The notes under the pieces: generated by a model | Seen by the model: the letters and a program-made list of their open reading frames with translations, nothing else | Databases searched by the model: none | Told to the model about the DNA's origin: nothing | Assembly (NCBI RefSeq): GCF_015240255.1 | Contig: NZ_CP061205.1 | Location: 2,005,501 to 2,069,500 of the forward strand | DNA: 64,000 bases | Reading direction: 5' to 3' | From: Kordiimonas pumila | GTDB taxonomy: Bacteria > Pseudomonadota > Alphaproteobacteria > Sphingomonadales > Kordiimonadaceae | Shown: piece after piece, positions 1 to 64,000 of the stretch | Numbering within the stretch: the first letter of the stretch is position 1 | Layout: every line of letters begins with the position of its first letter | Made by a program: the position numbers and the translations under genes

Positions 1-2
1 TT

Positions 3-1082
3 GACGAGGGCACTGGTATTGCAACCAAGGTTGTGACTGATTGGCGCTCTGCTCCAAAAGGTGCTGATCTCCGTCCGCGTATTACACTGCGTGATAAAGA
101 CGATCAGGTTGTTGAGCTGGCAAACGGTACAGAGGCACGCTACTTCCTGTCTGTTGATGCCATCCTGTCTGTTGAAGATGGCCGTCATGTTCAGGCTGGT
201 GATGTTATTGCCCGTATTCCTCGGGAAGCTGCTAAGACCAAGGATATTACTGGTGGTCTGCCTCGTGTGGCCGAGCTGTTTGAAGCACGTCGTCCGAAAG
301 ACTGTGCGGTTATTGCTGATATCGACGGTATTGTTGAGTTTGGCCGTGACTACAAAAACAAACGTCGGATTACAATTCGTCCTCGCGACGAATCTGAAGG
401 CGAGCCAGTTGAATATCTGGTGCAAAAAGGCAAGCACATTACCATTCAGGAAGGCGACTTCATCCAGAAGGGTGAGTATCTGATTGATGGCAACCCAGCA
501 CCTCACGATATTTTGCAGGTTATGGGCGTTGAAGCTCTTGCTAACTATCTGGTTAAAGAAGTGCAGGATGTTTACCGTCTGCAAGGTGTGAAGATTAACG
601 ATAAACACATTGAAGTTATTGTTCGTCAAATGTTGCAGAAGGTTGAAATTACATCTTCTGGTGATAGCACCTATCTGCCGGGTGAGCAGGTTGAGCGTGA
701 AGAGTTTGAAATCTATAATACCAAGCTCGAAAAAGAAGGTCGTCTACCAGCTAAAGGCTTCCCAATTCTATTGGGTATCACAAAAGCCAGCTTGCAGACA
801 CGTAGCTTTATCTCTGCTGCATCCTTCCAGGAAACGACACGCGTTCTGACAGAAGCTTCTGTTGCTGGTAAGAAAGACAAACTTGTTGGCCTGAAAGAGA
901 ACGTGATTGTTGGTCGCCTTATTCCTGCAGGTACGGGTGCGGTTGTGAACCGTCTGCGCCATGAAGCTCTGAAACGCGATCAGATTGCAACAGAAGAGCA
1001 AGCAAAGGCTAATGATCCTATGGCAAGCGCTGAGGCAGAGTTTGCTGCCGCAACGGCTGATGCCTCAGGTGCTGAAGCTTAA
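3..1082 (+). CDS. rpoC: RNA polymerase beta' subunit, C-terminal part (truncated by window edge)
   Basis: This is the last ~360 residues of the beta' subunit of RNA polymerase. The reading frame is open from the first bases of the window, so the gene begins upstream and only its 3' end is seen. Recognisable C-terminal beta' signatures include [20 protein letters not shown] and the conserved [18 protein letters not shown] near the end, followed by a low-complexity Ala/Glu tail (about the last 30 residues). A strong intrinsic terminator follows 27 bases after the stop, so the rpoBC transcript ends here and the str operon starts anew. The first in-frame ATG is internal and is not the true start. 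Confidence 0.97.
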
Positions 1083-1108
1083 ATTACCGACCAATAGTTA
1101 ATGATAGT

Positions 1109-1137
1109 AAAAAGGCTCGCTGCGGCGAGCCTTTTTT
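1109..1137 (+). terminator. Intrinsic terminator of rpoC
   Basis: An 11-bp stem (AAAAGGCTCGC with GCGAGCCTTTT, loop TGCG) is followed by a T-run, just after the rpoC stop. This is a textbook Rho-independent terminator that separates rpoBC from rpsL. Confidence 0.93.
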
Positions 1138-1553
1138 GTTGCCATTTCTAAGTGAAGCTGAAAAGAGCAGGGAAGCCCGCTATAGGGTGAAATATGGATA
1201 TTCAGGTGTTCTCTGGAATCATAAAAGCTGTGGGGTTTTCTTTTTTGAGTAAGTTAGGTAAAAGCTGGCAGAAGCTACATTTATGCAAATTAGCCCCTTG
1301 TCACTAATATATAGGGTAGGGCACTCTTTTTTCGTTGACGTTGCTTCTGTTTCGCTGTAGTAAGCGCACCTCGTCAGAGCGCTGGTGGTAACCGAATCCC
1401 GGTTAGACGCTGCGGTTTTCTGACTAAGAGAGTTAAATTTGTAATCCCGAATGGCCTCATCGGAGTGGGTAGTATTCCGATGTAGGTGGTTTTGCTGCAT
1501 GTAAAACGAGTCTTTCGGGTGATGGTGACAGAGAAAAACGGCAAGGAAAAAGA
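1138..1553 (+). promoter_or_regulatory. Long rpsL leader/promoter region with hairpins
   Basis: About 415 bases carry no convincing gene. A plausible sigma70 promoter is TTGACG at 1335-1340, a 17-base spacer and a weak TAGTAA at 1358-1363. Downstream lie two inverted repeats. One is TAACCG/CGGTTA at 1389-1405. The stronger one is CATCGGA (1458-1464) with TCCGATG (1476-1482), extendable by three pairs across a one-base bulge to 1455-1486. The rpsL mRNA would then have a structured leader of roughly 180 bases, suggestive of regulation, but no known riboswitch or r-protein site was recognised. The promoter call is tentative. Confidence 0.4.
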
Positions 1554-1925
1554 ATGCCTACCATTAACCAACTTGTGCGTAAGCCGCGCAAATCAAAGCC
1601 AGTGCACAATAAAGTGCCTGCGCTTGAAGCATGTCCGCAAAAGCGCGGCGTGTGTACACGTGTTTATACAACGACACCAAAGAAGCCAAACTCGGCACTT
1701 CGTAAGGTTGCGCGCGTGCGCCTTTCGAATGGTCATGAGGTTACTTCCTATATTCCTGGTGAAGGCCATAACCTTCAGGAGCACTCTGTTGTCCTGATTC
1801 GTGGTGGTCGTGTGAAAGACTTACCTGGTGTTCGCTACCACACTCTTCGTGGTGTGCTTGATACCCAGGGTGTTGCAGATCGTCGCCGTAGCCGTTCGAA
1901 ATACGGCACGAAGCGTCCGAAGTAA
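1554..1925 (+). CDS. rpsL: 30S ribosomal protein S12
   Basis: S12 sits at the decoding centre of the small ribosomal subunit and helps monitor codon-anticodon pairing. The 123-residue length and the start [12 protein letters not shown] are canonical. The conserved [12 protein letters not shown] and [13 protein letters not shown] segments are present. Lys43 and Lys88, the classical streptomycin-resistance positions, are wild type, and Asp89, the beta-methylthiolation site, is kept. It is the first gene of the str operon, preceded by a long leader and followed 18 bases later by rpsG. Confidence 0.98.
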
Positions 1926-1931
1926 GTTTGA

Positions 1932-2414
<483 letters not shown>

Positions 2415-2435
2415 GTTAGGTAAGGGACTGGTTCC

Positions 2436-4517
2436 ATGGCACGCAGAACGCCACTTAATCGTTATCGTAATATCGGCATCATGGCACACATTGATGCGGG
2501 TAAAACTACGACAACAGAACGTATTCTCTATTATACAGGCCGTAGCCACAAAATTGGCGAAGTGCACGATGGCGGCGCGACTATGGACTGGATGGAACAA
2601 GAGCAGGAGCGCGGGATTACGATCACGTCTGCTGCTACAACTTGTTTCTGGAAAGATCACCGCATTAATATCATTGATACGCCGGGTCACGTTGACTTCA
2701 CAATTGAGGTTGAGCGTTCTTTGCGTGTGCTAGATGGTGCTGTAGCTGTATTCGATTCTGTTGCAGGTGTTGAGCCGCAATCAGAGACGGTGTGGCGTCA
2801 GGCTGACCGTTACGGCGTGCCGCGTATGTGTTTCGTTAACAAGATGGACCGTATGGGGGCAAACTTTGATCGCTGTGTCAGCATGATCAGGGAGCGCCTG
2901 GGGGCTAAAGCGCTTCTCATTCAGTTGCCGATTGGTGCGGAATCTGAATATGAGGGTTTGATTGACCTGATCCGTTTCAAGGAAGTTCTTTGGAAGGGTG
3001 AAGATCTTGGCGCGTCTTACGAATATGTAGATATTCGCCCGGAATTGCTTGAAGCTGCTGAAGTTGCTCGTCTTGAAATGATCGAGACTGCTGTTGAAGC
3101 TGACGAAGCTTTGATGGAAAAATATCTTGAAGGTGAAGAGCTTACCGAAGAAGAGCTGAAAAAAGCTATTCGTCGCGGTACAGTTAAGGGTCTTTTCGTT
3201 CCGGTATTGAATGGTACAGCCTTTAAAAACAAAGGTGTTCAGCCGCTTCTTGATGCTGTTGTTGATTTCATGCCTGCCCCAACGGACGTTGAGGCGATTA
3301 ATGGTGTGGACGCGCATGATATCGAAAAAGAAATTGTGCGTCATTCAACTGACGATGAGCCGCTTGCTGCTCTTGCGTTCAAAATTATGAACGACCCGTT
3401 TGTTGGCTCGCTAACATTCTGCCGCGTTTATTCTGGTATTCTTGAAACTGGTACACAGGTCATGAACTCTGTGAAGCAGCGTAAAGAAAAGGTTGGCCGC
3501 ATGCTTGAAATGCACGCTAACAGCCGCGAAGACGTTAAAGAAGCTCGCGCCGGTGATATTATTGCCTTGGCTGGTCTGAAGTCTACAACAACAGGTGACA
3601 CGCTTTGTGCGATCAATAGTCAGGTCATTCTGGAGCGTATGGAATTCCCTGAGCCTGTTATTGAGGTTGCTGTTGAACCTAAAACTAAAGCTGACCAAGA
3701 GAAAATGGGCATTGCCTTGAACCGCCTTGCGGCTGAGGATCCATCTTTCCGCGTGTCTTCTGATGAGGAATCAGGTCAAACTGTGATTGCGGGAATGGGT
3801 GAATTGCACCTTGATATTCTTGTTGATCGTATGCGCCGCGAGTTTAAGGTTGAGTGTAATGTGGGTGCGCCTCAGGTTGCATACCGCGAGAGCTTTGCTA
3901 AAGAAGTTGAAGTTGATTACACGCACAAGAAACAGTCTGGTGGTTCTGGACAGTTTGGTCGCGTGAAAATGGTTGTTACCCCTGGCGAGCGTGGCTCAGG
4001 ATTTCAGTTTAAAGACGAAATCAAGGGCGGTAACATTCCTAAAGAATACATCCCAGGTGTTGAAAAGGGTATCAAGGACATCGCTGAGAGCGGTGCTCTG
4101 ATCGGCTTCCCGATCATCGATTTCTCTGTGCGCCTGATTGATGGTGCTTATCACGATGTGGATTCGAGCGTTCTGGCGTTTGAGATCGCGGGTCGTGGTG
4201 CAACAAGAGAGGCGGCTTCTAAAGCAGGTATTCGACTGCTAGAGCCAATTATGAAGGTCGAAGTGGTAACGCCTGATGATTATATGGGTGATGTTATCGG
4301 CGATCTGAATAAGCGCCGTGGTCAGATTCAGGGTTCTGAAACCCGTGGTCCGAACTCGGTCATCAATGCAATGGTGCCGCTGGCGAACATGTTTGGTTAT
4401 GTGAATGAGCTTCGCTCTTTCTCACAAGGCCGGGCGCAGTTCACTATGCAGTTCGACCATTATGATGCAGTCCCACAAGCAGTTGCTGAAGAACTTAAAG
4501 CAAAGCTTGCAGGGTAA
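2436..4517 (+). CDS. fusA: Elongation factor G
   Basis: EF-G is the translational GTPase that drives mRNA-tRNA translocation and, with ribosome recycling factor, splits post-termination ribosomes. The 693-residue length is typical. The GTPase motifs are visible in order: AHIDAGKT at residues 17-24 (G1), the switch I region around residues 46-64, DTPGH near 82 (G3) and NKMD near 137 (G4). Domains II-V follow, with the domain IV sequence [20 protein letters not shown] conserved. It is the third gene of the str operon, 21 bases after rpsG. Confidence 0.98.
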
Positions 4518-4546
4518 TAAACAAGAAAAACAACGCTATTATGGAT

Positions 4547-4563
4547 CCCTTGGTAAACAAGGG
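4547..4563 (+). promoter_or_regulatory. Small hairpin in the fusA-tuf spacer
   Basis: CCCTTG and CAAGGG form a perfect 6-bp stem with loop GTAAA, midway in the 66-base fusA-tuf gap. There is no T-run, so it is not a terminator. It could be an mRNA processing or stability element that lets tuf be expressed above fusA. The function is inferred. Confidence 0.35.
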
Positions 4564-4583
4564 CCGATAGAAAGGTAGTTAAA

Positions 4584-5774
4584 ATGGCAAAAGAGAAGTT
4601 TGAGCGTAATAAGCCGCACTGTAACGTAGGCACGATTGGTCACGTTGACCATGGCAAGACAACGTTGACAGCGGCGATTACAAAGGTTCTTGCTGATGAA
4701 GGTTTCAGCAAGGCCGTATCATTTGATAACATTGACAAGGCCCCTGAGGAGCGTGAGCGCGGTATCACGATTTCTACGGCGCACGTTGAGTATGAGACGA
4801 AGAACCGTCACTATGCGCACGTTGATTGCCCAGGTCACGCTGACTATGTGAAGAACATGATCACGGGTGCAGCGCAGATGGATGGCGGCATATTGGTTGT
4901 GAATGCGGCTGATGGCCCGATGCCCCAAACGCGTGAGCACATTCTGCTTGCACGCCAAGTAGGTGTTCCAGCGCTTGTTGTGTTCATGAACAAAGTTGAC
5001 CAGGTTGACGACGAAGAGCTTCTTGAGCTTGTTGAGATGGAGATTCGCGAGCTTCTGTCAGCGTATGATTTCCCAGGCGACGACATTCCTGTGATTGCAG
5101 GTTCAGCGCTTGCAGCGCTTGAAGGCCGCGATGACGAGATCGGCAAGAATAAGATTCTTGAGCTGATGCAGGCTGTTGATGACTATATTCCAATGCCAGA
5201 GCGTGCTGTTGACGGTGCTTTCCTGATGCCAGTTGAGGATGTGTTCTCGATTTCTGGTCGTGGTACAGTTGCGACAGGCCGTGTTGAGCGTGGTATTGTT
5301 AAAGTTGGTGAAGAGATCGAGATTGTCGGTATCAACGCCACGAAGAAAACAACGGTTACAGGTGTAGAGATGTTCCGCAAGCTTCTTGACCAAGGTCAGG
5401 CTGGCGACAACATTGGTGCCCTTCTCCGGGGTGTTGCACGTGACGATATCGAGCGTGGTCAGGTTCTGGCACACACTGGTTCGATTACGCCGCACACGAA
5501 GTTCACAGCAGAAACCTATATTCTGACAAAAGATGAGGGTGGCCGTCACACGCCGTTTTTCGCGAACTATCGTCCACAGTTCTATTTCCGTACGACAGAC
5601 GTAACAGGCACGGTTGAGCTGCCTGAGGGTACAGAGATGGTAATGCCTGGTGATAACGTAAACCTGACAGTTCAGCTGATTGCACCGATTGCAATGGATG
5701 AAGGTCTGCGCTTTGCGATCCGTGAAGGTGGCCGTACCGTAGGTGCTGGCGTCGTTGCGAAAATCATCGAATAG
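4584..5774 (+). CDS. tuf: Elongation factor Tu
   Basis: EF-Tu delivers aminoacyl-tRNA to the ribosomal A site as a GTP complex. The 396-residue length is standard. GTPase motifs are GHVDHGKT at residues 19-26, DCPGH near 81 and NKVD near 136. The barrel domains contain the conserved [13 protein letters not shown] and the C-terminal [16 protein letters not shown] good AAAGGTAG binding site precedes the ATG. It is the last gene of the str block and is followed by a hairpin before rpsJ. Many alphaproteobacteria carry a second tuf copy elsewhere; only one is in this window. Confidence 0.98.
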
Positions 5775-5786
5775 TAGAATAAACCA

Positions 5787-5815
5787 GGCGCTGGAATTTA
5801 TTTCAGCGCCGTTTT
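5787..5815 (+). terminator. Hairpin with short T-run between tuf and rpsJ
   Basis: GGCGCTG (5787-5793) pairs with CAGCGCC (5804-5810), followed by GTTTT. The stem is GC-rich but the T-run is only four bases, so it may act as a partial terminator or attenuator separating str from S10 transcription. No obvious new promoter lies between it and rpsJ, which argues for read-through. Confidence 0.6.
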
Positions 5816-5830
5816 AAAGGTGTAAGATCA

Positions 5831-6145
5831 ATGGAAGCGCAAAATATTCGCATCCGCCTGAAGGCTTTTGACCACCGTGTGCTTGACCAAGCAACTGGTG
5901 AAATCGCTAATACGGCAAAGCGTACGGGCGCCATGGTTCGCGGTCCTATCCCGATGCCAACTCAGATCGAAAAGTTCACAGTTCTTCGTGGTCCACACGT
6001 GAACAAAAAGTCACGTGAACAGTTCGAAATGCGCACGCACAAACGCTTGCTCGATATTGTTGACCCAACTCCGCAGACAGTGGACGCGCTGATGAAGCTC
6101 GACCTAGCTGCTGGTGTTGATGTTGAAATCAAGCTGCAAGGATAA
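5831..6145 (+). CDS. rpsJ: 30S ribosomal protein S10
   Basis: S10 is a head protein of the 30S subunit and, as NusE, a partner of NusB in antitermination. It is 104 residues, one or two longer than most S10 proteins because of an MEAQ N-terminus; the rest ([20 protein letters not shown] and the [19 protein letters not shown] loop) is canonical. It heads the S10 operon, 5 bases before rplC. Confidence 0.97.
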
Positions 6146-6150
6146 GACCC

Positions 6151-6921
6151 ATGCGTACAGGTTTGATTGCAAAAAAGCTCGGCATGACACGCATATTTAA
6201 TGATGCAGGTCAGCATGTACCAGTAACAGTTCTGCAGCTTGATAGCTGTCAGGTTGTTGCTCAGCGTACGACAGAAAAAGATGGTTACACGGCTCTTCAA
6301 CTTGGTGCCGGTGCCCGTAAAGTGAAAAATGTATCCAAGGCACAACGTGGTCATTTTGCTAAGGCTGAAGTAGAGCCAAAAGCAAAGATCGCTGAATTTC
6401 GTGTTGCTGAAGATGCTCTTGTAGAAGTTGGTGCAGAATTAACTGCGGACCATTTCCTGATTGGCCAGCGTGTAGACGTTGTTGGCGCCTCTAAGGGTAA
6501 AGGTTTTGCGGGTGCCATGAAACGCCATAACTTTGGTGGTCTTCGTGCATCGCACGGTGTGTCTGTATCGCACCGTTCGCATGGTTCTACCGGTCAGTGT
6601 CAAGATCCGGGCCGCGTATTCAAGGGCAAGAAGATGGCGGGTCACCTTGGTGATCACCGCACAACAGTTCAGAGCCTTGAAATTGTAGAAACTCGTGTTG
6701 AAGAGGGGCTTATCCTCGTTAAGGGCGGTATTCCTGGTTCTAAAGAGAGCTGGGTGCTGATTTCTGACGCTGCGAAAAAAGCTGCTCCGGAAGGCCTGCC
6801 AATGCCGGCAGCATTCCGTGCGCCTGCCAAAACTGAAGCTGCTGCGCCTAGCGTAGAAGCGGCGGTTGAAGCTCCCGCTGAAGCACCGGCAGCTGACGCT
6901 GCTGAAGACAATAAGGAATAA
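6151..6921 (+). CDS. rplC: 50S ribosomal protein L3
   Basis: L3 is one of the two assembly-initiating proteins of the 50S subunit and reaches the peptidyl-transferase centre. The start [16 protein letters not shown] and the central loop [21 protein letters not shown], including the Gln methylated by PrmB in other bacteria, are conserved. At 256 residues it is longer than the E. coli protein (209) because of an Ala/Pro/Glu-rich tail from about residue 210. Such acidic tails are common in alphaproteobacterial L3. It is second in the S10 operon. Confidence 0.97.
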
Positions 6922-6926
6922 GCGTC

Positions 6927-7547
6927 ATGAAGACGGATATTCTTACATTAGACGCCAAAAAAGCTGGTGACATCGATCTAGATGAAGCTATCTTCGGCGT
7001 TGCAGCACGTGCAGATATCCTGCACCGTGTTGTTAACTGGCAGCTTGCAAAACGCAGGGCAGGAACTCACGCAGTGAAATTCCGTTCTGATATTGCCCGC
7101 ACTGGTAAAAAGTTTGGCCGCCAAAAAGGTGGTGGTGGTGCACGCCATGGTGACCGCCGTTCAAACATCTTTATCGGTGGTGGTCGCGCCTTTGGCCCAA
7201 TCCCTCGTGATCATGGCTTTGATCTGCCTAAAAAAATCCGCAAGCTGGGTTTGAAGAGTGCTTTATCTTCAAAACAAGCTGAAGGTAAATTGATCATTGT
7301 TGATGTAGCGGAACTTAAAGACGGTAAAACAAAAGAGTTGAAAGCAAAGCTCGAGAAGCTTGGTCTTGTAAACGCTCTGTTTGTTGACGGCATTGAAGTG
7401 AATGAAAACTTCAAACGCGCTGCGTCTAACATTCCAAACATCGATGTGCTGCCAAGTCAGGGTGCAAATGTGTATGACATTCTTCGTCGTGACACACTTG
7501 TTCTGACAACTGCAGCCGTTGAGAAACTTGGGGAGAGGCTCAAATGA
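6927..7547 (+). CDS. rplD: 50S ribosomal protein L4
   Basis: L4 binds 23S rRNA domain I and lines the exit tunnel; in E. coli it also represses its own operon. The 206-residue length is normal. The tunnel-loop region is seen as [19 protein letters not shown] followed by [19 protein letters not shown]. The gene overlaps rplW by four bases (ATGA), indicating translational coupling. Any L4-dependent leader control would have to act upstream of rpsJ, where only the short tuf-rpsJ hairpin is seen. Confidence 0.97.
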
Positions 7548-7837
7548 CTGCGATAAAGCATTATGATGTCATCAAGAGCCCGGTGATTACTGAGAAAGCT
7601 ACACTTGGTTCTGAAAATAACCAGATCACTTTCAAAGTTGCGATCGACGCATCTAAGCCTGAGATTAAAGCTGCAGTTGAAGCGCTTTTTTCTGTGAAAG
7701 TGAAAAAAGTCAACACGCTACGTCAGGAAGGCAAGGTTAAACGTTTTCGCGGTGTAATCGGCAAACGCGCCGAATTCAAAAAAGCGATGGTTACCTTGGC
7801 TGAAGGTCATAGCATTGATGTGACGACAGGAGTGTAA
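7544..7837 (+). CDS. rplW: 50S ribosomal protein L23
   Basis: L23 lies at the tunnel exit and is the docking site for trigger factor and SRP. It is 97 residues with the characteristic [14 protein letters not shown] start and the [18 protein letters not shown] loop. The start ATGA overlaps the rplD stop. Next is rplB after 3 bases. Confidence 0.97.
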
Positions 7838-7840
7838 CCG

Positions 7841-8677
7841 ATGGCATTAAAGCAATATAAACCGGTTACCCCTGCACAGCGCGGCCTGATCCTTGTAGAC
7901 CGTGAAGGTCTGCATAAGGGTAAGCCTGTAAAAGCGCTAACAGAAGGTTTAACCAAATCTGGTGGTCGCAATAATAAAGGCCGTATCACAGCACGTCGCC
8001 GTGGTGGTGGTCATAAGCGTACATACCGGATGGTTGATTTTAAACGCACAAAGTGGAATGTGACGGCAACGGTTGAACGTCTTGAGTACGATCCAAACCG
8101 CACAGCTTTTATTGCGCTTATTAAATACGAAGACGGTGAACTGGCTTACATCCTGGCACCACAGCGTCTTGCACCTGGCGATCAAGTTATTGCTGGCGAA
8201 AAGGTCGATGTGAAGCCTGGTAATGTGATGCCACTTTCTAACATGCCTATCGGTACCATCATTCACAATGTGGAACTGAAAGCTGGTAAAGGTGGTCAGA
8301 TTGCCCGTTCTGCTGGTGCTTACGCTCAGCTTATTGGTCGTGACCGTGGTTACGCTCAGATTCGCCTTTCATCGGGTGAGGTACGTGTTGTTCGTGGCGA
8401 ATGTGTCGCAACGGTTGGCGCAGTATCAAACCCAGACAATCAAAACATTAAGCTCGCTAAAGCGGGTCGGAATCGTTGGCTCGGTCGTCGTCCAAGTGTT
8501 CGTGGTGTTGCCATGAACCCTGTGGATCACCCACATGGTGGTGGTGAAGGCCGGACTTCAGGGGGTCGCCATCCGGTTACACCTTGGGGTAAACCAACAA
8601 AAGGTAAGAAAACTCGGTCAAATAAAGCGACCGACAAACTTATCATCCGTTCGCGCCACGAGCGCAAGAAACGATAA
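7841..8677 (+). CDS. rplB: 50S ribosomal protein L2
   Basis: L2 bridges the subunits and is needed for peptidyl transfer. It is 278 residues long. The conserved C-terminal segment [18 protein letters not shown], with the catalytically discussed histidine, is intact, as is [18 protein letters not shown] near the N-terminus. It is the fifth gene of the S10 operon. Confidence 0.98.
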
Positions 8678-8689
8678 GGAGTTTCCATT

Positions 8690-8971
8690 ATGGCACGTTC
8701 AGTATGGAAAGGCCCCTTCGTGGACATGCACCTTCTCAAGAAGGTGGAAGCGGCTCTGGAAAGCGGAAAGTCTTCAGTAGTAATTCAGACCTGGTCTCGC
8801 AGGTCTACAATTCTGCCGAACTTCGTAGGGCTGACATTCAATGTCTACAACGGGCAAAAGTTCATCCCTGTGTATGTGAGCGATGACATGGTTGGTCACA
8901 AGCTTGGTGAATTTGCACCAACGCGGACTTACTATGGTCACGCGGCTGATAAAAAAGCGAAGAGGAAGTAA
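8690..8971 (+). CDS. rpsS: 30S ribosomal protein S19
   Basis: S19 forms a head complex with S13 that contacts the A-site tRNA. It is 93 residues with the typical [18 protein letters not shown] start and the C-terminal [26 protein letters not shown] ribosome binding site precedes it. Only 3 bases separate its stop from the rplV GTG. Confidence 0.97.
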
Positions 8972-8974
8972 CCC

Positions 8975-9355
8975 GTGGGTAAGGAATCTGCAAAACGCCG
9001 TTTGGCGGATAATGAAGCAGTAGCTACAGCTACCATGCTTCGCGGCTCTGCCCAGAAGTTAAATCTGGTCGCAGCCACTATCCGTGGTATGAAGGTGGAA
9101 AAGGCACTCAATGCTCTGAGCTTTAACCGCCGTCGTTCTGCGATAGAAGTTAAAAAGGTTCTGCAGTCTGCAATTGCAAACGCAGAAAATAACCACAATC
9201 TGGATGTGGACAGCCTCGTTGTTGCTGAAGCAACTGTGGGTAAAGCGCTTACCATGAAACGGTTCCGCGCTCGTGCTCGTGGTCGTACTGGTAAGATCGT
9301 TAAGCCGTTCAGTCGTCTGCGCATTGTTGTGCGTGAAGTTGAGGAGACTGCATAA
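8975..9355 (+). CDS. rplV: 50S ribosomal protein L22
   Basis: L22 spans the nascent-chain tunnel with a beta-hairpin (the macrolide-resistance loop). The 126-residue product starts at a GTG (encoding MGKESAKRR) preceded by GAGGAAG. The loop region [20 protein letters not shown] is conserved. The stop overlaps the rpsC start (TAATG), which indicates coupled translation. Confidence 0.96.
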
Positions 9356-10050
9356 TGGGTCAGAAAGTAAACCCGATTGGTCTGCGCCTTGGTGTGAACC
9401 GCACCTGGGATTCGCGCTGGTATGCTGACGGTAAAGAATACGGCACGATGCTGCATGAAGATCTGAAAATACGTAAATTCGTATTTAAAGAACTTTCTCA
9501 GGCTGGCATTTCCAAAGTTATTATCGAACGCCCGGCTAAAAAATGCCGTGTAACGATATATTCGGCTCGTCCGGGTGTTATCATCGGTAAAAAGGGTGCT
9601 GACATTGAGAAGATGCGTCAACGCATTGCGAAGCTTACGAACTCTGATGTAAGCCTCAATATCGTTGAAGTGCGGAAGCCTGAAATTGATGCGAAACTTA
9701 TTGCTGATGGCATTGCCCAGCAGCTTGAGCGTCGTGTTGCTTTCCGCCGTGCGATGAAACGCGCTGTACAAAGCGCTATTCGCCTCGGTGCTGGTGGCAT
9801 TCGTATTAACTGTGCTGGCCGCTTGGGTGGCGCTGAAATCGCTCGTACTGAATGGTACCGTGAAGGCCGCGTGCCGCTGCACACACTACGTGCAGATATC
9901 GATTATGGTACCTCTGAAGCTCTAACTGCATACGGCATTTGCGGTATGAAAGTATGGGTCTTCAAGGGCGAGATTATGGAACATGATCCAATGGCTCATG
10001 AGCGTCGCGCAAACGAAGTTCAAAGTCAGGGTGGTCCGTCCCGCCGTTAG
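9355..10050 (+). CDS. rpsC: 30S ribosomal protein S3
   Basis: S3 forms part of the mRNA entry channel and helicase of the 30S subunit. It is 231 residues, with the N-terminal [19 protein letters not shown] and a type II KH domain containing [16 protein letters not shown] at about residues 64-80. The C-terminal S3 domain with [20 protein letters not shown] follows. It is coupled to rplV and lies 31 bases ahead of rplP. Confidence 0.97.
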
Positions 10051-10081
10051 GCTGGGACGCAAGTGATAGGAGCGGCATACA

Positions 10082-10492
10082 ATGTTGCAACCGAAGCGTA
10101 CAAAGTTCCGTAAGGCTCATAAGGGCCGGATCCATGGCGATGCCAAGGGCGGAACAACACTTAATTTCGGTCAGTTTGGTCTTAAAGCGACTGCACCTGG
10201 CCGTATCTCAGCTCGTCAGATCGAAGCTGCTCGTCGTGCTATGAACCGTCATATGAAACGGTCAGGCAAAGTATGGATCCGCATCTTCCCAGATGTGCCT
10301 GTAACGGCGAAGCCAACCGAAGTTCGGATGGGTAAAGGTAAAGGTTCTGTTGATCGTTGGGTATGTAAGGTCAAGCCTGGCCGGATCATGTTCGAGATCG
10401 ATGGTGTTTCAGAAGAACTCGCTCGTGGTGCGTTTGAAAGGGCAGCTGCAAAGCTAGCCGTTGCAACTCGCATCGTTGAGCGGATGCACTAG
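10082..10492 (+). CDS. rplP: 50S ribosomal protein L16
   Basis: L16 organises the A-site tRNA region of the 50S subunit. It is 136 residues with the conserved [19 protein letters not shown] start, and [18 protein letters not shown] in the middle. The Arg that is hydroxylated in E. coli lies in this conserved loop. It precedes rpmC by 16 bases in the normal order. Confidence 0.97.
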
Positions 10493-10508
10493 AAGCGGAG
10501 TGAAGACA

Positions 10509-10700
10509 ATGAAGGCATCAGATTTACGTGCCAAGTCGCAAGACGAGCTCCGCGAAGAGCTAGTCGGTTTGAAAAAAGAGCAGTTTAATCTGCGTTTTCA
10601 GGCAGCGGCCGGTCAATTGGAAAATACTGCTCGCGTTCGTGAGATTCGCCGTGATGTTGCGCGGATCAAAACGTTGTTAAGCGAACAGGCTGAGGCGTAA
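10509..10700 (+). CDS. rpmC: 50S ribosomal protein L29
   Basis: L29 is a small alpha-helical protein at the tunnel exit next to L23. The 63-residue product [18 protein letters not shown] has the typical long helical hairpin. I place the start at the ATG at 10509 because GCGGAG lies about 8 bases upstream. The frame is open further upstream into rplP, but that would add a non-homologous extension. Confidence 0.94.
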
Positions 10701-10711
10701 GGAGTAAACCC

Positions 10712-10948
10712 ATGCCAAAGCGTATTCTACAAGGAACAGTTGTAAGCACAAAAGGCGAAAAAACTGTAATTGTTAAAGTAGAACGTCGTATCAAGCATCC
10801 TTTGCTTGACAAAATTATTCGACGCTCTAAGAAGTACCACGCTCATGATGAGAGCAACCAAATTCAAGTTGGGGAAAACGTTCGAATTGAAGAATGTCGC
10901 CCCCTCTCGAAACTAAAGACTTGGCGGGTAGTTGGCGGTGAAGCTTAA
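10712..10948 (+). CDS. rpsQ: 30S ribosomal protein S17
   Basis: S17 is an OB-fold primary 16S rRNA-binding protein. It is 78 residues, starting [19 protein letters not shown], with the conserved [22 protein letters not shown] segment. TAAGGAG precedes the ATG. It ends the S10 operon; the 48-base gap to rplN has no terminator, so transcription probably continues into the spc genes. Confidence 0.96.
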
Positions 10949-10996
10949 GGCTTCATCGTTTTTCTGTCCTCTGGTATTATTTAAAGGGTGTAACCC

Positions 10997-11365
10997 ATGA
11001 TTCAGATGCAAACCAACCTCGACGTGGCGGATAACTCCGGGGCCAAGAGGGTGCAGTGCATTAAGGTCCTTGGTGGATCTAAGCGTAAGACTGCTGGAGT
11101 TGGCGACATTATTGTTGTCTCTGTCAAAGAGGCGATCCCTCGGGGTCGTGTCAAGAAGGGTGACGTGCATCGTGCCGTTATCGTTCGCACAGCTAAAGAA
11201 GTTCGTCGTGGCGATGGTACTACCATTCGTTTCGACAACAATGCAGCTGTTCTTGTTAATAAAAACCATGAACCAATCGGTACACGTATTTTTGGCCCGG
11301 TTGTTCGTGAACTGCGTGCAAAGAAGCATATGAAGATCATTTCGCTTGCACCGGAGGTGTTATAA
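10997..11365 (+). CDS. rplN: 50S ribosomal protein L14
   Basis: L14 lies at the subunit interface and binds the silencing factor RsfS in other bacteria. It is 122 residues with the hallmark [20 protein letters not shown] start and the C-terminal FGPVVRELR. The stop overlaps the rplX start (TAATG). Confidence 0.97.
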
Positions 11366-11682
11366 TGGCCGCTAAGCTTAAAAAAGGTGACAAGGTCGTT
11401 GTGATTGCCGGTAAAGATAAAGGCAAGCGCGGCGAAATCACATCTGTTCTGCCGAAAGAAGGTCGTGCAATTGTACAGGGTGTAAACCTTGTTAAAAAGC
11501 ATAACCGTCCTACGCAGGTGAGTGCGGGTGGTATCGAGACAAAAGAGTCTGCGATTCAGATGTCAAACCTTATGATTGAAGATCCTAAGGATGGCGCTCC
11601 AACCCGTGTTGGTTTCAAAGTTCTGGAAGACGGCAAAAAAGTTCGTTTTGCTAAGAAATCCGGGGAGATGATTGATGGCTAA
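11365..11682 (+). CDS. rplX: 50S ribosomal protein L24
   Basis: L24 is a KOW-domain assembly initiator at the tunnel exit. It is 105 residues and shows the KOW motif [20 protein letters not shown] at residues 5-24. Its last eight bases overlap the start of rplE. Confidence 0.96.
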
Positions 11683-12226
11683 AGTATTGCCACGTCTTCG
11701 CGTTAATTACGAAGAAAAAGTTAAGGCATCTTTGCAAGAGACGTTTGGCTATAAAAACCCTATGCAGGTTCCTAAGCTGGACAAGATCGTAATCAACATG
11801 GGTGTTGGTGACGGTGTGCAGGACAAGAAAAAGGTTACAAAAGCAGCTGAGGAAATCGCTGCGATTGCTGGCCAGAAGCCTGTAATAACTCGTGCGCGCA
11901 AATCTATCGCCAGCTTTAAGCTGCGTGAAGGCATGCCTATCGGCGCTAAAGTAACGCTGCGCGGTGAGCGCATGTACGAGTTTCTTGATCGCCTTATTAC
12001 GATCGCAATGCCACGTATCCGTGACTTTCAGGGTGTTAATCCTAAGTCATTTGACGGTCGCGGCAACTATGCGCTTGGCCTGAAGGAACAAATCGTCTTC
12101 CCAGAAATCAACTATGATCAAATTGATCAGGTTCGCGGGATGGACATTATTATCTGCACCACGGCTCAGACCGATGATGAAGCGCGTGCGCTTCTCGCTG
12201 GTTTTGACATGCCGTTTAAAAAGTAA
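11675..12226 (+). CDS. rplE: 50S ribosomal protein L5
   Basis: L5 binds 5S rRNA in the central protuberance and contacts P-site tRNA. The product of 183 residues begins [16 protein letters not shown] and carries the conserved [14 protein letters not shown] and [16 protein letters not shown] segments. I choose the ATG at 11675, eight bases inside rplX, because GGGGAG stands 7 bases upstream. A TTG one codon earlier is possible but less likely. Confidence 0.96.
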
Positions 12227-12244
12227 CGGCTGGAGGGTTTTGAC

Positions 12245-12550
12245 ATGGCTAAAAAGAGTGCCATAAACAAAAACGAACGGCGTGAAAAGCTTGTTGCTAA
12301 ATACGCTGGTAAGCGTGCTAGTCTTAAAGCGAAGGCTTCTGATAAGAACCTTCCTGATGACGAGCGTTGGCTTGCTTCGCTGCAACTTGCTGCTATGCCT
12401 CGTAACGGCGCAGCAACGCGTCTTCGTAATCGCTGCGACGTAACTGGTCGTCCACGCGGTTATTATCGTAAATTCAAAATGTCACGGATTGCCCTGAGGG
12501 AACTTGGTTCCGCAGGTAAAATTCCTGGCATTGTAAAATCAAGCTGGTAA
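12245..12550 (+). CDS. rpsN: 30S ribosomal protein S14 (zinc-free long form)
   Basis: S14 is a head protein needed late in 30S assembly. The 101-residue length and the C-terminal [20 protein letters not shown] with no CxxC pairs identify the long, zinc-independent form found in most proteobacteria. TGGAGG precedes the ATG. Confidence 0.96.
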
Positions 12551-12562
12551 GGGGGAACGCTC

Positions 12563-12961
12563 ATGTCGATGACTGATCCTATCGGCGATATGCTGACCCG
12601 TATCCGCAACGGTTTGCAAGCTCGTAAAACTGTTGTTGCATCGCCCGCTTCAAAAACACGCCAGCGTATTCTGGATGTTCTTGAGCGTGAAGGTTACATT
12701 CGCGGCTATACTCGCACTGATAGCGAAGGCAACAAAGCCACGCTGTCTATTGAACTTAAATATCACGAAGGTGAGCCTGTTATTCGCACGATTAACCGTG
12801 TGTCTACACCTGGCCGTCGTGTCTATAGTTCTGTTGGTGATCTGCCTCGTGTTCACAACGGCCTTGGTATTTCGATCGTTTCCACTCCGAAAGGTGTGCT
12901 CTCTGACGCTGAAGCGCGTGAGGGCAATGTGGGCGGCGAAGTGCTTTGCACCGTATTCTAA
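12563..12961 (+). CDS. rpsH: 30S ribosomal protein S8
   Basis: S8 binds the central domain of 16S rRNA and, in E. coli, represses the spc operon at rplE. It is 132 residues, starting [19 protein letters not shown], with the conserved C-terminal [16 protein letters not shown]. The MSM start is the usual alphaproteobacterial form and is preceded by GGGGGAA. Confidence 0.97.
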
Positions 12962-12976
12962 GGAAAGGGAGAAGCT

Positions 12977-13510
12977 ATGTCCCGTATCGGTAAAAAACCA
13001 GTGGCGATTCCGTCTGGTGTGACCGTTTCCTTAAACGGCGCGGACCTCACGGTAAAAGGCCCTAAGGGTGAAATGGCAATGTCATTTGTTCCTGAAGTAA
13101 CGGTTACTCAGGATGATAGTGGTATTGTTGTAAAACCTATAAACGACACAAAACGTGCACGCTCTATGTGGGGCATGCAGCGTACAATGGTTTCCAACCT
13201 GGTTGAGGGTGTTACTGATGGTTTCAGTAAGCGTCTTGAAATCAGCGGTGTTGGTTACCGTGCACAAATGAAAGGCTCCTCACTGAACCTTCAGTTGGGT
13301 TATAGCCATGATATCGACTTTCCGATCCCTGAAGGCATCAAAATTGAGACGCCTGATCAGACGACGGTCGTTATTTCCGGTATCGACAAACAACAGGTCG
13401 GTGAAACAGCAGCTAAAATTCGCGAGTTCCGTAAACCAGAGCCTTACAAAGGCAAGGGTATTAAGTACGCTGGCGAATATATCTTCCGCAAGGAAGGTAA
13501 GAAGAAGTAA
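12977..13510 (+). CDS. rplF: 50S ribosomal protein L6
   Basis: L6 sits near the factor-binding site of the 50S subunit. It is 177 residues with the typical [17 protein letters not shown] start, two L6 repeats, and the C-terminal [15 protein letters not shown] signature. AAGGAAAGGGAGA precedes the ATG. Confidence 0.97.
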
Positions 13511-13522
13511 TGGGTGTCCAAA

Positions 13523-13876
13523 ATGGCCTCTAATGCTACAAACTTTGAACGGCGTCGCCAGCGCAACCGTACGCAACTTAAGAAAAATTGCGGCGGGCGG
13601 CCACGTCTTTCAGTCCACAGGACTAACCAGCATATCTATGCACAAGTCATTGATGACGTAAAAGGTGCTACTCTTGCTGCTGCGTCCACACTGGACAAAG
13701 ATCTCAAAGGCTCTGCTCCTAATAAAGAAGCAGCTGCCAAGGTTGGTAAATTGATTGCCGAGCGAGCCAAGGCCGCAGGCGTTGAATCAGTCGTGTTTGA
13801 TCGGGGTGGTTTTCTGTACCACGGCCGCGTCAAGGCACTGGCAGATGCAGCGCGTGATGGCGGCTTGAACTTCTAG
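13523..13876 (+). CDS. rplR: 50S ribosomal protein L18
   Basis: L18 binds 5S rRNA with L5. It shows [14 protein letters not shown], the conserved [20 protein letters not shown] and the C-terminal [19 protein letters not shown]. The ATG at 13523 gives 117 residues ([11 protein letters not shown]) and matches the usual distance to the FERR motif. A GTG at 13514 would add three residues (MSK) and cannot be excluded. Confidence 0.94.
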
Positions 13877-13900
13877 GCTTGAAAAGGAAAAGGATGTCCA

Positions 13901-14476
13901 ATGGCACGCCCAGAACGCAATCGCGAAGAAAGTGAACTGATTGAAAAGCTTGTCCACATTAACCGTGTGGCCAAGGTTGTTAAAGGTGGCCGTCGCTTTG
14001 GTTTTGCTGCTCTTGTAGTAGTTGGTGACCAACGTGGCCGTGTTGGCTTTGGTAATGGTAAGGCCCGTGAGGTTCCTGAAGCCATTCGTAAGGCAACAGA
14101 AGCTGCTAAGAAAAACATGATCCGTGTACCTCTGCGTGAAGGCAGAACGTTGCACCACGATATCAATGGCCGTCACGGCGCTGGTAAAGTGTTGCTGCGT
14201 ACAGCTTCTGCTGGTACAGGTATCATCGCTGGTGGCCCAATGCGCGCTGTATTCGACGCGCTTGGTGTTCAGGATGTGGTAACGAAATCTCAAGGCTCTG
14301 CAAACCCATATAACATGGTGCGTGCAACGTTTGATGCTTTGAAAAATCAAAACTCACCACGTCAGATTGCTGCCAAACGGAACAAGAAAGTTGCTGATAT
14401 TGTAGCACGTCGTGGCGATGTTAAAGTTGCCTCTGGTGATGATGCGACAAGTGAAGCTGCTGATCAGGCGGAGTAA
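13901..14476 (+). CDS. rpsE: 30S ribosomal protein S5
   Basis: S5 works with S4 in decoding fidelity and mRNA unwinding. The 191-residue product has the S5 N-terminal dsRNA-binding domain ([20 protein letters not shown] and [15 protein letters not shown]) and the C-terminal fold with [19 protein letters not shown]. It carries a charged C-terminal extension of about 20 residues. The gene lies between rplR and rpmD in the normal order. Confidence 0.97.
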
Positions 14477-14482
14477 TATCAG

Positions 14483-14674
14483 ATGGCTGCGGATAAAAAA
14501 GCAACTGTAACGGTCACGCAAATTGCGAGCCCGATACGCCGTAAGAAAGACCAGCGTGAAACACTTGTTGGTCTTGGCCTTAACAAAATGAACAGAACGC
14601 GCGTTCTGGAGGATACTCCTTCTGTGCGCGGCATGATCAACAAAGTGCACCACCTTGTGCGCGTTGTTGAGTAA
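14483..14674 (+). CDS. rpmD: 50S ribosomal protein L30
   Basis: L30 is a small non-essential protein of the 50S subunit. It is 63 residues with the diagnostic [20 protein letters not shown] and [20 protein letters not shown] segments. It starts 6 bases after rpsE. Confidence 0.95.
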
Positions 14675-14697
14675 CGCCAGCGTTTTGGAGAGATGAA

Positions 14698-15153
14698 ATG
14701 AAACTCAATGAACTTCGTGACAACAACGGTGCCCGCGTAAGCCGCACTCGTGTTGGTCGTGGTATCGGTTCCGGCAAAGGTAAAACTGCTGGTTCCGGTC
14801 ATAAAGGTCAGAAAGCACGCTCTGGTGTTGCGATCAACGGTTTTGAAGGCGGTCAAATGCCTATCTTCCGTCGCTTGCCTAAGCGTGGTTTTAAAAGCCT
14901 TAACAAAAAAGATTTTCAGGTTCTTAACCTTGGTCGTTTGCAAAAGGCGATCGATGATAAGAAGCTGGATGCAAAAAAGGCAATCACTGTTGATGTTCTC
15001 GTTGAATCTGGTTTGATTGGTCGAGTGGTTGATGGTGTTCGTTTGCTAGCGAAAGGCGAGCTTTCTGCGAAAGTAGATATAACTGTGACTGGCGCATCTA
15101 AGGGTGCAATAGAAGCTGTTGAAAAAGCTGGCGGTAAAGTTACGCTTGCATAA
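14698..15153 (+). CDS. rplO: 50S ribosomal protein L15
   Basis: L15 is a late assembly protein of the 50S subunit. It is 151 residues, with [20 protein letters not shown] and the glycine-rich [20 protein letters not shown] segment that threads into rRNA. GGAGAG precedes the ATG. Confidence 0.97.
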
Positions 15154-15200
15154 ATCATTTAATGTCGAGATATAAGACTGATAAGGGGCTTTGACAGTCT

Positions 15201-16532
15201 ATGGCTTCTGCTGCTGAACAACTCGCGTCCAATATAAGCTTATCTTCCTTCGGTAAAGCCGAGGAGCTGAAGAAGCGTATATTGTTCGCGCTTGGTGCAC
15301 TTGTTGTGTACCGGCTGTGCTCATATATTCCTATTCCAGGGATAGATGCGGACGCGGTTAGTCGTATGTTTGCAAACCTTGGTGGTGGATTTGTTGATAT
15401 TATCAACACTTTCTCTGGTGGTGCTTTGCAGCGGACCTCCATTATCATGCTTGGTATCATGCCTTATATCTCGGCATCAATTATCATGCAGCTCTTGACG
15501 ACCATGAATCCAACCTTAGCGGGGTGGAAGAAGGAAGGCGAGCAAGGGCGCAAAAAGATCAACCAGATGACACGCTATGGTACTGTTCTCCTCACAGTTG
15601 TGCAGGGCTGGGCGGTCGCAAGCGGGCTTCAGGGCCAGTCTGGTGTTGTTGTTGATCCGGGTATCTTTTTTATTGTGACCACCATTATCACGTTGCTTGG
15701 TGGTACTATGTTCCTCATGTGGCTCGGTGAACAAATAACCCAGCGTGGTATCGGTAACGGTATTTCGCTTATTATCTTTGCCGGTATTGTTTCAGAGTTG
15801 CCGCGAAATATTGCACAGGCTTTCACGCTTACGCAAAACGGTAGCCTGTCTGTTACAATATTACTAATGCTGTTGATTGGCGCTATTGCCTTGGTTTGGT
15901 TTATTGTTTTCTGCGAACGTGCGCAACGCCGCGTTGTTATCCAGTACCCCAAGCGCCAGCAAGGCAACCGCGTGTTCCAAGGTGATAAATCGCACCTGCC
16001 GCTGAAGCTCAACGTAGCGGGTGTTATACCGCCTATCTTCGCAAGCTCACTGCTTTTGATGCCGCTAACTATTGTTGGTATGTATCAGGCAAGCGGTCCA
16101 GAGTGGCTGACACTTATCACGGCAACACTCGCGCCAGGAAAGCCTGTTTATATTGCGCTTTATATTGCTCTTATTGTTTTCTTTTGCTTCTTCTATACAG
16201 CTATTCAGTTTAACCCTGAAGATACTGCAGATAACCTTAAAAAACATGGCGGCTTTATCCCTGGGATTCGCCCCGGCAAGCGTACATCTGAATATTTAGA
16301 CTATGTCTTGACGCGATTAACTGTTATCGGTGCTGCATATATATCTTTTGTATGTGTTATTCCTGAGCTTCTTATGAGTCAGGCTTCTGTTCCATTCTAC
16401 CTTGGTGGTACAAGTTTGCTGATCGTTGTTAACGTAACGATGGATACAGTGTCACAAATTCAGTCTCATTTGATGGCGCAGCAATACGAAAGCTTGTTGA
16501 AGAAAACACGCCTGAAGGGGGGACGCAGGTGA
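15201..16532 (+). CDS. secY: Protein translocase subunit SecY
   Basis: SecY is the channel-forming membrane subunit of the Sec translocon and exports unfolded preproteins with SecE, SecG and SecA. The 443-residue length and about ten hydrophobic segments fit. Conserved pieces include IPIPGIDADAVSR near residue 42, the TM2 region GIMPYISASIIMQLL, QITQRGIGNGISLIIFAGI and the C-terminal cytosolic loop GGFIPGIRPGKRTSEYL. The last four bases overlap the adk start. Confidence 0.98.
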   Translation: MASAAEQLASNISLSSFGKAEELKKRILFALGALVVYRLCSYIPIPGIDADAVSRMFANLGGGFVDIINTFSGGALQRTSIIMLGIMPYISASIIMQLLTTMNPTLAGWKKEGEQGRKKINQMTRYGTVLLTVVQGWAVASGLQGQSGVVVDPGIFFIVTTIITLLGGTMFLMWLGEQITQRGIGNGISLIIFAGIVSELPRNIAQAFTLTQNGSLSVTILLMLLIGAIALVWFIVFCERAQRRVVIQYPKRQQGNRVFQGDKSHLPLKLNVAGVIPPIFASSLLLMPLTIVGMYQASGPEWLTLITATLAPGKPVYIALYIALIVFFCFFYTAIQFNPEDTADNLKKHGGFIPGIRPGKRTSEYLDYVLTRLTVIGAAYISFVCVIPELLMSQASVPFYLGGTSLLIVVNVTMDTVSQIQSHLMAQQYESLLKKTRLKGGRR

Positions 16533-17176
16533 TTATTATTCTTTTTGGCCCTCCGGGCGCAGGCAAGGGCACACAGGCCCAGCGGATCGAAAAAGAAAAA
16601 GGCCTTGTACAATTGTCTACAGGTGACATGCTGCGGGCTGCTGTAGCCGCTAAAACCCACTATGGGAAGATGGCTTCAGAAAAAATGCAGGCAGGTCAAC
16701 TTGTGTCCGATGACATCGTTATTGGCATTATCGCGGACCGAATTAAAGAAAATGACTGCAAAAATGGTTTTATTCTTGATGGCTTTCCCCGCACTGTCGC
16801 ACAGGCAGAAGCGCTTGATGAAATGCTAAAAGAAGAAGGTCGCAAGCTTACTGCTGTGATCGAAATGAAAGTTGATGATGCTGCACTTGTAGACCGCATC
16901 GCTGGTCGTTATACATGTGCAACATGTAACGAAGGTTACCATGATACAAACCTGAAACCCAAGGTGGCTGGGGTTTGTGACAATTGTGGTGGTACTGAAT
17001 TCAAACGTCGTGCTGACGATAATGCCGAAACTGTTGGCAAGCGTTTGGAGGAATATTATGCACAGACGGCACCTGTTTTGCCGTACTATGCAAACAAAGG
17101 AATTTTGCAGCAAGTTGATGGTATGGCAGCCATTGATAAGGTTGCTGCAGATATTGCTGCGGTCTTGGCCGCGTAA
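16529..17176 (+). CDS. adk: Adenylate kinase with zinc-type LID
   Basis: Adk interconverts ATP plus AMP and two ADP, keeping adenylate pools balanced. The P-loop GPPGAGKGT is at residues 7-15 and the AMP-binding STGDMLR follows. The LID carries four cysteines (C130, C133, C150 and C153), so it is the zinc-binding type common in Gram-positives and some proteobacteria. The GTG start overlaps the secY stop (GTGA), which couples the two. The 215-residue length is that of a long-form Adk. Confidence 0.97.
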   Translation: MIIILFGPPGAGKGTQAQRIEKEKGLVQLSTGDMLRAAVAAKTHYGKMASEKMQAGQLVSDDIVIGIIADRIKENDCKNGFILDGFPRTVAQAEALDEMLKEEGRKLTAVIEMKVDDAALVDRIAGRYTCATCNEGYHDTNLKPKVAGVCDNCGGTEFKRRADDNAETVGKRLEEYYAQTAPVLPYYANKGILQQVDGMAAIDKVAADIAAVLAA

Positions 17177-17193
17177 AAACTGCTAGAAGGCGG

Positions 17194-17221
17194 TTGACGA
17201 ACGGGGGTTTATTCATATAAT
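17194..17221 (+). promoter_or_regulatory. Strong sigma70-type promoter of the alpha operon
   Basis: TTGACG (17194-17199) and a perfect TATAAT (17216-17221) are separated by 16 bases in the 114-base adk-rpsM gap. It would give rpsM-rpsK-rpoA-rplQ a leader of about 60 bases. The match is strong for a genome whose other promoters are weak. Confidence 0.75.
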
Positions 17222-17290
17222 CCCCGGCTTCAACACGTCTTATGGCATTGTGTTGTATGATGTGAACATGTTTGATCAGGAGAAATGGTC

Positions 17291-17659
17291 GTGGCGCGTA
17301 TATCTGGCGTAAACATTCCGACCAATAAGCGAGTTGAAATCGCTTTGACGTATATTCACGGTATTGGCCGCACTGCGGCTAAGGGTATTTGCTCTGCGCT
17401 TAATATCCCAAGTGAACGTCGGGTTATGGAATTGGCGGACGCTGAAGTAATTCAGATCCGTGAGATGATTGACACTAACTTTACTGTTGAGGGTGACCTT
17501 CGCCGTGAAGTTTCGATGAATATTAAGCGGTTGATGGATTTGAAGACATATCGTGGTCTTCGTCACCGTAATAAATTGCCTGTACGCGGTCAGCGCACAA
17601 GCACGAATGCTCGTACTCGTAAGGGTAAAGCAGTCGCGATTGCAGGTAAGAAGAAGTAA
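17291..17659 (+). CDS. rpsM: 30S ribosomal protein S13
   Basis: S13 contacts P-site tRNA and forms inter-subunit bridges in the head. The sequence [21 protein letters not shown] is canonical from a GTG at 17291. That start is preferred over the in-frame ATG at 17285 because the ribosome binding site AGGAG (17278-17282) is 8 bases from the GTG but only 2 from the ATG. The product is 122 residues, ending in the basic [18 protein letters not shown] tail. Confidence 0.95.
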
Positions 17660-17705
17660 GTTTAACAAGCTGTTTAGGGCTTCCATAGATTAAGGTCTGA
17701 TTGAG

Positions 17706-18095
17706 ATGGCAAAAGATACTAGCCGCATTAAGCGCCGTGAGCGTAAAAACATCACGAATGGTGTTGCTCACGTTAACGCATCATTCAATAACACAATGAT
17801 TACCATCACTGATGTACAGGGGAATGCCATTTCCTGGTCATCTGCTGGCACGATGGGATTTAAAGGTTCTCGGAAATCAACGCCATATGCAGCGCAGGTT
17901 GCAGCCGAGGACGCAGGTAAAAAAGCACAAGAACATGGCATGAAAGCTCTTGAAGTTGAAGTGAAGGGTCCGGGTGCGGGCCGCGAAAGCGCTCTTCGGG
18001 CTCTCCAGGCTATTGGCTTCACGATTTCTTCTATCCGTGACGTAACGCCAATTCCACACAATGGCTGCCGTCCACCTAAACGTCGCCGCGTATAA
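17706..18095 (+). CDS. rpsK: 30S ribosomal protein S11
   Basis: S11 forms the platform of the 30S subunit near the E site. It is 129 residues, with [40 protein letters not shown] and the C-terminal [16 protein letters not shown]. It is followed directly by rpoA; rpsD, which sits here in E. coli, is absent. Confidence 0.97.
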
Positions 18096-18186
18096 GGCTG
18101 CTGTTTGGGCCGTTAGTTGTAGAGTATTGGCGCGAATCCTAGGGCGCTAAATTTTTTAAAGCGTCATAAATAATGAGGGTTACACC

Positions 18187-19203
18187 GTGATCCAGAAAAA
18201 CTGGCAAGAACTTATTAAACCAAATGGTCTTACAATCACTCCGGGGTCTGATCCCCTGCGTAAGGCCACACTCGTAGTAGAACCGCTTGAGCGTGGTTAT
18301 GGCATGACATTGGGCAATGGCCTTCGTCGTGTGCTGCTCTCATCGCTTCAGGGCGGCGCTGTAACAAGCCTGCACATTGAAGGCGTGTTGCACGAGTTCT
18401 CAAGCGTACCGGGTGTACGTGAAGACGTGACCGACATGGTTCTGAATATCAAGCAATTGCCTATTCGTGTTACCTCTGATGGCACAAAGCGCTTGCACCT
18501 TACGGCTTCTGGCCCGGGTGAAGTAAAAGCAAATGCTATCAGCGAAGTTGCTGATGTTGATATCCTCGACAAGGACTTGGTAATTTGCCACCTTGACGAA
18601 GGTGCTACACTCAATATGGAACTTACCGTTGCGTCAGGCAAAGGCTATGTTCCTGCGGACAGGAACCGCCCTGAAGATGCGCCAATTGGTCTTATTCCAA
18701 TTGATGCTCTTTATAGCCCTGTGCGTAAAGTCAGCTACAAGGTTGAGGCCACACGTGAAGGCCAGATCCTTGATTATGACAAACTGACAATGGACATTGA
18801 AACAGATGGTACGGTTACACCGGAAGACGCAGTTGCTTTTGCAGCGCGTATTTTGCAAGACCAATTGTCTGTGTTCGTGAACTTTGACGAACCAGAAGAA
18901 GCAACCAAGTCTGACGAAGATGAAGAGCCAGCGTTCAACCGCCAGCTGCTTCGCAAAGTTGACGAGCTTGAACTTTCTGTTCGTTCCGCGAATTGCCTTA
19001 AAAACGATAACATCGTTTACATTGGCGATCTGGTACAGAAAACCGAAGCAGAAATGCTCCGTACTCCAAACTTTGGCCGTAAATCTCTGAACGAGATTAA
19101 AGAAGTTCTTGCTTCTATGGGCCTTCGCTTGGGCATGGAATTGCCTGCTTGGCCACCAGAAAATATCGAAGAACTTGCCAAGAAACTTGAGCAAGAGTTT
19201 TAA
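18187..19203 (+). CDS. rpoA: RNA polymerase alpha subunit
   Basis: Alpha dimerises to scaffold RNA polymerase and its C-terminal domain touches promoter UP elements and activators. The 338-residue product starts at GTG (preceded by GAGGG). The N-terminal domain is seen with [18 protein letters not shown] near residue 38. The acidic linker [14 protein letters not shown] lies near residue 240. The C-terminal domain helix-hairpin region includes [19 protein letters not shown] and [17 protein letters not shown]. Confidence 0.98.
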
Positions 19204-19236
19204 AACCTCCCTTTAAGGGACACCTACCGGTACTAT

Positions 19237-19258
19237 GCCCCAAGGTTTGTCTTGGGGC
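19237..19258 (+). promoter_or_regulatory. Hairpin in the rpoA-rplQ spacer
   Basis: GCCCCAAG and CTTGGGGC form a perfect 8-bp stem with loop GTTTGT in the 87-base gap. A second small palindrome, TCCCTTTAAGGGA, lies at 19208-19220. Neither has a T-run, so I read them as an mRNA stability or r-protein control structure rather than a terminator. Confidence 0.4.
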
Positions 19259-19290
19259 GCAAGGCCGGATAGGCAATTTGGAGAAGAACA

Positions 19291-19710
19291 ATGCGTCACC
19301 GTAAAGCCGGTCGTAAACTGAATAGAACTGCAAGCCACCGTAAGGCTTTGTTTATGAACCTGTCTCAGGCTCTTTTGAAGCATGAGCAGATTGTAACAAC
19401 ACTGCCTAAAGCAAAGGAACTTGCGCCTGTTGTTGAGAAACTTATTTCTCTTGGCAAAAAAGGCGGCCTTGCTAACCGTCGTCTTGCGATTGCTCGCCTG
19501 CAGGATGAAACACTTGTTTCAAAACTGTTCGACGAGATTGCTGACCGCTACAAAGAGCGCGCTGGTGGTTACACCCGGGTTCTGAAAGCTGGTTTCCGCC
19601 ACGGTGATAATGCACCAATGGCTGTGATTGAGCTGGTTGACCGCAATGAAGACGCTAAAGGCAAAGATAGTGGCCCTGTTTTCACTGATGAAGATGAAGC
19701 TGCTGCATAA
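19291..19710 (+). CDS. rplQ: 50S ribosomal protein L17
   Basis: L17 lies near the tunnel exit of the 50S subunit. It is 139 residues, with the diagnostic [20 protein letters not shown] start and the C-terminal [20 protein letters not shown]. An acidic tail follows. TTGGAG precedes the ATG. It is the last gene of the ribosomal cluster. Confidence 0.97.
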
Positions 19711-19732
19711 GCCTTGCGCATAATCTAAGTTT

Positions 19733-19763
19733 AAAAAGGTAGCTTTCGGGCTACCTTTTTTTT
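19733..19763 (+). terminator. Intrinsic terminator of the ribosomal cluster
   Basis: AAAAAGGTAGC (19733-19743) pairs with GCTACCTTTTT, followed by further Ts. It ends the alpha operon. The stop codon (TAG on the minus strand, 19751-19753) of the convergent gene lies inside the second arm, so that gene uses the same structure in the opposite direction. Confidence 0.92.
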
Positions 19764-21085
19764 ATCTGGTCAAAAAGGGCAGGGGCTTTTTGTACTTCCA
19801 GTTTTGGTTCTGACAGAGCCATCAACATAAGCGCTAACTGGTCTAGGTACCATGAGCGTGTCTTATCTCTGATACTTCGATAGAAAACATCTTCCACAAA
19901 ACAGGACAGATTATTCACGGTGCTAGTAGCGGGCGCATGAAATACAGCGCGACCACCATGATAAACCTTCCAGATAAAGGTCTCTTGGTGCAAGCCAGCG
20001 TGTTCCGGCCGGTTCAATGCAATGGAACCAGGGCCTATTAACGCTAACTCTTTAGGGTCAAAGATCGCCTTGCCGTCGATGTCAAGAATAACAAGGTATG
20101 GATAAGCCTGCAGCCAATGAGGCAAATGTATGTACCTTGAAAACACGGCATATGATTTCATCTCTATTAAGGCGCCATCAAATGTTTCTTGTGACGTGTT
20201 GATCCGTACACGGCAGTCTTTCTCTAGTTGTTTGATTTCTGCGCTTGGAACTGCAAAATTTATAAAGTTTATATGCACAATCGTATTTTTGGCGCACTTT
20301 CCGCACGATTCTAAAAAGGTTTTTGCATATTTTTCAAAGTAGACTTTATCAGCGTTCACAAGAAACACTGGTTCATTTTCCATCGGGGCGTGAAGGTTTT
20401 CCAAGCGAACGGGTAGAGAGTATTTTCTATGAAGGCTTGTCCGCGCATATTTTTTATACCCTTTTATAGAGTGCACCAGCTTTATGGGTTCAAAAAAAGG
20501 AATGAATGGATGTTCTATATCGTGCCCAAGCTGAGCGAGCTTTTCAACAAACTGTTCTGGGTCGGTGTGTAGCAGCTGTTTGTTTTCCAAAAGCTCAAAC
20601 AGGGAAGTATAGATAGAAGAAGCATTCCATCGGCGCAGCACCTGTGCTGCTGCTGTATCATGCTCTAATTTTGTGTGTAAAAAAAACTCAAGTGACGCGA
20701 GGACATTTCTATACACACTTATAGAATGGGCGGCAGTATCTTCCTGTTTTAAAAGCCTGAAGAATGTTTTTTGTGGCAGCACATTATAGGCAGCGAGTAA
20801 AACCTCGAATCTGATTTTAGGCTCTAGCTGCGTGGCTAGTGTTTCCGTAAAGGCCTGAGCAGGGTCTGATACGGCAATAGCTGTTCTATAGGCAGCTATG
20901 AGAGCTTTAGGCTCGATTGCAGCTCCCCCCATATCTAATGGAGACACAATGCTGGAAACCGCTTCTTTATAGCGCCATTGCCAAAAATGGTGTGTGTATT
21001 TTTGGAATGGGCTGTCTATCGGCGTTGCAGTATCCATTTCTGCATAAAGCTGCATAAGTGTGCTTGTACTATCTGTGTCGGTCAC
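19751..21085 (-). CDS. Uncharacterised protein with a glycosyltransferase-like C-terminal half
   Basis: I do not recognise a named family. The 444-residue protein has a helical N-terminal half (about 1-230) and an alpha/beta C-terminal half. The C-terminal half has features of nucleotide-diphospho-sugar transferase folds: a strand ending VFLVNADKVYFEKY near residue 240, then a predicted strand with LVILDIDG (D335/D337, a possible DxD metal site), a FIWKVYHGGRAVFHA segment and a late WYLDQLALM motif that in such folds lies near the acceptor site. There is no signal peptide or membrane segment. It starts at GTG, with AGGA 8 bases upstream. It is a single gene, convergent with rplQ. Confidence 0.6.
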   Translation of the reverse strand: MTDTDSTSTLMQLYAEMDTATPIDSPFQKYTHHFWQWRYKEAVSSIVSPLDMGGAAIEPKALIAAYRTAIAVSDPAQAFTETLATQLEPKIRFEVLLAAYNVLPQKTFFRLLKQEDTAAHSISVYRNVLASLEFFLHTKLEHDTAAAQVLRRWNASSIYTSLFELLENKQLLHTDPEQFVEKLAQLGHDIEHPFIPFFEPIKLVHSIKGYKKYARTSLHRKYSLPVRLENLHAPMENEPVFLVNADKVYFEKYAKTFLESCGKCAKNTIVHINFINFAVPSAEIKQLEKDCRVRINTSQETFDGALIEMKSYAVFSRYIHLPHWLQAYPYLVILDIDGKAIFDPKELALIGPGSIALNRPEHAGLHQETFIWKVYHGGRAVFHAPATSTVNNLSCFVEDVFYRSIRDKTRSWYLDQLALMLMALSEPKLEVQKAPALFDQIKKR

Positions 21086-21176
21086 CGTGAGGTCCTGTAG
21101 GTAATAAAGTCCTGATAGGACTTTGCATGTCTCTGCTTCGTAAACAACATGAAATATAAGAGTAAAGTGCCAGTAT

Positions 21177-21623
21177 TTAGTCAGTACCCGGGTCTACCAC
21201 GGTTTCCATCACAGCAAAGGTTGATGTGTGCGATACATAGGGTAGGGCCGATATTTTTTCCCCCAAGACTGTTCTATATTCTGTCATGTTACGGGTGCGT
21301 ACTTTAAGCAGGTAATCAAAGCCCGCAGCCATCATATGGCACTGGGTAACCTCGGGAATTTTTCTAACGGCTGCGTTAAAATCATTCAGGGCTTTAGAAC
21401 GTGTATCGCTGATGGTAACCTGCACAAAGGCAATATGCCCAAGGCCCATCTTGGTTGGGTCAGTAAGGGCTGTATAGCCCCTGATATAGCCTTCGGTCTC
21501 AAGCTTGCGAATCCTATTAATGCACGGCGTTTTTGAGACACCCACACGGTCTGCAAGCTCGGTCATGGTTATACGGGCATTCTGCTGTAGTTCCCGTATG
21601 ATTTTATGGTCTATATGATCCAT
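21177..21623 (-). CDS. Lrp/AsnC-family transcriptional regulator, probable regulator of putA
   Basis: A 148-residue Lrp-type regulator: an N-terminal winged helix-turn-helix (DHIDHKIIRELQQNARI, then MTELADRVGVSKTPCINRIR at about residues 20-40) and a C-terminal RAM/AsnC effector domain. It is transcribed divergently from putA with a shared 100-150-base AT-rich region. In alphaproteobacteria this arrangement is typical of PutR, which activates putA when proline is present. The substrate assignment rests on that neighbourhood. Confidence 0.9.
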   Translation of the reverse strand: MDHIDHKIIRELQQNARITMTELADRVGVSKTPCINRIRKLETEGYIRGYTALTDPTKMGLGHIAFVQVTISDTRSKALNDFNAAVRKIPEVTQCHMMAAGFDYLLKVRTRNMTEYRTVLGEKISALPYVSHTSTFAVMETVVDPGTD

Positions 21624-21662
21624 TTAACCATAATCCTGTATAATATTGTATTTTTAGAAGCT

Positions 21663-21691
21663 TTATTGATCAATAATTAGTCTATTATATT
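21663..21691. promoter_or_regulatory. Divergent promoters and Lrp-type palindrome between the regulator and putA
   Basis: A perfect 14-bp palindrome, TTATTGATCAATAA (21663-21676), lies in the intergenic region. A putA promoter can be drawn as TTATTG (21663-21668), 17 bases, TATATT (21686-21691). On the opposite strand TTGATC (within the palindrome), 17 bases and TACAAT would serve the regulator. Overlap of both -35 elements with the palindrome suggests it is the operator. Confidence 0.55.
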
Positions 21692-21771
21692 GTTATGTCT
21701 TTAAGTAAAGGAAAAATGGCCTGATGGGAAGTGCTATTCTTGGTTTGAACCTCAGTAACAGGAATAGAACG

Positions 21772-24700
21772 ATGCTGACCAAAGAAACATGCCGGACCCA
21801 CATTAAAGATGCTTACCTGCGCGATGAAACCACCGCTATTGCTGACCTGACAGCAATGGCCAGCTTGAGCGCTAGCGAGCGCCAGCATATTGTTTCTGTT
21901 GGTGCGGGCCTGGTTAAAACCGTTCGCGCTTCCACAAAACCGGGCGTTATGGAATCCTTCCTTGCTGAATACGGCCTAAGTACAACAGAAGGCGTTGCCC
22001 TGATGTGCCTTGCCGAGGCGCTGCTACGTGTGCCAGATAGCCAATCTATTGATGATCTGATTAATGATAAAATAGCAGGTGGTAAATGGAATGACCATTT
22101 AGGTCATTCTGATTCCGGCCTAGTGAACCTTTCAAGCTATAGCTTGAATATCATCAGTGGCCTTCTGGATGATGACGGCGATGATGTGAAAGCCACTTTG
22201 CGCAGTCTTGTACGCAAAATTGGTATGCCCGCCGTTAGAACCGGGGCACGGCTTTTTATGAAAGAGCTGGGTCGCCAGTTTGTTCTTGGACAGAATATTG
22301 ATGAAGCAAAAGCCCGTGCCGCCCAAAATGTTCGGTACCGGTATAGCTATGACATGCTGGGTGAAGCAGCCAAAACAGCCGAAGATGCAGAAGCTTTTTA
22401 TAAAAGCTACATGAACGCTATTAAGCGCCTTGCTTTGGACTGCGATAAAGCCCCGGGCAAATTAAAAGATAACCCCGGTATTTCGATCAAACTTTCTGCC
22501 TTGCACCCAAGGTACGAGTGGACACAGCGCAAGCGTGTGCTGCAGGAGCTTGCCCCAAAAGTGCTGGCCCTTGCTGTTGCGGCGAAAGAGGCCAACATGG
22601 GCCTTACAATCGATGCAGAAGAGGCAAACCGTTTAGAGCTATCGCTTGATGTTATCACAAATGTGTTTTCATCACCTGACCTCGCAGGCTGGGATGGTTT
22701 TGGTATCGTTATACAGGCATACGGCAAGCGCGCGCCCTTTGTGATTGACTATCTTTATGCGCTAGCGACAGAATTTGACCGTAAAATCATGATCCGGCTG
22801 GTGAAAGGGGCTTATTGGGATGCAGAGATAAAGCTCGCGCAGGTTATGGGTCTTGAAGACTTCCCTGTATATACCCGCAAAGCGCATTCCGACATTTCCT
22901 ATGCGGCCTGCACACGCAAACTCTATACATTAACGGACCGGATATTCCCGCAGTTTGCGACCCATAATGCCCACACTGTTGCAACAGTGCTGGAGATATT
23001 TGCCGGCGCACAAAAGGATGTGTACGAGTTTCAGCGTCTGCACGGTATGGGGGAAAGTCTTTATAAGGTTTTGCTTGATCAGAAAGACGTAGCCTGTCGT
23101 GTTTATGCACCGGTTGGTGTCCACCGCGACTTGTTGGCCTATTTGGTACGACGGCTGCTTGAAAACGGCGCGAACAGTAGTTTTGTCAACCAGCTTTATG
23201 ATGCTGCTTTGTTGCCGGAAGATGTGGTGGCAGACCCTGTCGAGCGCGCAAAAGCACCTGCGAGGCAATCAATCGCGTTACCGGCAGATATTTTCGGTAC
23301 TGACAGAGCAAACTCAAAAGGCTGGGATGTAATGGATGGTTGCCAGATGCAGCAGCTTGAAAGCCAGAGGGCGGCATACCGCTGCTGCAGCACATGGAAT
23401 GCGGTGCCAGTTCTTGCCGCCGCTGTAGCTGAGGCTGACCGGCAGTCGATAGATATTATAAACCCCGCTGACACAAAGGATGTTGTGGGCAGGGTATGTT
23501 TAGCGTCAGTCGCAGATGTTGAAACGGCGCTTGATGCTGCGACAGAAACATTCTCTGTATGGCAGGGTACAAGTGCGGAGAGCAGAGCCGCTATTTTGCA
23601 CAAGGCCGCTGACCTGTTTGAAGATAACACGGCTGAAATTTTTGCGCTTCTATGCCGGGAAGCGGGTAAAAGCCTGCCTGACGCAGTTGCCGAACTGCGC
23701 GAGGCAGTAGACTTTCTGCGCTATTATGCTGAAGAAGCGAAAAAGCTTGATAGCAAGATGAAGGCGCGCGGGGTTATCGTCTGTATTTCGCCGTGGAACT
23801 TTCCGCTTGCCATTTTTACAGGCCAGATTGCCGCCGCCCTAGCTGTTGGGAATACCGTTATCGCAAAACCGGCTGAACAAACGCCGCTTATTGCCGCCCG
23901 CGCCGTTGAGCTGTTACTGGAAGCAGGCATCCCCGCTGGTGTCTTGCAGCTTGTACCTGGTGCGGGGGACGTGGTGGGTGCAGCTCTTGTTGCAGATAGC
24001 CGCATTGCCGGTGTGTGTTTCACAGGTTCAACAGGAACAGCACAGATTATAAACCGCACTTTGGCAAACGCGTCTGACCGTGTGGTGCCGCTTGTTGCGG
24101 AAACCGGCGGCCTGAATGCCATGATTGTTGATTCCACCGCTCTGCCTGAACAGGCCGTGCGCGATATTGTGGCTTCTGCCTTCCAAAGTGCAGGCCAGCG
24201 CTGTTCGGCGCTTCGTATCCTTTATGTGCAGGAAGATGTGAAGGACCGGATTCTAACGATGTTATACGGCGCGATGGACGAGCTTGTTATTGGTAACCCG
24301 TGGGATACAGCAACAGATATAGGCCCCGTGATCGACAGTGAAGCACACTCAGGTATCACTGCATATGTGAAGGCTGCGAGAGACACCGGCAGGCTTTTAA
24401 AGCAGGTACAGGTGCCAACGAGCGGGCTTTTTGTGCCGCCAACGGTGGTTTCGGTCAGTGGTATAGAAGATATGGAGCGTGAAATTTTTGGCCCGGTTCT
24501 GCATGTTGCCACTTATAAGGCAAAAAACCTTGGGCAGGTGGTAACGACAATCAACCAAAAAGGGTACGGCCTTACGCTTGGTGTACACTCCCGTATTGAT
24601 GACCGGATTGATTATATCAAACACCGGGCGAAAGTGGGCAACATCTATATAAACCGTAACCAGATTGGTGCGGTTGTCGGGTCGCAGCCGTTTGGCGGTG

Positions 24701-25413
24701 AAGGGCTTTCCGGTACTGGCCCAAAAGCGGGCGGCCCTCACTATCTTAATGTGTTTGTGCATGCAGGAACCGAAGCTGTCGCGATAAAGACTGTACAAAA
24801 GCCAGATATGCTGGCCCTCAGTGATCTATTACCTACAGTAGCCACCCTTGCCACGCCAACAGAGGCACAGTGCAACAATGCCTTTGATATCCTGGCAGAA
24901 GGGTTCCCTGAAAGTGTAGCGGCGCTAAAACCGGTTTTTGAAATATTGCAGCAAGACTATCCGGCTGAAAATGTCATGGTCGGCCCTGTAGGGGAAAGTA
25001 ACCAGCTATACAGAGCGCCAAAAGGGCTTGTCCTTTGCTTAGGGCCAGACCAGACATCCCTATTGCAGCAGCTTTTACAGGCTGTGTATTTCGGTAATAA
25101 AGCACTGGTCTTGACGCCAGATAGCAAGCTTGCAGTTGCTTTAAAAGCACTGGAAGACAAACTGGGTTTTGGTGTGTTGGCGGGGGCCATAAAGCCAGCG
25201 CTTTTAACCAGTGCAGGCTTTATTGATGCTGTTGCTTATGCGGGGGCAGGCGAGAGCGCAAAAGCCATACAGAAAGCCTTGGCACACAGGGAAGGGGCAA
25301 TCATGCCGCTGATAGACCGTGCAGTTATGCCCTACAGATTTATATGTGAGCGGCATATCTGCACGGATACAACGGCGTCTGGCGGTAATGTCACGTTACT
25401 TGCGGCTGGATAA
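21772..25413 (+). CDS. putA: Bifunctional proline dehydrogenase / glutamate-semialdehyde dehydrogenase
   Basis: PutA oxidises proline to glutamate in two steps (FAD-linked proline dehydrogenase, then NAD-linked P5C dehydrogenase) with channelling between sites. No ribbon-helix-helix DNA-binding domain precedes the catalytic part, so it is a bifunctional, not trifunctional, PutA. The proline dehydrogenase barrel (about 170-480) shows TIDAEEANRLELSLDVI and RRLLENGANSSFVNQLYD. The aldehyde dehydrogenase domain shows FTGSTGTAQ, ETGGLNAMIVD and catalytic Cys811 in SAGQRCSALR. A C-terminal ALDH-like extension of about 200 residues follows. I prefer the ATG at 21772 (AGGAA 7 bases upstream, 1213 residues) over the ATG at 21724. 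Confidence 0.96.
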   Translation: MLTKETCRTHIKDAYLRDETTAIADLTAMASLSASERQHIVSVGAGLVKTVRASTKPGVMESFLAEYGLSTTEGVALMCLAEALLRVPDSQSIDDLINDKIAGGKWNDHLGHSDSGLVNLSSYSLNIISGLLDDDGDDVKATLRSLVRKIGMPAVRTGARLFMKELGRQFVLGQNIDEAKARAAQNVRYRYSYDMLGEAAKTAEDAEAFYKSYMNAIKRLALDCDKAPGKLKDNPGISIKLSALHPRYEWTQRKRVLQELAPKVLALAVAAKEANMGLTIDAEEANRLELSLDVITNVFSSPDLAGWDGFGIVIQAYGKRAPFVIDYLYALATEFDRKIMIRLVKGAYWDAEIKLAQVMGLEDFPVYTRKAHSDISYAACTRKLYTLTDRIFPQFATHNAHTVATVLEIFAGAQKDVYEFQRLHGMGESLYKVLLDQKDVACRVYAPVGVHRDLLAYLVRRLLENGANSSFVNQLYDAALLPEDVVADPVERAKAPARQSIALPADIFGTDRANSKGWDVMDGCQMQQLESQRAAYRCCSTWNAVPVLAAAVAEADRQSIDIINPADTKDVVGRVCLASVADVETALDAATETFSVWQGTSAESRAAILHKAADLFEDNTAEIFALLCREAGKSLPDAVAELREAVDFLRYYAEEAKKLDSKMKARGVIVCISPWNFPLAIFTGQIAAALAVGNTVIAKPAEQTPLIAARAVELLLEAGIPAGVLQLVPGAGDVVGAALVADSRIAGVCFTGSTGTAQIINRTLANASDRVVPLVAETGGLNAMIVDSTALPEQAVRDIVASAFQSAGQRCSALRILYVQEDVKDRILTMLYGAMDELVIGNPWDTATDIGPVIDSEAHSGITAYVKAARDTGRLLKQVQVPTSGLFVPPTVVSVSGIEDMEREIFGPVLHVATYKAKNLGQVVTTINQKGYGLTLGVHSRIDDRIDYIKHRAKVGNIYINRNQIGAVVGSQPFGGEGLSGTGPKAGGPHYLNVFVHAGTEAVAIKTVQKPDMLALSDLLPTVATLATPTEAQCNNAFDILAEGFPESVAALKPVFEILQQDYPAENVMVGPVGESNQLYRAPKGLVLCLGPDQTSLLQQLLQAVYFGNKALVLTPDSKLAVALKALEDKLGFGVLAGAIKPALLTSAGFIDAVAYAGAGESAKAIQKALAHREGAIMPLIDRAVMPYRFICERHICTDTTASGGNVTLLAAG

Positions 25414-25421
25414 GCCCTAAG

Positions 25422-25453
25422 GCCTGACGGGGTAATACCGGTCAGGCTTTGTT
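25422..25453 (+). terminator. Terminator between putA and the convergent AraC gene
   Basis: GCCTGAC (25422-25428) pairs with GTCAGGC (25441-25447), followed by TTTGTTT. It is a moderate intrinsic terminator at the end of putA. Confidence 0.7.
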
Positions 25454-26427
25454 TACTGTGCCATAATTTCCATTTTAATTGCGTTAATAATCCCGCGGGG
25501 TGACTGGCCAAAACGCTGTTTAAAAATGCGGCTAAAGTGACTGAGGTCATTAAAACCCCATTTGAATGCAATTTCAGATACGGACTGATGCGTGACGATG
25601 GATTTGATCAGGTCGTCTTTACTGCGGTCAAGGCGCCGGCTTTTAATCCATGTGCTGACAGTTGTGTCCTGATCCTCAAACAGCATATGCAGGTAGCGCG
25701 GTGTTATATTGTGAGCACTAGCTATCATGGTTGGGTTAAGGTCTGGGTCGTGCAGGTTTGAAATGATAAACTGCTTGATCCGGTTTAGGGCAATGTGCCG
25801 CATGGTGTTGGGTGATATGTTGGCATAGGACCCAAATGCTGCCGCCATAATAGACATGGTTGGCTCCATCATGGCTGTCAGGTCTTCTGTCGTAAGCTGC
25901 CACATATGTTGTTCAATATTATTAATGTGGTTGGCCAGCATTGACCCAACGCCTGACTTTTTGGGTATAACGATGCCTCTATAATCATGCGCCGTTGGAA
26001 ATACGCTGGTGAGCGAGGATTCTGGTATTAGCAGGGATACCTTCTCCAGCTTGTCTGGCACATGAAATGACATATGCTGCGTGCTATCCCATATCACCAT
26101 GTCGCCTTCGTTTAGCCATAGTGATCTGTCGTCAAACTTTAATTGCTCGCTGCCTTTTCGTACATACAGCAGGTTCAGGTAAGCGTTATCAGAATCTGAT
26201 ATTTCCTTTATGGAGCGAAAGCCTTCCTGTGCGTCACATTCGCATTTGATAATACGGTATTTGTCAAAAAGCCGGTAGGCCAGCTTGGCGTTGAAATCAT
26301 CCTTGCTGGCTTTTGATAGTGTCCACGGCAAGTGTGATACAGAAATCATATCCTGCCATGCATCCAGTTTTTCATTATTGGTATACGAACTGGTCGACCA
26401 GTTCTGGACGTTATTGTGCATAGCCAT
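25453..26427 (-). CDS. AraC-family transcriptional regulator of the adjacent catabolic cluster
   Basis: The protein has about 324 residues, with an N-terminal ligand/dimerisation domain of the type seen in AraC regulators of aromatic and amine catabolism (FDDRSLWLNEGDMVIWDST). The C-terminal half has two helix-turn-helix motifs (MIASAHNITPRYLHMLFED and VSEIAFKWGFNDLSHFSRIF, followed by KQRFGQSPR). It is divergent from the TonB receptor and its downstream genes, so it probably controls them. The start is placed at 26427, with GGGAGAAGG immediately upstream; the frame is open for 20 more residues. Confidence 0.9.
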   Translation of the reverse strand: MAMHNNVQNWSTSSYTNNEKLDAWQDMISVSHLPWTLSKASKDDFNAKLAYRLFDKYRIIKCECDAQEGFRSIKEISDSDNAYLNLLYVRKGSEQLKFDDRSLWLNEGDMVIWDSTQHMSFHVPDKLEKVSLLIPESSLTSVFPTAHDYRGIVIPKKSGVGSMLANHINNIEQHMWQLTTEDLTAMMEPTMSIMAAAFGSYANISPNTMRHIALNRIKQFIISNLHDPDLNPTMIASAHNITPRYLHMLFEDQDTTVSTWIKSRRLDRSKDDLIKSIVTHQSVSEIAFKWGFNDLSHFSRIFKQRFGQSPRGIINAIKMEIMAQ

Positions 26428-26509
26428 GCTGCCTTCTCCCATTTCCCCGTAGTGAGCATAGTTTTTTTTGCACAGAAAAGCAACCAAACCCGCAGAATAC
26501 GTAGCTTTC

Positions 26510-26580
26510 TTCGCTGTTAGTCAAGTTAGAGTTCTCTGAAGAGCAAGTAGCCGCATTTAGTTCGCTGATGGTCAAATAAG
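26510..26580. promoter_or_regulatory. Two direct repeats, candidate AraC-regulator operators
   Basis: Two 20-base repeats, at 26510-26529 and 26561-26580, agree at 16 of 20 positions (TTCGCTG then three variable bases then GTCAA and a T.AG end). Their offset is 51 bases, close to five helical turns. They lie in the divergent AraC/TonB-receptor spacer, where an AraC dimer would be expected to bind. Confidence 0.5.
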
Positions 26581-26661
26581 CTTTCGTCCAGAATCAAGAC
26601 AAATGACAAACTTAAGATCATAGTGATGATGGGAAAAAGGAAGGACCAGTGGAGGGAACTT

Positions 26662-28899
26662 ATGAATAATAGTCTACGGGCTATCATGCTCACATGCACG
26701 TCTTTAACGTCTATGTTGGGTACGGTCAGCTATGCTGAAGAAGCATCAACAACAAACACACAGGTGGGTCTTGAAGAGATCATGATCACGGCGCAGCGCC
26801 GCGCAACCAGCCTGCAAACAACAGCCGCAGCAATTTCTGCACTTTCTGCAACACAGATGAAAGCCCGCAGTATTGATGATGTTGAAGACCTGGGGCAGTT
26901 TAACCCCGGTATGGATGTCGCCATCTATCAGGGCGAAGCACAAATATATATTCGTGGTATCGGCTATTCCGGTATTATTGGGGGTACGGACAGTTCAACA
27001 GCACTGCATTTAGACGGCGTTTATCTTTCCCGGTCGTCCGCCGCAGTGCCAGCATTTTTTGATGTTGACCGTGTTGAAGTGGTACGTGGCCCGCAAGGTA
27101 CACTGTATGGTCGAAATGCAACGGCTGGCTCTGTAAATATTATTTCCAAAAAGCCAACAGACGAGTTTTCAGCCGAGGTTTCTGCGCTGTACGGCAATTA
27201 TAACAGATACAAGCTGTTTGGTGCTGTTAGCGGCCCTGTAAGTGACACAGTGAAAGTGCGTCTTGCCGCACAAATGGAAGACCACGATGGCTATACCACC
27301 CTTATTCGTCCGAACAGTGACCCGCTTGGCCTTGGTGATGTAATGGGAGAGGCAGAAGGCAAAGATGACTTCATGGCGCGCTTAACCGTGCAAATTGACC
27401 CAAGCGAAGACCTGACAATCACTCTAACCGGCGATTACTATAAAGCAGATGATACCGGCTCTGTATGGATTTACCAAAACCGGGGTTATGCAACCAACCC
27501 GTTTTTCCAGCAATATATGGCTGACCGGGGCGGTGTACTACCTGAGGAAAAATCCAGAATTTTTGTATCTGACCTCGAGCATTTTAATAAGCCCGAAATC
27601 TGGGGCCTGACCGGCAAGATTGAATGGGCGCTTGGTGATTATGCGCTCACGTCGCTGACTGCTTACAAAAAGACCAACCCCTTAAACCGGAATGATCTGG
27701 ATTCAACAGGGGCGTTTGGGGTGGATCAACTGCGTGAAGAAGATCACAGCCAGTTTAGTCAGGAGTTTCAAATCAGTTCACCGGGCGGTGAAAAGCTGGA
27801 ATGGATATTGGGGCTGTATTATTTCAGTGAAGAAAATGATGTCAGGAACGAATATTTCCTGCCGTTTGCTGACGAGCAGTTTGGCCTGCCGTCTGATGAT
27901 GAGTGCTGCCTGCTGAAACTGAATGGCAGCTCAAAAACCAAAGCGGTTGCTGCCTTCGGTGAGGCAACCTACGATATGACAGACACTCTTGAGCTGGTGC
28001 TTGGTGCCCGGTATAGCTGGGAAGAAAGAAGCGGTATCAACGCTGTTGAACTGGCTTCGTTTCCGTCAGACGCGTTGAATAATTTTGCCGCACTGGATGA
28101 TGCTTCCTGGACATCTTTTACGCCAAAGTTTGGTTTGAACTATACGGTTAGTGATGAGGTATATCTTTATACGACCGTTTCTAAAGGCTTTAAAAGCGGT
28201 GGTTATAATGTTGGCTCTTACCAAAACACACCGTTCGACCCTGAATCAATCTGGTCATACGAAATTGGTGTAAAGGCTGACCTGTTTGATGACCGTCTGC
28301 GCTTAAATTCGGCGCTGTTTTATTATGACTATAGCAACCTGCAAATTCAGGATGTTGAAGGCAATAATACCATTGTCCGGAATGCAGCGAGTGCTGAAAT
28401 CAAGGGTATCGAGATTGAAGGTACAGGCTTCCTGAGCGATAATTTACAGCTTGATTTTGGCTTTGCATGGCTTGATAGCAAGTTTACAGAACTGAACATC
28501 ATTGATCCAAAACGCCCAACACTCGGCGAACTGGATCTCGAGGGCAACGCTCTGCCACGGGCGCCAAAGTTCAAGTTCAATGTTGGCTTGCAGTATACTG
28601 TGCCGCTTGAAAGTGGTGCCAGCATTATGATCCGCGGTGATTATGCATGGCAGGACGAAACCTTCTTCTCGGCTTTCAATGTGCCTGAACTGTATCAAGA
28701 CTCCTATAGTTGGGGCAAAGCCCGTGTCACTTACACAAACCCAGATGACACATGGGATATTTCAGCCTTTGTTGACAATATCAGCGACGAAGTGGTTGCC
28801 AAAAATGCCACTTTCAACGGGGATATTATCGATAGCACAGCCTCAGGAAACCTGGCACCGCCCAGAACATACGGTGTGGAAGTAAGTTTCCGGTTCTAG
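26662..28899 (+). CDS. TonB-dependent outer-membrane receptor (first)
   Basis: A 746-residue receptor with a signal peptide (about residues 1-27, ending SYA), a TonB-box-like start (EEIMITAQRRAT), a plug domain (DVEDLGQFNPGMDV, YIRGIGYSG, VEVVRGPQGTLYGRNATAGSVN) and a 22-strand barrel ending in the aromatic VEVSFRF. It imports a scarce substrate across the outer membrane using TonB energy. The start at 26662 is fixed by GGAGG 6 bases upstream; upstream in-frame ATGs lack such a site. It is first in a nine-gene block with the AraC regulator opposite, which suggests it takes up the substrate of the downstream enzymes rather than iron. Confidence 0.95.
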   Translation: MNNSLRAIMLTCTSLTSMLGTVSYAEEASTTNTQVGLEEIMITAQRRATSLQTTAAAISALSATQMKARSIDDVEDLGQFNPGMDVAIYQGEAQIYIRGIGYSGIIGGTDSSTALHLDGVYLSRSSAAVPAFFDVDRVEVVRGPQGTLYGRNATAGSVNIISKKPTDEFSAEVSALYGNYNRYKLFGAVSGPVSDTVKVRLAAQMEDHDGYTTLIRPNSDPLGLGDVMGEAEGKDDFMARLTVQIDPSEDLTITLTGDYYKADDTGSVWIYQNRGYATNPFFQQYMADRGGVLPEEKSRIFVSDLEHFNKPEIWGLTGKIEWALGDYALTSLTAYKKTNPLNRNDLDSTGAFGVDQLREEDHSQFSQEFQISSPGGEKLEWILGLYYFSEENDVRNEYFLPFADEQFGLPSDDECCLLKLNGSSKTKAVAAFGEATYDMTDTLELVLGARYSWEERSGINAVELASFPSDALNNFAALDDASWTSFTPKFGLNYTVSDEVYLYTTVSKGFKSGGYNVGSYQNTPFDPESIWSYEIGVKADLFDDRLRLNSALFYYDYSNLQIQDVEGNNTIVRNAASAEIKGIEIEGTGFLSDNLQLDFGFAWLDSKFTELNIIDPKRPTLGELDLEGNALPRAPKFKFNVGLQYTVPLESGASIMIRGDYAWQDETFFSAFNVPELYQDSYSWGKARVTYTNPDDTWDISAFVDNISDEVVAKNATFNGDIIDSTASGNLAPPRTYGVEVSFRF

Positions 28900-28909
28900 G
28901 CAACCCCGC

Positions 28910-28945
28910 GCGGCGCTCCGCACATTCCCCAAACCGGGGCGCCGC
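28910..28945 (+). terminator. Attenuator-like hairpin after the TonB receptor
   Basis: GCGGCGC (28910-28916) pairs with GCGCCGC (28939-28945), with an inner CCCC/GGGG pairing. There is no T-run, so full termination is unlikely. It may lower expression of, or stabilise, the downstream enzyme genes relative to the receptor mRNA. Confidence 0.45.
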
Positions 28946-28977
28946 ATTCTGTAGGAACGGGGAAGGAGATAGAGAGA

Positions 28978-29382
28978 ATGATGACACAACCAGAAATACT
29001 ACTCAAAACCGCTGATCTACCATGGGTGCCTATTATTGAAGGTATTGATTTCAAGCTGCTTAGGGCTAGCTCAGAAACCGGCACATGGAGTGTTATCTTT
29101 AAGGCAAAAAAAGGTAGTTTCTTTCCTGCACACAAGCATTTTGGCGCAGGCGAATATCTCATGCTGAAAGGGCGGATGGAATACCGTGTCGGTGTTGCTG
29201 TTGAAGGGGATTATGGCTACGAGCCTATTGATTCCATTCATGAAATGACAACGTTCACAGAAGACTCTGAGCTTTTGTTCACGAACCACGGTGTTGTATT
29301 GTTTCTGAACGAAGACGGCACTTACGGCGAAGCGTTAGATTATAAATATGTCGCCGATCTAGCAGCACAGCACCTGAAATAA
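28978..29382 (+). CDS. Single-domain cupin, acetylacetone dioxygenase (Dke1)-like
   Basis: A 134-residue cupin. Motif 1 carries H52, H54 and E59 (AHKHFGAGEYLMLKG) and motif 2 carries H104 (FTNHGVVLF), the positions of the metal ligands. Length and layout resemble the ChrR-like cupins that include acetylacetone-cleaving dioxygenase Dke1 and 2,4'-dihydroxyacetophenone dioxygenase; these cut C-C bonds of beta-diketones or hydroxyketones with O2 to give a carboxylate and a second carbonyl product. That function is an inference supported by the next genes (acyl-CoA synthetase and acetoin-dehydrogenase-like complex). It begins 78 bases after the receptor. Confidence 0.75.
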   Translation: MMTQPEILLKTADLPWVPIIEGIDFKLLRASSETGTWSVIFKAKKGSFFPAHKHFGAGEYLMLKGRMEYRVGVAVEGDYGYEPIDSIHEMTTFTEDSELLFTNHGVVLFLNEDGTYGEALDYKYVADLAAQHLK

Positions 29383-29397
29383 GAACGGAATAAAACC

Positions 29398-30207
29398 ATG
29401 AATAGATGCAAGGGGAAGATTGCACTGGTAACGGGCGCTGGGCGCGGTATTGGTGCGGGTATTGCTAAAGAGTTTGCTGAGCAAGGTGCATTTGTGTTTG
29501 TGTCTGACCTAGATGAAAGCACTGCAAAGTCCACTGCTGCAGAGATTATCAGCAGTGGCGGCGCGGCGCTTGGTTTTGGGCTTGATGTAACCTCTGGTGA
29601 TGATTGGGCACGGGTTACTGACTTGGTGGCAAAGGAAAAGGGCCGCCTTGATATTCTGGTGAATAATGCGGGCATTGAAACCATAGCGACTATTGCCGAC
29701 ATTACATATGAGCAGTGGCGTCGTACGCAAGACATCAACGTAGATGGTGTTTTTCGCGGCATAAAGTCATGTTTAGACCTTCTAAAGGTCTCTGGTGCGG
29801 ATACGCCGTCGGGTGCTTCTATTATTAACCTGTCTTCTATTGCAGGCTTGGTGGGGGTAACGGATCAGGTTGCGTACAATACATCAAAAGGTGCTGTCAG
29901 AATTATGACCAAAGCTATGGCAATTGAGTTTGCAGCACATGGCTATAATATTCGCGTTAATTCCATACATCCAGGCGTTATTGGTACAGCCATGATGGAT
30001 GAGGTTTATGAAACCTGGCAAAAGAATAACACTGTCGGTACACAAAATATGGACGAAGTGAAAGAAATCGTCGTCAACATGCACCCTCTGAAGCGCATTG
30101 GTAGCCCAAAGGATATTGCAATGGGTGCTGTGTATTTAGGGTCTGATGAATCTGGCTTTGTTACGGGGGCTGAACTGGTGATCGATGGGGGCTGGGTTGC
30201 ACAATGA
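29398..30207 (+). CDS. Short-chain dehydrogenase/reductase
   Basis: A 269-residue classical SDR with TGAGRGIG at residues 12-19 (cofactor binding), NNAG near 90 and the Ser/Tyr-x3-Lys active site in SSIAGLVGVTDQVAYNTSKG. It ends in the usual VTGAELVIDGGW. The sequence after the glycine motif (VFVSDLDES) has an acidic residue, favouring NAD(H). It resembles secondary-alcohol dehydrogenases. In this operon it may interconvert a hydroxyketone and a diketone. It overlaps the next gene by 4 bases. Confidence 0.9.
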   Translation: MNRCKGKIALVTGAGRGIGAGIAKEFAEQGAFVFVSDLDESTAKSTAAEIISSGGAALGFGLDVTSGDDWARVTDLVAKEKGRLDILVNNAGIETIATIADITYEQWRRTQDINVDGVFRGIKSCLDLLKVSGADTPSGASIINLSSIAGLVGVTDQVAYNTSKGAVRIMTKAMAIEFAAHGYNIRVNSIHPGVIGTAMMDEVYETWQKNNTVGTQNMDEVKEIVVNMHPLKRIGSPKDIAMGAVYLGSDESGFVTGAELVIDGGWVAQ

Positions 30208-32072
30208 CCTCGGAGGCCATTAATACAGATACTTACTGGGAAACTGCGGCACAGGCAGTTGACTGGTTTAGCCCGTGGCATACTCTTGTTAATACAGAGG
30301 ATGGCCCCGGTGCAAAATGGTTTGACGGCGCAACCTGCAACACCTGCCACAATGCGGTAGACAGGCATGTAGCAGCAGGGGGCGCTGACCGGGCCGCGCT
30401 TATTTACGAAAGCCCCGTAACGGGCAGTGAAAAAACATACACATACGGTGATCTGCAAAAAGAAGTGGCGCTGCTTGCGGGGGTGCTTGCTGCAAACGGT
30501 GTTTGTAAGGGTGACCGGGTTATTATTTATATGCCGATGGTGCCAGAGGCTGTCTTCGCCATGCTTGCCTGTGCGCGCCTCGGGGCTATTCATTCTGTTG
30601 TTTTTGGTGGCTTTGCAGATCATGAGCTTGCCAAGCGTATTCAGGATGCCACCCCAAAACTGGTTTTGGCAGCCTCTTGTGGTATAGAGCCATCAAGGGT
30701 TGTGGCGTATAAGCCGCTTCTTGATAGTGCGATTAAACTCTCTAGCCATAAGCCAGGCTGCTGTATTATTTTACAGCGCGAACAGCTAAAGGCTGAGCTT
30801 GTGGAAGGCAGGGATATTGATTGGGCAGAAGCGCTTCTGAGCGCCAGCCCACACGGTGTTGTACCTGTTGCCGCAACAGACCCTTTGTATATTCTCTACA
30901 CATCAGGGACCACAGGCGCACCAAAAGGTGTGGTCAGAGATAACGGCGGCCATATGGCGGCGCTCACTGCGACCATGCAAAATTTTTACGGTGTTGGTGC
31001 GGGCGATGTGTTTTGGGCAGCGTCAGATATTGGCTGGGTGGTGGGGCATAGCTATATTGTTTATGCACCGCTGCTGGTTGGTGCAACAACCATTCTGTTT
31101 GAAGGCAAGCCAGTCGGCACGCCAGATGCGGGCGTTTTTTGGCGAACGGTTGAAAAATATAAGGTTAAGGCGCTTTTTACAGCACCCACCGCCATTAGGG
31201 CAATCAGGCGGGATGACCCTACGGGCAGCTTTATCAAAAAAGCAGATATAAGCACCCTAAAGGCTCTGTTTTTAGCCGGCGAACGCGCTGACCCACCTAC
31301 AATAGAGTGGGCAAAAGCAGAACTGAATATACCTGTGATAGATCACTGGTGGCAAACCGAGCTTGGCTGGCCAGCGCTTGGTGTGCCGCTTGTGGGAGCT
31401 GATATTCATATTAAAACCGGCAGTGCTGGCAAACCTGTTACAGGGTTTACTGTTCTTACGCTGGATGAAGCAAGCCGCCCATTACCAACAGGGGAAATGG
31501 GCGACATTGTGATTAAGCTTCCTTTGCCACCGGGGGCTTTTCCGGCGCTTTGGCAAAATATGGAAGGCTATAAAAAAGCTTATTTTTCAAAGCACGCCGG
31601 ATATTACCTGACAGGGGATGCAGGCTATATAGATGATGACGGCTTTGTCTATGTTATGGCCCGCACCGACGACATTATAAATGTAGCAGGCCACCGCCTT
31701 TCAACTGGTGATATGGAAGAAGTGATCGCGGGCCATCCCGCAGTCGCCGAATGTGCTGTTATGGGGGTAAGTGATCCTATTAAAGGCATGATCCCCGTTG
31801 GGCTTGCCGTGCTTTCATCAGGGGCAGGTGTCGATACAGCAGTAATTGGGCGGGAAATAGTGACGCGTGTGCGCGACCAGATCGGCCCGGTAGCAGCCTT
31901 TAAGCATGTTGGTTTTGTAAAGCAGCTTCCAAAAACACGGTCAGGCAAAATATTGCGCGCAACACTGCGCAAAATTGCAGACGGCGAAACGGTTGTAACA
32001 CCAGCCACAATCGATGACCCCCTCACGCTTGAATATGCACGTAATGCCTTTAAGGGCATGGGATTAGGGTAA
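30204..32072 (+). CDS. Acyl-CoA synthetase, PrpE/acetyl-CoA synthetase family
   Basis: A 622-residue AMP-forming ligase that would activate a short carboxylate (propionate or acetate class) to its CoA thioester. It has the N-terminal ACAS motif region, the phosphate-binding loop YTSGTTGAPKG near residue 230, SDIGWVVGHSYIVY, the WWQTELGWP motif of short-chain synthetases, the hinge region and the catalytic lysine in KTRSGKILR near the C-terminus. It most resembles propionyl-CoA synthetase PrpE. In the operon it could activate the carboxylate released by the cupin. The GTGA/ATGA overlap with the SDR implies coupling. Confidence 0.88.
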   Translation: MTSEAINTDTYWETAAQAVDWFSPWHTLVNTEDGPGAKWFDGATCNTCHNAVDRHVAAGGADRAALIYESPVTGSEKTYTYGDLQKEVALLAGVLAANGVCKGDRVIIYMPMVPEAVFAMLACARLGAIHSVVFGGFADHELAKRIQDATPKLVLAASCGIEPSRVVAYKPLLDSAIKLSSHKPGCCIILQREQLKAELVEGRDIDWAEALLSASPHGVVPVAATDPLYILYTSGTTGAPKGVVRDNGGHMAALTATMQNFYGVGAGDVFWAASDIGWVVGHSYIVYAPLLVGATTILFEGKPVGTPDAGVFWRTVEKYKVKALFTAPTAIRAIRRDDPTGSFIKKADISTLKALFLAGERADPPTIEWAKAELNIPVIDHWWQTELGWPALGVPLVGADIHIKTGSAGKPVTGFTVLTLDEASRPLPTGEMGDIVIKLPLPPGAFPALWQNMEGYKKAYFSKHAGYYLTGDAGYIDDDGFVYVMARTDDIINVAGHRLSTGDMEEVIAGHPAVAECAVMGVSDPIKGMIPVGLAVLSSGAGVDTAVIGREIVTRVRDQIGPVAAFKHVGFVKQLPKTRSGKILRATLRKIADGETVVTPATIDDPLTLEYARNAFKGMGLG

Positions 32073-32081
32073 GGACAAGAC

Positions 32082-33080
32082 ATGAAAAAAAATGACACAC
32101 GGTTATGGATGTATTCAAACATGGTAAAAAGCCGTGTTTATGAAGAACGCATAAAGGTGGCATACCTTGAAGGCAAGCAGCCGCTTTTTAACATGGCAAA
32201 AGGCCCTGTGCCCGGCGAAATGCACCTTTCAAATGGGCAGGAACCCTGTGCTGTTGGTGTGTGTGCGCACCTGCGGGCTGATGATGCTGTTACCGCCACC
32301 CACCGCCCCCATCATATTGCCATTGCAAAAGGGGTGGACCTAAAAGGTATGACGGCAGAGATTTTTGGCAAGGAAGCAGGACTTTCTGGCGGCAAGGGCG
32401 GCCATATGCATATCTTTGATGCCAAGGTGAATTTTGCCTGTAGTGGTATTATTGCTGAAGGCATGGGCCCAGCGGTGGGCGCAGCGGTTGCTGCCAAAAT
32501 GCGCGGTAGCGATGCGGTGGCAGTTTCTTTCATTGGCGAAGGGGCGGCGAACCAGGGGGCATTCCACGAATCTCTTAATCTGGCAGCGGTATGGAAAGCT
32601 CCCGTTGTTTTTATTATTGAAGATAATTCATGGGGTATTTCTGTTCATAAAGATAAGTCTACGGCGGTGAAACGCAATTCAGACCGTGCTTCAGCCTACG
32701 GTATGCCCGGCTATTTTATTGAAAAGAACGACCCAGACAAAATTTATGAAGTAGCAGGCGAAGCCATCAGCCGTGCTCGCAGGGGAGAAGGCCCCACGCT
32801 CATTGAAATAGAAACAGTGCGCCTTGAGGGGCACTTCATGGGCGATGCTGAAGGTTACCGCCCTGAGAGCGAAAAAACAGCGCTTGCGAGTATAGACCCA
32901 ATCCCGCTTTACAGAGCAAAGCTGATAGCAGAAGGCATTGCAGAAGAGGCATTGCTGCACTCGATTGAAGCGAAAGCAACAGCCGAGGTAGATGCAGTTT
33001 TTGCATTTGCACGCGCAACGCCGTTACCGGCACCAGAGCAGGCATTTGACTGCGTTTTCATGGCTAAGCCAGCAGCATAA
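32082..33080 (+). CDS. Thiamine-dependent dehydrogenase E1 alpha subunit (AcoA-like)
   Basis: A 332-residue E1 alpha subunit. It has the TPP-binding motif GEGAANQGAFHESLNLA (about residues 150-166) ending in IIEDNSWGIS, and the HRPHH region near residue 75. It forms an alpha2beta2 E1 with the next gene and decarboxylates or cleaves a 2-oxo or acetoin-type substrate, passing the acyl group to lipoyl-E2. Compared with pyruvate dehydrogenase E1 alpha, the size and absence of long insertions resemble acetoin dehydrogenase AcoA. Nine bases separate it from the ligase gene. Confidence 0.88.
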   Translation: MKKNDTRLWMYSNMVKSRVYEERIKVAYLEGKQPLFNMAKGPVPGEMHLSNGQEPCAVGVCAHLRADDAVTATHRPHHIAIAKGVDLKGMTAEIFGKEAGLSGGKGGHMHIFDAKVNFACSGIIAEGMGPAVGAAVAAKMRGSDAVAVSFIGEGAANQGAFHESLNLAAVWKAPVVFIIEDNSWGISVHKDKSTAVKRNSDRASAYGMPGYFIEKNDPDKIYEVAGEAISRARRGEGPTLIEIETVRLEGHFMGDAEGYRPESEKTALASIDPIPLYRAKLIAEGIAEEALLHSIEAKATAEVDAVFAFARATPLPAPEQAFDCVFMAKPAA

Positions 33081-33091
33081 AGGGGGCAAAT

Positions 33092-34108
33092 ATGTCTACA
33101 GCAAAAAGAAAACTAACCATTGCCCGCGCCATGAGCGAAGCCATCGCGCAGGAGATGGAGGCAGATAGCAATGTTATTGTTATGGGCGAAGACATTGGCG
33201 CTTTAGGCGGTGTATTCGGCACCACACAAGGGCTTCTGGAAAAGTTTGGGCCAGAGCGGGTGCGCGATACGCCTATTTCAGAAACCGGCTTTATTGGCGC
33301 AGCGGTTGGCATGGCCGCTGCTGGCATGAAACCTGTTGTGGAACTGATGTTCGTTGATTTCTTCGGCGTATGTATGGATTCAATTTATAATCTGGCAGCA
33401 AAGCAGGCTTATTTCTCAGGCGGGCAAGTTACATGCCCCATGGTGCTCATGACATCAGTGGGCGGTGGCTACGGTGATGCAGGCCAGCATTCCCAGTGTC
33501 TTTATGCAACTTTTGGCCACTTGCCGGGGCTGAAGGTGGTAACACCGTCTAATGCGCGCGATGCAAAAGGCCTGATGATTGCGGCGATAAACGACCCGAA
33601 CCCGGTTGTCTTTATGTTTCATAAGGCCCTGCAGGGCATGGGCTGGTTGGGCACGGTGAAGCGCTCAATCACCGATGTACCTGTTGAACGCTATGAAATC
33701 CCCATTGGCAAGGCTGAGGTCGTAAAGGAAGGCAGCGATCTTACAATTGTTGGCTTTGGTGCCACGCTACATATGGCACTGGATGCCGCTGAAAAGCTTG
33801 CTCAAGACGGCGTGCATGCAGAGGTTATTGACCTGCGCTCTATTGTGCCGCTTGACCGGGAAACGGTTATCAAGTCGGTACAAAAAACCGGCCGCCTTGT
33901 TGTGGTGGACGATGATTATAAGTCTTACGGTGTGGCCTCAGAGGTTATCACCTCTGTTGTTGAAACAGACGGCCTTATAATGAAAGCCGCCCCCCAGCGC
34001 GTTACTTTCCCAGACATTCCGGTGCCATTCTCCCCCGCACTTGAGCATTTTGTATTACCAAATGCTGACAAGGTTGAAGCCGCTGCCCGTCATGTTTTTA
34101 GTCATTAG
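33092..34108 (+). CDS. Thiamine-dependent dehydrogenase E1 beta subunit (AcoB-like)
   Basis: A 338-residue E1 beta subunit with a transketolase-type pyrimidine-binding domain (VIVMGEDIGALGGVFGTTQG and DTPISETGFIGAAVGMA, the Glu contacting thiamine) and a C-terminal transketolase domain (IDLRSIVPLDRETVIKSVQK). It partners the alpha subunit encoded just upstream, 11 bases away. The substrate cannot be read from sequence; acetoin, diacetyl or a branched 2-oxoacid are the candidates. Confidence 0.9.
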   Translation: MSTAKRKLTIARAMSEAIAQEMEADSNVIVMGEDIGALGGVFGTTQGLLEKFGPERVRDTPISETGFIGAAVGMAAAGMKPVVELMFVDFFGVCMDSIYNLAAKQAYFSGGQVTCPMVLMTSVGGGYGDAGQHSQCLYATFGHLPGLKVVTPSNARDAKGLMIAAINDPNPVVFMFHKALQGMGWLGTVKRSITDVPVERYEIPIGKAEVVKEGSDLTIVGFGATLHMALDAAEKLAQDGVHAEVIDLRSIVPLDRETVIKSVQKTGRLVVVDDDYKSYGVASEVITSVVETDGLIMKAAPQRVTFPDIPVPFSPALEHFVLPNADKVEAAARHVFSH

Positions 34109-34117
34109 GAGGTAAAA

Positions 34118-34345
34118 ATGGATATTCAGATACCAGCAGATTTTTGGGAAGAAGATGTTGAGGGTGTTATTTCGTCATGGCTTTATGATGACGGCGACAC
34201 GGTTGAAAAAGGTGATGTCATTGTTGAAGTGATGGTTGAAAAGGTCATGCACGAACTGGAAGCACCTGCTTCTGGCATCTTGAAGCAACTTGTTGCAGAA
34301 GAAGAACCAGCTGCCAAGGGTTCTGTCGTTGGGCGCATTGAATAA
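34118..34345 (+). CDS. Free-standing lipoyl-domain protein
   Basis: A 75-residue protein that is nothing but one lipoyl domain. The lipoyl-lysine loop is VEVMVEKVMHELEAP, with K42 as the modification site in the hairpin turn. Usually this domain is the N-terminus of an E2 subunit, joined by a linker and a peripheral-subunit-binding domain to the catalytic core. Here it ends at a stop codon that overlaps the ATG of the catalytic-domain gene (TAATG), so the E2 is encoded as two coupled polypeptides. GGAGG precedes the ATG. Confidence 0.92.
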   Translation: MDIQIPADFWEEDVEGVISSWLYDDGDTVEKGDVIVEVMVEKVMHELEAPASGILKQLVAEEEPAAKGSVVGRIE

Positions 34346-35013
34346 TGGACGCTGATACCAGCTTTATCAAGTTTGCCGGGGTGCGCGGTATGATCGCCCG
34401 TAACATGATGGGCAGCCTGCACGGCGGTGCCCAGCTTACCTACACGACAGATGTTGATGTATCTGCACTTATTGCGGCAAGGGCTGCATGTAAGGCAGCA
34501 GGGTCAGCGATTAGTTATGAAGACATGATGCTGAAAGTGGTTTCTACAGCGCTTTTAAACCATCCTGCCCATAATGGTACGGTGGATGAAACAGGGGCAA
34601 CCTTGTCTGCTGCTATTCATATGGCCTTTGCGGTGGCATCTCCTACAGGGCTTATGGTGCCTGTGGTCAGAGATGTTCAGGCAAAAACGCTTGTTGAAAT
34701 TGCTGATGCGCGCCGAGATCTTGTTAACAAGGCGCAGGCAGGCAAACTGGAAATCAAGGATATGAAGGGTGGCACCTTTACCCTGAGCAACCTTGGCCAA
34801 ACACGGGTGGACCATTTTACCCCTATTTTGAATGCTGGGCAGATTGCGCTTTTGGGTGTGGGGCGTATTCGCCAATACCCATCAGGCACGGGTACGCCGC
34901 TGATGGGATTATCCCTTACGGCTGACCACCGCGTTGTTGATGGCTGGGCATCGGGCCAGTTTTTAACCGAGATTGCCGAGCGGCTAGAAAGCTTCAGCGT
35001 AGATGGCGCCTGA
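34345..35013 (+). CDS. E2 acyltransferase catalytic domain without lipoyl domain
   Basis: A 222-residue 2-oxoacid dehydrogenase acyltransferase core of the chloramphenicol acetyltransferase fold. The catalytic motif ADHRVVDG carries H195 and D199. FAVASPTGLMVPVVRD and GGTFTLSNLG are conserved. It starts directly with RGMIARNM, the beginning of the catalytic core, so the lipoyl domain and the E1/E3-binding domain are absent. It presumably takes acyl groups from the 75-residue lipoyl protein. It overlaps the lipoate ligase gene by 11 bases. Confidence 0.92.
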   Translation: MDADTSFIKFAGVRGMIARNMMGSLHGGAQLTYTTDVDVSALIAARAACKAAGSAISYEDMMLKVVSTALLNHPAHNGTVDETGATLSAAIHMAFAVASPTGLMVPVVRDVQAKTLVEIADARRDLVNKAQAGKLEIKDMKGGTFTLSNLGQTRVDHFTPILNAGQIALLGVGRIRQYPSGTGTPLMGLSLTADHRVVDGWASGQFLTEIAERLESFSVDGA

Positions 35014-35749
35014 TGGCACAGTGTGCAGGCACATGTGCCGCGATAGCTTGGAGGCTGTAACGCTTACTGCGCAAGCGCACGTTGCTGCAGATTACATCCT
35101 ATTGAAAGCCATGACGGATAGTGTTTATGCAGCGCCCAAAGCAAGGCTATGGCTTAATGAGCGCTGCCTTGTTGTGGGTAAATCAGTGGCGCGGCAGGGG
35201 GCGTTTCAGGTGGCCCAAAAAGCCCTTCACCAGCAGGGCATGCCTGTTGTTGTCCGTGACACAGGTGGCACAGTTGTGCCGCACGGCCCAAATGTGCTGA
35301 ATCTGTCTCTTTTCAGGCGTGTTTCTACCGGTGAAAAATCTGTCAGCGACAGCTATAAAATACTGTGTTCAGGGGTTACTAAAACGCTTTCTAGCTTAGG
35401 TGTTACAGCAACTGTTGGGCCGGTACCGGGTAGTTACTGCGACGGTGACTATAATATTGTTGTTGCAGGAAAAAAGCTTGCGGGCACCGCGCAGCGCTGG
35501 CGTAAATGCAGTGATGGTTCTGGCGATTGGTTGGTGCTCACTCACGCCTCCATATCCATTGGCGCTGACCCGGAGGCCGAGGATGCTATCGCTGTACTTT
35601 ATAAGCATATGGGCTGGCCGGATATGTTCGAGCGAAGTGCCCATGTTTCTCTTGCTGAATGTATCAGCACGCACATTCACGATTTGACAAATTTTTTCTA
35701 TCATCAAATGCAGCAACACTATCAAAGATCAGGGTATATTTTGATTTAA
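35003..35749 (+). CDS. Lipoate-protein ligase-like protein
   Basis: A 248-residue protein of the biotin/lipoate ligase fold. Diagnostic parts are ARQGAFQVAQKALHQQGMPV, DTGGTVVPHGPNVLNLSL (the RRxxGG-like substrate loop, here RDTGGTV) and DGDYNIVVAGKKLAGTAQRW with the catalytic lysine region. It would load lipoate or octanoate onto the neighbouring lipoyl domain. A dedicated copy inside the operon, overlapping the E2 gene by 11 bases, suggests specificity for the free-standing domain. The start could be the ATG at 35003 or the one at 35033. Confidence 0.82.
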   Translation: MAPDGTVCRHMCRDSLEAVTLTAQAHVAADYILLKAMTDSVYAAPKARLWLNERCLVVGKSVARQGAFQVAQKALHQQGMPVVVRDTGGTVVPHGPNVLNLSLFRRVSTGEKSVSDSYKILCSGVTKTLSSLGVTATVGPVPGSYCDGDYNIVVAGKKLAGTAQRWRKCSDGSGDWLVLTHASISIGADPEAEDAIAVLYKHMGWPDMFERSAHVSLAECISTHIHDLTNFFYHQMQQHYQRSGYILI

Positions 35750-35826
35750 AAGGGTATTTAAAAACAGCGTCTTGTGGCATTTCATAAATATCTGTAATAA
35801 CAAAGAAAATGAAAGGCAGATTCTGT

Positions 35827-36579
35827 ATGTCCAAACTCTCGTCTATTTTTTGCTATCCGATTAAAGGCTTAAATGGCCAAAAGCTGGAACAGGTTACCCT
35901 GATTGAAAATACATGTCTGCCATATGACAGAATGTATGCTCTTGCTTTGGCAGACACAGAATTTGACCCTGAAAACCCGGTCTTTTTGCCAAAACGCCAT
36001 TTTTTAATGTTAATGCGCGATGAGAAACTGGCAGAGCTGGAAACGGTTTTTTCTGAAGAAGGTCATATACTTACCATAAAAAAAGACGGTGTTGAACTGC
36101 TGACCGCAGCTTTGGATGCGCCTGGTGGTGAAGCTGCGCTTGCAGATTTCTTTTACGACTTTATGGGCGGCAGCTTAAAAGGAAAACCTAGGCTTGTGAA
36201 AGCACCGGGCCATATGTTTGCTGATGTACCACAAAAAAACCTGACCATCATTAACCTTGATACAGTGAAAGATATTGAAGCCAAGACAGGGCTTACTATT
36301 GATCCGCGCCGTTTTCGGAGTAATCTTTACGTTGAAGGCATTGGTGCATGGCGCGAATTTGATTTGATAGATCAAAGCTTTACCATTGGGGATGTTACAT
36401 TTTCGGCCCTGTCACGGGTTGACAGGTGCGCGGCAACAAATGTTAATCCCGATACCGCTGAGCGCGATATGAATCTACCGCTGCAAATACGTAAAAACTA
36501 TGGTCACCTTGACTGCGGTATTTATGTTGATGTGATTAAAGGTGGTATGCTCAAAAAAGGCGATACCATTACGCTATAA
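35827..36579 (+). CDS. MOSC-domain protein
   Basis: About 250 residues. It has an N-terminal MOSC beta-barrel (SIFCYPIKGLNGQKLEQVTL, YDRMYALAL) followed by a C-terminal MOSC domain (DPRRFRSNLYVEGIGAWREF, RVDRCAATNVNPDTAERD). The conserved cysteine in RVDRCAATNV is the expected molybdenum-sulfur or Moco ligand of the family. Relatives (YcbX/mARC-like) reduce N-hydroxylated compounds. The ATG at 35827 begins at MSKLSSIF; a start six codons upstream is possible. Its last six bases overlap the convergent gene. Confidence 0.9.
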   Translation: MSKLSSIFCYPIKGLNGQKLEQVTLIENTCLPYDRMYALALADTEFDPENPVFLPKRHFLMLMRDEKLAELETVFSEEGHILTIKKDGVELLTAALDAPGGEAALADFFYDFMGGSLKGKPRLVKAPGHMFADVPQKNLTIINLDTVKDIEAKTGLTIDPRRFRSNLYVEGIGAWREFDLIDQSFTIGDVTFSALSRVDRCAATNVNPDTAERDMNLPLQIRKNYGHLDCGIYVDVIKGGMLKKGDTITL

Positions 36580-37173
36580 TGGTTTTTTAGCCTTAGAGGG
36601 TGTTTTGGCGGGCGCTTGTTCTGGTTGGGCTTCTTCGTCCTCGGGGGCAGAAATTATACCAAGCTTGATAGCGTCCTGAATAAGCGTGTCAGGGCGCTCT
36701 GTGGTGATGCCGCTGGTGTTAGGCTTAAACTTCAGAATGACTGTTGGTAATAGGCTGAGCTCCATTTCCAGATCTGAAAAATAAAATTGCTGGAAGTTCA
36801 GGTTCTTTCTGGCAGATGTTGCCCTGAACAGGGATACGAGAATGGTATGAACAAGCCGCTTACCGCGCACCTCGTGTAATATTGCCATGCGTTCTTCATC
36901 ATCGATAATTTCACGCAGTCGCAGGTGCGGGGTAATGCGCGGTGACAGGCCAATTCCAACTTCTATCTCGGTAATGTCGTAGCCAGCGCGTTCAATATAG
37001 GGAATTGCTTCGTTAAAGCTTTGGGTTGTTTTTCTGAGGGTGTCGCCGCTATAGCCCTTTAGACCATTCAGAAGCTTAGAGTATGTAAGACGCGCGTTCT
37101 GGGCCCATGTTTTGGGCGCAGGGCCCATAACAATGTCACGTAGTTCATCATATATGTCGGTTAACTTCGCCAC
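36574..37173 (-). CDS. Conserved-looking hypothetical protein
   Basis: I do not recognise the family. The 199-residue protein has no signal peptide. Its N-terminal half looks helical (DIYDELRDIVMGPAPKTWAQ, SFNEAIPYIERAGYDI). The middle has alternating strands (FQQFYFSDLEMELSLLPTVI). The end is a low-complexity Pro/Ala/Lys tail (about the last 30 residues). It is monocistronic and ends opposite the MOSC gene with a 6-base overlap. Confidence 0.65.
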   Translation of the reverse strand: MAKLTDIYDELRDIVMGPAPKTWAQNARLTYSKLLNGLKGYSGDTLRKTTQSFNEAIPYIERAGYDITEIEVGIGLSPRITPHLRLREIIDDEERMAILHEVRGKRLVHTILVSLFRATSARKNLNFQQFYFSDLEMELSLLPTVILKFKPNTSGITTERPDTLIQDAIKLGIISAPEDEEAQPEQAPAKTPSKAKKPL

Positions 37174-37272
37174 AGTATCATCCAGCTAAACAATTAGAAC
37201 TTTCATACAGATCATGAAACCATGACGGTGAAAAAGTCCAGAAAAAGAAAGAGTTAATGATACTCTATAGGT

Positions 37273-37300
37273 AAAAGGGCCGCAAGTGCGACCCTTTTTG
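37273..37300 (-). terminator. Terminator of the acyl-CoA dehydrogenase pair
   Basis: On the minus strand AAAGGGTCGCACTTGC folds back on GCGGCCCTTTT with one mismatch, and a T-run follows. It lies 18 bases past the stop of the 364-residue acyl-CoA dehydrogenase gene. Confidence 0.75.
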
Positions 37301-37318
37301 TATAGCTACCCGGTAAGG

Positions 37319-38413
37319 TTAGGCTGAATAGCGGTTTAAGTGATAATCGGCATCACCGAATAATATTTCATTCACCAGCATGCGTTTCACATATGCCCCA
37401 AGGGCATATTCGTCTGTCATGCCAATGCCGCCGTGCATCTGGATAGATTCCTTACCAAACTCTCTTGAGGCTATGCCAACCTTTGCTTTTGCGGCGGAAA
37501 CAGCTTTTCTGCGAATATCGCTGTCGCTGTTTCTGGCTTCTACTGCGGCTTCCATTGTGATTGATTTTGCCTGTTCGTACTCGATAAGCAAATCAACCAT
37601 ACGGTGGCTAAGAACCTGAAATGACCCAATAGGGCGGCCAAACTGCGTGCGGGTACGCAGATAGTCTTTAGTTAGCTCTGAGACTTCTTCCATAGCCCCC
37701 AATGTGTCGGCGACAAGGGCTGCTGCACCCCGGTCAACGGCGGCTTCAATGATGGCTGATGCCTTATCTGAAGCACACAGCAAGGTTGCCTCTGCGCCCT
37801 CAAGCACAATATCGGCCGCGCCGCGCCCATCCATAAGCGGATATTTATGAAGCGTAATACCGCTCGCATCAGCGGGCAGTAAAAAGAGGGCAGGGCCGCC
37901 TGCATCAGCTGAAATAATCAGATGATCAGCCGTGTCCGCACCAAGAACCACTGCTTTACGACCCGTCAGTACCCATGAGCCGCCTTTTTCCTGCGCTTTG
38001 GTGTTTATGGCAAGAGGGTTATGTCGTTCGCCGGGTTCATAAAAGCCAGCGGCATATTTTTCTTCGCCCACGGCGATTTTGGGTAAATGCTCTGCGGCAA
38101 TATCGCCGTCTGCTTCTTCCAGAATATAGGCAGCGATAACAACAGAACTGATATATGGTTCTATTACCAGCCTGCGGCCTAGCTCGGTACATACAGCCAT
38201 TACATCGACATGATTACCGTCAAAGCCACCCGCTGCTTCAGGGAGGGGCATAGCCATAATGCCAAGCTCTGCAAGGCTTTCCCATGTTTTTGGGTCAGAT
38301 GTAACTTTGTTTGCAACCTGTTCGCGGTATGCTTCAAAAGTGTATGATTTGGCCAGCGAGCGCTCAAGCGACTGCACCAGCATTTTTTGTTCTTCAGTAA
38401 AATCAAAATTCAT
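37319..38413 (-). CDS. Acyl-CoA dehydrogenase (second subunit of a pair)
   Basis: A 364-residue FAD-dependent acyl-CoA dehydrogenase. It starts MNFDFTEEQKMLVQSLERSL and carries the C-terminal domain motifs RTQFGRPIGSFQVLSHRMVD and ESIQMHGGIGMTDEYALG. The family dehydrogenates acyl-CoA to enoyl-CoA. The mid-domain is short and its flavin-binding stretch is poorly conserved, and the end (ILFGDADYHLNRY) has no E/G-TxEIQ motif. It lies 28 bases after another acyl-CoA dehydrogenase gene, an arrangement known from heteromeric enzymes in steroid and terpenoid catabolism. Confidence 0.9.
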   Translation of the reverse strand: MNFDFTEEQKMLVQSLERSLAKSYTFEAYREQVANKVTSDPKTWESLAELGIMAMPLPEAAGGFDGNHVDVMAVCTELGRRLVIEPYISSVVIAAYILEEADGDIAAEHLPKIAVGEEKYAAGFYEPGERHNPLAINTKAQEKGGSWVLTGRKAVVLGADTADHLIISADAGGPALFLLPADASGITLHKYPLMDGRGAADIVLEGAEATLLCASDKASAIIEAAVDRGAAALVADTLGAMEEVSELTKDYLRTRTQFGRPIGSFQVLSHRMVDLLIEYEQAKSITMEAAVEARNSDSDIRRKAVSAAKAKVGIASREFGKESIQMHGGIGMTDEYALGAYVKRMLVNEILFGDADYHLNRYSA

Positions 38414-38441
38414 TGTTTACCCTTTGCTTTCTAACTGCAGC

Positions 38442-39641
38442 CTAAAATCCAAGGACCATTTTTGAAATGATACCCCGTTGAATTTCGTTAGAGCCGCCGA
38501 ATATGCTGATTTTGCGGGTGTTAAGATAGGCAGGCGCTGAAATGGCATTGTCCAGTGATCCCATGATCTCGCCGTTCCACCCGATATCGTGGGCTTCTGG
38601 TTGGCTTGGGATGGCATAAAGGCCAGAGGCTTCCATCTTGAGTTCGTATATGCGCTGGGCAATTTCACTGCCCCTGATTTTAAGCATGGAGGAAACTGGG
38701 CCGGGATCTGTTCCCTGACTGGCTGCTACAAGCATGCGTTTGTTTGTAATATCGAGCGCGCGCAGTTCGATTTCTAGCTCGGCAATCTTGTGTTTGAAGG
38801 CCGTGTCTTCAATTAGCGGTTTACCGTTCTTTTTTTCAGCAGATGCGAGGCGTTTTAGTTGCACAAGCTGGTCTTTTGAAATGCCGATGCCAGCAATACC
38901 AATGCGCTCGTGCTGCAACAGGAATTTGGCATAGGTCCAACCCTTGTTCTCTTCGCCGATCAGGTTTTCAACAGGCACCTTAACATCGGTGAACCAAACT
39001 TCATTCACTTCATGGCTGCCATCAAGTGTAATAATGGGGCGGACTTCCACACCCGGGCTTTTCATATCAACCACAATGAAGCTAATACCGGTTTGCTTTT
39101 TCTCGGCTTTTGTATCGGTGCGAACCAGACAGAAGATCCAGTCACCAAAATGACCAAGGGTGGTCCATGTTTTTTGACCGTTAATGATATAATGGTCGCC
39201 GTCTTTAATAGCAGTTGTTTTCAGGCTTGCGAGATCAGAGCCTGCTCCCGGTTCAGAGAAACCCTGTGCCCACCAAACTTCGCCTGACTGAATGCCGGGA
39301 AGGAACCGCTTCTTTTGCTCGTCGTTACCAAAATTAATAATAACCGGTGCTAGCATTGAGACACCAAAGGGCAACACACGCGGCGCGCCTGCTGCATAGC
39401 ATTCTTCATCAAAGATGGCGTACTCTACGGGGTTCCAGCCAGTGCCACCAAAGTCTTTGGGCCACAGCGGTGTTGACCATCCCTTTTGAGCCAGAATACC
39501 ATGCCAGCGACGGTATTGTTCTGCTGTTAGGTGGCCTCCAGCGCGCATGGCTTTTTTAATATCATCTGGCAAGGCTTCTTTCAGGAATTCCCGTATGGAA
39601 TCGCGGAAACGTACCTGTCCGTCGCTAAGGCTTAAATCCAT
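38442..39641 (-). CDS. Acyl-CoA dehydrogenase (first subunit of a pair)
   Basis: A 399-residue acyl-CoA dehydrogenase with a full flavin-binding region (WWAQGFSEPGAGSDLASLKT, INGQKTWTTLGH) and the C-terminal IFGGSNEIQRGIISKMVLGF. At the place where medium-chain enzymes have the catalytic Glu (YEGT), this one has FGGS, as in the alpha subunits of paired enzymes. The start at 39641 is set by CTGGAGATAAC just upstream; the frame is open 6 residues further. It is divergent from an SDR. Confidence 0.93.
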   Translation of the reverse strand: MDLSLSDGQVRFRDSIREFLKEALPDDIKKAMRAGGHLTAEQYRRWHGILAQKGWSTPLWPKDFGGTGWNPVEYAIFDEECYAAGAPRVLPFGVSMLAPVIINFGNDEQKKRFLPGIQSGEVWWAQGFSEPGAGSDLASLKTTAIKDGDHYIINGQKTWTTLGHFGDWIFCLVRTDTKAEKKQTGISFIVVDMKSPGVEVRPIITLDGSHEVNEVWFTDVKVPVENLIGEENKGWTYAKFLLQHERIGIAGIGISKDQLVQLKRLASAEKKNGKPLIEDTAFKHKIAELEIELRALDITNKRMLVAASQGTDPGPVSSMLKIRGSEIAQRIYELKMEASGLYAIPSQPEAHDIGWNGEIMGSLDNAISAPAYLNTRKISIFGGSNEIQRGIISKMVLGF

Positions 39642-39857
39642 TGTTATCTCCAGTCTCACTTGGTTATGGAATTAATGTAGAAGGCAAAGTGAACTTGTCC
39701 AATTTATGATGCTAAAAAGGTGATGTGTACGGTAGTTTTCATATATTTTGCGCGCCTTAAATAAGGTTTTTCTGCTTTCAACTTTGACCCATTGGCTGTG
39801 CGACATATGTTACGCAGTAATCTCTGCATGAGTAGTTACAAAAGAAGGTGGGAAGAT

Positions 39858-40643
39858 ATGACAAATGAATATGTAACCGGACTATTCAGTCTGGAGGGCA
39901 AGGTTGCGCTGGTGGCTGGTGCGTCTTCCGGTATAGGGGCTGGTTTTGCAATGGCCTTGGCTAGGGCTGGTGCAGATGTGGCACTCGGCGCCCGCCGCAC
40001 TGACCGTATAGAAGCCTTGGCAGCAGAGATCATGCAGGTAACAGGGCAGAAGGCTATAGCTGTGCCGCTTGATGTGGCGGACGGCGAAAGTGTTAAAGCC
40101 ACCTTTGATAAAGTTGAGGGCGGCCTAGGGACACCTACAATTATCGCAAATAATGCAGGCATAGCCATACCCAAATGGGCGCTGGATTATAATGAAGAAG
40201 ACTGGGACACCACAATGGATATTAACCTGAAAGGCATGTGGCGTGTAGGCACGGAAGCTACCAAGCGTATGGTTGCTAAAGGTTTGGGTGGCTCTATTGT
40301 TAACACGGCATCTATTTTGGGTCTTGGTGTTAGCCCGCAGCAGCTAATATATGCAACAAGCAAAGCAGCCGTTATCCAAATGACAAAAGCCATGGCTTTA
40401 GAGTGGCAGCGATACGGTGTTCGGGTAAATGCCCTGTGCCCGGGGTATTTTAAAACCGAGATTAACGCTGAGTTTATTGATAGTGAGCACGGTCAAAAAA
40501 TGGTGCAAGCAACTCCTGCACATCGCTCTGGTGATATACAAGAGCTGATCCCCGCACTGCTAATGCTTGCCTCTCCGGCAAGTAGCTTCACAACCGGGGT
40601 TGCCTTACCTGTTGACGGGGCACATTCCGTTAAACTGGTGTAG
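39858..40643 (+). CDS. Short-chain dehydrogenase/reductase
   Basis: A 261-residue SDR with GASSGIG (cofactor loop), NNAGIAIPKW and the active-site SILGLGVSPQQLIYATSKAA. It ends FTTGVALPVDGAHSV. The ATG at 39858 (MTNEYVTGLFSLEGKVALVAG) has AGGTGGGAAG just upstream; the frame is open 22 residues further but that part has no similarity to SDRs. Basic residues (ARRTDRIEAL) after strand 2 suggest NADP. It is divergent from the acyl-CoA dehydrogenase pair, so it may handle a hydroxyacyl or alcohol in the same pathway. Confidence 0.9.
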   Translation: MTNEYVTGLFSLEGKVALVAGASSGIGAGFAMALARAGADVALGARRTDRIEALAAEIMQVTGQKAIAVPLDVADGESVKATFDKVEGGLGTPTIIANNAGIAIPKWALDYNEEDWDTTMDINLKGMWRVGTEATKRMVAKGLGGSIVNTASILGLGVSPQQLIYATSKAAVIQMTKAMALEWQRYGVRVNALCPGYFKTEINAEFIDSEHGQKMVQATPAHRSGDIQELIPALLMLASPASSFTTGVALPVDGAHSVKLV

Positions 40644-40656
40644 AGGTTTTTGAATA

Positions 40657-40686
40657 TAAAAAAACGGGGGCGTTTGCCCCCGTTTT
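40657..40686. terminator. Bidirectional terminator between the SDR and the second TonB receptor
   Basis: AAAACGGGGGC and GCCCCCGTTTT form an 11-bp stem with loop GTTT. It has A-rich and T-rich flanks on both sides, so it can serve both convergent genes. Confidence 0.92.
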
Positions 40687-40708
40687 CATTTGTAGCTGTT
40701 TGTTAAGC

Positions 40709-42895
40709 TTAGAAGTTCGCTTTTAAAGCAACACCCCAAACACGAGGCTCGTTCACGTAGCCAGTGTTATTGTTGAAATCAATCACACCTTTCAGGTTTG
40801 CTTCATTGGTAATGTTACGGCCAAAAAGAGCTGCCTCATACTGACCATCATTCCAGCGGTAACCAGCGCGTACGCCGCCTTCAAATGTGCCAGATGTCTG
40901 GAACTCTACAGTTTGGTACAATAGCATGTGTGTTTTGCCCTGCATCGCCCAGTCAGTGAAGATAAACAGCTCGCCGTCAGCAAGGGGTGCTGTGTATTCG
41001 GCTGTTAAGTTCAGCGTGAAATTAGGTGCTTGTGGCAATGGGTTACCGTCAATGATCAGGAAGCCGTCTGAATCTGTCGGGTCGAGCGGTGTACAGGCGC
41101 CAGAACCACAGGCAGGAACACGAATGTCGTGGTCATTGATTTTTGTGTGAGCAAAGCCAAGGCCTGCTGTAATCAGGAAGTTATCTGTTGCTTGATATTC
41201 GATATCAGTTTCAAAGCCCCAGCCAATAACTTCATCAAGGCTTTCCAAGCGAACGCTGTTGGTTGCGCCGCCCACAGCACTCACTTGCAGGTCTGATACA
41301 TCATAGTAGAAGACCGCAGCATTCCAGCGGAAACGCTTGTCTGCGAACAGGGCTTTAAAGCCTGCTTCATAAGACATGATAGTTTCTGATTTAGCCGTAG
41401 ATGGGTTGCCCACAAAAGCAACGTCACGGCTTTGGATGGTTGGTGCGCGGAAGCCGCTTGCGATACGTGCATATACAGAGAAATCGTCGCTGTATGCATG
41501 ATTAACCGCAACGTCCCAGCTTATGTTGTCATCACTTGTTTCCACTGTTGGCAGGTAAACACCTAGCCCGCCAGAGAAAGCGTCAGCAGATTTTTTGTCG
41601 TCAGTATAGCGAACGCCAATTGTAACCGTTGTTTTGTCAGTGAGGTTATAGCTGCCTTGGCCAAACACTGCCCATGTTTCGTTACTATGGCTCACAATCG
41701 AGTCAGGAACAAAGAACGGACGTGTGCGCAGGTCCATGCTGGCGTCAAAATAGTAAAAACCAAACTGGTAAAATAATTCTTCAGATGCATCTACAGCAAC
41801 GCGCAGTTCCTGCGTGAACTGGTCAAGGTCATCAATGCCATCTTCTGTACTAGACTGGAATGGAATGAAACCGGGGCCAGCAGGGTTACCGCCATCAATA
41901 TCACCAAGGCTGGAACCATTGGTGGTTTCATAAGCGGTGATGGATGTGATAGTCGCTGATTCTGACAGGTTATATGTAAGTTTCAGTGATGTACCCCAGC
42001 TATCGTATTCCTGTGGGTTGTTGTGTGTGTCATTGTAAGAAACAGTGTCACGGTCAAAGTTTTCGTTCAGGCCGCGTTCGTCGGTTGTTATAATGTTAGC
42101 ACGGAAAACAGCTGCTGTACCTTCATATGAGCGGGCATGTACGTTAACAAGGGCTTCAAGATCTTCTGTTGGACGGAACAGAACTTGCAGACGTGCTGCC
42201 ATTTCTTCAAAGCCACCAAGGGCATCATCTTCGCCCGTGAAGTCATTGTCTATCCAGTCACTACGACGCTGGTAAAGCGCAGAAGCCCGTACCAGAACTT
42301 TGTCACTTATGGCGCCGCCCATAGCAGATTCTGCCGTTAAGGTACCGAGTGAGCCATAACTTGCACTCACATAAGCTTCAGAGTCTTCCGTTGGTTTTTT
42401 CGTGTCAAACTTGATGATGCCTGCTGTTGTGTTGCGACCAAAAAGTGTGCCTTGTGGCCCGCGCAGTACTTCAACACGCTCAACATCAAAAAGCGGGAAG
42501 CTTTTCAGGACCACATTTTCCTGAACAACATCATCCATGATAACTGAAATTGGCTGTGATGCGGCAAGGTCAAAGTCTGTGTTTCCAAGGCCGCGCAAGT
42601 AGAAGCGCGGGGCAACACGACCATTTGACGATTCTGCGTTCAGGCCCGCAATCCGGGAAGAAAGCAGGCGAATATCTTCGCCGCCAGCAGAAAATTGAGT
42701 AACGCGATCACCTTGCAGGGTTGAAACAGAAATAGGAACATCTTGCAGGCTTTGTGCGCGCCTTTGGGCAGTTACAATGATTTCTTCCAGCGATTTACCT
42801 GTGTTGGCGTCTTGCGCTGCGGCCATGCCTGAAAAAGCAAGAGCAGAACAGCCAAACGCCAGACGGGTAATATTGGTCATCAAAGTTTTTGTCAT
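40709..42895 (-). CDS. TonB-dependent outer-membrane receptor (second)
   Basis: A 728-residue receptor. It has a signal peptide ending around residue 27 (SGMAAAQ), a TonB-box-like SLEEIIVTAQRRAQSL, a plug with VERVEVLRGPQGTLFGRNTTAG, then the barrel, ending VWGVALKANF. The plug type (RGPQGTLFGRNTTAG) is that of the FecA/CirA-like receptors abundant in sphingomonads and relatives. It stands alone on the minus strand. The ligand is unknown; neighbouring acyl-CoA dehydrogenases and the SDR hint at a hydrophobic carbon source. Confidence 0.95.
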   Translation of the reverse strand: MTKTLMTNITRLAFGCSALAFSGMAAAQDANTGKSLEEIIVTAQRRAQSLQDVPISVSTLQGDRVTQFSAGGEDIRLLSSRIAGLNAESSNGRVAPRFYLRGLGNTDFDLAASQPISVIMDDVVQENVVLKSFPLFDVERVEVLRGPQGTLFGRNTTAGIIKFDTKKPTEDSEAYVSASYGSLGTLTAESAMGGAISDKVLVRASALYQRRSDWIDNDFTGEDDALGGFEEMAARLQVLFRPTEDLEALVNVHARSYEGTAAVFRANIITTDERGLNENFDRDTVSYNDTHNNPQEYDSWGTSLKLTYNLSESATITSITAYETTNGSSLGDIDGGNPAGPGFIPFQSSTEDGIDDLDQFTQELRVAVDASEELFYQFGFYYFDASMDLRTRPFFVPDSIVSHSNETWAVFGQGSYNLTDKTTVTIGVRYTDDKKSADAFSGGLGVYLPTVETSDDNISWDVAVNHAYSDDFSVYARIASGFRAPTIQSRDVAFVGNPSTAKSETIMSYEAGFKALFADKRFRWNAAVFYYDVSDLQVSAVGGATNSVRLESLDEVIGWGFETDIEYQATDNFLITAGLGFAHTKINDHDIRVPACGSGACTPLDPTDSDGFLIIDGNPLPQAPNFTLNLTAEYTAPLADGELFIFTDWAMQGKTHMLLYQTVEFQTSGTFEGGVRAGYRWNDGQYEAALFGRNITNEANLKGVIDFNNNTGYVNEPRVWGVALKANF

Positions 42896-43164
42896 GGTGT
42901 GTTTCCTCGATAATCTCGATTTTGGTGTTTTATTATGTGATGTGATATTTGTGCGGTACTAGAAACCTGACAGATCTGCAAAGTCACCTCACAAAATGGA
43001 TGGCCTGAGTGTGCATATCCTGTGCATAAATGCGACACTATATTGCAGTAAAGTGACGGTCTATGAATGCGGGAAAAGCACAGTGTTGCGAAAATGTTAC
43101 TGTTGTTGTTTCGCCTGTTAGGATGTAATGCCTGATAAATGTGATTTTGTGGCAAGGAAATTTC

Positions 43165-43857
43165 ATGAAATTTGAAGAAGGTCTGACCAAAGGTCGGCTT
43201 ATAAAGCGCTATAAACGCTTTTTGGCTGATGTAGAACTTGAGACGGGCGAAACAGTTGTGGCGCACTGTGCTAATTCGGGGTCTATGCTTGGACTTAAGG
43301 AGGCGGGGTCCCTTGTGTATCTTTCTGCCAACAAAAACCCTAAAGCCAAGCTTGACTGGCGGTGGGAACTGGTGGAAGTGGATGGTAGTCTGGTTGGTAT
43401 AAATACAGCGCACCCAAACCGCATTGTAGAGCAGGCCATTCTGGACGCTGAAATTCCGGAACTTAGGGGCTATAAAATAGTTCGCCGCGAAGTGAAATAT
43501 GGTCAAAATAGCCGTATTGATCTGCTGTTGGAAGACCCGGGGCTTTGTTATGTTGAAGTGAAGAACGTAACCCTTAGGGAAGGCGCAAAGGCACTTTTTC
43601 CTGATGCGGTAACGGCACGCGGTACCAAGCATCTTGCGGAATTGGTGGATATGGTAAAGCTTGGTCACCGGGCTGTAATGTTTTACCTTGTGCAGCGCAG
43701 TGATTGCACGTTATTTGCTCCTGCCACAGAAATTGACCCGGTGTATGCAAGTGCGCTAAGAGAAGCATATAAAGCAGGTGTTGAAGTGCTTTGTTACCAA
43801 TGCAGCCTGACACCGTCTGAAATTGTGATCGATAAAGTAGTACCTTTGGAAATATAA
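43165..43857 (+). CDS. sfsA: SfsA family protein (sugar fermentation stimulation homologue)
   Basis: A 230-residue SfsA with the N-terminal OB-like domain (RFLADVELETGETVVAHCAN, SGSMLGL) and the C-terminal nuclease-like core (YGQNSRIDLLLEDPGLCYVEVKNVTL, followed by FPDAVTARGTKHLAEL). The D...EVK arrangement resembles restriction-endonuclease folds, and E. coli SfsA binds DNA. The ATG at 43165, with CAAGGAAA upstream, is preferred over a GTG at 43141. It is followed 15 bases later by map. Confidence 0.95.
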   Translation: MKFEEGLTKGRLIKRYKRFLADVELETGETVVAHCANSGSMLGLKEAGSLVYLSANKNPKAKLDWRWELVEVDGSLVGINTAHPNRIVEQAILDAEIPELRGYKIVRREVKYGQNSRIDLLLEDPGLCYVEVKNVTLREGAKALFPDAVTARGTKHLAELVDMVKLGHRAVMFYLVQRSDCTLFAPATEIDPVYASALREAYKAGVEVLCYQCSLTPSEIVIDKVVPLEI

Positions 43858-43872
43858 CGACAGGCCCGAACG

Positions 43873-44703
43873 ATGAATTATGTTGATGCAGTAACCGCCC
43901 CTGAAAGCAGAACTGGTGCCATTAAAATATACGGGCCAGAAGCTCTGGACGGTATGCGCGCAGCAGGGCGCTTGGCTGCTGAAACGCTCGATCATGTAAC
44001 CCCCTTTGTGGAGGTGGGCATTACTACAGATGAGCTAAACACCATATGCCATGAATTTGTATTGGCGAACGGTGCCATTTCTGCCCCCTTAAATTATAAA
44101 GGCTTTCCAAAGTCTGTTTGCACCTCCATCAACCATGTTATTTGTCACGGTATTCCCGGCCCTAAAAAATTGCGCATGGGTGATAGCCTTAATATTGATG
44201 TGACGGTTATTCTGGATGGCTGGTACGGCGACACAAGCCGGATGTTTTTTATCGGCGAGCCTAAGTTGCTGCCAAAACGCCTGTGCCAGGTAACTTTTGA
44301 AGCCATGTGGAAGGGAATTGAGGTTGTTAAACCCGGCGCCTTTCTTGGTGATATTGGGCACGCTATTCAAACCCATGTTGAGGCAAATCGCTATTCTGTG
44401 GTGCGTGATTTTTGCGGGCACGGTATTGGGCGTGTATTTCATGATGAACCAAGTGTCATGCACTACGGCACGCCCGGCAGTGGGCCAGAATTAAAGCCCG
44501 GCATGTTTTTCACCATTGAACCGATGGTCAACGCTGGCAAGCCCGGCTGCAAGGTGCTTGCTGATGGCTGGACAGCTGTTACCCGCGATAAATCGCTTTC
44601 TATGCAGTTTGAGCATACCTTAGCTGTAACAGACACAGGCTATGAAGTGTTTACCAAGTCGCCAAAAGGCTGGGAATGCCCGCCGTACGCGCTTGATAAT
44701 TAA
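43873..44703 (+). CDS. map: Methionine aminopeptidase, type I
   Basis: Removes the initiator methionine from nascent proteins. The 276-residue product has the pita-bread fold with dinuclear metal ligands visible: the two Asp of IDVTVILDGWYGDTSRMF, the His of GHGIGRVFHDEP, the Glu of FTIEPMV and the Glu of SMQFEHTLAV. The N-terminus (AGRLAAETLDHVTPFVEVGITTDELN) is typical of type I. It is followed within 30 bases by radC. Confidence 0.97.
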   Translation: MNYVDAVTAPESRTGAIKIYGPEALDGMRAAGRLAAETLDHVTPFVEVGITTDELNTICHEFVLANGAISAPLNYKGFPKSVCTSINHVICHGIPGPKKLRMGDSLNIDVTVILDGWYGDTSRMFFIGEPKLLPKRLCQVTFEAMWKGIEVVKPGAFLGDIGHAIQTHVEANRYSVVRDFCGHGIGRVFHDEPSVMHYGTPGSGPELKPGMFFTIEPMVNAGKPGCKVLADGWTAVTRDKSLSMQFEHTLAVTDTGYEVFTKSPKGWECPPYALDN

Positions 44704-44732
44704 GGTCTTTGTTAGCAGTAATTGGGGGCTGT

Positions 44733-45437
44733 GTGGCAATAGGGAAAACACCAGTAGAGGATAAGCCAGACCATAGGCATGGTCACAGGCAACGCTTACG
44801 GGAACGGTTTTTAAAAGCGGGCCCTGATGGCCTTGCAGATTATGAACTACTGGAACTTATTTTGTTTTTGGCAATCCCACGCCGCGACGTCAAGCCGCTC
44901 GCTAAAGAGCTTATTAGCCATTTTGGAAGCTATGCAGGTGTGCTTTCCGCAGAAACGGCAATGCTTACAGCGTATCCCGGGCTCGGCGAAACGGCGGTGG
45001 CGGCTATCAAGTCGGTGCAGGCCTCGGCCCTTCATCTTGCGAAAGCGGAAATGGCATCAAGGCCGGTTTTGTCGAACTGGCAGGCTGTTATTGGGTATTT
45101 ACAGGGGGCAATGGCCCATTTACCACGCGAGCAATTTCGTGTTTTACTACTCGATAAAAAGAATGCGCTGCTGTCAGATGAACTGCTAAGCGATGGTACG
45201 GTGGATGAAACAGCCGTCTATCCGCGCGAGATTGTGAGAAGAGCGTTGTCTGCCAATGCTTCCGCCCTTATTTTGGTGCATAACCACCCTTCAGGGGACC
45301 CGGCACCAAGCCGGGCAGATATAGTTATGACAAAAGAAGTTTTACAAACCTGTAAAACCGTTGGTATTCATGTGCATGACCATATTATCATAGGCAAGTA
45401 CGGCCAAACCAGTTTCAGGGAACAGGGATTGATATAA
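44733..45437 (+). CDS. radC: RadC family protein
   Basis: A RadC/JAB1-MPN metalloprotease-like protein of about 234 residues. The helix-hairpin-helix N-terminal half has DYELLELILFLAIPRRDVKP; the JAB domain has LVHNHPSGDPAPSRADIVMT with the metal-binding His-x-His-x10-Asp motif. Despite the name, its role in DNA repair is unproven. I prefer the GTG at 44733 (MAIGKTPVED, GGGGG upstream); a TTG at 44709 is possible. Confidence 0.94.
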   Translation: MAIGKTPVEDKPDHRHGHRQRLRERFLKAGPDGLADYELLELILFLAIPRRDVKPLAKELISHFGSYAGVLSAETAMLTAYPGLGETAVAAIKSVQASALHLAKAEMASRPVLSNWQAVIGYLQGAMAHLPREQFRVLLLDKKNALLSDELLSDGTVDETAVYPREIVRRALSANASALILVHNHPSGDPAPSRADIVMTKEVLQTCKTVGIHVHDHIIIGKYGQTSFREQGLI

Positions 45438-45461
45438 GGGTATGGTGCAAAGTTTGGTAGA

Positions 45462-45926
45462 ATGTGGCGGAGTAGATGTGTGTACTGGCGGCAGGTAAAG
45501 TCCACTAAAAAAGCGCTTAAAAACATGCCGGTTTCTGTGAAAGCTGTTGTGGTTTCGCGGGATGGCAAGGCTCTTGTTATGCGCAAATATTACGGCACAG
45601 TTGATTTACCTGGTGGCAGGCTTGAAAAAGGTGAGGATATGTATTCCTGCCTTCAGCGCGAAGTGTTTGAAGAAACCGGCCTGACCGTTAAAAAATTTGA
45701 ATTTGTGTGCTCGTGGGTAAAGCATAGCCCTGATACGGGGGACAGGCTGATGGTTGTTTTTGAAACCCAACTCAGGTCTAAGGCTAAAAACACCACTATA
45801 ACTTTATCAGACGAGCATGTCTGGCACCAGTTTATGATATCAGACGAAGCTGAAGAACTTGCTGACATGCCGCCCGGTTATGCAACAGCGCTAGAGGTAT
45901 GTTTTAGCCGTTACCGGCCAATATAG
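45462..45926 (+). CDS. Nudix hydrolase
   Basis: A Nudix protein with an exact Nudix box: G52, x5, E58, x7, R66-E67-V-F-E70-E71-T-G73-L. It hydrolyses a nucleoside diphosphate linked to some group X. The region before residue 22 (MWRSRCVYWRQVKS) is poorly conserved in appearance, so the true start may be the later ATG at 45525 (MPVSVKAVVVSRDG). The substrate is unknown. It lies 24 bases after radC. Confidence 0.88.
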   Translation: MWRSRCVYWRQVKSTKKALKNMPVSVKAVVVSRDGKALVMRKYYGTVDLPGGRLEKGEDMYSCLQREVFEETGLTVKKFEFVCSWVKHSPDTGDRLMVVFETQLRSKAKNTTITLSDEHVWHQFMISDEAEELADMPPGYATALEVCFSRYRPI

Positions 45927-46013
45927 GCATTCTCAGGGTTGCGGTTTATGGGGCTATCTGCTAGCAGGTCGGCAAGAATATCTACCTTTTGATCCGAACA
46001 GGAGCCTGCCCAC

Positions 46014-47315
46014 ATGATCGCACGTTATTCCCGCAAACAAATGACCGATATTTGGGAAGCTGAAAACCGTTTCCGCATCTGGTTTGAAATTGAAGCGCAC
46101 GCGTGCGATGCAAACGCAAAGCTGGGCCGTATCCCTGAAGCTGCTGCCAAAGCTGTGTGGGAACGCGGCAAGTGGGAAATCGCCCGCATTGATGAGATTG
46201 AGCGCGAAGTAAAGCACGATGTTATCGCGTTTCTCACGAACCTTGCCGAGCACGTGGGCGATGAAGCTCGTTTTGTGCACCAAGGCATGACATCATCAGA
46301 TGTGTTGGACACATGCCTGTCTGTACAATTGATGCAAGCGGCTGATATTATTATTGAAGACCTTGAAAAGCTGCTTGTGGTGCTCAAACGCCGCGCGGAA
46401 GAACATAAATATACAATCTGCATTGGTCGCAGTCACGGTATTCACGCAGAACCTGTTACATTCGGCCTGAAAATGGCGCAGGCATATGCTGAATTTGACC
46501 GCTGCTTGGCTCGTATGAAAGACGCGCGGAAGGAAGTGGCAACTTGTGCAATCTCTGGTGCGGTTGGTACATTCGCCAACATTGACCCGTTTGTTGAAGA
46601 ATATGTTGCCGAGAAAATGGGGCTTGAGGTGGAACCGGTTTCCACACAGGTTATCCCGCGTGACCGGCATGCGATGTATTTTGCGGTTCTCGGCGTTATT
46701 GCAAGCTGTATTGAGCGCCTTTCTGTTGAGGTGCGTCACTTACAGCGCACCGAAGTGCTGGAAGCGCAGGAATATTTCTCCAAAGGCCAAAAGGGTTCAA
46801 GTGCCATGCCGCATAAAAAGAACCCAATCCTTACGGAAAACCTAACCGGTCAGGCGCGCTATATTCGCGCTATGTGCATTCCGGCGATGGAAAACGTAGC
46901 CCTTTGGCACGAACGCGATATTTCGCACAGTTCTGTTGAACGCTATATCGGGCCGGATGCAACTGTGGCGCTTGATTTCAGCCTTGCGCGCCTTACTAAC
47001 GTAATGGACCAGCTTCTGGTGTACCCAGACAACATGCTGGATAATATGAATAAAATGGGCGGTCTGCCAAACAGCCAGCGTGTTCTGCTGGAGCTGACGC
47101 AGGCGGGCGTTAGCCGCGAAGATGCCTACCGTTTGGTGCAGGAAAATGCCATGAAGGTATGGGAAAGCCGGGGGGCATTGCAGCTTTTAGATTTGCTGAA
47201 AGCTGACGAGATTGTGACCAGCAAGGTGTCAGCTGCGGAACTGGATGAGCTGTTTAATATGGATTACCACACCAAACATGTAGACACGATTTTCAAGCGG
47301 GTGTTTGGGGCCTAG
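46014..47315 (+). CDS. purB: Adenylosuccinate lyase
   Basis: PurB acts twice in purine synthesis, cleaving SAICAR to AICAR and adenylosuccinate to AMP, releasing fumarate. The 433-residue length is right. The lyase signature GSSAMPHKKNP lies near residue 260, the catalytic His region SHGIHAEPVTFG near 140 and the MTSSDVLDTC region near 90. GGAGCC precedes the ATG. The stop overlaps the GTG that opens the frame of the following gene, but that gene's real start is later. Confidence 0.97.
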   Translation: MIARYSRKQMTDIWEAENRFRIWFEIEAHACDANAKLGRIPEAAAKAVWERGKWEIARIDEIEREVKHDVIAFLTNLAEHVGDEARFVHQGMTSSDVLDTCLSVQLMQAADIIIEDLEKLLVVLKRRAEEHKYTICIGRSHGIHAEPVTFGLKMAQAYAEFDRCLARMKDARKEVATCAISGAVGTFANIDPFVEEYVAEKMGLEVEPVSTQVIPRDRHAMYFAVLGVIASCIERLSVEVRHLQRTEVLEAQEYFSKGQKGSSAMPHKKNPILTENLTGQARYIRAMCIPAMENVALWHERDISHSSVERYIGPDATVALDFSLARLTNVMDQLLVYPDNMLDNMNKMGGLPNSQRVLLELTQAGVSREDAYRLVQENAMKVWESRGALQLLDLLKADEIVTSKVSAAELDELFNMDYHTKHVDTIFKRVFGA

Positions 47316-47347
47316 TGCCCCAGACATCGGTTTTCGGGGGTCAACTG

Positions 47348-47902
47348 ATGAATAAAATAACTATAGTATTTCTGCTTTTTGTATGGGCAGGCATTACAGC
47401 AGGTGTTAAGGCACGTGACTTGACTGTTGGAGATGTGCCGCCAGACAATATTGGGCATACCCTTGAAGGGGAGAGGGTCAAGATATCAGACCATAAAGGC
47501 AAGGTTGTTATCGTAAGCTTTTGGGCGACTTGGTGCCCACCCTGTATGGAGGAAATACCTATTCTGAACGCCATTCAGCAACAGGTTTCTGATGATAGAT
47601 TAAAAGTTTTAAGCGTAAATTTTCAGCAAGACAAGCGCACCGTACGTAAATATGCCAAGCATTTGGAAAAGTATTTTGACGAGGTGCATCTAACGTTTCT
47701 ATATGAAAAAGATAACGGGATTAGTGCTAAGTTTGGTGTAGACCGCCTGCCTTACATGTTTATGATTGATCACACAGGCAGAATAGCCCATATCCATATA
47801 GGATATAGTAAAGAGACAATCCCCTCTTTGGTGGAAGAAATAAACGCACTTTTACAAGAGCAGCAAAAAGACCACTTATATGACACAAACAGTATCAGCT
47901 AG
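47348..47902 (+). CDS. TlpA-like periplasmic thioredoxin-fold protein
   Basis: A 184-residue exported thioredoxin-like protein. The N-terminal hydrophobic signal (MNKITIVFLLFVWAGITAG) is followed by an AhpC/TSA-thioredoxin domain with the active site WATWCPPCME (C63 and C66). The cis-proline region is near DRLPYMFMID. It probably reduces disulfides in the periplasm. The ATG at 47348 has GGGGG 7 bases upstream. It overlaps the following gene by 23 bases. Confidence 0.9.
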   Translation: MNKITIVFLLFVWAGITAGVKARDLTVGDVPPDNIGHTLEGERVKISDHKGKVVIVSFWATWCPPCMEEIPILNAIQQQVSDDRLKVLSVNFQQDKRTVRKYAKHLEKYFDEVHLTFLYEKDNGISAKFGVDRLPYMFMIDHTGRIAHIHIGYSKETIPSLVEEINALLQEQQKDHLYDTNSIS

Positions 47903-48632
47903 CCTTGTTGTTATCGGTGATGAAATCCTGTCTGGCAGGACACAGGATACAAACACGTCCTACCTTGCCAAGTGGCTCAATGAATGCGGTATCCAGCTTT
48001 CTGAAACCCGCACGGTACCTGATATTGAAGCGGAAATTGTGGCGGCGGTGAATGCGCTTAGGGCCCGCTATGATTATGTGTTCACGACGGGTGGCATTGG
48101 CCCCACGCATGATGATATTACGGCGGAAAGCATTAGTGCGGCCTTTGGTGTGCCGTGCCAGAGGCACCCAGAGGCCTATGCCCGCCTGCTTGCCTATTAT
48201 GGCGAAAAAGACTTTACCGAAGCTCGGCAGCGCATGACTCGTGTGCCAGAAGGCGGGGTGCTAATTGATAATTCTGTATCGATCGCACCCGGTTTCCAAA
48301 TTGAGAATGTGTTCGTGATGGCAGGTGTCCCAAAGGTGATGCAAGCCATGCTTGAGACCATTCGCCCGCGCCTAAAGGCGGGCCGCAAGGTTTGGTCAGA
48401 GACCCTTATAGTGTATGCACCTGAAAGCCGCATCGCACCGGGGTTAGAGGCCGTTCTGGATGGTATCGACGATATCAGTATTGGCAGCTATCCGTTTTAC
48501 AGCGAAAAAAGCGTTGGGGCACAGATTGTGATCCGCTCCCATGATAAGGCTGCAATTGCACGAGCAATGACTGCGCTAAAAGGCTTTTGCGTAGCTTGTA
48601 ACTATAAGACAGAAGTGCAAGCTAGCGCTTAA
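47880..48632 (+). CDS. CinA-like/MoaB-type molybdopterin-binding domain protein
   Basis: A 250-residue protein equivalent to the N-terminal (COG1058) domain of CinA: VVIGDEILSGRTQDTNTSYL at the N-terminus, then TTGGIGPTHDDITAESIS, the GGIGPT loop that binds phosphate-containing ligands. There is no C-terminal nicotinamide-mononucleotide deamidase domain. The family is related to pyrophosphatases for ADP-ribose and NMN recycling. It is convergent with purU, overlapping by 11 bases. Confidence 0.9.
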   Translation: MTQTVSASLVVIGDEILSGRTQDTNTSYLAKWLNECGIQLSETRTVPDIEAEIVAAVNALRARYDYVFTTGGIGPTHDDITAESISAAFGVPCQRHPEAYARLLAYYGEKDFTEARQRMTRVPEGGVLIDNSVSIAPGFQIENVFVMAGVPKVMQAMLETIRPRLKAGRKVWSETLIVYAPESRIAPGLEAVLDGIDDISIGSYPFYSEKSVGAQIVIRSHDKAAIARAMTALKGFCVACNYKTEVQASA

Positions 48633-49479
48633 ATACCACAGTTTTACTGCCGTTCAGCAGTACGCGGCGCTCTAGGTGCAGCTTTAAAGCTTCTGCTAGC
48701 GTGACACGCTCGACATCGCGGCCAGTTGCCACAAGGTCGCTACCATCCATTGCATGGTTCACGCGGGCGACATTCTGTTCAATAATCGGGCCTTCATCAA
48801 GATCTGCCGTTACATAGTGCGCTGTGGCACCAATAATTTTAACGCCTTTTTTGTAGGCTTGCTGGTAAGGAGCTGCGCCTTTAAAACTTGGCAGAAAACT
48901 ATGGTGAATGTTAATCACTTTGCCGGGCAGCTTTTTACAAACATCGTTACTTAATACCTGCATGTAGCGTGCGAGGACAATAAGGTCGATCCGTTCTTCA
49001 TCAATGAAAGCCAGCAGTTTTTGTTCTTGTGCTGCTTTGTTTTCTTTGGTTACCGGCCAGTGCAGAAAGGGCACGCCGTATGATGCGGTTAGCTGGTAAG
49101 CATCAGCATGGTTTGAGATAACGGCAGGGATGTCCATAAACAGGGCGCCGCGCTCTTTTCTGTACAAAATATCCATCAGGCAGTGGTCAAATTTTGATGT
49201 CATGATCAAAACCCGCTGGGGTACATCCATATCATGGATTGACCAATCCATTTTGAATTTACTACCAAGCGGAGTAAAGGCTTCGCGCAGTTCAGCGCAG
49301 CTCAGGTGCACATTAACAGGCTGTACAGCAACCCGCATGAAAAACTGGGCACTATCACTATCGCCGAATTGGTCGCTGGATGTAATGTTACAGCCGGTTT
49401 TTGCAAGCAAGCTTGAAACCTCGGCCACAATGCCGGGTTTGTCTGGGCAAGATAGGGTTAATACATATTTTGCAGTCAT
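48622..49479 (-). CDS. purU: Formyltetrahydrofolate deformylase
   Basis: PurU hydrolyses 10-formyl-THF to formate and THF, balancing the one-carbon pool. The 285-residue product has an N-terminal ACT domain (YVLTLSCPDKPGIVAEVSSL, about residues 4-85) and a formyltransferase-type catalytic domain. Catalytic motifs are NIHHSFLPSFKGA and the HYVTADLDEGPII loop. PurU typically responds to methionine and glycine through the ACT domain. It is convergent with the CinA-like gene. Confidence 0.95.
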   Translation of the reverse strand: MTAKYVLTLSCPDKPGIVAEVSSLLAKTGCNITSSDQFGDSDSAQFFMRVAVQPVNVHLSCAELREAFTPLGSKFKMDWSIHDMDVPQRVLIMTSKFDHCLMDILYRKERGALFMDIPAVISNHADAYQLTASYGVPFLHWPVTKENKAAQEQKLLAFIDEERIDLIVLARYMQVLSNDVCKKLPGKVINIHHSFLPSFKGAAPYQQAYKKGVKIIGATAHYVTADLDEGPIIEQNVARVNHAMDGSDLVATGRDVERVTLAEALKLHLERRVLLNGSKTVVFKR

Positions 49480-49606
49480 TCTATTCCCTCAGCGTGCAGC
49501 GGCTTGTGCCTTATGTGTGGGGGCACAAAAGCAAGGCTACGGTCTGAATGCAATAGGAAAGTAGATTTTTGTGCATTTTGCCGCTTAGGGAGTGCACGGA
49601 AAGGCG

Positions 49607-49643
49607 GACCAAGCGGCAAGTAGTATACATAAGCCGCTTGGTC
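49607..49643 (-). terminator. Strong hairpin between ggpPS and purU
   Basis: GACCAAGCGGC (49607-49617) and GCCGCTTGGTC (49633-49643) form an 11-bp perfect stem with a 15-base loop. It lies just past the GgpPS stop (minus strand). The following minus-strand sequence is only moderately T-rich (CCTTTCC), so it may be a weak terminator. Confidence 0.5.
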
Positions 49644-49655
49644 TGTATTCAGTGT

Positions 49656-51929
49656 CTAAGCGACGGAGCGAATGCCGCTTTTACGGGTTTTGTTTACCTC
49701 AGATAGAAAATCATTGCCCCATGCATTCACATCATGGGTTTTAATAATATTTGCCATGCGGTGGATACGGGTTTCTTTTTCGGTATCTGGAATATGAAGC
49801 GCGTGGAATAGCTTGTCTGACATATCCCTTTCATCATATGGGTTCACAAGGAACGCGCTGTGCAGTTCTGCGGCGGCACCGGCAAACTCAGACAGCACAA
49901 GTGCCCCTTTGGTCCCTGATGCCTGTTTAGCCATCACATATTCTTTTGCCACAAGGTTGAGGCCGTCCCTGAGCGGCGTAACCCAGCCAACATCTGCGGC
50001 TTTATAATAAGCAATAACATCTTCAAATGGCACCATGCGGCTAACAAATTTAATAGGTGTCCAGTTATAGGTGCCAAACCGACCATTGATAAGGCCAACA
50101 TGGTAGGCAATGTCCTGACTGATTTCCTCGTAAATTTTCATGCCTTTGGCGGGCGGTGTGCACACCATAATGAGCACTACTTCTTCATGCAATTCCGGGT
50201 GGTCTTCAAGAAAGCGCATGTAGGATTTCAGCTTTTCAACCGGGCCTTTGGTATAATCGGTGCGCTCAATGGAAACGATACACTTTTTGTCGCCGACCTC
50301 TTCCTTGATTTTGTCGTAAAGCGCATTGACGCTGTCAGTTTCAACCAGATCTTCAATATGTTTGCAGTTGATACCCACAGGGTGCGCACCGAGCGCCACA
50401 GTGCTAAGCTCTGTGGTAATGGATGTGGCGTAACTATCGACCCCGATCGCGCAGCCATATGTTTTAAAGCGCGGCGCAGCGCTTTGGGTTTTGTTGATTG
50501 TTGCGCGCATGTTGGAGCATACAACATTCACAAAATTATCTACATATTGCGGTATATGAAAGCCAATATAATCGCATTGCATTAGCGAATTAATGATATC
50601 GCGGCGCCACGGTGTCATGTTGAAAATGTCGGCAGAAGGGAAGGGTGTGTGATGATAAAAGGCAATCTTCACATCGGGCCGCATTTGCCGCAAATATCCA
50701 GGCACCATCCAGAGGTTATAGTCATGAATCCAGACCACAGCACCTTCTGCGGCTTCTTGCGCAGCTTTTTCCGCAAAAATACGGTTGATTTCAAGGAAAT
50801 GATCCCAGTGATCATGATTGAAGATCACTTTCTCATGGAATGAATGCAGCAGCAACCAGAAGGCTTCTTTTGAAAAGACTTCATAGAATATTTTTACGTC
50901 ATTAGCCGTAAGCGGAATACGGCATGCTTGCAGGTTTTCATACAGGTCTTTGTCAACATCGACATGCTCTGCAAAGTTTTCCGGGTTTCGTGTTTCAGAA
51001 AGCGACCATGCTACCCACGAGCCTTTTTGTTTTTCGCTGAAAAAGCCAAGCAGGGTAGGCAGAATGCCATTTGGGCTGCTGTGCTTTTGCCGTACAGCTT
51101 TACCATTTTCAACAGCCTCTTTGTAGGGCAGGCGGTGATACACCATAACCAGATCGGCATCGCCGTATATATCGGCCTTTGCAATGGCATTATCTTTTTT
51201 TATCATTTTAAAATGATGCAGCGCTTCAAAAATGCCGTCCGTGCCACTTTCTTTTGAATAGTAAGCGTTCTTTAGCGATTTGGCCTGCTCTTTAAGGGGC
51301 TGTTCTGAATTGTCGAGAACTACGCCTTTGAAGCCAGCCTTGTACATGCTGAAATCGTTCATGGTGTCGCCCGCCACCAGCACGTTGTCGTGGTCAATAC
51401 CTAGCTGGTCGATAAGCGCGGTTAAGGTGCGGCCTTTGTCTGTGCTGTGCGGTAAGATATCAAGATAAATATCGTTCGAATAAATGACATTACAGTTCTT
51501 TTTGCTCAACTCTTCAATCTTGCCTTTCGGCAGCTTGTCTGGCTCCACAAAAAATGACATGCGCCTTTCTTGGGGGACTGGCTGGCGTTCAAGCGCGTCA
51601 AGGCCTGTTACATCTGCAATATCAGCAAGAGTTTCGTTCCAGCGGCGGGTTATTTTATTCTGTATAGGCTGCACCGGAGTTAGTTTTTTGCCGTGCAGGA
51701 CTGTCGCACCAACATCGCCAATAATATAATGCGGATTGGGGATAAACAGGTCATCCAGAAATGGCAGAATAACCTCGGTATTGCGGCCTGTTACAAAAAT
51801 GACAATGAAGTCAGGGTTCTGCCGAAGGAAACGGTAAAGCTTGTCTTTTTTACCGTCTTTAGTCTCTAGAAAGGTTCCGTCCAGGTCTGTTGCGAGGACA
51901 TATGGTTGGGCGTCTTTTGGACGTAAGAT
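49656..51929 (-). CDS. Fused glucosylglycerol-phosphate phosphatase/synthase (GgpPS-like), start codon unclear
   Basis: An N-terminal HAD phosphatase domain is fused to a C-terminal GT20 glycosyltransferase (~757 residues). The HAD part shows DLDGT (residues 15-19), VTGR (46-49), a DKG lysine near 165 and GDTMND near 187-192. The GT20 part begins near 260 (DADLVMVYHRLPY) with SPNGILPTL, WIHDYNLWMVPGYLRQ and FYHHTPFPSADIFNMTPWR. It resembles glucosylglycerol-phosphate synthase more than trehalose-P synthase, so it probably makes the osmolyte glucosylglycerol. No ATG, GTG or TTG lies in frame between the upstream stop (51942-51944) and the DLDGT motif. I place the start at an ATC at 51929, 9 bases after AGGAG; a GTG at 51674 would delete the first two HAD motifs. 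Confidence 0.8.
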   Translation of the reverse strand: MLRPKDAQPYVLATDLDGTFLETKDGKKDKLYRFLRQNPDFIVIFVTGRNTEVILPFLDDLFIPNPHYIIGDVGATVLHGKKLTPVQPIQNKITRRWNETLADIADVTGLDALERQPVPQERRMSFFVEPDKLPKGKIEELSKKNCNVIYSNDIYLDILPHSTDKGRTLTALIDQLGIDHDNVLVAGDTMNDFSMYKAGFKGVVLDNSEQPLKEQAKSLKNAYYSKESGTDGIFEALHHFKMIKKDNAIAKADIYGDADLVMVYHRLPYKEAVENGKAVRQKHSSPNGILPTLLGFFSEKQKGSWVAWSLSETRNPENFAEHVDVDKDLYENLQACRIPLTANDVKIFYEVFSKEAFWLLLHSFHEKVIFNHDHWDHFLEINRIFAEKAAQEAAEGAVVWIHDYNLWMVPGYLRQMRPDVKIAFYHHTPFPSADIFNMTPWRRDIINSLMQCDYIGFHIPQYVDNFVNVVCSNMRATINKTQSAAPRFKTYGCAIGVDSYATSITTELSTVALGAHPVGINCKHIEDLVETDSVNALYDKIKEEVGDKKCIVSIERTDYTKGPVEKLKSYMRFLEDHPELHEEVVLIMVCTPPAKGMKIYEEISQDIAYHVGLINGRFGTYNWTPIKFVSRMVPFEDVIAYYKAADVGWVTPLRDGLNLVAKEYVMAKQASGTKGALVLSEFAGAAAELHSAFLVNPYDERDMSDKLFHALHIPDTEKETRIHRMANIIKTHDVNAWGNDFLSEVNKTRKSGIRSVA

Positions 51930-52082
51930 GACAAACTTCTCCTATTGTTGCGTGTTTGCTAGCACTTACCTACCCCTGTCTTCCCAGCGTGGCTTATAGC
52001 AAACTTAATGAAAAAACTCAAGAAAGCTGGTTTTGGTGGGCTTTCTCTGTTTGTAGTGTATGTTTTTCAGGCGAACCTTTTG

Positions 52083-53636
52083 TTACCAGAAAGCCACCAG
52101 CATGATGGCGGTTAACAGCACGACAGCAGCGCCTTGAATGCGGTAGTTTTGGTAGAAGGGTGTGCCTTTTTCTACCCGGCTAAATTCTGGCTTCCAAAGG
52201 GCGCTTTCTGCCTCTGTGCTTTGGCCGGGTGCAGCAAGGCTCGCTACTATAAGAATGCCAAAGCAAATGGCTGTTACAATCCCTACTGTAATGGTGAAAT
52301 GCAGGGTCCACAGGCCCATTTGCCCAAGGATGAAAAACAGTAGGCCTATAGTGTGCCCTGTAAGCAAAGTGATAACCGCCGCGCGGCTGGTGGCGCCGCG
52401 CCAAAACATGCCGCACAGGAAGACCGCAACAACTGGGGGCACCACAACGGCAAACGCTTGCTGCAGGTATGCAAACAGGCCCTTAAAGTTTGCAATGTTT
52501 GGTGCCCAAACAGCAGCAACACCGATCAGAACTATCGTGGTCCACCGGCCCCAATTCCGCACCTGTACGGGGCTAAGGGGGTGTTTTTCTGTATCGGCAA
52601 AATCTTTTATAATCAGTGTGGAGGCTGAATTTAGCGTGCTATCGATGGTGGACATAATGGCGGCAAACAGGCCAGCAACCACAATACCTTTCATGCCGAC
52701 AGGTAAATAATCATTCACCAGACGCGGGAATATTTGGTCAGGGTTTTCCATTGTGTCATAAAGGCCTATCGCCATGGCGCCCGGCATAACCATAATGAAC
52801 AGCGGGGTAAGCTTCAACAAGCCCGCAAACATGGCGCCCCACTGGGCATGGCGCACACTGCGAGCGCCCAGAATCCGCTGGGTAATATACTGGTTGGTTG
52901 CCCAGTACCAAAAACCCAAAATAGGCACACCTATAAGTGTGCCAAGCCACGGCAGGTGCGGATCATCAAGCGGGCGTACAAGCGACAGATGATCCGCCGG
53001 GATAGCGGCTTTTGCTGTGGCCCACGAAAAATTAAATTCGGCAAACACATAATATGTAATCACGCTGGCACCGATGAGTAATATAATCGCTTGCAGCACA
53101 TCGGTGTATACAACAGCTTTCAGGCCCCCAGCGGCAGTATATAGCCCGGCAAACACGGCAATCGCCACACAGGTGGGCACCATCGGCAGGCCGGGGAAAA
53201 ATATTTGCAGCACAAGCGCACCCGCATAAATGCCGCCAGCCGCGTCTACCATAATGCTCATTAAAATGGTGAGGATGGAAAAATATTTGCGGCAAAAAGG
53301 GTTGTAGCGAATTTGCAGATACTCCGGCACCGTGGTTATCTGTTTTGCGAGAAACACCGGAATCACAAAGAATGCCATAAACACCAGCACAAGGCCGGCC
53401 ATCCATTCATAATTGGAAATGGCAATGCCGCTACTGAAGGCGGCACCCGAAAGGCCAATAAGCGTGGTGGAGGAAATGTTCGAGGCAAATAACGAAAAGC
53501 CAATCACGCCCCAGCCAAGCGAACGCCCGGCCAGAAACAGGTCTTCACCGGTTTTGGTGCGCTTCATCACCACAAGGGTGATACAAACAATGAAGAGAAA
53601 ATATAAAAAAATGAGCCAAAGATCTATGCTGTGCAT
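52083..53636 (-). CDS. Sodium:solute symporter, SSS/SGLT family
   Basis: A 517-residue integral membrane protein with about 14 predicted helices. Family features include GEDLFLAGRSLGWGVIGFSL, NISSTTLIGLSGAAF, and the sodium-site stretch GLFAAIMSTIDSTLNSASTL near residue 325. Middle segments resemble the sugar-transporting SGLT branch. It lies upstream of and on the same strand as GgpPS, 150 bases away, so it may import a sugar or compatible solute. AGGA precedes the ATG. Confidence 0.9.
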   Translation of the reverse strand: MHSIDLWLIFLYFLFIVCITLVVMKRTKTGEDLFLAGRSLGWGVIGFSLFASNISSTTLIGLSGAAFSSGIAISNYEWMAGLVLVFMAFFVIPVFLAKQITTVPEYLQIRYNPFCRKYFSILTILMSIMVDAAGGIYAGALVLQIFFPGLPMVPTCVAIAVFAGLYTAAGGLKAVVYTDVLQAIILLIGASVITYYVFAEFNFSWATAKAAIPADHLSLVRPLDDPHLPWLGTLIGVPILGFWYWATNQYITQRILGARSVRHAQWGAMFAGLLKLTPLFIMVMPGAMAIGLYDTMENPDQIFPRLVNDYLPVGMKGIVVAGLFAAIMSTIDSTLNSASTLIIKDFADTEKHPLSPVQVRNWGRWTTIVLIGVAAVWAPNIANFKGLFAYLQQAFAVVVPPVVAVFLCGMFWRGATSRAAVITLLTGHTIGLLFFILGQMGLWTLHFTITVGIVTAICFGILIVASLAAPGQSTEAESALWKPEFSRVEKGTPFYQNYRIQGAAVVLLTAIMLVAFW

Positions 53637-53752
53637 GGCACGTGTCCTAGCACACTGAGCAAAAAAAACAAGGTTAGTGCATTTCGACGTTGTTTTACGG
53701 AGATATGTTCGTTAAGAAAGCGCTGCAAATAATTTTGCATCCCACCCCAAAT

Positions 53753-53839
53753 GCCCGCGTGGTGGAATTGGTAGACACACAGGACTTAAAATCCTGAGAT
53801 CGTATGATCGTACCGGTTCGAGTCCGGTCGCGGGTACCA
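53753..53839 (+). tRNA. tRNA-Leu (anticodon UAA)
   Basis: 87 bases that fold as a class II tRNA. Acceptor GCCCGCG pairs with CGCGGGT (one G-U), with discriminator A and encoded CCA at 53837-53839. The anticodon stem is CAGGA/TCCTG with loop CTTAAAA, giving anticodon TAA. A long variable arm (GATCG.ATGATC region) and the T-arm CCGGTTCGAGTCCGG are present. It reads UUA and UUG leucine codons. Its 3' end marks the left edge of the island-like region. Confidence 0.97.
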
Positions 53840-53983
53840 TCCTCTCCAGTATTTTCAAATAGTTACGAGTAAATGGCGTAATTTTGGCGTAATTCTCAGC
53901 ACAGTATGTATTGCTTGATTCTGTCATGCAACGGAAAAAAGAAGGTGTGGGCATAAGCGCCACACCATAATTTGGGGGACTTT

Positions 53984-54253
53984 TCACTTTTTCTGATGCT
54001 GTCGTATATACCGCTTAACTTCATCTGCATACCACAGCGGGCCGATTCTGCCTGTGTGTGTAGGAATACGTACCGCACGTGGAAAATCTGGTTTGCATAC
54101 TATCCGTTGCTGAACAGTTATCTTTGAGCGGTTCAAGTATGCGGCAATGTCAGAGACGGACCACAACCGCATGGGTATTTTTGTTGTACGGAGTTCTTCA
54201 AGGATGGAGGTGAGTAGTTCCTCCACTCTTGGTTGGGGCCACGGCTTATCCAT
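53984..54253 (-). CDS. Helix-turn-helix protein (AlpA/excisionase-like)
   Basis: An 89-residue protein with a helix-turn-helix of the AlpA/MerR-like small DNA-binding type: LWSVSDIAAYLNRSKITVQQ, followed by a PRAVRIPTHTGRIGPLWYADEVKRYI wing. Such proteins act as excisionases or regulators on islands and prophages. It is the last gene of a four-gene overlapping operon (8-base overlap with the Dam gene) and the island gene nearest the tRNA. Confidence 0.8.
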   Translation of the reverse strand: MDKPWPQPRVEELLTSILEELRTTKIPMRLWSVSDIAAYLNRSKITVQQRIVCKPDFPRAVRIPTHTGRIGPLWYADEVKRYIRQHQKK

Positions 54254-55088
54254 TATCCTTCTCCGTATCTGATGCCGGACAGTTGTCCGTCCGGCAGTTG
54301 GAGATCAGCAGTTCATGGGTGCGTTTGTTCGCTCCTGCTGCTGCGGTGTAGACAACTGATGCTTCCTCAATGGTAAAGGCCCTGAAGATATGCCGCACCT
54401 CAGGTGTGTCATTGATGGACATGATGAAGCTGCCCTTGATCTTCGCAAGCTGGCCTGCCAGCTTCTGAAAGTCATCACGGTGAAACAGGTTCCGTCCATA
54501 ATAGTCCTCAATTCCGTAATACGGCGGATCGAGGTAAAAAAGCGTTGTTGTCCGGTCATACCGTTTGATGAACTGTTCGTAGTGTAGGCATTCGATGGCG
54601 ACACCCGCAAGGCGTTCGTGTATGTCCTCCAAGAGCGGCCCAAGCTTCAGTATATTGAAGCGGACGGGGCCTGTGACATGGGCACCGAAGGCTTGCCCGG
54701 TTCGCAGGCCGCCAAAGGCCATCTTTTGCAAATACAGAAACCGGGCTGCCCGTTCCAGATCAGTCAGCGTGTCGGGGTTGGCCTTCCGCAGGCGTTCAAA
54801 TTCCTTGCGGCTGGTAAGCTGAAACTTTAGCATTTCCATAAAATGTGGATAATGGCGCTGGAGTATCCGGAAGAAGGTGGCAACATCACCGCTATAGTCA
54901 TTAATGACCTCGGCACGAGGAGCCTTGTCCCGGCGCAGGAAGACACCGCCCATGCCCACAAAGGGTACAGCATAGGTGACATGCGAAACGGCATCGATAC
55001 GTTTGATAATTTTTGCGGCCAGCAGTCGTTTGCCACCGATATAGGGTGCCGCAGGGCGTGTAGGTGTAATAGGGGTAAGCTGGTTCAT
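54246..55088 (-). CDS. DNA adenine methyltransferase (Dam/D12 class)
   Basis: A 280-residue N6-adenine methyltransferase. Motif X is seen as PYIGGKRLLA near residue 15, the AdoMet motif I as PFVGMGGVFL (about 42-51), and the catalytic motif IV as DPPY (187-190) within YLDPPYYG. No linked restriction endonuclease is seen, so it is a solitary enzyme. It overlaps the upstream HTH gene (ATGA) and the downstream one. Confidence 0.93.
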   Translation of the reverse strand: MNQLTPITPTRPAAPYIGGKRLLAAKIIKRIDAVSHVTYAVPFVGMGGVFLRRDKAPRAEVINDYSGDVATFFRILQRHYPHFMEMLKFQLTSRKEFERLRKANPDTLTDLERAARFLYLQKMAFGGLRTGQAFGAHVTGPVRFNILKLGPLLEDIHERLAGVAIECLHYEQFIKRYDRTTTLFYLDPPYYGIEDYYGRNLFHRDDFQKLAGQLAKIKGSFIMSINDTPEVRHIFRAFTIEEASVVYTAAAGANKRTHELLISNCRTDNCPASDTEKDNG

Positions 55089-55336
55089 GATAATGTTCCT
55101 TGTGATGTCGTTGATAATCGGGATTGGCTGGCAAGGAAGGCGTCAAGGTCTGTGTGCCTGTAACGCACGGCTCGACCGAGCTTGATGAACTTGGGGCCTG
55201 TTCCGTAAACGCGCCATTTGTTGAGGGTGGAAGACGCAAGCCTCAGGTATTGGGCTGCCTGTGCTGTGGTCAGGAGGCGTTCACCTCCCTCTCCATTGTC
55301 TGCCACGCCCGGTATAATGCTAGGAGTAGTCATCAT
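55085..55336 (-). CDS. Helix-turn-helix protein (AlpA/excisionase-like)
   Basis: An 83-residue DNA-binding protein. After a Gly/Ser-rich N-terminus it has LLTTAQAAQYLRLASSTLNK, a helix-turn-helix of the AlpA type, then LGRAVRYRHTDLDAFL. Position and size are those of phage or island regulators or excisionases. It overlaps the Dcm-type gene by 4 bases and the Dam-type gene by 4 bases, so all three are translated in a coupled way. Confidence 0.82.
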   Translation of the reverse strand: MMTTPSIIPGVADNGEGGERLLTTAQAAQYLRLASSTLNKWRVYGTGPKFIKLGRAVRYRHTDLDAFLASQSRLSTTSQGTLS

Positions 55337-56541
55337 GCCGCTTCTCCTATCTGCCGTGTTTCTAGCGGAAGCATCCTGCTGATGATTGCTGTGATAACCG
55401 GGACGGTGACAGCATTACCGAGCATTTTGTATCGCTGCACATCAGATACTCCCGCTGTCCAGCCATCAGGGAACCCTTGCAGCCGTTCACACTCGGTTGG
55501 GGTAAGGCGGCGTATACGGCCTTCCATGGTAAGCGTATGCTGCCGCATCCCTGTATCGAGTGTTTTGGCGATGGATGAGACACGTCCTCGCCGGGTTGTA
55601 TGGCTGTTGATATAGGCAAAGTTGATAACCTGTCCGACTGTTGCCTCGGCATACCCTTTCTTTGTAGCTTCACGTACCCGGATGACAGGAAGGGGCTTAT
55701 TGTCATTGGCAGGTTTGCCTATGGCGCCTCCAGAGCAGCTAGGCTCGATAGCGCCTGTGCCTGCCGTTCTGGTGAAAGGAAATACTTGGGGTCGGGGTGT
55801 TCCTCTAAGATGTCCGACAATAAACACACGTTCCCTGTTTTGGGGAACGCCAAAATCCTTGCTGTTAAGCACCTGCCATTCACAGTCATACCCCAGTTCA
55901 TCAAGCACGGTGAGGATGGTATGGAACGTACGTCCCGTGTCGTGAGATAAAAGCCCTTTGACGTTTTCAAGGAGAAGCAGACGTGGCTGCTTTTTCCTGA
56001 TAATCCGAGCGATATCAAAAAAGAGTGTACCTCTGCTGTCAGCAAATCCTTTGCGTTTTCCAGCGATTGAAAAAGCCTGACAGGGAAAGCCGCCAACAAG
56101 GAGGTCAAAGTCTGGCAGGTGGCTCGGGTTAACCTTTGTGATGTCTCCGAAGTTGTGGTGGCTGGGGTAGTGTCGTTTATAGACCCCGACTGCGTGTTTA
56201 TCGATTTCGGAGTATCCAACGCATACCACGGCATCTGACTGTAGCTGGTCGTCACTGCCCGTGCCACGGTTGCTGACAGCACCCGTTCCCGTGGCAGATA
56301 GTTCCCCTTCGGTTTGTGTGTCTCTGGCAATATTGCCACTGTCCTGAACTGTGTTGAATGCCTGTTCGATACCATGTTCAAATCCTCCTATTCCTGAAAA
56401 CAGACTGAGATAGCGTATGGGGGCTGCTGGCCTCTGGATAAGTGACGAGCAGCTAATGGGGCGTCTTAGACCCGATACTTCTGTGAATGCCCGACCGGAA
56501 GGAGTGTCCTCCTGTGGTCGTATGGCTGTTGCTGAGTGCAT
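55333..56541 (-). CDS. C5-cytosine DNA methyltransferase (Dcm-like)
   Basis: A 402-residue cytosine methyltransferase. Motif I is FSGIGGFEHGI (about 48-58), the catalytic motif IV GGFPCQAFS has Cys154, motif VI is LLLENVKGL, motif VIII is QNRERVF and the C-terminal motif X is seen as KMLGNAVTVPV. A stretch of about 40 residues (roughly 64-103, rich in Gly/Thr/Ser/Gln) separates motif I from motif II, longer than usual. The start is fixed at 56541 by AGAGGAG. No restriction endonuclease is adjacent. It heads the four-gene operon. Confidence 0.93.
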   Translation of the reverse strand: MHSATAIRPQEDTPSGRAFTEVSGLRRPISCSSLIQRPAAPIRYLSLFSGIGGFEHGIEQAFNTVQDSGNIARDTQTEGELSATGTGAVSNRGTGSDDQLQSDAVVCVGYSEIDKHAVGVYKRHYPSHHNFGDITKVNPSHLPDFDLLVGGFPCQAFSIAGKRKGFADSRGTLFFDIARIIRKKQPRLLLLENVKGLLSHDTGRTFHTILTVLDELGYDCEWQVLNSKDFGVPQNRERVFIVGHLRGTPRPQVFPFTRTAGTGAIEPSCSGGAIGKPANDNKPLPVIRVREATKKGYAEATVGQVINFAYINSHTTRRGRVSSIAKTLDTGMRQHTLTMEGRIRRLTPTECERLQGFPDGWTAGVSDVQRYKMLGNAVTVPVITAIISRMLPLETRQIGEAA

Positions 56542-56739
56542 GGTTTTTCTCCTCTTGTTGAAACCGAGGAGCACAGTGGCAAGCACTGGAATTCTGTAGC
56601 CATAACAATTGGGAAACGTGTTACCACTTTGTTTGGAAACATGTGAGTATGCCCTGTGGCTCTAGTCTTGGACTGAGCTGTACCAGGAGGTTGCACAGGA
56701 GGAAATGTCAGGAAACTTGTTACTCTTTTGGTAGGTTTT

Positions 56740-57390
56740 TCAGAGTAATATAAGCGAACACGTTACCTTGTTTTCAGTAACATCAATGCGTTTGGTGATA
56801 GACTCAACAAGCTTTCGCTTCTGTTCAAAATCTTCCAAACCTGTCCAGACATCCAGCAAGGTTTGTCCCCTTGGTCTGATTACTTCAGGCAGTGGATAGC
56901 TTTCAAGCTGGGCGACAAATATTTCTTCCAGTGCATCCGAGGGGATTTTGGTTGTGCAGTCTGAGCATACGTATTTTTTGGTAGCCGTATTGGTGGGCAC
57001 ACGCATTTTCTGCCCACAACCACAATGGGTGATGCCAGCGAACAGATTGGTGGGCTTGCGAGGTGCTCCACCTTTCCCTTCCTGAGACTGGAGGATCAAC
57101 TGGCATTTTTTCCAGAGATTATCTGAAATGATTTGCTCTGCTTCGCCGTCAATACCAAGTACATATTTGTTTTCAAGAATGCGGGTCACTGAGGGTGAGG
57201 TAAACGAGGAGCCTGACCGGGTTGTCTTCTTTTCAGCATAGAGAATGTCACAGACTATCTTACGGCGCTCATGCTTTACAAAAAGCTCGAAGATATACTG
57301 AATGACAGACACTTCGTCAGGCACAAGGGCAAGGCGGCCTTCTTCCCTTTTATATCCATATGGCGCGGGGCCAGTTCGTATGGTTGCCAT
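56740..57390 (-). pseudogene. Serine recombinase C-terminal part, catalytic domain missing
   Basis: A 216-residue product corresponding to the C-terminal two-thirds of a large serine recombinase. It has a Recombinase domain (APYGYKREEGRLALVPDEVS, SVIQYIFELFVKHER), then a zinc ribbon with four cysteines (THCGCGQKMRVP and YVCSDCTTK) and a coiled-coil-like region (LEDFEQKRKLVESITKRIDV). The N-terminal resolvase domain with the catalytic serine is absent. In frame, the sequence continues upstream for 11 codons (QYRLEALR) before a stop at 57424-57426. It is probably a remnant, but a stand-alone DNA-binding protein cannot be excluded. Confidence 0.8.
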
Positions 57391-57482
57391 TCTGAGTGCC
57401 TCTAAGCGGTATTGCGTAGGAACTCAGAACATTACGGTTTGTGATATAGTGTAACTATAAGACTTGACTACTGTTTTAGCCA

Positions 57483-57513
57483 TTTTGAACAGAATTACGC
57501 ATTCTGTTCAAAA
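57483..57513 (+). repeat. Dif/loxP-like palindromic site, left end of the recombinase module
   Basis: A perfect inverted repeat: 13-bp arms (TTTTGAACAGAAT and ATTCTGTTCAAAA) around the 5-base centre TACGC. A 26-base part, 57485-57510, recurs in reverse orientation at 59971-59996. The architecture (two arms, asymmetric short centre) is that of a tyrosine recombinase core site. It lies just upstream of the recombinase gene. Confidence 0.85.
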
Positions 57514-57523
57514 GGGAGCAGTA

Positions 57524-57544
57524 ATGTCAACTTGTTTTGAGTAA
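57524..57544 (+). promoter_or_regulatory. Six-codon leader ORF overlapping the recombinase start
   Basis: The best ribosome binding site in this region, AAGGGAG, lies 5 bases upstream of an ATG at 57524 that opens a six-codon reading frame ending in TAA at 57542-57544. That stop lies between the possible recombinase starts (TTG 57537 and ATG 57549), which themselves have no clear ribosome binding site. A translationally coupled leader is a reasonable reading, but it is inferred. Confidence 0.4.
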
Positions 57545-57548
57545 ATAT

Positions 57549-58139
57549 ATGAAATCTGATCAAGGTTTTACCCCGTTTGATAGAAACGGAAATAGAACAT
57601 ACCTTACTATTGAAGAAAGGAGGGCATTTTTGTTAGCGGCTCACAGCGCTGATCCTTATGTCATGACATTCTGCATGGTGCTCGCTTACACTGGGGCGAG
57701 AATTTCAGAAGTAAGAAACCTAACACTTGAGAGCATAGATTTCTCACTTCAATGTATAATTATCAAATGCCTGAAAAAAAGGAACAGAGTCGTTTATAGA
57801 GCTGTACCAGTACCAACAGATGTTTTGCTAACACTTGATAGCGTACATGACTTGAGAAACGATTACTCTAAGAAACGAAGAAAACTGTGGACTTGGAGCA
57901 GGACAACAGCTTGGAATAAGGTATCTAAAGTTATGGCTAAGGCTGGCTTGTCGGGTATTTCTGCCACATCTCGTGGTTTACGACATACATTTGCTGTTTC
58001 AGCAGTTCAGTGTGGTATTTCATTAAATATGATCCAAAAGTGGATGGGCCATGCAGATATTGAAACTACTGCATTATATGCGAATGCTGTTGGTGAAGAA
58101 GAGCAAAGAATTGCAAAAAAGATGTGGTCTTATCTCTAA
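57549..58139 (+). CDS. Short tyrosine recombinase, FimB-like size
   Basis: A 196-residue protein consisting only of the tyrosine recombinase catalytic domain, with no N-terminal core-binding domain, like the fim-switch inverters FimB and FimE. Catalytic positions are R51 (AYTGARISEV), a lysine near 76-77, R145 and H146 in SRGLRHTF, H168 in GHADIETT and the nucleophile Y177 in TALYANA. The His that normally begins the HxxR motif is R142 here. It lies just inside the left palindrome. An alternative TTG start at 57537 adds four residues. Confidence 0.88.
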   Translation: MKSDQGFTPFDRNGNRTYLTIEERRAFLLAAHSADPYVMTFCMVLAYTGARISEVRNLTLESIDFSLQCIIIKCLKKRNRVVYRAVPVPTDVLLTLDSVHDLRNDYSKKRRKLWTWSRTTAWNKVSKVMAKAGLSGISATSRGLRHTFAVSAVQCGISLNMIQKWMGHADIETTALYANAVGEEEQRIAKKMWSYL

Positions 58140-58260
58140 GATTAACCAGTATAACAATTACATACTAAAGAATCCAAATACGCTAATATTCAGAAACATT
58201 GCATTAAGTTATCTTGAATGGTAGGATTCGCAATGGGTTAAGTAAATTTAAGGTATATAT

Positions 58261-58746
58261 TTGTCCCGCCAGCCTTATAAATCTCTTCAATTTATGAAGT
58301 CTGCTAGTAAGCAGCTTATTCCTAACTTGATAAGAAGCAAAGTTGTGCTCTGGTCAGATGTTGCTGTACAAATTGTGGAGCAACGTTTTCAAAAAAACCG
58401 TGCACATAGAGAAAAAATCAAACCTATCACTTCGAAGGAGTTTAGCTCCATCGAAGAAGAGATGGAAGCTATGAACCTTCATAAACTAGGAAGGTATCAA
58501 CAAATGGCTTTAACATCGCGTAAAAGGCCTGTTCTTACATATCAGTCTCAACAAGAAGCATTTAATCACCCGGATACAAACTTGATAGATAATTATTGTT
58601 TATATCCAGAAAAGCTCTCTACCACTGAGTTAGAACAAGTTGAAAAGCATCTTAGTGAGTGTGGTCGTTGTAAACGCCAGGTTGATGATACAAAATCAAA
58701 GTCTAGGTATTTACGCGATATTTTGGAGCGAGGTTACCAAGAATAG
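58261..58746 (+). CDS. Uncharacterised protein with an HxxxCxxC zinc-finger-like motif
   Basis: A 161-residue soluble protein of unknown function. Near the C-terminus is H130-x3-C134-x2-C137 (EKHLSECGRCKRQ), preceded by C113, which resembles the zinc-binding motif of ZAS anti-sigma factors and zf-HC2 proteins. No sigma factor gene is present nearby, and there is no membrane segment. The N-terminal half is basic, which could indicate nucleic-acid binding. It starts at TTG (AAGG about 8 bases upstream); no ATG with a site is available. A terminator follows its stop. Confidence 0.7.
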   Translation: MSRQPYKSLQFMKSASKQLIPNLIRSKVVLWSDVAVQIVEQRFQKNRAHREKIKPITSKEFSSIEEEMEAMNLHKLGRYQQMALTSRKRPVLTYQSQQEAFNHPDTNLIDNYCLYPEKLSTTELEQVEKHLSECGRCKRQVDDTKSKSRYLRDILERGYQE

Positions 58747-58749
58747 TTT

Positions 58750-58783
58750 AAAGCCACAGGAATGCTGTGGCTTTATTTTGTTT
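58750..58783 (+). terminator. Intrinsic terminator after the HxxxCxxC gene
   Basis: AAAGCCACAG (58750-58759) pairs perfectly with CTGTGGCTTT (58765-58774), loop GAATG, followed by ATTTTGTTT. It would separate the recombinase-side genes from the dehydrogenase-like gene, whose start lies 20 bases downstream of the stem. Confidence 0.85.
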
Positions 58784-58793
58784 GGATATATTG

Positions 58794-59963
58794 ATGCCAA
58801 AACAAATGAAGACACTTTCTCAGAAACTTTTAAAGCGTAGAATTACTCAACTGCAGCATATTCATATTGGAACAGGCGCTCTAGGGCTAGGTCTCCCTGT
58901 ATGGTTGTGTTCTACTCTCCAGTTTTCTGTTATCTTGGCAAATCGCTCTGAACAATCGCGCTCTTATAACCGCAATTTATTGATAAAAAATCAAAAGCAA
59001 TACAGGGTTGTACCTCAAGGTCAGCACAAGCAGGGCGATATAGTTTCAATTTCCGACTTGATTTTCTATGATCAGGAACAAGATAAGTTCTTTGATGCTA
59101 TTGCTCATCCGAATACGTATATAATCACAACTGCATTAAAAGAGGCAGTTTTGAAGCCCTCGTTTGTTTCATTAATGTGTGCAGCACTGTCTCATAGGCT
59201 TAAACGACACATAAAGAAGCCATTATATATTATATGTTGTGAAAACATTATATGTTCGAGACAATTTAGAGATGCTGTGCAATTGCAAATAGGATTCCCT
59301 CTTCCTTCCTATATACAATTTCTCCCATGTGTTGTTGATCGAGTTTGTGCTACACCTTCGGTTACTTTGAAACCTGACGGATATTCTGAAGTGTTAGTAG
59401 AGGTTGAGAGATATGCGAGATGGTATATTGAGAGACCTAAGCTGACTTCTTCAAAAGAGTTACAAAAAAATCTTACACAAAGTCCTGTTGCTAAGACTGC
59501 TATTCAATTTACAGAAAATATTGAATGGGAAAAGACTCGTAAACTTATACTAATTAACGGTCCGCACCTGCTGATCGCTATTAATGCTAGAGCTGCTAAT
59601 TATTCTCGATTAGATAGTTATTTAAAACATGATGCAGATGCTGCCTATATACTCGAAGATTTATTGCAAGAAGCATCTGATGCACTTCAATGTATTGAAT
59701 TTGAGCGAAATGCTACTCTGACTCTGTCAATCTCAACTTCAGATATTAGTCAGCGTTTTCGTGAGAATCCTGATTTAGTGAATCGCGTGTTAGCTAGATT
59801 TCAAAACCCAAAGCAACTTGAGGCCTTCTTAAAAGACTTGTATAAAAAAGTCTCTCAATGGGCGTTAACTTATCAAAAAGAGTTCAATGAAGCCCCTAAT
59901 CAAACATCACGCACATTATTTCTTCTCACGAGTCTTATCAATTATGACCGATATAACGGCTAA
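58794..59963 (+). CDS. Divergent mannitol-1-phosphate dehydrogenase-like protein
   Basis: A 389-residue protein with the layout of polyol-specific long-chain dehydrogenases such as MtlD. It has an N-terminal Rossmann loop HIGTGALGLGLP (residues 24-35), a CENIICSR segment near 149 matching the CEN motif of MtlD, VDRVCATPSV near 181, and the catalytic K-x4-N-x2-H motif as K250-LILI-N255-GP-H258. The C-terminal end (VLARFQNPKQLEAFLKDLYK) also follows MtlD. Overall similarity looks low. No phosphotransferase genes are nearby, so a mannitol role is doubtful. Substrate and function are unknown. Confidence 0.75.
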   Translation: MPKQMKTLSQKLLKRRITQLQHIHIGTGALGLGLPVWLCSTLQFSVILANRSEQSRSYNRNLLIKNQKQYRVVPQGQHKQGDIVSISDLIFYDQEQDKFFDAIAHPNTYIITTALKEAVLKPSFVSLMCAALSHRLKRHIKKPLYIICCENIICSRQFRDAVQLQIGFPLPSYIQFLPCVVDRVCATPSVTLKPDGYSEVLVEVERYARWYIERPKLTSSKELQKNLTQSPVAKTAIQFTENIEWEKTRKLILINGPHLLIAINARAANYSRLDSYLKHDADAAYILEDLLQEASDALQCIEFERNATLTLSISTSDISQRFRENPDLVNRVLARFQNPKQLEAFLKDLYKKVSQWALTYQKEFNEAPNQTSRTLFLLTSLINYDRYNG

Positions 59964-59970
59964 AGATTCA

Positions 59971-59996
59971 TGAACAGAATGCGTAATTCTGTTCAA
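59971..59996 (-). repeat. Dif/loxP-like palindromic site, right end of the recombinase module
   Basis: TGAACAGAAT, centre GCGTA, ATTCTGTTCA: the exact reverse complement of the left site over 26 bases, so the asymmetric centres face opposite ways. The arms here extend only 10 bp. Recombination between the two would invert the intervening 2.5 kb. Confidence 0.85.
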
Positions 59997-60044
59997 GAGG
60001 AATTGTGTTTCTCCTGAACATTTTTTCAAATCAGGGGGTAACAT

Positions 60045-60812
60045 ATGTTCAAAAGAACACTCATTGCATTAGGTACACTTGGAGTAACAGCGGCGGCACA
60101 AGCGGCTGAAGAAGCACAGGCAGACTGGACCGGCCTCTACATGGGTCTAGGTATAGAAACCACCAAAGCCAAAGTATCAGTAAACCCAGACCCGTCAGGC
60201 ATCATTCTGTTTGATAATCTTGAAGACCTCAGTGGCAACAAAGCAGACTGGGCAGGTGCGATACAGTTTGGCTTCCGCAAGGAGTTTGGCAAGCTTGTCT
60301 TGGGAGCGGAACTGGAAGGCATCTTTGGTGGTGGCAGGACTATAGCGGATAGTACCGATGGTCTGCTGTTTGAAGATGCTCCTGACTTTCTCACCCTATC
60401 CTCAGAAGCAACCGTCAGTGTGAAGCCCAAGGGCCGTATGGTTGGCACAGTGGAAGTCCCCATTGGCAAACACTTCCTAATTGGTGGTGAGGCAGGCTTT
60501 ACGCTCGCTACAACTTCAGTCTCCGGTGACATCTACGGTCCATACAATTTCTTTGACCCCACCATCAGGGAACACTGGGCTTCATACAGTGATACCTCAA
60601 ACCAGATAGGTGGGACATATGGCATCAGGGCAACTGCCAAGGTGGGAAAGCATATGCTTATCACTGCCAGATACACCTTTGCCAAACTGGGAACAGCCAC
60701 GGCACCTGTAACACTGGACGAGTTAGAGATTATCGACATGCCAGTAGTGCAGGCCGCAGAGGCCGTCACAAAGCTTGAGAGTTTCCGCCTTGGGGTGGGC
60801 TACCAGTTCTAA
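60045..60812 (+). CDS. Outer-membrane beta-barrel protein (Omp25/opacity-like)
   Basis: A 255-residue protein with a signal peptide (MFKRTLIALGTLGVTAAAQA) and alternating beta strands typical of an eight-stranded OmpA/Omp25-like barrel (WTGLYMGLGIETTKA near the start, repeated YG/AT strands, ending FRLGVGYQF with a terminal aromatic). GGGGG about 8 bases upstream fits the ATG. It starts 48 bases after the right palindrome, so inversion of the recombinase module could affect its expression. Confidence 0.85.
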   Translation: MFKRTLIALGTLGVTAAAQAAEEAQADWTGLYMGLGIETTKAKVSVNPDPSGIILFDNLEDLSGNKADWAGAIQFGFRKEFGKLVLGAELEGIFGGGRTIADSTDGLLFEDAPDFLTLSSEATVSVKPKGRMVGTVEVPIGKHFLIGGEAGFTLATTSVSGDIYGPYNFFDPTIREHWASYSDTSNQIGGTYGIRATAKVGKHMLITARYTFAKLGTATAPVTLDELEIIDMPVVQAAEAVTKLESFRLGVGYQF

Positions 60813-60839
60813 AACACATCTTCCATAAGGATTTCAGAC

Positions 60840-61082
60840 ATGAAGAAAACACTCAGTATGCTTACACTTGCTTTTACCGTTACTGGCTGCGTGAACACGT
60901 CTAGCAGTCTGGAGCGGGAAACTGCCCGTTTTGTTGGTGATGTGTCACCGGAAGCCATAACCGTCCTCAATATCGACAGGGGTATGTTGTCTGTCAAATG
61001 GGATGCCCGTGTCAAAGACGGTCGGGTGTACCGCTGTGACGCAGATGATATGATGAAACGGGTGCATTGTGTGCAACAGTAA
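60840..61082 (+). CDS. Small lipoprotein
   Basis: An 80-residue product with a lipoprotein signal, MKKTLSMLTLAFTVTGC (lipobox VTGC, C17). The mature part is small and charged, with no recognised domain. It lies 27 bases after the beta-barrel gene and overlaps the next lipoprotein gene by 14 bases, so the three probably form one envelope-gene operon. Confidence 0.75.
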   Translation: MKKTLSMLTLAFTVTGCVNTSSSLERETARFVGDVSPEAITVLNIDRGMLSVKWDARVKDGRVYRCDADDMMKRVHCVQQ

Positions 61083-61713
61083 GTGGATACAGCACAGAAC
61101 ACGGTCCTTCCTGTTTTGTCTGTACGCTTTATCCTTGTCGGGATGTGCGGCTGTACCACTGCTCATGCTGGTTGGCGTGGGGGCAGCCACTTTTGCAGTA
61201 CATAAAGTAGTGCAAACACAGTCCGGCGGAGAGATTAAGGTTGCCTTTCCTGCGGTTGATGGACGAGAAGCCCCACCACAGTCACTACCGTCCGGCAGCA
61301 CGGTTGCCGTTTGGTCGAATGGAGAACGAGAAGAGCGTTTTATCGCAGCCCTCCGTGCCTCTGGTACGTTTACCATTCACTCATTGCCAAAGACAGAAGC
61401 CAACACTGAGGCAGACATGGCAGATGCTTTCATGGCTGCCTGCCAGACCAGCAAGGCAGACCTTATCTTTGCGGCAACAGATGAAGACGTATCAAAGAAG
61501 AAAAATCTTCTATCCATCGACAGGGCCGCAACAACCTACACCCTGCATCTGCTAGTATTTTCCTGTACTGAAAACACTGTGACATGGAAAGACCGCATGG
61601 CTCTCATTGTAGAGCAAGGCAAGATACAGCCAACAGAGAGCGAACTACAGCAGGTGGCAGGCGATATGTGGGCAGAACGGATACTGGTTGCTAAAAACAT
61701 GCAGCCAGACTGA
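61069..61713 (+). CDS. Lipoprotein of unknown function
   Basis: A 214-residue product with a lipoprotein-like signal (LYALSLSGCAAV, lipobox LSGC). The rest is alpha/beta in appearance (VAVWSNGEREERFIAALRAS, then TFTIHSLPKTEAN; TWKDRMALIVEQG). No family was recognised; it could belong to a surface or secretion-related cassette. It starts at GTG 61069, inside the upstream lipoprotein gene; a later GTG at 61084 is an alternative start. Confidence 0.7.
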   Translation: MCNSKWIQHRTRSFLFCLYALSLSGCAAVPLLMLVGVGAATFAVHKVVQTQSGGEIKVAFPAVDGREAPPQSLPSGSTVAVWSNGEREERFIAALRASGTFTIHSLPKTEANTEADMADAFMAACQTSKADLIFAATDEDVSKKKNLLSIDRAATTYTLHLLVFSCTENTVTWKDRMALIVEQGKIQPTESELQQVAGDMWAERILVAKNMQPD

Positions 61714-62081
61714 GGATAGTATTGCTCTTGGACTGTCTAAAATGCATTTCCTCTGCGTTAGTATTCCAAGGGAGAACTCGGTAAGGGGTGGAAACATCCC
61801 TTGCCGCTTTTTATATATGGAACAGGATACATCAGTTTCCTCAGTGTATAACCTCCCAAGGACTTGTGCTGAGGACGAGGGGCTGCTGGATGTGCCGTTC
61901 AGTCCCTCACCATATCAAATAGATATGATTTGACTGTAGCCCTATGTATGTGATGGTTAAGTATTCGCGGCGTATATACGACCCCCAAAGTATGTATGCG
62001 CCGCCGTGAGAGGGTTGTATTATCAATCCTCTCACACACCTTCTTAGATTTGGCAGGCGGGGATGTTTGCCAAGGTGCAGA
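61714..62081. other. Island intergenic region without a clear gene
   Basis: About 370 bases. An open frame of 81 codons at 61688-61933 has no ribosome binding site and an atypical composition, so I do not call it. An 8-bp inverted repeat GTGAGAGG/CCTCTCAC at 62006-62035 is the only distinct structure; its role is unknown. Confidence 0.4.
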
Positions 62082-62107
62082 AAGCCCCAGTCGCAAGACT
62101 GGGGCTT
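62082..62107 (-). terminator. Terminator of the ArdC gene
   Basis: AAGCCCCAGTC and GACTGGGGCTT form a perfect 11-bp stem with loop GCAA. On the minus strand a short T-run follows (GGGGCTTT). It lies 15 bases past the ArdC stop. Confidence 0.85.
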
Positions 62108-62121
62108 ATGTGTTTCTGTCC

Positions 62122-62982
62122 TCATGTTGGAACGCCTGCTCCCGTTAGCAGGAAGGTCATGGCTTCTTGTGCTTTACCGGCAGCGGTGAAGACAGCCCGA
62201 TTGTCGGAGCGCAGCAGGGCAAGCCAGTGTTCTATGTATGATGCATGGCGCAGTTGTCCCTCTATACCAAAGAAGGCACACAGGTAGGCTGACGTCAGCT
62301 CGGCTATCAACTCTTCAGCCGCATAGGACTGCGTCCCAAACCGACCCGTGAGATCACGCCCTAGTCGCTTGGTATGCCCTGTTGCATGCCCATACTCATG
62401 AAAGAGCGTTGCATAGTAATGGTCTGGGCTTTCAAACTGTGATGGCAAGGGCATGACAACGGCGTCATGACGTGGGTTATAGGCAGCACTGTCACTGCCG
62501 TGGGCTACGTCAATGTCTGTTGCAGCAATAAAGCCTTCTATATCCTGCATACACTCATGATCTGGCAGCGGTTCATCCGGTGTAGTGTAGGCGTCCGGTA
62601 GTTTCTCTAACTGGCAGAGGTTGAAGACAGCATAGGAACGGATAACGGGAATGACTTTCTCAGCGTCCTCATCATCCGTAACCTTGATCTCTTTGACATA
62701 GACAATGCGGACGGCTTTTTCACCCTTGCGGACATAGGCTCCAAGGGCATGAGCCTGTTTGAAGGTGAGCCAGCCGGAGCGGATGTAGTTTCGCTCTGAC
62801 GCCCGAACCCATAAAAGCAGGACATTGATGCCGCTATAGGGTCGTCCGGTCACTGCATTATGGGGAAAGACATGTTTGTCTGCGTTTCCACCTTGCCACG
62901 GTTTTACCCACGGCGGTGTGCCTGCTTCCAGTTCCTCAATGATGCGGTTGGTAACAGACGTGTATATCTCCTGTGATTTCAT
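62122..62982 (-). CDS. ArdC-like antirestriction protein
   Basis: A 286-residue protein with the ArdC architecture: an N-terminal ssDNA-binding domain (IYTSVTNRIIEELEAGTPPW, GRPYSGINVLLLW) and a C-terminal zinc metallopeptidase domain with HEYGH at residues 195-199 followed by GHTKR and a downstream Glu (YAAEELIAE). ArdC proteins protect incoming plasmids and ICEs from restriction. Its presence, with unaccompanied DNA methylases in the same island, fits a conjugative or transferred element. AGAGAGG precedes the ATG. Confidence 0.92.
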   Translation of the reverse strand: MKSQEIYTSVTNRIIEELEAGTPPWVKPWQGGNADKHVFPHNAVTGRPYSGINVLLLWVRASERNYIRSGWLTFKQAHALGAYVRKGEKAVRIVYVKEIKVTDDEDAEKVIPVIRSYAVFNLCQLEKLPDAYTTPDEPLPDHECMQDIEGFIAATDIDVAHGSDSAAYNPRHDAVVMPLPSQFESPDHYYATLFHEYGHATGHTKRLGRDLTGRFGTQSYAAEELIAELTSAYLCAFFGIEGQLRHASYIEHWLALLRSDNRAVFTAAGKAQEAMTFLLTGAGVPT

Positions 62983-63054
62983 GACAGAAACCTCTCTTGT
63001 TGTTGAAAGAACAGATGGAAGCCAAGAGCGATGCTCCGGGCTTCCCGCTGTGTT

Positions 63055-63576
63055 TCAGCGGTGAGAGCTTCGTTGTGCCGAAGTGAGGTAATGTGTCAGC
63101 CCGAGGGAAGCCGCACTAAAGAAAGACATAGCCGCAGGTTCCGGGTCCCATAGCTTTCGTTTTGGTGGCACTAGAGATGACAGGATTGGTAAGGCTTCTG
63201 CGGTCTTTCCGGCAATTTCATGCTTAGTGGTTGCTCCAAACGGGTTAAAGGCTTCCCTGATCTGATCCCGGCTATAGAGATACACACGTATATTCTGTGT
63301 GGCGGCAATGCTGGCCAGAGACCTGATTAGGTCCGCAACACGGGGGCGGGCTTCAACCACATCTGACGGGATTTCTTCGAGTACAAGGGAGGCAGGTTTG
63401 TAATAGTTTATGAGGGTAATGAATTTGCGGGTACAGACCTTGTTTTTATCTTCCGTTGCCCACTTTATACCCCAGTCCAGCAGTGTGTCGGCGCTTGAAT
63501 GCACGGAATAGCCAAAGCCGATGCGGGTTGGAAATACGGTGAGTAACAGGTCTGGCCCTTTGTGTGATGTGGTCAT
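63055..63576 (-). CDS. RuvC/RNase H-fold-like protein with altered active site
   Basis: A 173-residue protein whose strand pattern resembles RuvC-type Holliday-junction resolvases: an opening LLLTVFPTRIGFGYSV strand pair, VLEEIP with E67/E68 matching the second acidic residue, and a C-terminal AASLGLTHYL helix. The first catalytic Asp, normally in an IDPG-like strand, is replaced (VFPT), and the usual DAxD end motif is not seen. It may be an inactive paralogue or a divergent nuclease. An inverted repeat GGAAGCC/GGCTTCC at 63017-63045, just past the stop, could help end transcription. Confidence 0.65.
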   Translation of the reverse strand: MTTSHKGPDLLLTVFPTRIGFGYSVHSSADTLLDWGIKWATEDKNKVCTRKFITLINYYKPASLVLEEIPSDVVEARPRVADLIRSLASIAATQNIRVYLYSRDQIREAFNPFGATTKHEIAGKTAEALPILSSLVPPKRKLWDPEPAAMSFFSAASLGLTHYLTSAQRSSHR

Positions 63577-63588
63577 AAAGCATGGTGG

Positions 63589-63888
63589 TTATGTGATAAT
63601 GGCCTTCAGGTGCTGCCGTTTATATGGACTGCCTCTATTTGTTTTAAGAAGTGCTCGAGCACGCTTTGTGATCTGCTTTTGCATGGTCCTGTACTGGTCA
63701 GGAAACAGGTCTCTTGCTGATGTACCATATATGATTTCAAGTGCAAGGACGGTCTCAAGAGGTGGCGTACGGGTACCGCGTTCGTAGCGGGTAACTTTTG
63801 TGCCGCAAACACCGCCAAGCAGAAAGGCAACTTCATCCTGAGTAAAATGGCAGCTTTTACGCTGTGAGCGAAGCGTGGTGAAGAACAT
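63589..63888 (-). CDS. XRE-family helix-turn-helix regulator
   Basis: A 99-residue protein with a lambda-repressor-type HTH at about residues 8-55: LRSQRKSCHFTQDEVAFLLG, then GTKVTRYERGTRTPPLETVLALE, followed by a basic C-terminal tail. It probably regulates island functions. It lies 12 bases upstream of the RuvC-like gene on the same strand. Confidence 0.85.
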   Translation of the reverse strand: MFFTTLRSQRKSCHFTQDEVAFLLGGVCGTKVTRYERGTRTPPLETVLALEIIYGTSARDLFPDQYRTMQKQITKRARALLKTNRGSPYKRQHLKAIIT

Positions 63889-63939
63889 GGGTATGAGGTG
63901 TTATTGGTGTCTGTGCGCAACAAACAGCACCACATATAT

Positions 63940-63960
63940 AAAAACGCCGAATGGTCGGCG
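63940..63960 (-). terminator. Minus-strand terminator upstream of the XRE gene
   Basis: On the minus strand CGCCGA, loop CCAT, TCGGCG, then TTTTTATATA. It would end transcription of a gene to the right, outside the window. Confidence 0.75.
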
Positions 63961-64000
63961 GATGTAGGGATAGAAACCTGCCGGGTGCGGCAACCTGTGC

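Follow-up and report, generated by a model that had tools for sequence, protein, structure and literature searches.

Hin/hix, the flagellar inversion segment of Salmonella, has short inverted sites with a surface-protein gene beside one of them. Hin has been cited as a case in which the recombinase lies within the inverting segment (PMC5903667), and a genome-wide screen with four alphaproteobacterial samples reported no inversion in any of them (PMC5903667). In the literature searched, we found no description of an inversion switch that is run by a tyrosine recombinase and holds both this recombinase and additional cargo genes inside the inverting DNA. Here, we analyzed a 64,000-nt stretch of the Kordiimonas pumila genome (the window) and propose that positions 57485 to 59996 are probably a Hin-like inversion switch that is operated by a tyrosine recombinase and whose cargo is exchangeable. 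The locus has the following features.

56740..57390, minus strand: left neighbor, C-terminal part of a large serine recombinase, starting 93 bp outside S1
57484..57512, plus strand: S1, the recombinase-proximal site, TTTGAACAGAAT-TACGC-ATTCTGTTCAAA, with its 26-mer core at 57485 to 57510
57501..57530, minus strand: candidate outward-facing promoter straddling S1, TTGACA-18-CAGAAT
57537..58139, plus strand: 200-aa tyrosine recombinase consisting of the catalytic domain only (listed with a TTG start; ATG at 57549 possible)
58261..58746, plus strand: cargo 1, 161-aa anti-sigma-like protein with a C-terminal zf-HC2-like finger (HxxxCxxC)
58749..58775, both strands: terminator-like hairpin with an 11-bp stem, between cargo 1 and cargo 2
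58767..59963, plus strand: cargo 2, MtlD-like oxidoreductase, 398 aa (ATG at 58797 a likelier start than GTG at 58767)
59969..59997, minus strand: S2, the distal site, an inverted copy with the same center and its 26-mer core at 59971 to 59996
60045..60812, plus strand: outer-membrane beta-barrel protein (OMP), the proposed controlled gene, with its start codon 47 bp past S2

The preliminary description, made from the window alone, had reported a 26-base sequence in opposite orientation at the two ends of the segment, and this holds: the S1 core reads TTGAACAGAATTACGCATTCTGTTCA, its exact reverse complement occupies 59971 to 59996, and the two are 100% complementary in inverted orientation. 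Each 26-mer is itself palindromic around an asymmetric 5-nt center (TACGC or GCGTA), with perfect arms of 13 bp at the left site and 10 bp at the right site, as described there. The chance expectation for palindrome matches in the window is 0.00, and the four found are both sites on both strands. In the 4,041,658-bp genome, no copy of the 26-mer at 0 to 1 mismatch exists beyond S1 and S2, and one unrelated match with 3 mismatches lies at 1,675,632. A reading of the palindromes as operators spread across the genome, raised in the preliminary description as the finding that would speak against a module, is therefore ruled out by the lack of other full copies.

The recombinase, which had been picked out as FimB-sized and just inside the left site, matches PF00589 over residues 26 to 184 (E value, 6.5e-20). 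Its nearest solved relatives are XerA, XerD, and IntI4, and by both NCBIfam and PDB it is most similar to Xer proteins, while a score of 43.9 bits with the NCBIfam FimB/FimE invertase model NF007370 (cutoff, 221) places it outside that family. R55, R149, H172, and Y181 are invariant in a 16-member recombinase alignment, and nearly every member has K or R at the box II histidine position (K/R-G-L-R-H); the loss of the usual histidine (HxxR), replaced mainly by these two residues, seems to be a trait of the family.

The zf-HC2-like finger of cargo 1 scores 19.5 bits, below the Pfam cutoff of 22.2, and the gene is present as a single copy in the genome. Cargo 2 matches Mannitol_dh (E value, 4.4e-16) and retains the GTGALGLG and KLILINGPH motifs. 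Apart from distant matches of 24 to 30%, it occurs in the window's genome alone among the genomes compared (30 of the family and 385 of the class), and the MtlD-like protein was for this reason rejected as a hallmark gene. The cargo is probably carried rather than required. None of the three open reading frames of the segment matches a DDE transposase family, in line with the earlier observation. No match to defense-system models was found.

To place the locus among its relatives, 114 related recombinase loci were oriented, and each was examined for a palindrome near the recombinase start that recurs at another place in the locus. Of the 114, 31 have a second, inverted site whose center is fully identical, and anchors placed at random in these loci gave 9 of 399; this agrees with the initial view of the sites as tyrosine-recombinase core sites. 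The site pairs of loci L113, L116, and L187 were left out as GC-rich chance matches without an exact center. A direct second copy was found in 1 of the 114 loci; a direct-repeat (excision) layout was rejected, as this sole example is likewise a GC-rich chance match. The inverted pairs fall into three layouts. In layout A, the recombinase lies within the segment, near S1 and reading inward, and the segment spans 0.7 to 9.75 kb. Layout B has a lipoprotein operon inside and the recombinase just outside, adjoining the cassette, and its sites are inverted ATGCAACA. In layout C, a 150- to 200-bp (~150-bp) inverted pair sits between the recombinase and its other neighbor, which in several loci is a divergently oriented gene for a secreted protein or lipoprotein; with its segment beside the recombinase, this layout resembles fimS and ipuS (PMC6083910). 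The loci of layouts A and B are as follows.

Layout A, the window's own genome and Kordiimonas: the window; L042 (at 0.59 Mb); L046 of Kordiimonas marina
Layout A, other loci of the clade: L047; L076; L103; L109; L115; L181 of Parvibaculum
Layout A, Magnetococcales: L074; L080; L081; L083; L101; L230
Layout A, outside the clade: L134; L139
Layout B: L043 (the window's own genome); L049; L050; L053; L054

The layout A recombinases, including that of the window, cluster together (11 of 12 rows; support, 88/87), and genus-level relatives include K. marina. In L049 and L054, the layout B cassettes come directly after a relaxase-like operon. Several single loci also merit description. In L230 (Magnetococcales; G465, C63), the inverted repeat extends 93 bp past both sites at 100% identity. 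A solo site with the same GTACC center was seen at positions 3005 to 3029 of a 3.4-kb contig without a recombinase match (L182; G416, C287). The window's own genome holds a broken remnant of a related recombinase (L044; C1:2906368-2906541), with 55% identity over 58 residues and an internal stop. The 9.75-kb inverted-site module of a Parvibaculum metagenome-assembled genome (L181, 4871 to 14619) carries biosynthetic cargo, namely, two radical SAM proteins, a PP-loop protein, and a seryl-tRNA-synthetase-like gene.

Related recombinases are also carried by small Acetobacteraceae plasmids, several with one upstream palindrome, and the window's enzyme might accordingly be a plasmid-type dimer-resolution recombinase stuck with a duplicated site and serving no present function. 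However, the Acetobacteraceae plasmid recombinases fall in a separate clade (support, 100/99), no inverted site pair was found at their loci, inverted sites cannot resolve dimers, and the inverted layout and an outward TTGAC are kept across distant genomes, so we consider this origin very improbable. A viral origin was rejected as well: there is no phage record, IMG/VR holds weak relatives only, and no exact site occurs in viral contigs.

If the module were an IS-like mobile element, with one tyrosine recombinase and inverted palindromes at its ends, it would be a minimal relative of RIT, Tn554, or SE. Such an element could account for the 0.7-kb recombinase-only units of Magnetococcales, which occur in varied contexts (near flagellar genes, FeoB, an adhesin gene, and a methyltransferase gene), and for the degeneracy of some outer arms, such as ATAGGCAAGAAT in L081; RIT ends, too, have inverted palindromes (PMC3414803). 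Yet each relative's genome searched has one or two copies, no empty sites were found, and the outer arms differ about as much as the inner ones (2.15 versus 2.00 mismatches). Moreover, the left and right centers are always identical and inverted, whereas SE elements leave different 6-bp spacers (PMC10214605). The recombinase-only IS idea was downgraded because of the identical centers and the single-copy results, and we now regard it as unlikely; the recombinase-borne mobile element that the preliminary description had offered beside a phase-variation switch is not upheld, with centers that are identical and not target derived. Insertion into the neighboring serine recombinase was also rejected, since its frame stops short of S1 and no other half was found beyond S2. 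The surroundings (window positions 54246 to 56586 and 62122 to 63576) are themselves mobile-element-like, with two DNA methyltransferase-like genes, an ArdC antirestriction protein, and a protein of ~170 aa. The last, RuvC-like by eye and without a Pfam match, recurs beside several related modules.

We return to the inversion switch. The 200-aa recombinase just inside S1 would recombine S1 with S2, and the 2.5-kb segment would invert together with its recombinase and the two cargo genes. Inversion would be the productive outcome, since the arms would accept the enzyme from both sides and the 5-nt centers match only in inverted alignment. A trace of such an event comes from Magnetococcales. The 0.9 kb left of S1 in L074, together with S1, aligns at 78% with the reverse-complemented right flank and S2 of L080, and the recombinase segments of the two loci, read in the same internal direction, share 84% identity. 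The segment is thus turned round relative to the flank, which joins opposite sites in the two loci. The other junction has a variant outer arm, TCTGGACAG, which belongs to S2 in L074 and to S1 in L080; past it, L080 has IS21-like genes, and the flank comparison ends there. A third Magnetococcales genome (G443, L229), with an incomplete recombinase match, retains the L074 junction. The gene in the flank at the junction (DUF3782) is multicopy in the Magnetococcales group, but the flank match also takes in the intergenic DNA as far as the site and surpasses the matches to paralogs. Judged from assembled DNA, these junctions are the footprint that inversion would be expected to leave, in one pair of loci (L074/L080), both from metagenome assemblies. 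Together with the 31 loci with inverted pairs, this orientation relative to a common flank bears out the earlier argument that inverted sites imply inversion.

Among close relatives, L074/L080 is the only pair found inverted at the sites; L104/L114 was rejected as a second, as its minus-strand match is far upstream, off the sites. The direction of the recombinase relative to the ArdC/RuvC-like side is constant in all five loci compared (the window, L042, L046, L047, and L181), and layout B shows one orientation in 5 of 5. This constancy makes free 50:50 flipping unlikely, and a fixed orientation relative to functional neighbors in Kordiimonas and Parvibaculum indicates that inversion probably occurs rarely or with a bias. 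In the window's own genome, where one orientation is seen, we infer that inversion occurs.

The likely purpose is phase variation of the genes abutting the sites. The promoter-like element inside S1 now points left, and inversion would place it directly before the OMP gene, for whose own promoter the gap to S2 is too short. TTGACA-18-CAGAAT at S1 scores 10 of 12, the best in the region, with promoter-like matches overall not above those in shuffles. An outward TTGAC just inside S1 is present in 12 of 15 layout A clade loci and at S2 in 1 of 15, with a background of 2%; the Fisher P value of 1e-4 is a guide only, as the loci are related. In the window, L042, L046, L076, and L181, TTGAC lies 17 to 18 nt from a CAGAAT or CAGTAT in the site arm, and the two motifs across the site make a plausible sigma-70 promoter. 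In part of the clade, TTGAC lies 7 nt from the site arm, not 17 to 18, and may not be a promoter there. For the S1 element, we infer that the present orientation is OFF; alternatively, read-through from the recombinase operon could make it ON. The recombinase's own promoter is probably outside S1 and would be lost upon inversion.

Genes placed to be controlled from S2 recur in these relatives. An open reading frame with a ribosome-binding-like sequence begins 15 to 67 bp past S2 in 8 of the 15 layout A clade loci (the window, L042, L047, L076, L083, L103, L109, and L181), and L115 is a ninth locus with a gene start right after S2, judged by eye. The N termini past S2 look secreted, lipoprotein-like, or membrane bound in seven of the eight, including the OMP of the window, and L083 has an adhesin-like protein. 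The OMP gene, two small lipoprotein genes, and ardC form a 3.2-kb block (60023 to 63172), a 94% copy of which lies at 0.59 Mb (C1:595969-599125; L042). This copy adjoins a second, recombinase-only module of the window's genome (L042 sites 5863-5886/6555-6578), where a secreted TPR gene is additionally found ahead of the OMP copy.

The contents of the segments bring in cassette exchange, in which the recombinase would swap all DNA between inverted identical sites and the module would be a cargo dock, not a switch. Engineered recombinase-mediated cassette exchange swaps DNA between sites likewise. In layout B, the backbone (72 to 80% nucleotide identity) and the recombinase are kept on both sides, the cassettes of 0.6 to 1.8 kb are largely unrelated, and the breaks in similarity fall at the sites, although rapidly diverging surface proteins could mimic exchange. 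Layout A cargo ranges from none up to the 9.75 kb of radical-SAM, PP-loop, and SerS-like genes, but no pair of genomes was found that shares its flanks and has plainly exchanged its cargo. The window segment has a GC content of 37% between flanks of 50 to 51%, and the best-fitting breaks in composition fall no more than about 100 bp from S1 and S2. Variable cargo and a low-GC segment fit acquisition or exchange of the whole segment, an exchange that inverted identical sites allow. Orientation is fixed in most comparisons, but L074/L080 shows inversion with the same content. A dock in place of a switch is possible, although we would give it much less weight than the inversion switch. We also put forward, tentatively, that inversion and cargo trading go together in one module family, a natural form of recombinase-mediated cassette exchange coupled to surface-protein phase variation. 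Such a family would be self-carrying, with a single recombinase and inverted loxP-like sites, in Alphaproteobacteria, Magnetococcales, and others.

Palindromic sites of 26 bp and one very small recombinase would be attractive as Cre-like tools, and the 0.7-kb version of Magnetococcales, which has the recombinase only, would make an inverting unit that is very small and self-contained. Some relatives are in culture (K. marina).

Compared with known systems, the locus shares with Cre/loxP and XerCD/dif palindromic arms around a short asymmetric center, but it has no core-binding domain, two inverted sites instead of one, and a 5-nt center. Dimer resolution of the Cre/loxP type uses one site, or sites in direct repeat, carried by a plasmid, whereas S1 and S2 are an inverted pair in a single 4.04-Mb contig. 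RIT, Tn554, GInt, and SE likewise have tyrosine recombinases between terminal inverted repeats, with palindromic ends in RIT. However, they carry several recombination proteins (three adjacent tyrosine recombinases in RIT, two or more proteins in SE and Tn554), in contrast to the one 200-aa enzyme here, and the left and right 6-bp spacers of SE and Tn554 differ, whereas the centers in the window are identical and inverted. The FimB/FimE switches (fimS, hyxS, and ipuS) also combine a catalytic-domain-only tyrosine recombinase of ~200 aa with a surface gene, but their recombinase lies outside a short promoter segment, an arrangement found only in the layout C relatives, and their repeats are 7 to 16 bp, unlike the 26-bp palindromes of the window. 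The preliminary description had matched the combination of genes to no known system; the layout does, however, resemble Hin/hix in having the recombinase gene inside the segment, short inverted sites, and an adjoining surface-protein gene. Hin/hix uses a serine recombinase and enhancer-dependent inversion, whereas the window has a PF00589 tyrosine recombinase, cargo genes that Hin/hix lacks, and a candidate promoter at S1. Thus, it is a Hin-like function, and not membership in Hin, that is favored.
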